From Clostridiales bacterium (lineage in GTDB: Bacteria; Bacillota; Clostridia; Lachnospirales; Lachnospiraceae), in the NCBI GenBank assembly GCA_012512855.1, contig JAAZDK010000244.1:1-34560 (forward strand): a stretch of DNA of 34,560 nucleotides, given 5' to 3'. Below the pieces are notes generated by a model. The model did no database searches, had not been told where the DNA came from, and saw only the letters and a list, made by a program, of their open reading frames with translations. Shown in pieces: positions 1 to 34,560 of the stretch (the stretch's first letter is position 1; every line of letters starts with the position of its first letter). Both the position numbers and the translations under genes were made by a program.

Positions 1-7
1 GCAAATC

Positions 8-1105
8 CTATACATTGAAACGGAATAATACAACATCTCCGTCCTGAATTACATAATCCTTGCCCTCAGATCTGACCAAGCCCTTTTCCTTGGCTGCATT
101 AAAGCTGCCACATTCCACCAGTTGATCATAGCTTACCACCTCTGCCCTTATAAAGCCACGCTCAAAATCGGAGTGAATCTTTCCGGCAGCCTGGGGAGCC
201 TTGGTGCCAATTTTAATGGTCCAGGCCCTTGTTTCCTTCGGTCCGGCTGTAAGATAGCTCATCAAGCCCAGGAGACGATAGCTGGCCTTAATCAGCTTTT
301 CAAGCCCCGACTCAGTCAAACCCAGCTCCTCCAAAAACATTTTCTTCTCATCATCGTCCAGCTCGGCTATTTCCTGCTCAATCTGGGCACAGATAACAAA
401 GACCTCAGAATTTTCCTGCTTAGCAAATTCACGAACCTTTGCGACATGCTCATTGTCGGCACCGTCATTAGCAATATCGGTATCCTTGACATTTGCTGCA
501 TAAATAACCGGCTTGGCTGTCAAAAGGTTATAGCCTGCAAGCAGGCTCTGTTCCTCCTCATCATCTGCAGTAAAGGTCTTAGCCAGCTTACCTTCCTCAA
601 GATGGGCCTTCAGCCGCATCAGCATATCCAGCTCCTTTGCCTGTGCCTTATCGTTCTTTGCCCCCTTTGCCACCCTGGCAATCCTGCGCTCCAGTATCTC
701 CAGATCAGAGAATGTCAGCTCAAGATTTATGGTTTCTATATCTCTGAGGGGGTCAACTGAACCATCCACATGTATTATATTTGCATCCTCAAAGCAACGG
801 ACCACATGTACAATTGCGTCCACCTCTCGGATATGGGATAAAAACTGATTTCCCAGTCCCTCTCCCTTTGAGGCTCCTTTTACAAGTCCGGCTATATCAA
901 CAAATTCTATAACTGCGGGTGTAATCTTTTCCGACTGATATAAATCTGCCAGCACCTTCAGCCTTTCATCCGGAACAGGCACTATACCCACGTTAGGATC
1001 TATCGTACAAAAGGGGTAATTGGCAGATTCAGCACCTGCCTTGGTTAATGAATTAAAAAGTGTACTCTTGCCGACATTCGGCAAACCTACTATACCTAAC
1101 TTCAT
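8..1105 (-). CDS. ychF: Redox-regulated/ribosome-binding P-loop ATPase-GTPase YchF (OLA1 family)
   Basis: A 365-residue protein of the usual YchF length. The P-loop GLPNVGKST is at residues 7-15 and the G3-like motif DIAGLVKGAS near residue 70. A coiled-coil/helical insert covers roughly residues 125-200, and the C-terminal TGS domain ends in the family-like RSEGKDYVIQDGDVVLFRFNV region. The family prefers ATP over GTP and binds ribosomes; it is linked to stress responses and translation. The ATG start is preceded by AGGAAGG about 8 bases upstream. It is last in the minus-strand run after thiN, with a 130-base gap, and could be the 3' end of the housekeeping transcript or have a weak promoter of its own. 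Identification is firm; the exact cellular role is general family knowledge only. Confidence 0.97.
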   Translation of the reverse strand: MKLGIVGLPNVGKSTLFNSLTKAGAESANYPFCTIDPNVGIVPVPDERLKVLADLYQSEKITPAVIEFVDIAGLVKGASKGEGLGNQFLSHIREVDAIVHVVRCFEDANIIHVDGSVDPLRDIETINLELTFSDLEILERRIARVAKGAKNDKAQAKELDMLMRLKAHLEEGKLAKTFTADDEEEQSLLAGYNLLTAKPVIYAANVKDTDIANDGADNEHVAKVREFAKQENSEVFVICAQIEQEIAELDDDEKKMFLEELGLTESGLEKLIKASYRLLGLMSYLTAGPKETRAWTIKIGTKAPQAAGKIHSDFERGFIRAEVVSYDQLVECGSFNAAKEKGLVRSEGKDYVIQDGDVVLFRFNV

Positions 1106-1235
1106 CTGTGTCTTCCTTCCTATCGTTATATATCATAAATCAACTAATTGGCCTATTAATTTATATTTAGCTTCTGTAAAAGCTCTGCCTTAATCCTGTT
1201 ATTTCTTCTCATCGTCTTTATGGTTTATATTCCGG

Positions 1236-1892
1236 TTAATCCCTGCTTTCCACCACCAGTAGTATGCCTTCCCTGAAGGATACCATTCCACAAGCCTCCT
1301 CTATTTCATTGCTGACACCAAGACTGCTTCCATTTGCCAGTTCAGCGTTATTTAGAGGATACTTAAAGCCGGTCAGGCTTATACCGCTCACCCCGTCTGT
1401 AAAAGGCAGCAGGGAAACATATTTGCCGTATTGCTCCGACTTTTTTATAGAAAAGCTCTTATTTCTTAAATATATTTTGTTATTATTATCAATTATGCAT
1501 GCATCAATACCTGCACGTAAAGGATGCAAAAGCAGATGAATATTGGCAAGCATATGATCGGCCCTGCTTCCTGTCGCCCCACAGATTATTATCCTGTCAG
1601 GCTTATGGGACATAGCCAGCTCTATGGCTATCTGGGTATCCGTCATGTCCTTCTGGGCCGGATAGCTTATTATTGGAAGCTCCATGGCCTTATATTTATC
1701 CAGCAGCTTGCGACTGACAGAATCAAAATCCCCCAGGATATAATCCGGTATCAGCTTAAGCTGATCCACAGTCTCCAAGCCTCTGTCAGCCGCTATTATC
1801 ATCGAAAAGCTCTCCTTGCTTAGCAAAAGAGATATAGCCTCGGTGCAAGCCTTCCCTCCGGAAACTATTAACACAGTTTTTATATCAGCCAC
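1236..1892 (-). CDS. thiN: Thiamine pyrophosphokinase
   Basis: A 218-residue cytoplasmic enzyme that transfers pyrophosphate from ATP to thiamine, giving thiamine pyrophosphate. Visible family motifs are AADRGLETV near residue 34, GDFDSVS near residue 54 (metal/ATP binding) and the QKDMTDTQIAIELA region near residue 81. GATGSRADHMLANIHLL near residue 104 is also typical, and the C-terminal half is the beta-rich thiamine-binding domain. The start is GTG; no ATG lies nearby in frame, and the GTG follows an AAAGG sequence at somewhat long spacing. It follows rpe by 54 bases on the same strand, the common rsgA-rpe-thiN arrangement of Firmicutes. The gene is full length. Confidence 0.95.
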   Translation of the reverse strand: MADIKTVLIVSGGKACTEAISLLLSKESFSMIIAADRGLETVDQLKLIPDYILGDFDSVSRKLLDKYKAMELPIISYPAQKDMTDTQIAIELAMSHKPDRIIICGATGSRADHMLANIHLLLHPLRAGIDACIIDNNNKIYLRNKSFSIKKSEQYGKYVSLLPFTDGVSGISLTGFKYPLNNAELANGSSLGVSNEIEEACGMVSFREGILLVVESRD

Positions 1893-1946
1893 AACATAAT
1901 CATGCCTTTCTGGATTAAATCTGTGATTTATTCTATTTATTTAATA

Positions 1947-2618
1947 TTAATTCAGGCGACTTTCAAATTCCCTGAAAATCCTCCTAAAGCCCTTTATGTT
2001 GCTTTGTATATCCCCACCAAATACTGCGGTTCCGGTAACAATTACATTTGCTCCTGCCTCAAGTACCAAATCAACATTATCCAGGGTTATGCCGCCGTCT
2101 ACCTCTATATCAACATCGAGTCCTTCTTCATTTAAAGTTTTTCTGAGCGCCCTGATTTTATCATACATGCTTGTGATAAAGGCCTGTCCACCGTAACCAG
2201 GGTTTACGGTCATAATCAGTACCATGTCTATATCCTTGAGTATATAATCCAAAACATTCAGAGGGGTTGACGGATTTAAGGATACTCCGGCCTTAAGGCC
2301 CAGCTCCTTTATCTTTGCCACAGTCCTGTGCAAATGGGTGCAGGCCTCCGCATGTACAGTTATGATATCTGCGCCTACAGCTTTAAACTCCTCCAGATAC
2401 CTGATGGGCTCCTCAATCATTAGATGAACATCAAAAATTAGCTTCGAATTTTTTCTGATCGAAGCTATTACAGGCATTCCAAAGCTGATACTGGGCACAT
2501 ATTTCCCATCCATAACATCAATATGAAGGTAATCCGCTCCGGTGCTTTCCACCAGCATAATCTGCTCCCCAAGGATATTAAAATCTGCCGCCAGTATTGA
2601 CGGAGCAAGCTTTATCAT
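1947..2618 (-). CDS. rpe: Ribulose-phosphate 3-epimerase
   Basis: A 223-residue TIM-barrel enzyme interconverting ribulose 5-phosphate and xylulose 5-phosphate in the pentose phosphate pathway. Family signatures visible are MIKLAPSILAADF at the N-terminus, HIDVMDGKYVPSISFG near residue 33 (metal-binding His and Asp), FDVHLMIEEP near residue 63, MTVNPGYGGQAFI near residue 138 and EVDGGI near residue 173. The ATG start has an AGGGAG ribosome-binding site. The gene is downstream of rsgA, but a terminator-like hairpin lies between them and only about 20 bases separate its T-run from this start. Expression may therefore depend on read-through or on a promoter inside rsgA. Confidence 0.97.
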   Translation of the reverse strand: MIKLAPSILAADFNILGEQIMLVESTGADYLHIDVMDGKYVPSISFGMPVIASIRKNSKLIFDVHLMIEEPIRYLEEFKAVGADIITVHAEACTHLHRTVAKIKELGLKAGVSLNPSTPLNVLDYILKDIDMVLIMTVNPGYGGQAFITSMYDKIRALRKTLNEEGLDVDIEVDGGITLDNVDLVLEAGANVIVTGTAVFGGDIQSNIKGFRRIFREFESRLN

Positions 2619-2638
2619 TTCAATCTCCCTCTTCCCAT

Positions 2639-2681
2639 AAAAAGGTGGTACAAAGCAAGGATTTGCTGAACGCTTTGTACC
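2639..2681 (-). terminator. Terminator-like hairpin between rsgA and rpe
   Basis: Read on the minus strand, GGTACAAAGC pairs perfectly with GCTTTGTACC (10 bp; arms 2672-2681 and 2647-2656, 15-base loop). It is followed by ACC and a run of five T. It sits 13 bases past the rsgA stop and just before the rpe ribosome-binding site, so it could act as a partial terminator or mRNA end-stabilising element. Confidence 0.6.
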
Positions 2682-2693
2682 TTTCCCAAAATT

Positions 2694-3575
2694 TCAATAA
2701 CGTTTTATGCTGTTTAATTCCTCATACAAAATAAGGTAATTTTCATACCTTACCTTGCTTATTTCATTTTTCGCCAGCGCTTCCTTGACAGCGCAGCCCG
2801 GTTCGCTCCTGTGACTGCAGCCTATAAAACGACAGCCGTCCTGATAGCGAGTAAACTCCTGATAATAATCCTTAAGCTCGTCCTTGTCTATTTCATCAAT
2901 ATAAAGGGAGCTAAAGCCCGGAGTATCCATAACATAGCTATCTTCCTCAACAAAAATAAGCTCTGAATGCCTTGTTGTATGCCGACCACGCTTGATTTTT
3001 CTGCTTATATCTCCTGTCTGCATATTGGCTGTCGGCGACAGCCTGTTAATCAGGGTGGACTTCCCTACCCCGCTGGGTCCGGCAAGCACAGTAGTCTTTC
3101 CCTTAAGAGTCTGCTTCAGTCCGTCCAGCCCTTCATTGGTCAGCATGCTCATAAACACCAGATTGCTGCCACTTTTGCAATACACTTCCTTAAGGTAGGA
3201 TATCTTTTCATCCGTTACCCTGTCTATCTTATTGAAGCAAATAATAGTGTCAAGCCTCTGCTTATTCATCATTGCCAGGAAGCGATCCAGCAGATTCAGG
3301 TTCGGCTCCGGCTCAGCTGCCGCAAATATAACCATAGCCTGGTCGACATTTGCAACAGCCGGCCTAATTAATTCACTTCTTCTTGGCAATATTTCTACTA
3401 TGGTACCAAAGCCTTCAGGCTGGTCATCGGTATTTATCTCCACATCATCACCAACAAGAGGCTTTATACTATGATATCTGAATATTCCCTTTGCCTTGCA
3501 TTCATATATCCTTGAATCCTCTTGTGTGTGTACAAAATACGATCCTGCAATACCTTTGATTATTTTTCCCTTCAA
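2694..3575 (-). CDS. rsgA: Ribosome small subunit-dependent GTPase A (30S maturation)
   Basis: A circularly permuted GTPase that helps late assembly of the 30S subunit. An N-terminal OB-fold covers roughly residues 1-65. The G motifs appear in the permuted order typical of RsgA: NKID in TIICFNKIDRV, then the P-loop AGPSGVGKS, then DTPGFSS. The C-terminal zinc domain shows CRFIGCSHRSEPGC. I place the start at a TTG two bases after the prkC stop, preceded by GGAGG at 6-base spacing, giving 293 residues. A longer reading from a TTG at 3593 would overlap prkC and puts this ribosome-binding site inside the gene. The tight junction suggests translational coupling with prkC, a common neighbour in Firmicutes. 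Confidence 0.95.
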   Translation of the reverse strand: MKGKIIKGIAGSYFVHTQEDSRIYECKAKGIFRYHSIKPLVGDDVEINTDDQPEGFGTIVEILPRRSELIRPAVANVDQAMVIFAAAEPEPNLNLLDRFLAMMNKQRLDTIICFNKIDRVTDEKISYLKEVYCKSGSNLVFMSMLTNEGLDGLKQTLKGKTTVLAGPSGVGKSTLINRLSPTANMQTGDISRKIKRGRHTTRHSELIFVEEDSYVMDTPGFSSLYIDEIDKDELKDYYQEFTRYQDGCRFIGCSHRSEPGCAVKEALAKNEISKVRYENYLILYEELNSIKRY

Positions 3576-3576
3576 G

Positions 3577-5709
3577 CTATTCCTCCACAGCAAATTCAGC
3601 TATCCAAGTTGCAGGCTCTGACTCTCCAGGCCTCGAGTATAATATTCCGTCTATATACATCACTATAGTTGCGGGACTATTGCTGCTACTATATATTTCA
3701 TTAAAGGTAAACGGAAACTCCGATGAAGACATGGAGCCCTGGTAAACCTCCATTCTTTCACCGTCCTGCTCCATCTCCAGGATTATCTCCGCCATTTCAC
3801 CCTCTTCCAGATATGAAAGAGGATTTTCGTTTATTGTGACACTACCTCTGTACTGCACCTGTCCTGTGCTAACCTGTATATCTATCTTTGTGCCCTTTTC
3901 AACCAGATCGCCTATAGTATAGCTCTGATATGAAACCAGGCCTACGGAATAGATGTTTGAGCTGGCATATTCCACTTCACCCAGCTCCAGTCCCAGCTCG
4001 ACCAGTGTATTTCTGGCCTGCTCCTCCGTCAGACCGAGCAACCTCGGTACAGCCACCTTAGTGCTTACAGGTTCAGTAGTCGGTGTCGGAGTTGCATTTT
4101 CAGGACCCTTGCTGACAAATACAGTCACTGTATCACCGGCCGCAACCGTTGTACCCCGCTCAGGCATTGTTTTTACAACCTTGTCAGGCTCAAGATCGCT
4201 GAAAATGTATTCATGCAGGGTCTTTAATCCCTTTTCCTCAAGCTTTATGTCCGCATGCCTCTGGCTAAGCCCATAGACGTCAGGCAGTTCAAATTTTCGT
4301 GGTCCTATACTTATTGTCAGATGTACTATATCATCCAGCTTGTTCTTGGTTCCGCCGGGCGGATATTGCTCTATTACCTTACCGGCCTCAACAGTATCCG
4401 AATAATCCTCGCCCGTCCTGATGTCGGCGTCAGCATATTCATTCATGATTCTGGCCTTTGCATCAGCTTCAGTCAGACCGACTACATCAGGAACTATATA
4501 AGTATTATTGTCTGCTGCAGGCTGAGTAGGAGCCAGAGTAATCTCTGGTGTGGGTGCCTGGGTTACTACCGGCGTTAAATTAACATCCCCATCTCCCTGA
4601 TCAGGGCTCTTCTTGGGGAATATAAAGTATAGAACTATTCCTATTATAAGCATGCATAATATTACTATTGTAATTATGCTGCCGATAAATACCACCTTTT
4701 CCATCTTGGAATCGACAGCATCCAGCTCATCATCCTCTGACGGGTTTTCCTTGAGCTGGGATATGTTCTTGGTAGGTCTTGTATCCTCTGTATTAAAGCT
4801 GTTCTTTTTTATTCTGCCCAAATCATCGGAAATATTTATCGTAGGAGAATCCGGTGCAGCAACTGCCGGTATCTGAACAAAATCACCGTCCGGATTGGTA
4901 AGCGCCCTCTTTAAATCCGCAATCAGCTCTGACGCTGAATGATATCTTTTCTCAGGCCTTTTTTGCATACATTTCTGGACAATTTTATCGATACTTGCCG
5001 GAATGGACGGGTCCAGCTCCCTAAGGGGCATAGCCTCACCCTGAATATGCAGCAGGGCAACGCTGACAGTGTTATCTCCGGCAAATGGAACCTTGCCTGA
5101 GAGCATCTCATATATGGTTACACCGAGTGAATAGATGTCGCTTTTTTCGTCACTGTAACCGCCTCTTGCCTGCTCCGGAGAAAGATAATGCACCGATCCC
5201 ATGGCATTGGAGGTTATTGTATTTGAATTGGTTGCCTTTGCGATACCAAAATCGGTGACCTTAACTTTACCGTCTCTGGAAATAATAATATTCTGAGGCT
5301 TAATATCCCTGTGGATGATACGGTTATCATGAGCAGCCTCCATACCCTGGGCTATCTGTATGGCTATACCGACCGCTTCCTTGACCTCAAGCTTGCCCTT
5401 TCTTTCGATAAAGCGCTTGAGGGTTATACCCTCCACCAGTTCCATTACAATATAATATAAACCGCCATCATCACCTACATCATAAACATTTACGATGTTA
5501 GGATGTGACAAACCTGCGGCTGACTGGGCTTCTCCTCTGAATTTGTTAACAAAGCTTTTATCATTAGAATATTCCGGCTTTAATACCTTAATCGCTACAA
5601 AACGGTTTAACCGGTGGTCTCTGGCCTTATATACATCAGCCATGCCACCGGAACCGACCTTATCAATTATCTCGTAGCGATCACTGATAAACATTCCGGG
5701 TTTAAGCAT
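3577..5709 (-). CDS. prkC: PASTA-domain membrane Ser/Thr protein kinase (PrkC/Stk1 type)
   Basis: A 710-residue single-span kinase. The cytoplasmic kinase domain (about 10-270) has the glycine loop GSGGMADVY, catalytic Lys41 in IKVLK, HRDIKPQN (Asp135), DFG (153-155) and the activation/APE-equivalent SPEQARG. A charged linker follows, then one membrane helix at about 340-363. Outside are three PASTA repeats beginning VPDVVGLTE, LPDVYGLSQ and VPRLLGLTE, each near 65 residues, and a further beta-rich tail of about 110 residues. PASTA repeats bind muropeptides or lipid II, so this kinase couples wall status to growth and spore or cell division control (family knowledge). ATG start with GAGGTGA. 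Its cognate phosphatase gene prpC lies 44 bases upstream. Confidence 0.96.
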   Translation of the reverse strand: MLKPGMFISDRYEIIDKVGSGGMADVYKARDHRLNRFVAIKVLKPEYSNDKSFVNKFRGEAQSAAGLSHPNIVNVYDVGDDGGLYYIVMELVEGITLKRFIERKGKLEVKEAVGIAIQIAQGMEAAHDNRIIHRDIKPQNIIISRDGKVKVTDFGIAKATNSNTITSNAMGSVHYLSPEQARGGYSDEKSDIYSLGVTIYEMLSGKVPFAGDNTVSVALLHIQGEAMPLRELDPSIPASIDKIVQKCMQKRPEKRYHSASELIADLKRALTNPDGDFVQIPAVAAPDSPTINISDDLGRIKKNSFNTEDTRPTKNISQLKENPSEDDELDAVDSKMEKVVFIGSIITIVILCMLIIGIVLYFIFPKKSPDQGDGDVNLTPVVTQAPTPEITLAPTQPAADNNTYIVPDVVGLTEADAKARIMNEYADADIRTGEDYSDTVEAGKVIEQYPPGGTKNKLDDIVHLTISIGPRKFELPDVYGLSQRHADIKLEEKGLKTLHEYIFSDLEPDKVVKTMPERGTTVAAGDTVTVFVSKGPENATPTPTTEPVSTKVAVPRLLGLTEEQARNTLVELGLELGEVEYASSNIYSVGLVSYQSYTIGDLVEKGTKIDIQVSTGQVQYRGSVTINENPLSYLEEGEMAEIILEMEQDGERMEVYQGSMSSSEFPFTFNEIYSSSNSPATIVMYIDGILYSRPGESEPATWIAEFAVEE

Positions 5710-5753
5710 AAATTCACCTCATTTTCATACTATATATAAAATCGGGCCAAACA

Positions 5754-6473
5754 TTAAATCTTAACCAGTATTATCGAAATATTGTCTATTCCGCCGTTCT
5801 TGTTTGCTGTTTTAACCAATGCATCTGCTGCAGCCTGAGGATCCTCGTGAGCTCTTATTATGTCGACAATATCCTCATCATCCAGCATATTCGTCAAACC
5901 GTCAGAACACATAAGCACAGTATCCCCTTCTTCAAGGTCCACCTCAAAAAAATCAGGCTCTACTTCCGTATTGGCTCCCAAAGCCTTAGTTATAATATTT
6001 TTATTAGGATGCTGTTTGGCCTCCTTGCGATCCAGCTTGCCGGTCTTGACCATAGCCTCCACCAGGCTGTGATCCTCAGTAATCTGCTTCATCTCTTTAC
6101 CGATAACATACAGCCTGCTGTCACCGATATTGGCTACATACATTTTATTATCCATTATGGTAGCTACGACAAAGGTAGTACCCATACCCTCATAATCGAC
6201 CTGTTCCTGCGCCTTTTTCAGCAGAGCTTCGTTCGTTTCCCTCAAAGCAGTCTCTATGGCAGAAATGGGTGATGACTGATTACTCTCTCTTATCCTGTCC
6301 GTAAAATACTCCACACAGAATCTTGACGCATAATCACCTGCATTATGTCCACCCATGCCATCAGCCACAATGAATAAGTTAGGCAAATTGCCGATTTGAT
6401 TATTACAGCAGTAGACATAATCCTGGTTGATCTTTCTACGCTCTCCGATATCAGTAATTGAATATGCTATCAA
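5754..6473 (-). CDS. prpC: PP2C-type Ser/Thr protein phosphatase (partner of PrkC)
   Basis: A 239-residue cytoplasmic metal-dependent phosphatase. PP2C motifs are visible in order: NQDY near residue 16, VADGMGGHNAGD near residue 37 (metal-binding Asp), GTTFV near residue 103, NIGDSRLYV near residue 116, EDHSLV near residue 134, and LMCSDGLTNM near residue 188 with the terminal GGIDNISIILV. It removes phosphates from PrkC and its targets. The start is TTG with a strong AAGGAGGTG ribosome-binding site; no in-frame ATG fits. It directly precedes prkC, the standard phosphatase-kinase pair of Firmicutes. Confidence 0.96.
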   Translation of the reverse strand: MIAYSITDIGERRKINQDYVYCCNNQIGNLPNLFIVADGMGGHNAGDYASRFCVEYFTDRIRESNQSSPISAIETALRETNEALLKKAQEQVDYEGMGTTFVVATIMDNKMYVANIGDSRLYVIGKEMKQITEDHSLVEAMVKTGKLDRKEAKQHPNKNIITKALGANTEVEPDFFEVDLEEGDTVLMCSDGLTNMLDDEDIVDIIRAHEDPQAAADALVKTANKNGGIDNISIILVKI

Positions 6474-6581
6474 GTCTGCACCTCCTTGAATTCACAACCA
6501 AAAAAAGAAACAATCAAAAATATGCACTGACATCATCACCGAGCCTGAAAAATATGTACATGGGCTCATAGTGAAGCCCGT

Positions 6582-7646
6582 TTACTGCTGCATATTTTCA
6601 ATAAATCTCTTCCTTAGTTGTCCACAGGCAGCATCAATATCCGTGCCCATTTCTCTTCTAATAGTAACATTTATTCTATTTTTTTCAAGTGTATTTTTAA
6701 AGAATTGTATTTTTTCGGTCCTTGATCTGGTAAAATTACGCTCCTTAACCGGATTTACAGGTATTAAATTAACGTGACAATTGATACCCTTTATAAGCTT
6801 AACCAACTCGTAAGCATGCTCTTCGCTGTCATTTTCCCCATCAATCATGCTGTATTCAAAGGTTATTCTTCTGCCGGTCCTGTCAAAATAATAGCGAACC
6901 GCATCCAGTATCTGCGACAGACTGTAGCTGCGGGCAATCGGCATCAGCTGCTTTCTTACGTCATCATTTGGCGCATGAAGCGACAAAGCCAGGGTAACAG
7001 GCAGGCCCTCTTCAGCCAGCTGTCTTATTTTGTCAGGTATACCACAGGTTGAAACGGTAATGCTTCTTGGGCTAATATTCAATCCTTTAGGATCAGATAT
7101 CAGGCGGATGAACCTGATAAGATTATCATAATTATCCAGAGGCTCGCCTGTTCCCATAATAACCACATTGGATACCCTCTCGCCTGCCAGAGCCTGTATC
7201 CGGTATACCTGATCCAGCATTTCGGATGGAGTCAGATCTCTCTCCTTGCCACCGATTGTGGATGCGCAGAATTTGCAGCCCATACTGCAGCCTACCTGTG
7301 AGGAAATACATACGCTCATTCCATGATGATACTTCATCAGCACGCTTTCAATAACCCTCTTATCCTGCAGCATAAAGAGATACTTAACCGTCTCATCGGC
7401 AGAGGATCGCCTTTCGTCCACCGGCTCAAGGACAGTTATGGGCCAGTTCTCCTTAAGCCGGCTTCTGAGCTCCTTTGGGATATTTGTCATTATATCATAA
7501 TCGGTGGCCAGCTTTTCATGCAGCCAGCCAAATATCTGCCCTGCCCTGAAGGCAGGCTGGCCATAGCCTTTTATAATACTTTCCAGTTCATTTATATAAA
7601 GTGATTTTACATCTAAGCCATCCAAAATAAAACCTTGCCTTTCCAA
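6582..7646 (-). CDS. rlmN: Dual-specificity 23S rRNA/tRNA (adenine C2) methyltransferase, radical SAM
   Basis: A radical-SAM enzyme that methylates A2503 of 23S rRNA and A37 of some tRNAs. The cluster-binding motif CSMGCKFCA (Cys-x3-Cys-x2-Cys) lies near residue 120. MGTGEPLDNYDN follows near residue 164, and the methyl-carrier Cys is in the C-terminal AACGQLRKR. Length (354) is normal. The start is uncertain: the listed TTG has a poor ribosome-binding site, and a second TTG seven codons in (at 7625) is preceded by AAGG at a better distance. A perfect 13-base tandem repeat sits just upstream. The gene lies between rsmB and prpC as in many Clostridia. Confidence 0.96.
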   Translation of the reverse strand: MERQGFILDGLDVKSLYINELESIIKGYGQPAFRAGQIFGWLHEKLATDYDIMTNIPKELRSRLKENWPITVLEPVDERRSSADETVKYLFMLQDKRVIESVLMKYHHGMSVCISSQVGCSMGCKFCASTIGGKERDLTPSEMLDQVYRIQALAGERVSNVVIMGTGEPLDNYDNLIRFIRLISDPKGLNISPRSITVSTCGIPDKIRQLAEEGLPVTLALSLHAPNDDVRKQLMPIARSYSLSQILDAVRYYFDRTGRRITFEYSMIDGENDSEEHAYELVKLIKGINCHVNLIPVNPVKERNFTRSRTEKIQFFKNTLEKNRINVTIRREMGTDIDAACGQLRKRFIENMQQ

Positions 7647-7648
7647 AC

Positions 7649-7674
7649 CTGTAAATCTTATCTGTAAATCTTAT
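7649..7674. repeat. Perfect 13-bp tandem duplication in the rlmN leader
   Basis: CTGTAAATCTTAT occurs twice head to tail (7649-7661 and 7662-7674), immediately upstream of the outer possible rlmN start codon. It places two copies of the same AT-rich segment in the 5' leader. It may be a recent slippage duplication that changed spacing between promoter and start. Confidence 0.9.
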
Positions 7675-7778
7675 ATTGATATAGTCATACGAAAAATTTC
7701 ATTATCAGCAATGCTTTTAATTAACAGATACTTCATAATACAATACTATTTTAAAGGAATATCTGCAGTCAGATCAAT

Positions 7779-9122
7779 CTATTTTTTTCTGAACTTTGAA
7801 ATAAAAAAGCCGTCCGTATCATACATGCCCTGTATCAGCTGCAGATAACCCTCCTTTGCCGTATCGGTCCTCAAAGTGGCAGGCAGCGCTTCATAAATAC
7901 TTACTGCCTCAAAATCAAAATTATCTAAAAACCACTCCCGCACGCCTGTGTTTTCATCAGGATTGACGGTGCAGGTGCTATAAAGCAATATACCACCCGG
8001 CTTTAGATAGCCGGCTGCAACCTTAAGAATTTTTCTTTGCAGCTCTATTAGCCCATCAATCTGTTCCCTTGTCAGCTTATATTTTATATCTGCCTTTTTG
8101 CCTATAACCCCCAGACCTGAGCAGGGTAAATCGGCTATCACAAGATCTAGCCGGCCTGCAAGGCGCTCATCAGGCACAGTCGCATCCCAAAGCTGCGTCT
8201 CAACATTTCCACAGCCCAGACGCCTTATATTTTCTTCTATAAGGCCAATCTTATAATCGGAAATATCCCTTGCGTAAACCTTTGATGCAGTCTGGGCCGC
8301 ATGCAATGCCTTTCCTCCCGGAGCAGCACAGACATCCAGCACCAAATCTCCTTCCTTAATGCCTGCTATATGGCAGACCAGCATGGAGCTGACATCCTGA
8401 ACTATAAAATATCCGGCTTTAAAGGAATCCAGCTTTTCCAGGTAGTCATAGTTTTTAATTTTAAAGGCATAATCCAGATAGGGGCTTTCCTCAACCGTTA
8501 CCCCCTCCTGACGCAAAAGCGCCTTCAATCTCTCTGGTGAAAGCTTGCCTGTGTTGCAGCGGATACTTGTCTGTCTTTCCTGCAGGGATGAGGCCAGCAT
8601 CGCCCTGGCATTGTCATATCCATAGCGATCGGCCAGCATAGAAGCTAGCCAGATTGGACAGGAGTAATATACGCTTAGGTATTCCTTCGGGTTTTTTGCC
8701 GGATCGGGAAATTGAATTCTTCCGGCATTTCGTGCAATATTGCGAAGAATAGCGTTTACAAAGCCTGACAGCTGGTAAAAGCCTCGCCTCTTGGTCAGCT
8801 TAACCGCTTCATTGCAGGCTGCCGAGTGCGGAATCTGCTCCATGTACAGTATCTGATATGCCCCCTCCCTAAGTATACAGCGTATTTGCGGCTTCATCCT
8901 TCTTACCGGGAGGGATGAAAATTGATCAATTATATAATCCAGTCTCATGTATATCTTAACTGTACCAATAAATAATCTGGTTATAAATGCACGTTCCTGT
9001 TTGTCAAGCTGCTGATGCCTTTTTAAGGTATCCGCCAGCACCTTGTGGCTGTACCCATCCCCCTCAATTACCTCCATCAGCATGTCCAAAACCAGTTCGC
9101 GCCCACAAGGCCTATCTGTCAC
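7779..9122 (-). CDS. rsmB: 16S rRNA (cytosine-967 C5) methyltransferase RsmB
   Basis: A two-domain protein: an N-terminal NusB-like RNA-binding helical domain (about 1-140) and a C-terminal SAM-dependent RNA m5C methyltransferase. The SAM loop is DVCAAPGGKALHAA. Catalytic regions are ADLPCSGLG with the motif IV cysteine and YSTCTVNPDEN with the motif VI cysteine. The GTG start at 9122 is chosen because GGAGG lies 8 bases upstream, giving 447 residues; a TTG at 9140 would extend it by 6 residues but lacks such a site. The start overlaps the end of the upstream protease gene by 11 bases, suggesting translational coupling. Confidence 0.95.
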   Translation of the reverse strand: MTDRPCGRELVLDMLMEVIEGDGYSHKVLADTLKRHQQLDKQERAFITRLFIGTVKIYMRLDYIIDQFSSLPVRRMKPQIRCILREGAYQILYMEQIPHSAACNEAVKLTKRRGFYQLSGFVNAILRNIARNAGRIQFPDPAKNPKEYLSVYYSCPIWLASMLADRYGYDNARAMLASSLQERQTSIRCNTGKLSPERLKALLRQEGVTVEESPYLDYAFKIKNYDYLEKLDSFKAGYFIVQDVSSMLVCHIAGIKEGDLVLDVCAAPGGKALHAAQTASKVYARDISDYKIGLIEENIRRLGCGNVETQLWDATVPDERLAGRLDLVIADLPCSGLGVIGKKADIKYKLTREQIDGLIELQRKILKVAAGYLKPGGILLYSTCTVNPDENTGVREWFLDNFDFEAVSIYEALPATLRTDTAKEGYLQLIQGMYDTDGFFISKFRKK

Positions 9123-9840
9123 GCTTTCTTCCTCCGCCAAACAGGATAATCAGTCTTAATAGCTGCAGAATAGTGGCAGCTGCTGCAGCAACATAGGTCA
9201 AAGCAGCCGCATCCAGCACCTTTTTTGACTGGCTCAGCTCATCCCCGTAAAGTATACCGGTTTCAGAAAGTCTGGCTATTGCCCGTTTAGATGCATTGAA
9301 TTCCACCGGCAGGGTAACTAGCTGGAACAATACTGCTGCAGAAAACAGTATAATACCGAGATTTATCAAAAACTGATTGTAGCTTAATATAACTCCAAGA
9401 ATTATTATAGGCCAGGCCATCATCGAACCGAAATTGGCTATCGGCACAATGGTACTTCTTAAAACCAGTGGGGCATATGAGGTCTGATGCTGAATTGCAT
9501 GTCCGCATTCATGGGCAGCTACTCCTATTGCCGCCAGGCTGTCCGACCCATAAACCGAATCCGACAAACGCAAAACTTTTCTTCTTGGATCATAATGATC
9601 GGTCAATGAGCCGGAAACCCGTTCAATCCGTACATCATATATGCCACAGCTGTAAAGAATTTTCTCGGCCGCCTGGGCTCCGGTCATTCCTGTCCTGCTT
9701 CTGACCCCGGAATAGCGGGAAAAGGTGCTCTTAACCCTAAATGAAGCAAATAAGGAAATGAGTACGCCGATCAGTACCAGTATATAGGTCGGATCAAAAT
9801 ATGGATAATAGCCGTATCCGTAACCATATAACAATACCAT
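9112..9840 (-). CDS. yugP: Membrane zinc metallopeptidase, YugP family
   Basis: A 242-residue integral membrane protein of the neutral zinc metallopeptidase (YugP, DUF2268-like) family. An N-terminal Tyr/Gly-rich stretch leads into a membrane helix at about 18-36. The zinc site AAHECGHAIQH (HExxH) is near residue 124. Two further helices follow (about 145-185) and a third hydrophobic segment is near the C-terminus, which ends in a basic tail. The ATG at 9840 has an AGAGGTG site. Its position between fmt and rsmB is conserved in many Clostridia. The substrate is not established; membrane protein quality control is an inference. Confidence 0.9.
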   Translation of the reverse strand: MVLLYGYGYGYYPYFDPTYILVLIGVLISLFASFRVKSTFSRYSGVRSRTGMTGAQAAEKILYSCGIYDVRIERVSGSLTDHYDPRRKVLRLSDSVYGSDSLAAIGVAAHECGHAIQHQTSYAPLVLRSTIVPIANFGSMMAWPIIILGVILSYNQFLINLGIILFSAAVLFQLVTLPVEFNASKRAIARLSETGILYGDELSQSKKVLDAAALTYVAAAAATILQLLRLIILFGGGRKRDR

Positions 9841-9922
9841 TATATACACCTCTTTCGTCACATATTACGATATAATCCTATGCCTTTATGAATCCAAATA
9901 TATTCAAATATAATAAAAAAAT

Positions 9923-10861
9923 TCAGCCCAGCAGGCAGCCGCAGGCCAGCTTATAGCCCCGCAGGAAGGCATCTGCCGGGAGTCTTTTCTTACCTTCAAG
10001 CTGCAGCTCCTTTATCAGCAGCTTGCCCTCTCCGGTCTTGACCACGATGGCATCCCTGCGAAGCTCTATTATCTCACCCGGCCTGGCGGCGTAGGATGCC
10101 TCATCATCCTCTTCTACTGCAGCCTTCCATATCTTCAGGGTCTTGCCGTCAAGGAAGGTAAAGGCGCTGGGCCAGGGATCAAGGCCTCTTACCATCCGTT
10201 CAAGCTTTACTGCAGGCTGGGAAAAATCAAGCCTTCCCATATCCTTGCTGATCATCTTTACATATGTGGCCTGTTCATGATCCTGCTTTATCCTTACAGC
10301 AGTTTTATTTTCAATCTGCTCAAGGGCGGTAAGAAGACAGCTTGCCCCCAGGGCAGCCATCTTCTCAAAGAGGCTTCCGCCGGTTTCATCCGGCTCTATG
10401 ACCAGCTTTTCCTGCAAAATAACATCTCCAGTATCAATACCCTCATCCATATACATAATGCTGATGCCTGTTTCAGTCTCTCCATCAAGTATGGCATATT
10501 GTATGGGGGCTGCTCCCCTGTATTTGGGCAAAAGGGAGGCATGCACATTAATGCAGCCGTATTTCGGAATATCCAGCAATGCCTTTGGCAATATCTGTCC
10601 AAAAGCGGCAACAATTATTGCATCCGGCTTAAGCTCATTTAATAAATCAAGAAATTGCGGCTCCTTCACCTTATTTGGCTGGTATACGACTAGCCCATGC
10701 ATTAATGCCAGCTCCTTGACAGGTGAGGCGCTAAGCTTCTGGTTCCTGCCCTTTTTCTTGTCAGGCTGTGTAACCACAGCCAAAATTTCATGTCTTGAGC
10801 CAATAAGGCCCTCCAGTATCGTAGCCGCAAAATCCGGTGTACCCATGAAAATCAGCTTCAT
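9923..10861 (-). CDS. fmt: Methionyl-tRNA formyltransferase
   Basis: A 312-residue cytoplasmic enzyme that formylates initiator Met-tRNA using 10-formyl-tetrahydrofolate. The formyltransferase domain begins MKLIFMGTPDFA. The folate/catalytic segment NVHASLLPKYRGAAPIQYAI contains the catalytic Asn and His, and the catalytic Asp is in MDEGIDTGDV. The C-terminal tRNA-binding OB-like domain starts near residue 205. The ATG at 10861 follows AAAGGGTG; a GTG three codons upstream is less well placed. It follows def by 21 bases, and the two act at opposite ends of N-formyl-methionine metabolism. Confidence 0.97.
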   Translation of the reverse strand: MKLIFMGTPDFAATILEGLIGSRHEILAVVTQPDKKKGRNQKLSASPVKELALMHGLVVYQPNKVKEPQFLDLLNELKPDAIIVAAFGQILPKALLDIPKYGCINVHASLLPKYRGAAPIQYAILDGETETGISIMYMDEGIDTGDVILQEKLVIEPDETGGSLFEKMAALGASCLLTALEQIENKTAVRIKQDHEQATYVKMISKDMGRLDFSQPAVKLERMVRGLDPWPSAFTFLDGKTLKIWKAAVEEDDEASYAARPGEIIELRRDAIVVKTGEGKLLIKELQLEGKKRLPADAFLRGYKLACGCLLG

Positions 10862-10882
10862 CACTAACACCCTTTCAAGAAT

Positions 10883-11368
10883 TTATCCCTCGTCCTCTTC
10901 TTCTGTTACATCCCTCAGACCGCCTTCAGCCTTCTCAGGATAAAGTATGCCGTTTAAATGGTCAATCTCATGGCAGAGGGCTCTGGCCATAAGCTCTGTT
11001 CCCTCCACCCTTATTTCCTCCATATTTTCATTGAAGGCCTTTACCTTAACATAATTTGGCCTCGTTACGGTTCCTACCTTGCCGGGAATGCTAAGGCAGC
11101 CCTCATCTCCTGTCTGTTCACCTTCGCTTTCCAGAATTTCAGGATTAATTAATACTATTGGATTATTTCCTTCCTCAGATACATCTATTACAATAATCCT
11201 TTTCAAAACTCCCACCTGCGGAGCAGCCAGTCCGACACCACCGGCATAATACATGGTATCTATCATATCCTCAATTAATTCCCTGGTCTTTTTATCAACT
11301 TCCTTAACCTCTTTGCTTATCTTGTTTAGTACCTTGTCTCCATATTCCCTTATGTTTCTGATTGCCAT
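10883..11368 (-). CDS. def: Peptide deformylase
   Basis: A 161-residue metalloenzyme that removes the formyl group from new polypeptides. All three signature motifs are present: GVGLAAPQVG (44-53), EGCLSIPG (89-96) with the metal-binding Cys, and HEIDH (133-137) with two metal-binding His and the catalytic Glu. The C-terminus is a short acidic tail. The ATG start has GAGAGGAATG upstream. It lies between priA and fmt, the usual cluster. The 178-base AT-rich gap upstream could hold a promoter, but I see no convincing -35/-10 pair. Confidence 0.97.
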   Translation of the reverse strand: MAIRNIREYGDKVLNKISKEVKEVDKKTRELIEDMIDTMYYAGGVGLAAPQVGVLKRIIVIDVSEEGNNPIVLINPEILESEGEQTGDEGCLSIPGKVGTVTRPNYVKVKAFNENMEEIRVEGTELMARALCHEIDHLNGILYPEKAEGGLRDVTEEEDEG

Positions 11369-11546
11369 AATATCATTCCTCTCATACTTGTACTTGTTTA
11401 CATATTTTATTCTATAGGAAAATTCGGAAATACTTCATGAAAATAGTTCATACAGAACAAAACAGCTCCTTCTAATAATGTTATACCATATTATTATGAA
11501 ATTTTAGTGATTTAATTTAATTTTAATGATAAATTAAGCTATTGTC
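11369..11546. other. AT-rich intergenic spacer between priA and def
   Basis: No gene is visible. It contains an AT-only inverted repeat TAATAAT/ATTATTA around 11474-11497 with a 10-base loop. That dyad could be a protein-binding site or weak mRNA structure; nothing stronger can be supported. Confidence 0.35.
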
Positions 11547-13790
11547 CTAATAGCCGCTCATCGGATCAAAATCAAACATGAGGTTGCAGCCGCTAAACTG
11601 CTGCGAATATATAAAATAACCCTCAATATAATTCTTAATATTTACCAAACTATTATAATCATCGTGCTTAATATAAATAAGCTGTCGGTAGATATCATTC
11701 AGCTTTGACAGGCTGGCCGGTGCAGGCCCGATTATGTCCGCATCTATTTTCTGCTCCTGGATAAACAGCCTGGCTGCCTCCCCCAGCAGGGATACGGCCC
11801 GCTCTGCCTGCTCCAGGCTGGCAGATGTAACCAGCATCAACAGGATATGGGACGTTGGAGGGTATTTCATCAGTCTTCTGTACAGCAGCTCCTGTTCAAA
11901 AAAGGCTTCATAATTTCCATCGGCTGCAGCTACGATGCTGTAATGCTCCGGATGATAGGTCTGTATAACCACCTCTCCGGGAAGAACGTCCCTTCCCGCC
12001 CGTCCTGCCGCCTGGCACAAAAGCTGGAAGGTCCTTTCACCGGCCCTGAAATCCCCTGTATAAAGTGACAAGTCGGCAGCTATTATACCCACCAGGGTCA
12101 CAGCAGGAAAATCATGCCCCTTGACTATCATCTGAGTACCAATCAGGATATCGGCTTCCTGCCGGGAAAAGGCTGATAGTATAGTCTCATAGTCTCCCTT
12201 GTTTTTTGTGGTGTCGGCGTCCATTCTGAGTACCCTGGCGCCAGGAAACTCCTTCTTAACCAGCTCCTCCACCTTCTGGGTTCCGGTGCCAAAGGCGGCA
12301 ATATATTTTGAACCGCATTCAGGACAGAGATCAGGCTGGCTTATGCTGTAACCACAATAGTGGCATATCAAAAGCCTGTTGTTATGGGCCGTCAATGATA
12401 CGTCACAGTGGGGACATTTAACCACATAACCGCAGCTACGGCAGGATACAAAGCCTGCATAGCCTCTTCTGTTTAAAAAAAGCATTATCTGCTCCCGTCT
12501 GGATAGCCGGTCATTAATCAATTCCTTCAGCTTTGCGCTGAATATTGATTTATTCTTCCTTTTTAGCTCATCACGTAAATCAACTATCCACACGGTAGGC
12601 TGCCCCGCCGCCTTGGCCCTGTGCCTTAGGGTATAAAGCTTAAGCTCTCCTCTGCTTGCCTTAAGGTAGGATTCCAGCGACGGGGTGGCGGACCCCAGTA
12701 TCACGCAGCTGCCCGTCAGCTGCGCTCTTTTAATGGCGACATCAACCGCATGGTATTTGGGTACGGACTCGCTTTTATAGCTGTATTCATGCTCCTCATC
12801 TATAATTATCAGTCCCAGATTCGGAAAAGGCGTAAACAGTGCGGATCTGGGGCCTATAATAATATCTATTTCACCGTTTTTTGCTCTGATGCTTTGATCA
12901 TAACGTTCTCCCTGGGACATTCTTGAGTTCAAAATGCTGACCCGATCACCAAAACGCCGCCAGAAACGGCTCACCGTCTGATAAGTAAGGGCAATCTCCG
13001 GTATCAGCATTATCACCTGCTTGCCCCTGCCAATAACATAGGATATTATCTCCATGTAAACCTCGGTTTTGCCGCTTCCTGTAATTCCATGAATCAAATA
13101 GCCCAATCTTTTGCCTTCTTCATAATCCCTGATAAAATCATCAACTATCCTTCTTTGCTCCTCGTTCAGCTCAATCCTGTTGTACTCAGACGACTCTAGC
13201 TTTACAGGATTTCTGTATATCTGCTCGGAGCTGAGCCTGGCTATTCTCATATTGCATAGATAGTCAATGCTTTCTCTCGGTATCCTTAAATCCTTTACCG
13301 CCCTGTTGTAATCGATGGTTCCTTCCTCCAGCAAGGCCTCCAGCAGTCTCAACCTGGCTTTATTGTTCTTTTTGCGAAATTCCTCACACAGGCGGGCTGC
13401 TTCCTGCTCCGAAACTGCCAGCGATAAGCTGCGCACCTGTTTTGTCTTAACCGTCTTGCGGACAGGCATCACGCTTTTTAGCGCATCATTCATCGTACCC
13501 CCGAAATTTTCCTTTATCCAATAAGCAAGCCAGATAAGATGGCTTTCTATAACGGGGGCATTTTCCACCTTTATAATGGGCTTAATCAGCTGTTCATCTA
13601 TTTTGGGGCTGTCGGAAAGACCAACAATATAGCCGTTTATTTTACGTGACCCCTTGCCAAAGGGAACGAGAACCGGCGCACCGATGACGGCACTTTCCAG
13701 CAGCTCATCAGGTATTCCGTACTGATAAGTCCTGTCAAGACTCTCAAGGGATATATCGATAATTATATCGGCATAGCTCCTATACGACAT
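11547..13790 (-). CDS. priA: Primosomal replication restart helicase PriA
   Basis: A 747-residue superfamily-2 DNA helicase that reloads the replisome at stalled forks. The N-terminal 3'-end-binding domain covers about 1-110. The Walker A motif GITGSGKTEVY is at about 235-245 and Walker B DEEH at 331-334. A zinc-binding insert has paired cysteines (CRSCGYVVKCPHC ... CHYCGY ... CPECGS), followed by helicase motif GTQMIVKGHDF and QAAGRAGR. Length is normal. The ATG start is preceded by AAAGGAG. It lies 30 bases downstream of murE and probably shares its transcript. Confidence 0.97.
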   Translation of the reverse strand: MSYRSYADIIIDISLESLDRTYQYGIPDELLESAVIGAPVLVPFGKGSRKINGYIVGLSDSPKIDEQLIKPIIKVENAPVIESHLIWLAYWIKENFGGTMNDALKSVMPVRKTVKTKQVRSLSLAVSEQEAARLCEEFRKKNNKARLRLLEALLEEGTIDYNRAVKDLRIPRESIDYLCNMRIARLSSEQIYRNPVKLESSEYNRIELNEEQRRIVDDFIRDYEEGKRLGYLIHGITGSGKTEVYMEIISYVIGRGKQVIMLIPEIALTYQTVSRFWRRFGDRVSILNSRMSQGERYDQSIRAKNGEIDIIIGPRSALFTPFPNLGLIIIDEEHEYSYKSESVPKYHAVDVAIKRAQLTGSCVILGSATPSLESYLKASRGELKLYTLRHRAKAAGQPTVWIVDLRDELKRKNKSIFSAKLKELINDRLSRREQIMLFLNRRGYAGFVSCRSCGYVVKCPHCDVSLTAHNNRLLICHYCGYSISQPDLCPECGSKYIAAFGTGTQKVEELVKKEFPGARVLRMDADTTKNKGDYETILSAFSRQEADILIGTQMIVKGHDFPAVTLVGIIAADLSLYTGDFRAGERTFQLLCQAAGRAGRDVLPGEVVIQTYHPEHYSIVAAADGNYEAFFEQELLYRRLMKYPPTSHILLMLVTSASLEQAERAVSLLGEAARLFIQEQKIDADIIGPAPASLSKLNDIYRQLIYIKHDDYNSLVNIKNYIEGYFIYSQQFSGCNLMFDFDPMSGY

Positions 13791-13820
13791 GGTGCGCTCT
13801 CCTTTGTTAAAATTTTTGCT

Positions 13821-15297
13821 TCAGCCCTCAATACCTGACAGGGCCTCAGCCACCAGCTCCCTGTCATCCATATGGTGCTTGACTCCGCGAATTTCCTGAT
13901 AATTTTCATGTCCCTTGCCGGCAATAACGATAATATCGCCCTCCATGGCATTGGTAATGCAATATTTAATGGCTTCCCTGCGGTCAATTATCTCTACATA
14001 TTTGCCTGGGCCCTTTTTAACACCGGTGACTATATCGGCTATAATGCTCTCCGGCTCCTCCCACCTGGGATTATCACTTGTTACCACAGTAAGATCGGCC
14101 AGTCTTGAAGAAACCTCTCCCATCTCAAAACGCCTGTCCCTTGACCGGTTTCCACCGCAGCCAAACAGGCATACCAGTCTTTTCGGATTATATTCCCTTA
14201 AGGATTTTAGCAGGCTCTCCAAACTCATGGCATTATGGGCATAATCGATCATTACGGTGTAATTGCCCTTTACAGGTACCAGCTCAACCCTGCCTTTTAC
14301 CTTAATCCGGCCAAGTGCCTCCTGTATAGCTTCATTTTCAGCGCCTAGCTGCCTGCATATAGCTATGGCACAGAGTGAATTATAAATATTGAATTTCCCG
14401 GGTATGTTCATCCTGACATCCATACTGACCATACCCTCAGCCCGGTAAGAGATACCTAAAAAGCCGGGGCCCTGAATAAGCTCTGCGTCAGCTGCCCTGA
14501 AATCCGCTTTCTTATCAAAGCCGAAGGTAAAAAGGGTGCAGCTGTGTCCCTGCAAAATTTCCTCGGCATGCGGGTCGTCGATATTGACCAGTCCGGTTTT
14601 GCATTTACGGAACAATAAGCTTTTACTTCTTAAGTAGTCGTCAAAGTCCGTATGCTCCGCCCCTCCTATATGATCCGGCTGCAGATTGGTAAATACTCCG
14701 TAATCAAAGGTAAATCCGTCAATACGGTTGTGCTTCAGCCCCTGTGATGAAGCCTCCATCACCACGCTGTCGCAGCCGGCCTCAACCATTCTGGCCATAT
14801 ATTTCTGAATCAGATATGATTCAGGAGTAGTATTATTATTGGGTATTGCCTCATTTCCTATAATGGTTTCAATAGTACCTATCAGGCCCACCTTCCTGCC
14901 TATATTCTCCAGTATAGCCTTAATCATGTATGTAGTAGTCGTCTTGCCCTTGGTACCGGTAACTCCTATAGTAACCAGCTTTTTTGCAGGATGATCAAAA
15001 AAGGCGGCCGACATATACGCGAGTGCCTTGCGGCTGCTTTGAACCTTAATAACCGTAATCGGAGCGTCCGGCCTGACATCCCTTTCCACCACCAGGGCAG
15101 CCGCTCCTTTTTCAATCGCTTCCTCGATATGCTTATGGCCATCCGTTACCGCGCCTGATATGCAAAAGAATACCGCTCCCGGTTTGATTTCATTTCTGGT
15201 ATCATAAGCCAAATCTGTGATCGGAATATGAAGCTCTCCCTGCAAGCATTCATATTCCACTTCCTTTATTAAATAATCCAGATACATAATTTTGTCC
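13821..15297 (-). CDS. murE: UDP-MurNAc-tripeptide synthetase (meso-diaminopimelate-adding ligase)
   Basis: A 492-residue ATP-dependent Mur ligase that adds the third residue of the peptidoglycan stem peptide. Domains in order are the N-terminal UDP-binding domain, the ATP-binding centre (GVTGTKGKTTTTYM) and the C-terminal ligase domain. The motif DNPRWEEP is the signature associated with meso-diaminopimelate rather than lysine. The ATG at 15297 (MYLDYLIKEV) is chosen because GGGGAGGAC lies 6-8 bases upstream; a reading from 15440 would add 47 residues unlike any Mur ligase. A promoter is visible about 130 bases upstream, giving a leader of roughly 125 bases. Confidence 0.96.
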
Positions 15298-15429
15298 TCC
15301 CCGATAAAAAGTCCATACTGCCGATAATACGCTTGCAAACGGCAAGAGCCTTCAAACTGGCGGTTATGTCCTATCCTGCAGATAGTCTCTTTATATTTAT
15401 ATGTACTAAAATTTAATTTCACATATATA

Positions 15430-15457
15430 ATTATAGGCATTTCATTTTTTTTGTAAA
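15430..15457 (-). promoter_or_regulatory. Predicted sigma-A promoter of murE
   Basis: On the minus strand, TTTACA (15452-15457) is separated by 16 bases from a consensus TATAAT (15430-15435). It points toward murE, with a predicted start of transcription near 15423. The resulting leader is about 125 bases. Good match, correctly placed, unverified. Confidence 0.65.
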
Positions 15458-15487
15458 GGAAAAACGGCTTTTGTTAAAAATAACTAA

Positions 15488-15516
15488 TTGATAATAATGT
15501 CAAAATGTGTTATAAT
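15488..15516 (+). promoter_or_regulatory. Near-consensus sigma-A promoter on the plus strand with no gene downstream
   Basis: TTGATA (15488-15493), a 17-base spacer, then TATAAT (15511-15516), with an extended TGT just before the -10. It is divergent from the murE promoter and only 30 bases from it. Nothing coding follows on the plus strand before the terminator at 15841-15877. Confidence 0.6.
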
Positions 15517-15758
15517 AATCCAATCATTCCATTGAAGAGACATTTTACATTAACTGATTGCATAAATTCCTGCCGGGATAAGCACCCTGGTCCTGATTAG
15601 GCATATCATTTTACGAAAATTTTCAGTTTAATTTTATATAAGATGGCTTAATTTTCCTAATAAAAGTAATATTTTACTTGAAAAAATTTTTAAAATTAAG
15701 TAAATATTCCCTTTTTTTATAAAAATGATAAAAAAGTCCTATTTTAACAATAAACCTC

Positions 15759-15787
15759 TTTTCAAATTATGTTAAATTTTGTATAAT
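15759..15787 (+). promoter_or_regulatory. Second possible plus-strand promoter inside the gap
   Basis: TTTTCA (15759-15764), a 17-base spacer and a consensus TATAAT (15782-15787). In such AT-rich sequence a TATAAT alone is weak evidence, but it lies about 85 bases before the terminator and could make a short RNA. Confidence 0.3.
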
Positions 15788-15840
15788 AGCAACAGATGCA
15801 TAACCAACATATGCACGACATATTCCCCAATACACATAAG

Positions 15841-15877
15841 AAGGCTGTCACAGAACGATCGGAATAGTGACAGCCTT
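15841..15877. terminator. Strong two-way hairpin terminator
   Basis: AAGGCTGTCAC (15841-15851) pairs perfectly with GTGACAGCCTT (15867-15877) across a 15-base loop. On the minus strand it lies 8 bases past the response-regulator stop; on the plus strand it is followed by a T-rich stretch and would end the candidate small RNA. Confidence 0.8.
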
Positions 15878-15885
15878 CTTTGTCT

Positions 15886-16509
15886 CTATATTTCACTGCC
15901 AAAAATTTTTCTGGTATACAGGACAGCTTCAACCCTGTTATTAAGGTTAAGCTTGCTTAGAATATTGCTGATATGCTTTTTTGTAGTCCCTTCCGAAATA
16001 AATAAAGCATTGCTGATTTGTGCATTGGTCATTCCCCTACTCAAATGCACCAGTATTTCCTTTTCCCTGTCGGTCAGGCCCAAAAGCTCCTTTGGCATAA
16101 AGCCGTTCATGGACTGCTGCACAATCTGTGGGGAATAATACTTGCCTCCCCTGCTGACAACCTGCAGGGCATACACTATATCCTCGATAAAGGCATCCTT
16201 GATAATATAGGCATCCACATTTAATTCCATGGCTTTTTTATAATCAAAGACATTCACCGACGATGTCAGAATAACTCTCTTTATTTCAGGATAAGAATCC
16301 TTTACCGCAAGTACCAGCTCAAAACCATTCTCCTTTCCCAGGTTGATGTCTATTATGATAATATCTATCTGCTGCCTTTTCAAAGCAGTCATCGCAGCAG
16401 CAATATTGCTGGCTTCATATATTTCATGCTCTTTATTCACTGACAGAATATCGATAATACCTCTCCTCACCAAAGGATGATCATCCACCACTAATATACT
16501 GCTAGCCAT
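15886..16509 (-). CDS. NarL/FixJ-family response regulator
   Basis: A 207-residue two-domain regulator. The receiver domain has the acidic pair Asp9-Asp10, phosphorylation site Asp54 in IIIDINLG, the Thr/Ser switch region VILTSS and a conserved Lys in AYIIKDAF. The C-terminal LuxR-type helix-turn-helix is LTDREKEILVHLSRGMTNAQ followed by ISNALFISEGTTKKHISNI. ATG start with AAGGGGAACG. It is downstream of its histidine kinase, 51 bases away, and closes the minus-strand cassette before a strong terminator. The nearby fibre/matrix genes are plausible targets, but no binding site can be named. Confidence 0.93.
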   Translation of the reverse strand: MASSILVVDDHPLVRRGIIDILSVNKEHEIYEASNIAAAMTALKRQQIDIIIIDINLGKENGFELVLAVKDSYPEIKRVILTSSVNVFDYKKAMELNVDAYIIKDAFIEDIVYALQVVSRGGKYYSPQIVQQSMNGFMPKELLGLTDREKEILVHLSRGMTNAQISNALFISEGTTKKHISNILSKLNLNNRVEAVLYTRKIFGSEI

Positions 16510-16560
16510 TTATGCGTTCCCCTTTCATTATTCTTCATTTATATCAAGTATGACTAAGAG

Positions 16561-18318
16561 TTAGACAGCCGGCTTGCAGGGTATTTCCATGAAGATTCTG
16601 GTGTTTTGGTCGTTGCCTGATCTTATAGTGATCTGACCGTTCATCATCTCAATTATCCGGTGAATATTATTAAGTCCCAGCCCTTGCTCCTTTTTTTGCC
16701 GGACAGCCTCATAATCAAATCCGGCTCCATCATCGGAAATTTGAATTTTTAGCATATCTGTTTCTATCATAATCTGAACGTCTATATGGCTTGCCCTGCC
16801 ATGCCGGATTGCATTGTTCATTGCCTCACATATAACCCGGTACAATCCGCGTTTAAGGTTTAAGCCTATCATATTGGTATCTCCCAAAAAGCTTATATCA
16901 ATTGATACATCATGCATTTTTTCCAGCTCCTTCGCATAATCGTCCAGCTTCTGCCGCAGGGGGTCCTTGCCCTTCTTATCCCACGCTAAACCATAAATGG
17001 TTTCCCGAAGCTCCTTCATGGCCATATCAATTGCCCTTTTAATCTCCAGCAGATTCCGGTTGAGATTTTGATAATCCTCAGTTCTGCTCAGGACATACAG
17101 CTTGCAGGAGATAGCAAACAATCTTTGAAGGACAATGTCATGTATCTCACCTGCAATACGATTCTGTTCCTCACTAATCAAAAGCTGCTCCTCGATTTCA
17201 TTAAACTCCAGCTGTTTTAATGCAATGCCTGCTATTTTCATAAAAAGGGAAAATATATCATTGCTTTGGATTATGCCATCCTCCCTGGAAAAATTCATAC
17301 CATCGGCATCCCCGAAAATCGGCCTCTTTTCACCTGCGGTCGATATCTCCTCCTTCCTGCCAAGGGAAACAAAGGCTCCACAGGGACTGTCCTCATACAT
17401 TATATATTTAATAGTCATGTAATAATCCTCATATCGGCCCTCAAGCTGCCTGGATTGCTGATGATCCTTTTCGATCATTTCCATAGCCTTAGCATAGACT
17501 TTACCGGCCTCATCGGAGGACAAGCCGTAGCTGATGAAGCCACCATAGGCATCTATCGGAGTCAAGCGGATAAGAAGCAGCTGCTTTATGCCGCTTAAAT
17601 ATGAAAAATGCTCCACCAGCTTCATCATAATATTCTCATTTTTGTGGTTGTTGAAAATATTTATGGTTTCATATACCTCGATACTGTATTTTAAGGTCTC
17701 TTCCACCTTGGCATTGGCTGCCTCCAGCTGTCTGTTCAAGGCCGACAGCTTCCTGCCCTTTTCCTCAATCTTACCGGCATAACGAATCAGCTGCAATATA
17801 ACGAAAACAATAATAATACAGCTGATGGCTGTGTTAAGCTGCAGCCTTTCCACCTCATAATTATGTATTGTCCCTTGAAAATAAATGCTTGAGGCAGCTG
17901 CTATCATAAAATAGGCCGCAGAATACAATACTGCCAGAAGGTAGGATAGCTTGACAGCGGTGATAAAGACGGTGCTGATGAAATACCAGATAAAGGGACT
18001 GGCAAATCCGCCTGATATCATAATAAATATCCCGTTTTCAACGGCCTCAACGATGCTTAATATCAGGGTGTTACGCCTGTCATCCTTGTTTTCGAGATAA
18101 AGATAGCCCATAGTGCTGTAGACTATAACCAGCATACATATGATGCCGATTTTCATTCCGATATTGCTCTGAGGTGCTGTGATATAATACAATAGCAGAC
18201 ATACCAAAAAAGATACATAACGATATATTATTAAAATTTTCAGAATGCTAAAAGGTTTTAGAGCTTTAGTGTATAATTTCTTCAATAAATCCTTTATTTT
18301 CCTCATATTATCCTTCAT
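16561..18318 (-). CDS. Membrane sensor histidine kinase, NarL/DegS-like (HisKA_3)
   Basis: A 585-residue kinase. About six N-terminal membrane helices cover residues 25-180, with little outside sequence, so it may sense membrane or lipid-phase signals. A coiled coil follows (about 183-215), then a GAF-like cytoplasmic domain (about 215-370). The HisKA_3 helix carries the phospho-acceptor His393 in IAGEIHDIVLQRL. The HATPase domain shows NNAIRHG, DDGAGF and GLGLNNIHRI. Start is uncertain: the listed ATG lacks a clear ribosome-binding site, while the ATG four codons later (18306) has AAGGA. It is followed by its response regulator and preceded by a short membrane-peptide ORF and the DUF5305-like gene. 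Confidence 0.93.
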   Translation of the reverse strand: MKDNMRKIKDLLKKLYTKALKPFSILKILIIYRYVSFLVCLLLYYITAPQSNIGMKIGIICMLVIVYSTMGYLYLENKDDRRNTLILSIVEAVENGIFIMISGGFASPFIWYFISTVFITAVKLSYLLAVLYSAAYFMIAAASSIYFQGTIHNYEVERLQLNTAISCIIIVFVILQLIRYAGKIEEKGRKLSALNRQLEAANAKVEETLKYSIEVYETINIFNNHKNENIMMKLVEHFSYLSGIKQLLLIRLTPIDAYGGFISYGLSSDEAGKVYAKAMEMIEKDHQQSRQLEGRYEDYYMTIKYIMYEDSPCGAFVSLGRKEEISTAGEKRPIFGDADGMNFSREDGIIQSNDIFSLFMKIAGIALKQLEFNEIEEQLLISEEQNRIAGEIHDIVLQRLFAISCKLYVLSRTEDYQNLNRNLLEIKRAIDMAMKELRETIYGLAWDKKGKDPLRQKLDDYAKELEKMHDVSIDISFLGDTNMIGLNLKRGLYRVICEAMNNAIRHGRASHIDVQIMIETDMLKIQISDDGAGFDYEAVRQKKEQGLGLNNIHRIIEMMNGQITIRSGNDQNTRIFMEIPCKPAV

Positions 18319-18342
18319 TTCTTTTGCTGTAATATATTAGTA

Positions 18343-18450
18343 TTATTTACATTTATTTACATACCTTATTCTATTATATTTTGTAAATTTTTTCAAACTC
18401 ATTAGTGCGACAAATATCAGCATGATCAACAAGAGAAGGAAATAATCCAT
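18343..18450 (-). CDS. Small membrane protein (35 residues), unrecognised
   Basis: A short reading frame between the DUF5305-like gene and the histidine kinase. The ATG at 18450 is preceded by GAGGGGTCGAAGG. The predicted peptide starts MDYFLLLLIMLIFVALMSL, one membrane helix, and ends in a basic, tyrosine-rich tail (KKFTKYNRIRYVNKCK). A GTG at 18468 could extend it by six residues. It ends 25 bases before the kinase start and begins just after the terminator-like hairpin. Single-span peptides with basic tails often modulate membrane kinases or transporters, but this role is inference. It may also be chance; a promoter-like TATAAT lies within it. Confidence 0.45.
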   Translation of the reverse strand: MDYFLLLLIMLIFVALMSLKKFTKYNRIRYVNKCK

Positions 18451-18490
18451 CAGCCTTCGACCCCTCACGAGCAATTTTAAATTAACAAGG

Positions 18491-18524
18491 AAAGAGGATA
18501 TCTTCGCCCGATATCCCCTCCTTT
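18491..18524 (-). terminator. Hairpin terminator after the DUF5305-like gene
   Basis: On the minus strand, AAAGGAGGGGATATC pairs with GATATCCTCTTT across the loop GGGCGAA, with a two- to three-base bulge, and is followed by a T-rich stretch (CCTTGTTAATTT). It lies about 22 bases after the gene's stop. Confidence 0.6.
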
Positions 18525-18546
18525 ACTTATATAGCTTTATGTTCTG

Positions 18547-19614
18547 CTACCTGTAATTTTGCATGATTGAGTTTAGTACACAGTATTCATATAGCTCTTC
18601 CCCATTCTGAACAAAAAATTTGAAGTCCTTGACCAGCTCCTTGTCATCCCTTTCATAAAGGATAGGCTTTTGAATTTCATCCGAAACCTTTACCAAATCC
18701 TTTATACTGTATAATTCGTATATCCTGTTGAAGGATTTTGCAGTATTGCTCTGCAGGGTAACCATCCTGCTGCCATATTCCCTTTGTATCTTTTTTATAG
18801 AAAGCATTACAATATCATTCAAATCATAATCCCTGGTAAAAATCAGAATATATAATAGCGCCAGCAAAGCAACTCCGGATACAGATATGTAGATTGCCAG
18901 CCTTGTTTGGTTCAGGGGAACAGGCTCCACCTGCTTTTGGGTGAGCTTGCCGCTTACTGCATCCATTCCATTCTTGCTGAACTTGCATACATTGTAGAAT
19001 ACCGAGCTTATGTCAAAGCTGAAGGACTCCTCCACCTCTCCGTAGGCAGTGCTGGCTTTTACCATACCTTCCATGGAAAAGATAATGTCAAAATCAATGT
19101 TTATTCCCAGCTCCTCCTTGGCCTCATTAACAAAAGTTATATATCTGCCAAGACTGACGTCAAATTCCTCATTCACAGCAAGAGCTCTGTCGCTTACCTC
19201 CAGGCTTTGCTTTTCATTAAGCGGAAAGGACTTTGTCCAATAAATTTCCTTTATATTTTGCTGGATAACAAAGCCGCTGATTTTTACAAAGCACTGATAA
19301 TCTATTCTGATAGGCACCGTATCGCTGCCTGTATATTCAAAATCATATTTGAGCCTGATATAATCTATCAGCTTTCTGGGATAATACAATCCTTCCTCCA
19401 TGTAATCCTCATCATAGATGATGTTATCCTTCAAAAAAACCTTATAGGCAATATTTTTGCTTATTTTGTAGTCATATTTGACTATATCCTTTTCTGTCAT
19501 TTCCTTTTTGCAGGCAGTAATAAAAACCATGGCTAAAGCTGCAATTAAGGTGCAGCTCAAAACAACTGTGCAGGCTATCTTCTTGCCCCTTCCCAGCTTC
19601 ATATGTACCTTCAT
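18547..19614 (-). CDS. DUF5305-like two-span membrane protein of the SipW/TasA-type cassette
   Basis: A 355-residue protein with an N-terminal membrane helix at about 12-35. A large outside domain (about 40-240) follows, with the pattern YDYKISKNIAYKVFLKDN ... LIDYIRLKYDFEYTG ... WTKSFPL seen in DUF5305 proteins. A second helix lies at about 242-262 and a cytoplasmic tail of about 90 residues ends it. The ATG at 19614 has GGAG at 8-base spacing; a TTG one codon earlier also exists. Families of this kind are found beside SipW-type signal peptidases, so a role in assembling or anchoring the exported fibre protein is inferred. An Ala-Cys (ITACKK) at the helix end could suggest a lipobox, but the helix is better read as an uncleaved anchor. 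Confidence 0.8.
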   Translation of the reverse strand: MKVHMKLGRGKKIACTVVLSCTLIAALAMVFITACKKEMTEKDIVKYDYKISKNIAYKVFLKDNIIYDEDYMEEGLYYPRKLIDYIRLKYDFEYTGSDTVPIRIDYQCFVKISGFVIQQNIKEIYWTKSFPLNEKQSLEVSDRALAVNEEFDVSLGRYITFVNEAKEELGINIDFDIIFSMEGMVKASTAYGEVEESFSFDISSVFYNVCKFSKNGMDAVSGKLTQKQVEPVPLNQTRLAIYISVSGVALLALLYILIFTRDYDLNDIVMLSIKKIQREYGSRMVTLQSNTAKSFNRIYELYSIKDLVKVSDEIQKPILYERDDKELVKDFKFFVQNGEELYEYCVLNSIMQNYR

Positions 19615-19729
19615 CAATCCCGCTCCTTTATGTATATTATTATAAAATGTAACCTCTGACCTGAGAGCTTTTTCAATTGGATATTCATATCATAAGAAAT
19701 TTATTTTATTAGAAATATAAATAATCCAA

Positions 19730-19756
19730 CCTCACCACCAGCCTGTGATGGTGAGG
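19730..19756 (-). terminator. Hairpin after the TasA-like gene
   Basis: CCTCACCA (19730-19737) pairs perfectly with TGGTGAGG (19749-19756), 11-base loop. It lies 34 bases past the TasA-like stop and is followed on the minus strand by TTGGATTATTTATATTT. The T-run is imperfect, so it may be a partial terminator or mRNA stabiliser that keeps the DUF5305-like gene at lower expression. Confidence 0.55.
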
Positions 19757-19789
19757 CAGGATTCATATATATAAACTGCTTGCTCTTGC

Positions 19790-20560
19790 TTACTCGGCTA
19801 CTGCTGCCTTAGCATTGTACTGATCCCACAGGAGCTCAAGCTTAAGGGTTCCGTTCTTGTTCTCTGTGTTATCATCGGATACACCGCTAACATCGCCATT
19901 CAGCCATGTGCCGCTGGTGTACTCGCCTTCAGCATCGGGATCCATAGCGATATCAAGCTCTATCACCATTTCAGAATATGAATTGTCGGTATCAAGGAAC
20001 AAAGTATTGGAAGCAATATTAATATCTTCTATTTTGCTCAGAGCAACGAAGCCATTATTCTTGATTTTGAAAGAAACTTCGCCATCAGGAATGTCTGCTA
20101 CTTCTGTCTCATAGGTGACGCCTAATATCGGATGAATAACATAAACTCTGTCCTTTATTGTTGCTGTAAGCCTGATTCCAATAACATTCTGCAAATCACT
20201 GATGCCTGTCTTATCCAAGCGGATAGCACTTAATTTTGCAGCAACATCTCCCAGGTTCTCTGCCTTGAATTTGAACTTGTAGCCATAGCCCGGGAACAGC
20301 TTTTTAATTTGCAATGTTACAGCGCTGCTGGGGGTTTTTACCTTGTCAACATTTGCTTCTGCATGGTTATACTTATCAAGCAGATCAACAGGGTACAAAT
20401 CACTAATGGCACCTTCAAGATCACTCTCAGTCAATTTGACTTCAAATTTACCGGTGTTTACGCTGCCGGTGATTGAGAACATGTCGGTCCAGTAAGCGTA
20501 ACCGGTTCCCATCAGCAGTAATGCGCATGCTATAACACATGCAATAAACCTTTTTTTCAT
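19790..20560 (-). CDS. TasA/camelysin-like exported protein with SipW-type signal peptide
   Basis: A 256-residue secreted protein. The basic N-terminus and hydrophobic stretch end in TGYAYWTDMFSITGSVNTG, the hallmark of SipW-dependent signal peptides; cleavage is expected around the Ala-Tyr before WTD. The mature part is a beta-rich domain with LFPGYGYKFKFKAENLG, the 'PG...N.G' pattern typical of TasA/CalY/camelysin proteins. It ends with a final strand LKLELLWDQYNA. TasA forms biofilm fibres and CalY is surface-exposed (family knowledge); fibre formation here is inferred. ATG start with AAGGAG. It has its own extended -10 promoter and a hairpin after it, which may allow high expression relative to the peptidase gene upstream. 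Confidence 0.85.
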   Translation of the reverse strand: MKKRFIACVIACALLLMGTGYAYWTDMFSITGSVNTGKFEVKLTESDLEGAISDLYPVDLLDKYNHAEANVDKVKTPSSAVTLQIKKLFPGYGYKFKFKAENLGDVAAKLSAIRLDKTGISDLQNVIGIRLTATIKDRVYVIHPILGVTYETEVADIPDGEVSFKIKNNGFVALSKIEDINIASNTLFLDTDNSYSEMVIELDIAMDPDAEGEYTSGTWLNGDVSGVSDDNTENKNGTLKLELLWDQYNAKAAVAE

Positions 20561-20607
20561 CTTTCTCTACTCCTTTTCTTGATATGTTTTTTGCACTTGC
20601 AAGGGCT

Positions 20608-20616
20608 ATTATAGCA
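20608..20616 (-). promoter_or_regulatory. Extended -10 promoter of the TasA-like gene
   Basis: On the minus strand, TGC-TATAAT (extended -10) lies 48 bases before the TasA-like start codon. The -35 hexamer 17 bases upstream is weak (ATGTAA), which is usual for extended -10 promoters. The predicted transcript starts near 20600, with a leader of about 40 bases containing AAGGAG. Confidence 0.5.
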
Positions 20617-20707
20617 TCGCTCCCAATTATTTACATGGCCCTAAAATGGAAAATTTGATTTAACAAAGGTTTAATCTATATACCACTAAAGGAGTATTAG
20701 CTTAAGG

Positions 20708-21895
20708 CTAAAATTCTATATCATCATAGCTGATATTCTTTCTCTCCTTAATCAAGAGGGTGGGATAGCCCAGCTTTGGTATGACCCTTACCAGGCTTCC
20801 CTTAATATCCTCGGGATAGACCAGTCGCAAATCATGGGTGGAATTATTGTCACCCTTGGTTCTGAAGGCCATTCTGCCGTCATCATCCTGTTCAATACCG
20901 ATAATACGGTGTGTAATCAGAATATTGTCCTGCGCAAACTGTATTACATCTCCGACCTCAAGCTTATTTATTTCATCAGGATCTCTAATTTGCCTGATGA
21001 GAATAATATCTCCCGGATAAATCAAAGGCTCCATGCTTCCGGTGGCAACAACGGATGGATATATAGGAAACACACCTACAACAAACCAAATAAGCAAAAC
21101 AGAAAAGGTTAATACAAATGTCGTTTCTATCTGCTCCTTTATACTTTTTACCTTTTCCCTGTGCCGCTTGCGGTTATATCTGGTGGTTATATAGGATATC
21201 ATTATAACTGGTGCAATAGTACCCAATATCCCTTCGCAAAACCAATTCAAATCAGGCAGGATAGGTATTAGCCATTCAAATGCGAATGTCGTCATAATAT
21301 ATATGACTGGTGTGGAGACAGACCCGTAAAGGGCCAGAAATGATAAATGAATGCTTTCACACAGATTTGGCAGCACTTCTCTGGCAAAAAGCTGTGTCAA
21401 ATCTATTAAATCCATAGAGGTCTTAATCAGATTCCAGTTAAATTCACAGGCTGCCAGAATAAATGACAGGCTATAGAAGACGGGCTCATTATTCCTTCTG
21501 CTGCAATATGTATTAATCAGATGATATCTCACCAGCTGGCCTGCGACAAGCTGTGGGACAACATCAGCTATATTATATAAAATTCCAGTGGGGGTAAAGG
21601 CATAAGGGCTCCTGCCCAGATTAAAAATCAGGATTCCGATTAAATAGCGTAAGGCATAATAGGCTATTGTCATAATAAGAACCTCAAAATTTATCTTGTC
21701 CAGATAGCCTATTCTGCCCTTTGAATTTATTTTGGGAGCCAATCTGATATAGGCGAAAATACCTGGAAGCCACAATATAAGCATAAAGCGGCTATCCTTA
21801 ATCAAACCTGCTTCGCAAACTGCTGAAAGCAGAAGATAAACAAGCATCATAATAATGCCTGTAAGCTTATATTTTTTATCAACTATATATCTCAT
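20708..21895 (-). CDS. SipW/ER-type signal peptidase I with large N-terminal multi-span membrane domain
   Basis: A 395-residue membrane protease. The last 140 residues are an S26B-type signal peptidase: a membrane helix at about 258-278, box B TGSMEP with nucleophile Ser287, box D ITHRIIGIE with His329 in place of the bacterial lysine (the ER/archaeal/SipW arrangement), and box E TKGDNNSTHD with Asp349. Residues 1-240 form about six or seven further membrane helices with no resemblance I can name beyond a faint CPBP-like look; normal SipW is near 190 residues and lacks this. It probably processes the three neighbouring WTD-type precursors. The ATG start has GGGAGAAGG at long spacing. It is 31 bases after the upstream gene, so co-transcribed. 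Confidence 0.9.
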   Translation of the reverse strand: MRYIVDKKYKLTGIIMMLVYLLLSAVCEAGLIKDSRFMLILWLPGIFAYIRLAPKINSKGRIGYLDKINFEVLIMTIAYYALRYLIGILIFNLGRSPYAFTPTGILYNIADVVPQLVAGQLVRYHLINTYCSRRNNEPVFYSLSFILAACEFNWNLIKTSMDLIDLTQLFAREVLPNLCESIHLSFLALYGSVSTPVIYIMTTFAFEWLIPILPDLNWFCEGILGTIAPVIMISYITTRYNRKRHREKVKSIKEQIETTFVLTFSVLLIWFVVGVFPIYPSVVATGSMEPLIYPGDIILIRQIRDPDEINKLEVGDVIQFAQDNILITHRIIGIEQDDDGRMAFRTKGDNNSTHDLRLVYPEDIKGSLVRVIPKLGYPTLLIKERKNISYDDIEF

Positions 21896-21926
21896 ATATC
21901 TTAGGTACCTTCTCCCAAATCAACTT

Positions 21927-22682
21927 TTATTCCTGAAGGTTTTCTTCAGCTAATGCCTTGTCAGCCTGCAAATTGCTGCCCTGCAGGTCATCTGCCGTTA
22001 CCTGTCCTGTATCAAAAGAGCTTCCCCTATCAGCTTCAGTGTCCAAACCCTTTTGGGCAGAGCCTTCGTCCATTTCTGAAGCGGTATCCTGCGGTTGATG
22101 AAGGAATGCGTCGCTTTCACCAGAGACTGATTTAAGCAAAGAGTCATTATCAGCTCCTGCTTCATCCGGGGAAGCTGAAGCTTTTCCTGCCTCTGCAGGA
22201 TCAGCTACAGGTTCAATTGCAGAATTGGCAGATGTAACAGCTGTTTCCCAGTCTGTTGCTATCCCATCGGATGGTGGATTGTCAGGAAATAGCTCACCTG
22301 CTGGTTCATCATCAGAAGAAATTTCTCCTGCAGTTCCACCCGGACCGCCTTCCATTGTATCCTGCTTATCATTATCTATATCATCAGCCGGCTTATCATC
22401 TGTCTTATGAGCTGGAGCATTGTTCTCCAAAACAGTATCATTTATGCCGTTATCAGGATATGACTCATCTCCCCTGCTTTCATCATCAGCCTGCTGCTCT
22501 TCCTTTGCTGCTTCTACTTCCTCAACTACTGCATCAATGCGAATCAGTTCAATGCTATGCGTATATCTGGCATTGCCGCTTATGGTTACAGAATCTGTCC
22601 AATAGCTGTAGCCTGCATCCAGTGCGCAGTAGGCAATAAATACCACAATAACTGTAATAAGTAAATATCTTGATCTTTTCAA
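21927..22682 (-). CDS. Exported acidic low-complexity protein with SipW-type signal peptide
   Basis: A 251-residue protein. The N-terminus MKRSRYLL leads a hydrophobic helix ending DAGYSYWTDSVTISGNARY, a SipW-type signal motif. After about 15 residues of beta-like sequence (HSIELIRIDAVV), the remaining 190 residues are rich in Asp, Glu, Ala, Ser and Gly with almost no hydrophobic pattern, so they are probably disordered and strongly negative. There is no recognised domain and no catalytic motif. The TTG start has AAAGGG 7 bases upstream. It sits between a second exported protein (36 bases) and the signal peptidase (31 bases), clearly in one operon. Calcium or cation binding, or a spacer/coat role on a fibre, are inferences. 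Confidence 0.8.
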   Translation of the reverse strand: MKRSRYLLITVIVVFIAYCALDAGYSYWTDSVTISGNARYTHSIELIRIDAVVEEVEAAKEEQQADDESRGDESYPDNGINDTVLENNAPAHKTDDKPADDIDNDKQDTMEGGPGGTAGEISSDDEPAGELFPDNPPSDGIATDWETAVTSANSAIEPVADPAEAGKASASPDEAGADNDSLLKSVSGESDAFLHQPQDTASEMDEGSAQKGLDTEADRGSSFDTGQVTADDLQGSNLQADKALAEENLQE

Positions 22683-22718
22683 TGTGATACCCTTTCTATT
22701 TAAATTATTAAAATAGCT

Positions 22719-23690
22719 TCACTCAGTCTCGGCATTAAACTGGTCAAGCCTCAGCGGTATAATAAAGCCATATTCAGCTGAAATGGATATAGTTTCCCTG
22801 CTAATCAGCAGCTTTCTTTTTATATTTTTGCCCCTATCCTTTTTACCATTTACATCCTTATTTTCATAATCTGCATCCTGCATATCCTCTGAGCTTTCCT
22901 CACCTTTCAGTGGGTCCATTTTCTCCATTGATGCCTCATTATCAGATGAAGCAGCTGGCAAATCCACCCCTTCCCCTGCAGCTTCCTCCCTGTGTGAAAA
23001 TGCTTCCTCCGACTCTGTTATGCTTAAGTCCGGCTCAGAAGCAACAGTATCAAAAGCATACGCCTGATCCTGAATGTCCAGTTCCGGATCCGGAGCACTT
23101 TCATCATTTTTTGCAGTCACAGCTTCACTGTAATCATAGGTGATGGAATCTATCGGCTTAGCAGGTAAATAAACAGGTGTAAAATCTATCATCCCACCTG
23201 TACCGTTAAAGCTGTGATAGGCTTTGAATACTCCCAGATTTTCAGGAAGCAGATTAAGATAATCACTGGCATTATAGTCGCCTCCGGACAAATCCCATCT
23301 GACCGTGTCCCTCTTCAGTTCGATACTTATAATGCCCAGCTCCTCTTCTTTTGCCTTTAACGGTACATTTCCGTTTTCACCATTCTTGAGCGCATAATAT
23401 ATTCTTAATTTATCGCTACCCGTCATATTCATAATCGGCCCGGCGTCCAGAATATCAATCCTGAGATATTTCCCTCTGTCAACTGTTATGGATGCAGGTA
23501 TTGGGATTGTTGATTCATTTCTGATCAAAACAAGAGAATTGCCCGACTCCTGAAAATCATAATCCAAAAAGCCGGTTGTTATACTTGCCAACATTTTGCC
23601 TATATCTGTCCACCCTGCATAGGATACCCCCAGCAGACCGATTATAATAATGCATAGGTATATAATCCTTACCGAAGAATACTTTCTCAT
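22719..23690 (-). CDS. Exported beta-rich protein with acidic insert and SipW-type signal peptide
   Basis: A 323-residue secreted protein, first gene of the cassette. The signal region ends VSYAGWTDIGKMLASITTG, the same WTD motif as its two neighbours. Residues about 38-190 look like a beta-sandwich domain (FLDYDFQESGNSLVLIRNES). Residues about 195-275 are an acidic low-complexity stretch much like the neighbouring gene product. A basic patch (KKDRGKNIKRK) and a final strand IIPLRLDQFNAETE follow. The DQFNA end matches the DQYNA end of the TasA-like protein. ATG start with GAGG 9 bases upstream; a promoter lies about 45 bases before it. Likely a minor or anchoring fibre component, by context. 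Confidence 0.8.
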   Translation of the reverse strand: MRKYSSVRIIYLCIIIIGLLGVSYAGWTDIGKMLASITTGFLDYDFQESGNSLVLIRNESTIPIPASITVDRGKYLRIDILDAGPIMNMTGSDKLRIYYALKNGENGNVPLKAKEEELGIISIELKRDTVRWDLSGGDYNASDYLNLLPENLGVFKAYHSFNGTGGMIDFTPVYLPAKPIDSITYDYSEAVTAKNDESAPDPELDIQDQAYAFDTVASEPDLSITESEEAFSHREEAAGEGVDLPAASSDNEASMEKMDPLKGEESSEDMQDADYENKDVNGKKDRGKNIKRKLLISRETISISAEYGFIIPLRLDQFNAETE

Positions 23691-23735
23691 ATATATAACC
23701 TCAACAAGATTTAATTATTAACTCGGGCATTTTTC

Positions 23736-23764
23736 ACTATACATGTTTTCCCAATATATGTTAA
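23736..23764 (-). promoter_or_regulatory. Predicted sigma-A promoter of the SipW cassette
   Basis: TTAACA (23759-23764), exactly 17 bases, then TATAGT (23736-23741), read on the minus strand. The predicted transcription start is near 23729, giving a leader of about 40 bases before the first cassette gene. Confidence 0.6.
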
Positions 23765-23862
23765 TTGTATTAGGCTTTATTTTATTATTCAACATGATAT
23801 TGTCGACATACTGATAAGCTTAAGCTTTTTCTCTGTCATAATTACTTATAAAATTACATTAT

Positions 23863-23892
23863 CTGAGATAGCTATCCGGTAAATTATCTCAG
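23863..23892. promoter_or_regulatory. 8-bp dyad upstream of the cassette promoter
   Basis: CTGAGATA (23863-23870) is matched by TATCTCAG (23885-23892) with 14 bases between. It lies about 100-130 bases upstream of the -35 of the cassette promoter, a position suited to an activator such as the NarL-type regulator. The sequence could equally form an RNA hairpin. No regulator can be assigned from sequence. Confidence 0.3.
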
Positions 23893-23963
23893 CTTTTGCA
23901 GTTATATGCCCGTATTTGCGATTTTTTTATTGATGCGGGACCTTATCACAGGCAAGCCTGCAT

Positions 23964-23990
23964 AAAAAAACCGGCAGCTAATACTGCCGG
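23964..23990 (-). terminator. Intrinsic terminator of the nuclease lipoprotein gene
   Basis: On the minus strand, CCGGCAG-tattag-CTGCCGG (perfect 7 bp) is followed by seven T. It is a textbook intrinsic terminator about 45 bases past the gene's stop. The remaining sequence of the 346-base gap 23691-24036 holds the cassette promoter and the dyad. Confidence 0.88.
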
Positions 23991-24036
23991 CAAAGCATGC
24001 TTTCATTTACTTATCGTTTCTAAAATTAGCAATCAA

Positions 24037-25104
24037 TTACTCTCCTACCATACCATCTCCGTCCCGATCATCCATATATGGATATAACCAGTGATCCGAA
24101 TAAATCGGCATCCTGTAACCGGCAGCCTTGGCCTCGGCAATGGTGACCCTGCCGTCACCATTTTTGTCCACCTTCGATAAATCATGTTCGTCTGATAACT
24201 CCTGTTCCTCTTTCTTCTTTATATCATTGGCATCCTGACCGGTTTTGTCCTCTAATATGATCCTGACATTTATTTTATCAGGGTCCACGTTGTCAAATTC
24301 GTCAACTATATCTTCACCATTTAAAATATACTCATAATGGTAATGTGACGGTATTTGAGTATTTGCATCAGGATATGTAATAACGGCGAAAAATTTCTCA
24401 CAGCCGCCGGCATCCCTGATTACCTTCTCCATATATGCCTGATTACCATGTCTGTTTAATACACTGTTCTGTGGAGTGATATTATATGCATTTGATACTC
24501 CACCCAGGGAATCGGCTATTACATGCCCCTCATCCATATCCTCCAGCTCGGTACCCGGTACCTTGGCCTCATCATTATAATATCTCCCATTTGAAGTTAC
24601 CGGCTCATTTTCCTCATCCTGTGGGATTAGCCTGTCTGCATATACAAAGACAAGCTGTCCATATTCATTGGTAAACGCCCAGTATTCCCTCTCACCATAA
24701 CCGATATCGACTGCCACAAGCGCCTTTCTTTCTCCTGATAAATCTCCTCCGTCTACTTCTATAATACTATAAGTTACATTATTAAATTCTATACAGCCGT
24801 TGCTTCTGTTATCTATTGCTTCCTTGATAAGCTCCCTGAGCTTTGAGTACTCATCCCGTTCTGTCGGGCATTTTACTGTATCAGATCTGTTTTCGAATTG
24901 ATTTTTTGCAGTCCGATCTGTATCGGACAGGCCTTTTTTTTCCTGCACTTTGTCAGCTTCCTGTCCATCCTTACCGGATAAAGAGATGCTGTATACCTCA
25001 CCGGTATTTATTTGATTACTGACGCCACAAGCCTTTAAAAGGGCAAGTGATAATATTAAAGTTAGGGCAAATAAGGTTCTAGCAGGTATTTTCAGTCTAA
25101 TCAT
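24037..25104 (-). CDS. Secreted DNA/RNA non-specific endonuclease lipoprotein with calcium-binding C-terminus
   Basis: A 355-residue lipoprotein. The signal peptide ends in the lipobox LLKAC with acylated Cys26. A charged linker reaches about residue 80. The nuclease core (about 110-285) has DEGHVIADSLGG (191-202), where His194 would be the general base, and NITPQNSVLNRHGNQAYME with metal-binding Asn; this is the DRGH-type fold of NucA/EndA-like enzymes, here with Glu for Arg. The tail has an EF-hand loop DKNGDGRVTIAE (313-324) and an Excalibur-like end DRDGDGMVGE, with Gly where Excalibur usually has Cys. ATG start with AGAGGTGA. It likely degrades extracellular nucleic acid at the cell surface, for nutrient use or matrix turnover. 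Confidence 0.87.
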   Translation of the reverse strand: MIRLKIPARTLFALTLILSLALLKACGVSNQINTGEVYSISLSGKDGQEADKVQEKKGLSDTDRTAKNQFENRSDTVKCPTERDEYSKLRELIKEAIDNRSNGCIEFNNVTYSIIEVDGGDLSGERKALVAVDIGYGEREYWAFTNEYGQLVFVYADRLIPQDEENEPVTSNGRYYNDEAKVPGTELEDMDEGHVIADSLGGVSNAYNITPQNSVLNRHGNQAYMEKVIRDAGGCEKFFAVITYPDANTQIPSHYHYEYILNGEDIVDEFDNVDPDKINVRIILEDKTGQDANDIKKKEEQELSDEHDLSKVDKNGDGRVTIAEAKAAGYRMPIYSDHWLYPYMDDRDGDGMVGE

Positions 25105-25182
25105 TCGGTCTAATCACCTCTTGCATCGCAAAGGCTAAAGCCTTATAATAAAATATTCCGTCAAAGCATTAATAATTCTGCC

Positions 25183-25211
25183 ATAGTAAATAATCATAAT
25201 TGTTTTGTCAT
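25183..25211 (-). promoter_or_regulatory. Possible promoter of the nuclease gene
   Basis: ATGACA (25206-25211), 17 bases, TACTAT (25183-25188) on the minus strand, about 80 bases before the start codon. The match is moderate. The 279-base gap 25105-25383 also holds the terminator of the upstream CAP gene and otherwise nothing I can identify. Confidence 0.4.
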
Positions 25212-25340
25212 ATTTAAAATAAAATCTTGCCTTACTATCGGATTCTTAAGAGTATACCTATAGAGCTACCATCCGGAAGGCTTATTGTACGAGAAAATCC
25301 GAAGGAAGCATCCTCGACGATATTTATATTTACACTAAGC

Positions 25341-25371
25341 AAAAATCCCCCGGCCTATCTTCAACCGAGGG
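25341..25371 (-). terminator. Intrinsic terminator of the Ig-like/CAP gene
   Basis: On the minus strand CCCTCGG pairs with CCGGGGG (one G-T pair; 25365-25371 with 25347-25353), 11-base loop, followed by ATTTTT. It lies 12 bases past the stop codon. Confidence 0.75.
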
Positions 25372-25383
25372 TATATCATCAGA

Positions 25384-26922
25384 TCAACCATAGAAATTCT
25401 GTGTGTAGTATGGATATCCATACTTATCGATACCTATACCGACACCTAAATAATCGAGTCCCGGATCTAATATATTGCTTCGGTGTCCTTCAGACATAAA
25501 CCAGCCATGACATGCATCAAATGATGTTCTGTAATATGCGGCAATATTTTCTGCTCCTATTGTATAATAAATACCTTCACGCTTCATTCTTTCGAATGGT
25601 GATGCTCCTGATAAGGAATAATGATCGAAGTAATTATTTGTAGCCATATCCTGGCTATGCTTTCTGGCACTGGCGGCTGCTTTATCAGACCATAAAAATG
25701 CCTGCAGGCCATTTTGCACCCTGTATGAATTTGTGATATCAAAAATTTCTTTTTCCATATTGGCAATGACTTCATCAGTACAAGGGTTCAGCTCAACCTG
25801 GCTGTCAATCACAAAGACTGCATCTACATTTTTCTTCCCCAGAGTATCAATATATACGGTATATTTATACCTATAATTCCAATCCGATTTTTGCTCTGTT
25901 TTACTTTCCTTGCTATAGCCAAAAAATTCAAAATCAACCGAATTGGTGTACCATCCCACAAGTCTATTGTCCTTCATATATAACAGCAGCAGCCTGTTAT
26001 AGTCATCGGCATAAATATATGTTTCATCACCATAGTTTGATTTTGCAATTCGACTTGGCTGTCCAAGCCTGGCAACTATTTCTTCCCTGCCTTCTCCCAA
26101 CACAAAAGTAGCATTGCGGACAGTCAGGACCGGCCGCGCCAGGATTAAAACCGTAAGAGCATCGCTTATTCCGTTATTTACGGTAACAGTGATATCTGCA
26201 AAACCAGGATTAACTCCCGTTATCACACCATTTTCATCAACCCTGGCTATGCTTTCATCACTGCTTTTATAGCTGATAGTTTTTACCTTTTCTGAAGAAG
26301 GATAGGTCTTTATTGTTATTTGGCTGTTTTCTCCCGGATACAAACAATCATTTTCCAGATATGCGCTTATTCTGTAAACACCCTTAACATCCACCTGACA
26401 ATTATATTTGCTGTTTCCAACCTTTGCAGTTATAGTTGCGGTTCCAATATCATGGGCGGTAACCTTACCCTTGCTGTCCACGGAAGCAACTGAGGAATGA
26501 TTGGAGTACCATTCAACCTTCCCTTTGGTCCCCTCCAGCTTCAAAAGCAGAGTTTCTCCCAGATCCAGGGTGACAGATTTATAATTTAAGACCGCATCCG
26601 TTACAGTAAGCTTGCATATATAAATCTTATTGCCTACATATGCATAGATATCTGTTTTTCCAGCCTTTAGAGCAGTAACCTTTCCCTTTGAACTGACTGA
26701 TGCAATATTTGAGTTGGCCACCATCCATTTTACTTTCTTTGAGCTGCCCTTGACCTTAAGAGTATAGCTATTGCCTACTACCAGGCTCAGCTTACTTTTA
26801 TTTAAGGATACCGTCGCTGCCTCTGCAACAGCTGTGCCATAATCAAATACCTGATTAATCACAGGAGCAAGAAGCAAAGCCAAAATCAGATATAATAAAA
26901 ACAGACCTTTTTTGCTTTTCAC
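25384..26922 (-). CDS. Secreted Ig-like (BIG2) repeat protein with CAP domain
   Basis: A 512-residue secreted protein. The signal peptide covers about residues 1-35 (LFLLYLILALLLAPVINQVF, cut near VAEAA). Three bacterial Ig-like BIG2-type domains follow (about 36-110, 112-182, 184-265), each with the pattern 'L..G....L......V.W...NSSVASV...GKVTAL..G.a.I.A.VG'. A CAP-associated N-domain (about 270-385, VLGEGREEIVARLGQPSRI) precedes the C-terminal CAP/SCP domain (about 390-512), which has ARKHSQDMA, YFDHYSLSGASPFERM, GAENIA and SEGHRSNILDPGLDYLGVGIG. Wall-binding adhesion is suggested by the Ig domains; the CAP domain's activity is unknown. The start is GTG with AAAGGA somewhat upstream. It has its own promoter and terminator. 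Confidence 0.92.
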   Translation of the reverse strand: MKSKKGLFLLYLILALLLAPVINQVFDYGTAVAEAATVSLNKSKLSLVVGNSYTLKVKGSSKKVKWMVANSNIASVSSKGKVTALKAGKTDIYAYVGNKIYICKLTVTDAVLNYKSVTLDLGETLLLKLEGTKGKVEWYSNHSSVASVDSKGKVTAHDIGTATITAKVGNSKYNCQVDVKGVYRISAYLENDCLYPGENSQITIKTYPSSEKVKTISYKSSDESIARVDENGVITGVNPGFADITVTVNNGISDALTVLILARPVLTVRNATFVLGEGREEIVARLGQPSRIAKSNYGDETYIYADDYNRLLLLYMKDNRLVGWYTNSVDFEFFGYSKESKTEQKSDWNYRYKYTVYIDTLGKKNVDAVFVIDSQVELNPCTDEVIANMEKEIFDITNSYRVQNGLQAFLWSDKAAASARKHSQDMATNNYFDHYSLSGASPFERMKREGIYYTIGAENIAAYYRTSFDACHGWFMSEGHRSNILDPGLDYLGVGIGIDKYGYPYYTQNFYG

Positions 26923-27047
26923 CGGCAGTCAGTCCTTTCATGGTCATTTTTATAGCAAAATAAACTTATCTGATTAATTAAACATATTTTGCCTAACCCA
27001 ATCCAATTCTTAGTAAGCGGGTAATCACTTCGACAAAATATAAGATA

Positions 27048-27076
27048 ATAATACCATATTCTATTAAATATGACAA
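27048..27076 (-). promoter_or_regulatory. Predicted promoter of the Ig-like/CAP gene
   Basis: TTGTCA (27071-27076), 17 bases, TATTAT (27048-27053) with TGG just before the -10 (extended type), on the minus strand. The predicted leader to the GTG start is about 118 bases. Confidence 0.55.
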
Positions 27077-27123
27077 TCCATCCTGCGACTTATATGTTCT
27101 CATTAATTGTCAGATATACTTTA

Positions 27124-27431
27124 TCACATTCCTGCTTCCTTAAGCTTTACTATAGTATCCTCCAAAACAGCCTGTCGCAGGCTCTTCAGATAATCCGAAA
27201 AATCAACATCATTATTTGCATAGGTTAAATTGAGCTTATATTCTTCATTTTTATCACCTTATCCATATCGGCTTCGGGAAATTCATCCCGCATAAAGTAA
27301 GCCATAAGAACAGCCATCCAGAAATACTCCGCAACAGATTCAGGTCTGTTTGTGGATGTAAAACAGTATCTTATTGTTCCCTTAAGCCTTTCTGCTGTTA
27401 TAATAACATCCAGTAGTTTTCTTGCCTTCAT
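27124..27431 (-). pseudogene. Decayed HD-domain hydrolase (YfbR-like), internal deletion and frameshift
   Basis: The first 60 codons read as the N-terminus of an HD-domain phosphohydrolase (LLDVIITAERLKGTIRYC ... RPESVAEYFWM ... YFMRDEFPEADMDKVI), with an intact GGGAGG ribosome-binding site and ATG. Family members, from memory, read SVAEHSW here, so the metal-binding His is replaced by Tyr. After DKVI the frame shifts and stops. A second frame resumes with EEYKLNLTYANNDVDFSDYL to KEAGM and a stop at 27124, which matches the expected C-terminus. The middle of the protein, with the HD motif and about 90 or more residues, is missing. The gene is almost certainly dead. Confidence 0.75.
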
Positions 27432-27627
27432 ATAAACCTCCCTGTATGAAGCCTACAAAGCCTGTTATGTCAGATTTCTTCAATTAGCTGCTTATTTTAA
27501 ATTTCGAAAATATATCATAATAAGGCCAAATTTACAATCATTTCATGTTGCCGGCTTAATAGCACAGCTTTTTCAACTGCTCTTTTATAATCTAACTACA
27601 AACTTTCGACAATACATAACATGTTTC

Positions 27628-27656
27628 TTGCTAAATCGCTGCCTTTTTGTTATATT
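27628..27656 (+). promoter_or_regulatory. Predicted promoter of the WG-repeat gene
   Basis: TTGCTA (27628-27633), 17 bases, TATATT (27651-27656). The start codon lies about 87 bases downstream of the predicted transcription start. The 318-base gap 27432-27749 shows nothing else identifiable; a second -10-like TATAAA lies near 27684. Confidence 0.45.
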
Positions 27657-27749
27657 TTAGATGGAACATTATTCAGGCTCTTGCTATAAATGCATTGATG
27701 CAGGATGGCCCACCTTAGAACGTTATATAATAATAGGAGTGAACAGAAT

Positions 27750-29864
27750 ATGTACGGCAAAAAAATATCTAAAATATTATCTTTTATTCTAATCACAGCT
27801 GTTGTTTTTTCATTACAGTATACCGCACCGGTATTTGCAGCAGCTAAAAATTCTCCTCCAGTTATTTCAGAAGGGAAATCTCTTGCGTTATCCACCACAA
27901 AGAGTAAATCCATATCCTTTACTATCAGCGCTAAGGATTCCAATGGAGATAAAATATCCTTTGCCATATCCAAAGCAGCAAAAAACGGAACGGTAAAGCT
28001 GGCTAATCCCACGTCAAAAGGAAAGGGCTCTGCCAGGGTCTATACAGTTAAGGTTACATACAATCCCAAATCATCTTTTACCGGTTCGGATTCCTTTTCT
28101 TTAATCGCCAAGGACAGCAAGGGAGCAAAGTCAACCGCTATAACTGTAAATGTTACCGTTAAGAAGGCTGATAAGACCTCAGACAGCACGGACAAACTCA
28201 AGGCTGTAGAGCTTATTGCACCGAAGTATGAAAGCATAGGTTTTTTTTCAGAGGATCTGGCACGAGTCTATAAAGATGGTAAATTCGGCTACATCGATCT
28301 TAACGGGAAGCTTGTTATTCCCTTGAAATATACATCAGCCAATGATTTTAAGGACGGCTATGCACAGGTTTCTATCGATGGGAAATTTGGCTATATTGAC
28401 AAAAAGGGCAAGGTGGTAATCCCGCTTAAGTATAACTGGCTAACGGATATAACTGAGGGATTAGCATCATTTGTAACTGATGGGAAATATGGTCTTGTAG
28501 ATATAACCGGAAAGGAAATAGCATCGGCAAAATATGATAAAATATATGGATTCTCAAATGGCAGAGCAATGTTTATACTTAACGGTAAATACGGTTTTAT
28601 TGACAAAAACGGCAAAGAAATAGTTCCTGCCAAATATGATACTATTTCTGAATTTATCGGTGATATCGCTGTTGTTCAATATGATAAAAAATACGGCATT
28701 GTGGACAAATCAGGCAAGGAAATTATACCTGCCGAATATTATACCTATAAAAAATTATCGGATGCAATCATAGCTCTTCAGAAGGAAGGTCCATATGACA
28801 GATACCAATTGGTTGACACAAAGGGGAATCTGCTTTCGGAATACAGCTATATCAATGTTGAGGATTTTTCTGAAGGCCTTGCTTTGGTTAGCAGGGAGGA
28901 CGGTTACGGCTTTATAGACAAGACAGGGAAGGAAGTTATACCGGCACAGTTTAAATCTGCTCTTTCCTTTTCAGATGGTCTCGCAGCAGTAAGCGATAAC
29001 GATCATGGTTTTGGCTATATCGATAAAAGCGGGCGTCTTGTAATTCCATACAAATACGAGATTGCAGGCTCCTTTTCAGAAGATCTGGCTATGGTCCGCT
29101 TGGACGGCAAATATAAAATCATAGACAAAGCTGGTAATGAAATAGCAGACATCAATAAACCGGCCGGAACCCTGATATTGGGTGTATTTAAGGATGGAGT
29201 TGCATGGTGTACAATAACCAATATAGCCGGGGGTTCATATCATGTTTTAATCGATAAAAATGGTAATGAACTGACCAGCTCCAAATATACTGAGGTTAAT
29301 GATTTTAATAACGGTCTTGCCAAGGTTTATAACGGAAATTACGGCATGGTTGACAAGAACGGGAAGGAAATTATTACATCCAGATACGCCAATATAATTC
29401 AATATGACAATGGCTGGATTGTAGCAAATGGAGCCTTCAGCTTCAACCATCCTACCTGGTATGCGGTTTTCAACAAAAAAGGTGAGTTGATTATAGAGGG
29501 AAATAATCTTAGCTTCTCTCCGCTGTCTGAAAATTTATTGGCTGTATCTTCTGTTTCAAAAGATAACGATATTTTTAACAGATCCATACGCCTGATTGAT
29601 ATAAATGGAAAAACCGTTGTAAAATCGGGGAAATATCTCGATGTTAGTGAACTAAACGACGGTTATGCCTTAGTTCGTGCTTATACCGGCAAAAAAGGCA
29701 GCAAGGACTATTCATTGCTGAGATATGGTGTAATAGACAAGAATGGTAAAGAGCTGCTGGCTCCCTCACTCAATTACAATACAATGTATTATGCAGGCAA
29801 GAATAATATTTACATAACCGTAATTAACGGAAAATATGGATTAATTAAATTAACCGGCAAATAG
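27750..29864 (+). CDS. Secreted WG-repeat protein with N-terminal Ig/cadherin-like domain
   Basis: A 704-residue secreted protein and the only clear plus-strand gene. The ATG at 27750 is chosen for its AGGAGTG site; an upstream ATG at 27705 has none. The signal peptide is about 1-34 (ending APVFAAA). Residues about 36-140 form a cadherin/Ig-like domain (PPVISEGKSLALS ... GSDSFSLIAKDSKG). About 15 WG-type repeats of 35-55 residues follow, with the core 'GKYGFIDKNGKEIVPAKYD', most having YG or FG rather than WG. No wall-anchor motif is seen, so it is secreted freely or held by other means. WG repeats likely form a beta-propeller or solenoid for binding. It is transcribed against the surrounding genes. 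Confidence 0.9.
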   Translation: MYGKKISKILSFILITAVVFSLQYTAPVFAAAKNSPPVISEGKSLALSTTKSKSISFTISAKDSNGDKISFAISKAAKNGTVKLANPTSKGKGSARVYTVKVTYNPKSSFTGSDSFSLIAKDSKGAKSTAITVNVTVKKADKTSDSTDKLKAVELIAPKYESIGFFSEDLARVYKDGKFGYIDLNGKLVIPLKYTSANDFKDGYAQVSIDGKFGYIDKKGKVVIPLKYNWLTDITEGLASFVTDGKYGLVDITGKEIASAKYDKIYGFSNGRAMFILNGKYGFIDKNGKEIVPAKYDTISEFIGDIAVVQYDKKYGIVDKSGKEIIPAEYYTYKKLSDAIIALQKEGPYDRYQLVDTKGNLLSEYSYINVEDFSEGLALVSREDGYGFIDKTGKEVIPAQFKSALSFSDGLAAVSDNDHGFGYIDKSGRLVIPYKYEIAGSFSEDLAMVRLDGKYKIIDKAGNEIADINKPAGTLILGVFKDGVAWCTITNIAGGSYHVLIDKNGNELTSSKYTEVNDFNNGLAKVYNGNYGMVDKNGKEIITSRYANIIQYDNGWIVANGAFSFNHPTWYAVFNKKGELIIEGNNLSFSPLSENLLAVSSVSKDNDIFNRSIRLIDINGKTVVKSGKYLDVSELNDGYALVRAYTGKKGSKDYSLLRYGVIDKNGKELLAPSLNYNTMYYAGKNNIYITVINGKYGLIKLTGK

Positions 29865-29876
29865 CTCAGATATAAA

Positions 29877-29931
29877 AACCCCGGCTTAGCTGCAGCGCAG
29901 CTCAGATTTAGCTGCAGCAAGGCTGGGGGTT
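29877..29931 (+). terminator. Long hairpin terminator of the WG-repeat gene
   Basis: AACCCCGGCTTAGCTGCAGC pairs imperfectly with GCTGCAGCAAGGCTGGGGGTT. The inner 8-bp GCTGCAGC and outer AACCCC/GGGGTT are perfect. A T-rich stretch follows. It starts 13 bases after the stop codon. Confidence 0.75.
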
Positions 29932-29946
29932 CTTATTACTTTATTT

Positions 29947-30078
29947 TTATTTATACTTCACACTAATCACCTCAAATGCATTACTGCCTATATATTCAAC
30001 GCTTTTTGGTACTGTTACGCTTTTAAGGGATTTGCAGTTACAAAAACAAGGTTTTGCACATCCGGATAACTTTTATCA
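29947..30078 (-). pseudogene. C-terminal remnant of a leucine-rich-repeat (BspA-like) surface protein
   Basis: In one minus-strand frame, ending with TAA at 29947, the sequence reads KLSGCAKPCFCNCKSLKSVT then VPKSVEYIGSNAFEVISVKYK. The 'NCKSL-SVTVPKSVEYIGSNAF' pattern is the BspA-type leucine-rich repeat. Upstream the frame meets a stop and there is no start or ribosome-binding site, so only the tail survives. This fills part of the 354-base gap 29865-30218; the rest is two terminators. Confidence 0.6.
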
Positions 30079-30144
30079 TTTTCTCAGTTGGATATTGTCT
30101 GATTTGTTTTCCAAGCTCTATTAATTACATCCATCCTTATTTTA

Positions 30145-30182
30145 AATAAGGACATGAAAGCTGTTGCCTTCATGTCCTTATT
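30145..30182 (-). terminator. Terminator at the end of the sugar ABC operon
   Basis: AATAAGGACATGAA (30145-30158) pairs perfectly with TTCATGTCCTTATT (30169-30182), 14 bp, 10-base loop. It lies 37 bases beyond the last permease gene. The T-run after it on the minus strand is short (TAAAATAA), but the stem's own T-rich end may serve. Confidence 0.7.
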
Positions 30183-30218
30183 AGAGTCTTAACCTTGCTT
30201 CTATTACTATCGTAAACC

Positions 30219-31076
30219 TCATCCCTTTACACTGCCGATTGCCACTCCCTGTATGATGCTCCTTGACAGAAAGGCATAAACGATAATTACCGGGAAGATA
30301 GATAAGCTAATCAGCATATATACCTTCCCTATATCAAACTTCAGGAAATCAGCGCTTCTTAGCTGTGCAATCAGTATCGGCAGGGTCTTCATCTTCGCGT
30401 CATTTAGTATCAGGCTCGGTATAAAGTAGTTGTTCCAGGAGCTTGTAAATGTAAATATCATCTGCACTGCAATTGCAGGCTTTGTGATAGGTAATATTAT
30501 CGTATTAAAGGTCCTGAATTCATGTGCTCCGTCAATACGGGCAGCCTCCACAATTTCCATCGGGAGCGAATTTTCCATGTACTGCTTAATAAAAAAGAAT
30601 ACAATCGGTGCCGCAATTGTTGGTATTATCAGAGGAATAAAATTGTCCATTAAATTCATTCTTCGAATCAGATTAACAAAGCCCAATGCCGTGACCTGGC
30701 CGGGAACCATCATAATCATCAGGATAAATGTAAAGGCGACCTTTTTTAGCCTGAAATCATATGCATGTATTGCATAGGCGGTCAAGGTGGAGAAATATGT
30801 AGAAAGCAGGGCGCAGGATGCAGATATGATGAAGCTGTTGCGCAATGCCCGAAATACCGGCAGGTTAGGGTCGCCCATTAGGTTTTTTAGATTATGAAGG
30901 AAAGCCTTCCCCGGCAGAAAGGAAAAGCCCTTCTGAATATCCGGATGAAATCTGCTGCTGTTTATAATCAGTATATAAAAAGGAAATAAGCACAAAAAGG
31001 TTAATAAAATCAGCAGGGCTTGAACGATAATCGTTTTAATTCTAATTTTGCTTCTATGCCTTCCGACAGCCGCCAT
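30219..31076 (-). CDS. Carbohydrate ABC transporter permease, MalG/LacG type
   Basis: A 285-residue inner-membrane permease with six predicted helices, the first at about 15-36 (IIVQALLILLTFLCLFPFYIL). The EAA loop that contacts the ATPase is IVEAARIDGAHEFRTFNTII, near residues 175-194. It forms the sugar channel together with the MalF-type partner encoded just upstream. The ATG start is one base after the partner's stop (TAAnATG-like junction) with GAGGTGGGG, so translation is probably coupled. No ATPase gene follows; Firmicute importers of this class commonly share a single MsmK-type ATPase encoded elsewhere. Confidence 0.95.
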   Translation of the reverse strand: MAAVGRHRSKIRIKTIIVQALLILLTFLCLFPFYILIINSSRFHPDIQKGFSFLPGKAFLHNLKNLMGDPNLPVFRALRNSFIISASCALLSTYFSTLTAYAIHAYDFRLKKVAFTFILMIMMVPGQVTALGFVNLIRRMNLMDNFIPLIIPTIAAPIVFFFIKQYMENSLPMEIVEAARIDGAHEFRTFNTIILPITKPAIAVQMIFTFTSSWNNYFIPSLILNDAKMKTLPILIAQLRSADFLKFDIGKVYMLISLSIFPVIIVYAFLSRSIIQGVAIGSVKG

Positions 31077-31077
31077 A

Positions 31078-31998
31078 TTATCCCCACCTCTTTTCGTTTC
31101 TCTTGGATATTGTGAAAAATACCAGCAGGCTAAGGATTGCCGTTAAAATGAACAGAATTACCGACAAGGCTCCCGCCATACCATAATTTTTGCTGTAAAG
31201 ATGCTGATTCAGATACATAATCAAGGTTTTTGACGTACTGTTGGGATTACCTGAACCGTTGGTGAGAATCTGCGGAACATCAAACATCTGAATTCCACCA
31301 ATCATGGATGTTATCAAAACATAAAGCAGGATAGGTCTGAGCACTGGCAGGGAAATTAGCCTGAATGCCTGAAACTGGCTGTCTCCGTCAACCTCAGCAG
31401 CCTCAAACAACGAGCTGTCGATTCCCAGGATTCCTGCCATTAAAAGGATGGTGGTGTTACCAAACCACATTAAAAAATTCATTGACGCAATCAGCCCTCT
31501 GGTTCCTCCTATACTGGACAGAAAGCGGAAGGGCTCATCAAGTATTCCCATCTTAACCAGCATATCATTGATCGGTCCGTTGTCACTGAACAAGGTAAAG
31601 AACAGCATGGCAAAGGCCGATGCCATTATTAAATTGGGCATATAGATAACAGCTTTGAAAAAGCCGGCACATCTTATCCTCAATCTTGTATTTGCAAACC
31701 ATGCAGCCAGCAAGAGGGATAATAAAATCTGCGGGATGAATCCAATTATCCATATTATAATTGTATTTTTGGCATAGGTTAATAAATCCTTATTTGACAG
31801 CAATATCTTAAAGTTATTCAGTCCAACAAAATTGGGTCCGATCTGGTTAAGTCCCGATCTGTAATTTTCAAAAAGGCTGTTGTAAAAAACAGATATCAGG
31901 GGTATCAATGAAAATACCACATATACCAGGAAAAAGGGTATCAAAAATATGTAACCCCATTTTGTATAGCTTACGCAGCTCTTCCTTCTTTTTATCAT
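31078..31998 (-). CDS. Carbohydrate ABC transporter permease, MalF/UgpA type
   Basis: A 306-residue inner-membrane permease. The first helix follows a basic N-terminus (MIKRRKSCVSYTKWGYIFLI); about six helices in total. The EAA loop is FEAAEVDGDSQFQAFRLISL near residue 207. The ATG at 31998 is chosen because AAGG lies upstream and the permease homology begins there; a reading from 32043 would add 15 residues of unlikely sequence. It follows the substrate-binding gene after a 15-bp hairpin and is coupled to the MalG-type gene. Confidence 0.94.
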   Translation of the reverse strand: MIKRRKSCVSYTKWGYIFLIPFFLVYVVFSLIPLISVFYNSLFENYRSGLNQIGPNFVGLNNFKILLSNKDLLTYAKNTIIIWIIGFIPQILLSLLLAAWFANTRLRIRCAGFFKAVIYMPNLIMASAFAMLFFTLFSDNGPINDMLVKMGILDEPFRFLSSIGGTRGLIASMNFLMWFGNTTILLMAGILGIDSSLFEAAEVDGDSQFQAFRLISLPVLRPILLYVLITSMIGGIQMFDVPQILTNGSGNPNSTSKTLIMYLNQHLYSKNYGMAGALSVILFILTAILSLLVFFTISKRNEKRWG

Positions 31999-32057
31999 AT
32001 CTATACCTTGCCTTCCTCTAAAAGCTGTGGAACATGCGCCCATCGGGCATATGTTAA

Positions 32058-32093
32058 GAATACAGGATGAAGACTAAGCTTCATCCTGTATTC
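32058..32093 (-). terminator. Perfect 15-bp intercistronic hairpin between binding-protein and permease genes
   Basis: GAATACAGGATGAAG (32058-32072) pairs with CTTCATCCTGTATTC (32079-32093), 6-base loop. On the minus strand it is followed by TTAACATATG, not a long T-run. In sugar importer operons such elements protect the binding-protein mRNA end and reduce permease expression. Confidence 0.7.
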
Positions 32094-32105
32094 AATTACC
32101 CGAAT

Positions 32106-33554
32106 TTAATCCGTCACCAGTTCAGGATATTTTACCTTAATATTGGTATAGAAGTTCTGCAAAGCCTCTTCCTTTGTAACGTTACCATCAAAGTAATCCT
32201 TAAATGCCTTCTGGAATTCCTCATTGCAACACTGGTCATATGGAGATGTATTGCTCATATCAATCTTGTCAGCAACTTCGGTAAAGAGGGCAATGTGATT
32301 CTGTCCGCCCAGGAAGTCAAAGCTATAGTCGCTATTTGCAATCTCAAGCATAGCTTCCCTGTGATTGGTATAGTCGGCAACCTCATCGGTGATCCTCTTC
32401 ATTGTAGCCTTATCGCAGGGCATTGTATACATGATATCCCTGATGGTGGCTATTTTGTCGGTACCTCTTGCGGCTCAGATCCATGTTCCGCCCCAGTAGA
32501 AGGGTTCGGGTCCATAACAAACTGCCCAGTCACCATAGATACCATTACCAACCTGCTTAGGTCCTGTAGCATCTGCCAGTGAGTAATCCATTAAAGTGAA
32601 GTTGATACCCCATGTGGAATAGAAGAAGCCGAAGGTCTTACCGTTAGGCCCCTGATCTGCGCCCCATTCTGCGTTCCAGAGAGAGGTTCTGTTATTATAG
32701 CCTTTTTCAGTAAATTCCTTGGTCTGATCTACCCATTTCATTAGGTTGGGATCAACTACCACTTTACCATTTTGTACCCATGGCCCGGATACATTATTTG
32801 AGAAGGTTCTGTAAGCGTCATCATATCCTGACAGCATGGTATAGCCTTTTTCCTTCATTTTTGCAGCCACTTCATTGAACTTATCCCAATTGCTTAACAT
32901 TTCCTGAACCTTATCAGGATCATCGGTTCCAAGCACATCCATGGCAATGGAACGTCTGTAGGCAAATAAGCCGGGAGTGGCCTGCCATGATGTTGCCTTA
33001 ATTTTGCCCTTGCTGTCGGTTACAATTTCCTGGGTGTACTTATACTGATTCTTCAAATCCTCAGCAGTAATACCTACTTCCTCAAGACTCATGGTATAAT
33101 CCGTATCAACATACTTCAAAGCATAGTCGGCTTCGATAAGGAATATATCAACCTTATCATCTGCTGCTGCACTTTCCTGTGCCAGCAGAGCCTCATCCAG
33201 CTTGTTCTGATAAGCATTATTTTCATTTGGTGTTATAATCCAGTTGACCTTGATATCGCCGATACTGCCTGTACCATCGCCATTATCCTTATATTTGGGG
33301 TAAAAAGCAATAATCCTGTTCTGGAATTCAGTATTCCAGCAGTAAATATTCAATACCTTTCCTTCCTCCACCTGAGTCTTTTCAGAACTGTCGCTTTGGC
33401 TGCCGGAATCCTGCCCCTTATCCGCCTGTTCCTTATTCTGTGTTGTTGTCTGCTGATCAGATCCGCTCTTGTCATCAGCCTTTGATCCACAGCCTGCCAA
33501 TAATGCTATCAACATTGCAACCATTAATAAAATACTGATTACCTTCTTCTTCAA
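32106..33554 (-). pseudogene. Carbohydrate ABC transporter substrate-binding lipoprotein interrupted by an in-frame TGA
   Basis: The signal peptide ends in the lipobox LLAGC (Cys about 22), followed by a Ser/Gln/Asp-rich linker and a large family-1-type solute-binding domain (VLNIYCWNTEFQNRIIAFYP). After 359 codons, at YWGGTWI, a TGA stops translation (32475-32477). The same frame continues without any shift for 122 more codons, first AARGTDKIATIRDIMYTMPC and so on to the natural end ELVTD. The joined protein would be 482 residues, normal for the family. One base change from a Cys codon (TGC/TGT) would explain it. The start is TTG with GGAGG. Listed as a pseudogene because of the stop; sequencing error or recoding are alternatives. 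Confidence 0.85.
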
Positions 33555-33631
33555 TGTAATCCTCCCTCTCTTTTTTTATAAGATACAATAATACCTTCCT
33601 TTCCTTTATCATTGGTGCATTACATTGAACC

Positions 33632-33651
33632 TTGCAATCCTTCGGTCGCAA
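33632..33651. promoter_or_regulatory. Imperfect dyad, possible LacI-family operator
   Basis: TTGCAATCCTTCGGTCGCAA has half-sites TTGCAATC and TTGCGACC (six of eight match when one is reversed). It lies 78-97 bases upstream of the binding-protein start, between it and the LacI-type gene. Size and position suit a LacI-family operator; no promoter hexamers are convincing here. Confidence 0.35.
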
Positions 33652-33735
33652 GCCTTAGCGGATATGCATATAAATCCAATCTCCTTTGTACATCTGGCAT
33701 TAAGCAATATCAAATAGTCAGGCCGATAGGATGTC

Positions 33736-34560
33736 TTAGTTTTGCTTTTTTACGGAATTACCAATAAGAATCCTGCCCTCTACCACCACCCATTCAATTA
33801 TGGATGCTTTGGGATTTTCAATCAAAGCTATTAATTTTTCTGCTGCACTTCTGCCTATAGTATCCGTATCCTGTCTTATAGTTGTAAGCTTTGGTTCCAG
33901 GAATTGTGACAAAAATATTCCATCATATCCGGCGACAGAAATGTCATCCGGAATTCGTAAGCCATACTGCTTAATTGCATTAATTCCACCTATACAGGAA
34001 AAATCATCAGGGAAAAGAATGCATGTGGGTCGTTCCCTAAGATTAAGCAATTGCCTGGTAAGAAACGCAGTTGATTCAGGGTCCCTGTATATTCCGGACA
34101 GAACATAGCTGTCAGGAATTGCAAGCCCCAGTTCTCCACAGGTTTTATAAAAGCTGCCGACACGGTTTCTGGTAACGGATGAGTCCGCTCCATGTATGTA
34201 GGCTATTTTTCGATGTCCCATCCCATATATATATTTCACCAAATCCCTTATGCCCTTAATATTATCGGAAACAACAGATGTTCTATTGTCAAAAACATGG
34301 TCTATGGTAACCACCGGAATATCACTCTGGATCAGCTCAATGACATCCGGATCGTAGAAATTGATACAGGCAATAACTATTCCGTCAACACCCCGATATT
34401 TGGCATGCTCATAATAGGACAGGCATTTTTCTCCAACATGCTTATTAATAAAGGTAATGTCATAGCCTTTGTGTTCAGCCTCTTCCTTAAAGCTGTTCAA
34501 AACCCTGTTAAAATAATCATGGGTCAGGCCATTATTTGCTTCATCTGCAAAAAGCACACC
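33736..34560 (-). CDS. LacI-family sugar-responsive transcriptional regulator (partial)
   Basis: Only the ligand-binding part lies in the window; the gene runs off the end at 34560, so the N-terminal helix-turn-helix is not seen and the apparent internal start is not real. The periplasmic-binding-like domain shows GVLFADEANNGLTHDYFNRV, GVDGIVIACIN, DIPVVTIDH, GMGHRKIAYIHG, RPTCILFPDDFSCIGGI and IPDDISVAGYDG ... LTTIRQD, all standard LacI/PurR positions. It sits directly upstream of the sugar importer genes on the same strand, so it very likely controls them in response to the imported sugar. The sugar cannot be named. Confidence 0.92.
   Translation of the reverse strand, partial: GVLFADEANNGLTHDYFNRVLNSFKEEAEHKGYDITFINKHVGEKCLSYYEHAKYRGVDGIVIACINFYDPDVIELIQSDIPVVTIDHVFDNRTSVVSDNIKGIRDLVKYIYGMGHRKIAYIHGADSSVTRNRVGSFYKTCGELGLAIPDSYVLSGIYRDPESTAFLTRQLLNLRERPTCILFPDDFSCIGGINAIKQYGLRIPDDISVAGYDGIFLSQFLEPKLTTIRQDTDTIGRSAAEKLIALIENPKASIIEWVVVEGRILIGNSVKKQN

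Follow-up and report, generated by a model that had tools for sequence, protein, structure and literature searches.

A cassette of seven genes on the minus strand quite probably encodes a self-contained system for making surface fibres of the TasA/AbpX type, equipped with its own sensor and regulator. The window analysed here is the whole stretch of 34,560 nucleotides. The gene content, its conservation, the catalytic residues of the signal peptidase and the family kinship of the major subunit were observed directly, and the assembly of fibres is deduced. All features described below lie on the minus strand and the genes are ordered, in the direction of transcription, W1, W2, SipW-long, TasA-like, DUF5305, kinase and regulator. 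The gene upstream of the cassette ends in a terminator-like site, and a long hairpin 3' of the regulator gene (15838..15880, fold z -3.97) marks the cassette end. The kinase and regulator genes fall outside positions 18343-23764, the interval covered by an earlier reading made from the letters alone (the sequence-only reading), yet they are the genes that this reading meant.

The sequence-only reading had proposed a neighbourhood search for long SipW-type peptidases next to DUF5305 and WTD-signal proteins. Named genomes were scanned with the peptidase alignment alone and the best 80 of 294 relatives were taken, loosely related loci being absent from these 80. The peptidase gene was called in 79 of the 80 loci, and 52 had flanks of 5 kb or more on either side; L130 (peptidase gene uncalled), 27 loci with less than 5 kb on one side and the control L198 (peptidase uncalled) were left out. 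Among these 52 loci, several of which are congeners, DUF5305 was detected in 52, two or more W-signal proteins in 50, the kinase in 40, the regulator in 43, both in 39 and the full set in 37. The peptidase and DUF5305 genes were on the same strand with no opposing gene between them in 51/52. As the window and the family cassettes supplied the sequences for the HMMs, HMM scores are not independent evidence; the named loci were picked by peptidase alone. In 24 control loci encoding a short SipW, DUF5305, kinase and regulator were each detected in 0/24 and two or more W-signal proteins in 2/24, these controls all coming from the window's family, 5 of them with a flank under 5 kb, in contrast to the 52 loci, which extend over the class. 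DUF5305 was likewise missing from all 13 loci of the class retrieved through matches to the BsaA family, which were mostly weak (4 of 15 matching genomes over the cut-off); a SipW was called in 10 of these loci, and kinase plus regulator were present in one. The neighbourhood counts (52/52 against 0/24) argue for an association beyond chance, and the cassette is a conserved module. The anticipated neighbourhood was thus recovered, and the proposal of a distinct fibre system of Clostridia holds for the conserved module but not for its restriction to Clostridia, the cassette being also found in Halobacillus litoralis (L158), a Bacillaceae genome.

The signal peptidase SipW-long (20708..21895, 395 aa) is polytopic and of the ER type with a Ser-His-Asp arrangement. 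It scored 76.1 bits against the TIGR02228 cut-off of 51.85, and its profile matches SEC11C/SEC11A of the signal peptidase complex with an E value of about 1e-18. The residues S287, H329 and D349, already pointed out from the sequence, correspond to invariant columns in an alignment of 12 sequences including the window. Three motifs are nearly fixed: TGSM[EKQ]P in 74 of 76 sequences, HR[IVL] in 75/76 and GD[NA]N in 74/76. The cut-off of the Bacillus SipW equivalog NF046067 was not reached (69 versus 190 bits). The N-terminal half, which hydropathy predicts to cross the membrane several times within about 240 residues, is conserved and showed no clear Pfam family in the Pfam comparison. Within 200 family genomes, 66 match the peptidase, and more than 300 residues are covered in only 5, own genome included. 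The other matches, among those listed, mainly concern the C-terminal catalytic part, and, in the family, the majority of the remaining SipW matches fail to align with the N-terminal half of SipW-long.

The DUF5305 protein (18547..19617, 356 aa, two membrane spans) scored 100.7 bits against a PF17231 cut-off of 29 over the full profile (1-217), as expected from the sequence-only reading; its start is probably the ATG at 19614, one codon inside the listed TTG. The structural model (pLDDT 94.4) comprises a span at 10-36, an outer beta domain at about 40-232, a second span at 237-260 and an inner alpha/beta domain at 266-355. Both spans are supported by hydropathy too, and the outer and inner parts are conserved to a similar degree (0.44 and 0.43, respectively). 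Comparison of the model with solved structures gave no clear match, and a literature search restricted to open PMC papers found no paper naming DUF5305. In the family, DUF5305 exceeded the cut-off in 6/200 genomes, namely the 5 whose peptidase match is full-length and 1 in which the peptidase is split by a contig end. In the class it exceeded the cut-off in 22/341 genomes, own genome included. The 24 DUF5305 loci taken from the class comprise 16 with a long peptidase, 4 with a divergent peptidase, 2 cut by contig ends, 1 with kinase, regulator and a W protein without peptidase, and 1 with no partner; a 25th locus that was fetched (L107) was left out as it has no called DUF5305. This class sample and the named sample overlap in at least 11 loci. 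Five of the 16 long-peptidase class loci (L097-L099, L101 and L103) have neither kinase nor regulator. An unknown family thereby receives a first functional setting, and the pair formed by the long peptidase and DUF5305 could serve as a conserved marker for candidate surface-fibre loci of anaerobes.

The kinase (16561..18318, 585 aa) is a NarX-type sensor histidine kinase with a membrane-spanning N-terminus followed by HisKA_3 and HATPase_c domains, and the response regulator (15886..16509, 207 aa) is of the NarL type, with Response_reg and GerE domains. Their downstream position in the window is unusual: each of the 40 kinase-bearing loci among the 52 has its kinase gene upstream of the peptidase gene, with the regulator directly after the kinase in 38 of the 40. 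The best non-self matches of the window kinase in the 200 family genomes are the cassette kinases of two genomes, G072 and G088 (117.6 and 116.5 bits), the next best scoring 69.7. When 71 kinases were placed in a tree, 9 of the weaker family matches grouped together (100/100); the window kinase fell on the opposite side together with every cassette kinase, where it forms a long separate branch. The regulator has phmmer relatives in 61 of the best 80 loci (of 294). On these sequence comparisons, the kinase-regulator pair of the window belongs to the cassette.

Three exported proteins, W1, W2 and the TasA-like protein, were found as predicted, each with one hydrophobic segment that stops just before a WTD motif (AGWTD, SYWTD and AYWTD, respectively). 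Two of them are acidic, with 57 D/E versus 32 K/R and 57 versus 15, consistent with the two acidic partners previously noted. For the TasA-like protein (19790..20560, 256 aa), kinship with TasA had also been proposed. The aligned TasA-like set matches archaeal AbpX in a sequence-profile comparison with an E value of 2.3e-12 and TasA with E values of 0.044 and 0.047. The TasA fibre was the best fold match of the protein, with middling fold scores that give the TasA fold moderate support. The window protein reached the cut-off of none of the library models listed (TIGR04088, 15.9 versus 19; Camelysin PF12389, 14.6 versus 22.5; BsaA TIGR04090, 13.9 versus 60), and the Bacillus TasA equivalog NF046066 gave no row at E 1, so that the protein was placed by profile and fold only. 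Among 40 aligned sequences, TIGR04090 matches 9, PF12389 12 and NF046066 1 at E 0.01. These profile and fold matches place the protein in the TasA/AbpX fibre family. Among its best conserved parts are the N-terminal strand resembling that of AbpX and the TG boundary, which is present in 63 of 64 TasA-like sequences (classes assigned by position).

W1 (22719..23690, 323 aa), a putative minor fibre subunit, has zero matches in the NCBIfam and Pfam libraries. Its phmmer matches are 25 proteins in 24 of the best 80 loci (of 294), some of them TasA-like. A profile of 17 W1 sequences, window included, matches AbpX with an E value of 9.5e-7, and hhalign aligned W1 to the TasA-like set with a probability of 98.4% over 51 columns, covering the signal end and donor strand only. 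W2 (21927..22682, 251 aa, TTG start) consists of a short strand-like segment followed by an acidic low-complexity tail; it had no NCBIfam match and just one chance row in Pfam (E 0.16). W2 could be a TapA-like strand donor. With classes assigned by position, the TG boundary is present in 47/54 W1 and 7/56 W2 sequences, the latter having a median acid fraction of 0.249. The deposited AbpX chain 9sj2 starts one residue before the W of a WSETL...TG segment. As a WTD-like stretch opens this chain, the motif probably indicates the site of cleavage as well as the donor strand that polymerises, one segment thus having maybe two jobs. The motif is shared by the three window proteins as proposed, but it is not strict: W1 relatives end in AAHTS (L110) and AAYTN (L130), and the five DUF5305 loci lacking the two-component system bear YAAF/YAAL-type ends in place of W-type ones.

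These observations lead us to propose the following working of the system. Linkage and the example of C. perfringens suggest that the kinase and regulator would turn the cassette on. W1, W2 and the TasA-like protein would then cross the membrane via Sec, leaving signal ends with a Trp at P2' for SipW-long, as the motif, the gene pairing and published work on TasA suggest; a Phe at P2' of TasA has been linked to SipW in the available text of PMC10269814. The cut would free an N-terminal strand, W-[TSN]-D-x8-TG, able to fit the groove of the next subunit. By homology with AbpX and TasA, the TasA-like subunit would polymerise by donor-strand exchange, and W1 may be a second subunit. The TasA donor strand and strand donation by TapA, of which residues 44-57 are enough for biofilm, are described in the sections available of PMC9674648 and PMC10151520. 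W2, which has a strand and an acidic tail but lacks a clear acceptor domain, might start or cap the fibre like TapA. DUF5305, which accompanies the peptidase in every locus counted, is a candidate membrane partner aiding processing or assembly at the cell surface. More tentatively, such loci may represent widespread, undescribed donor-strand fibre machines of Bacillota, in which a polytopic Sec11-like peptidase and DUF5305 would release and hand over three strand-bearing subunits, coupling cleavage to polymerisation at the membrane under a co-inherited sensor, with DUF5305 as an accessory subunit. The eukaryotic signal peptidase complex has accessory subunits, to which DUF5305 might be likened by its one outer beta domain between two spans.

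Other explanations were considered. The cassette might be an ordinary SipW-TasA biofilm operon of the Bacillus or C. perfringens type, whose extra genes are incidental and functionally idle. It shares the class of peptidase and a TasA-family subunit with such operons, a linked two-component system is described for sipW-bsaABCRSD in the available text of PMC7395162, and in L242, 1 of the 13 loci with weak BsaA matches, a short SipW is accompanied by a kinase from the same clade. We consider this unlikely in view of the distribution of DUF5305, present in 52/52 long-peptidase loci against 0/24 short-SipW and 0/13 BsaA-matched loci, and of the conserved polytopic N-terminal half that is unaligned in most other SipW matches of the family. 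It seems more improbable still that the W-signal proteins act in soluble form, at the surface or in signalling, and that the kinase reads their release, their likeness to TasA being a mere shared beta-sandwich. The linked sensor kinase, the acidic low-complexity character of W2 and the middling fold scores would fit, but the AbpX profile match, the preservation of the N-terminal strand with its TG boundary and the terminator-like hairpin of the TasA-like gene, appropriate for an abundant subunit, argue against it. Finally, many carriers are clostridial and the TasA chain 5of1 bears the name spore coat-associated protein N, which could evoke a spore-appendage or spore-coat system; this is hardly credible as the carriers include Lachnoanaerobaculum, Peptostreptococcus, Oribacterium and Filifactor. 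These four genera are not known to form spores.

The fibre cassette was then compared with known systems. The tapA-sipW-tasA operon of Bacillus subtilis, whose regulator is SinR in the excerpts available, similarly combines a dedicated ER-type peptidase, a TasA-family subunit with an N-terminal donor strand and a small partner; the present cassette differs in its peptidase, which is polytopic and 395 aa long, in having DUF5305 and two further W-signal proteins, and in its linked NarL-type pair. For TasA/AbpX-type fibre proteins in Bacillota, this amounts to a second gene set, richer than the Bacillus operon. In Clostridium perfringens, the available text of PMC7395162 describes a SipW-type peptidase, a filament-forming exported protein and a linked two-component system, BsaR/BsaS, required for expression of the sipW operon and for BsaA filaments; it makes no mention of DUF5305, and its 1.4-kb sipW-bsaA message points to a short SipW. 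The linked sensor, proposed as a distinguishing trait, is thus present but not new. The same text reports a predicted terminator 3' of the main subunit gene and an excess of bsaA over downstream genes. Here, a terminator-like hairpin with a 12-pair stem lies immediately 3' of the TasA-like gene (19729..19757, fold z -3.92) and a possible weak terminator between DUF5305 and kinase (18491..18521, fold z -1.14, not distinctive); with the other hairpins, the former suggests that the TasA-like subunit may exceed the downstream products. The sipW-tasA/calY/capP locus of Bacillus cereus, with SipW-processed co-assembling subunits and an assembly-controlling protein, has no two-component system or DUF5305 named in the available text of PMC13082335. 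AbpX (9sj2, 9rhp), the best profile match of the TasA-like and W1 sets, is archaeal and probably corresponds to ABPx of Pyrodictium abyssi. The association of SipW with a TasA-type fibre protein, as well as a linked two-component system in C. perfringens, is already known from the texts available. As far as the open PMC literature shows, what is new is the conserved combination of the long peptidase with DUF5305, W1, W2, the TasA-like protein and the NarL-type pair. In the genomes compared, this combination occurs across Clostridia and in at least one genome of the Bacillaceae.

Within the genus (34 genomes including its own, several incomplete), the long peptidase was detected in 3 genomes at E 1e-30, a patchy spread which suggests gene gain and loss of the cassette. 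One of these genomes, G539, has the complete set of seven genes, arranged in the usual way as kinase-regulator-W1-W2-peptidase-TasA-like-DUF5305. Compared with it, the window kinase is 48% identical over its length and the peptidase 39%, and matches were obtained for the TasA-like protein (E 3e-29), DUF5305 (E 7e-53), W1 (E 5e-8) and W2 (E 2e-7, over the first 43 residues only, mostly signal peptide). By this comparison of sequence and order, the window carries the G539 gene set with the kinase-regulator pair moved to the end.

Among the best 80 of the 294 peptidase relatives, all from named genomes, 24 loci (for instance L111, L118 and L121) carried a protein related to two exported proteins bearing S-layer homology domains, often positioned immediately behind the DUF5305 gene. 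No such relative was seen in the window cassette. At the loci where it occurs, this protein could possibly serve as a wall anchor.

Upstream of the window cassette and on the same strand lie a DNA/RNA non-specific endonuclease that also bears a weak EF-hand (24037-25104) and a protein combining Big_2 and CAP domains (25384-26922), both of which are closed off from the cassette by a terminator-like hairpin at 23991-23970. A 719-residue protein containing nine WG repeats and a bacterial Ig domain is encoded further away, at 27705-29864.

Genes for T2SSE, the Type II/IV secretion ATPase, adjoin or stand close to the long-peptidase cassette at three loci (L090:13434-14468, L265:7290-8366 and L268:15702-16760), hinting at a connection with type IV pili.

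Outside Clostridia, Halobacillus litoralis (L158) has a cassette comprising DUF5305, the long peptidase, the kinase and the regulator. A plasmid-borne haloarchaeal SipW-dependent protein (L109:6951-7802) adjoins an S26 peptidase; its match to collagen-like repeats scored 25.7 bits, below the cut-off of 27.2.

An alternative gene set was observed in six loci (L100, L104, L105, L106, L266 and L267), where a divergent S26-like peptidase and a small exported protein adjoin DUF5305, the kinase and the regulator. The L266 peptidase scored 21.2 bits, slightly below the Pfam cut-off, and the small exported protein of L267 matched DUF1102 with 24.6 bits (cut-off 22.2). Both of these loci come from the window's own genus.
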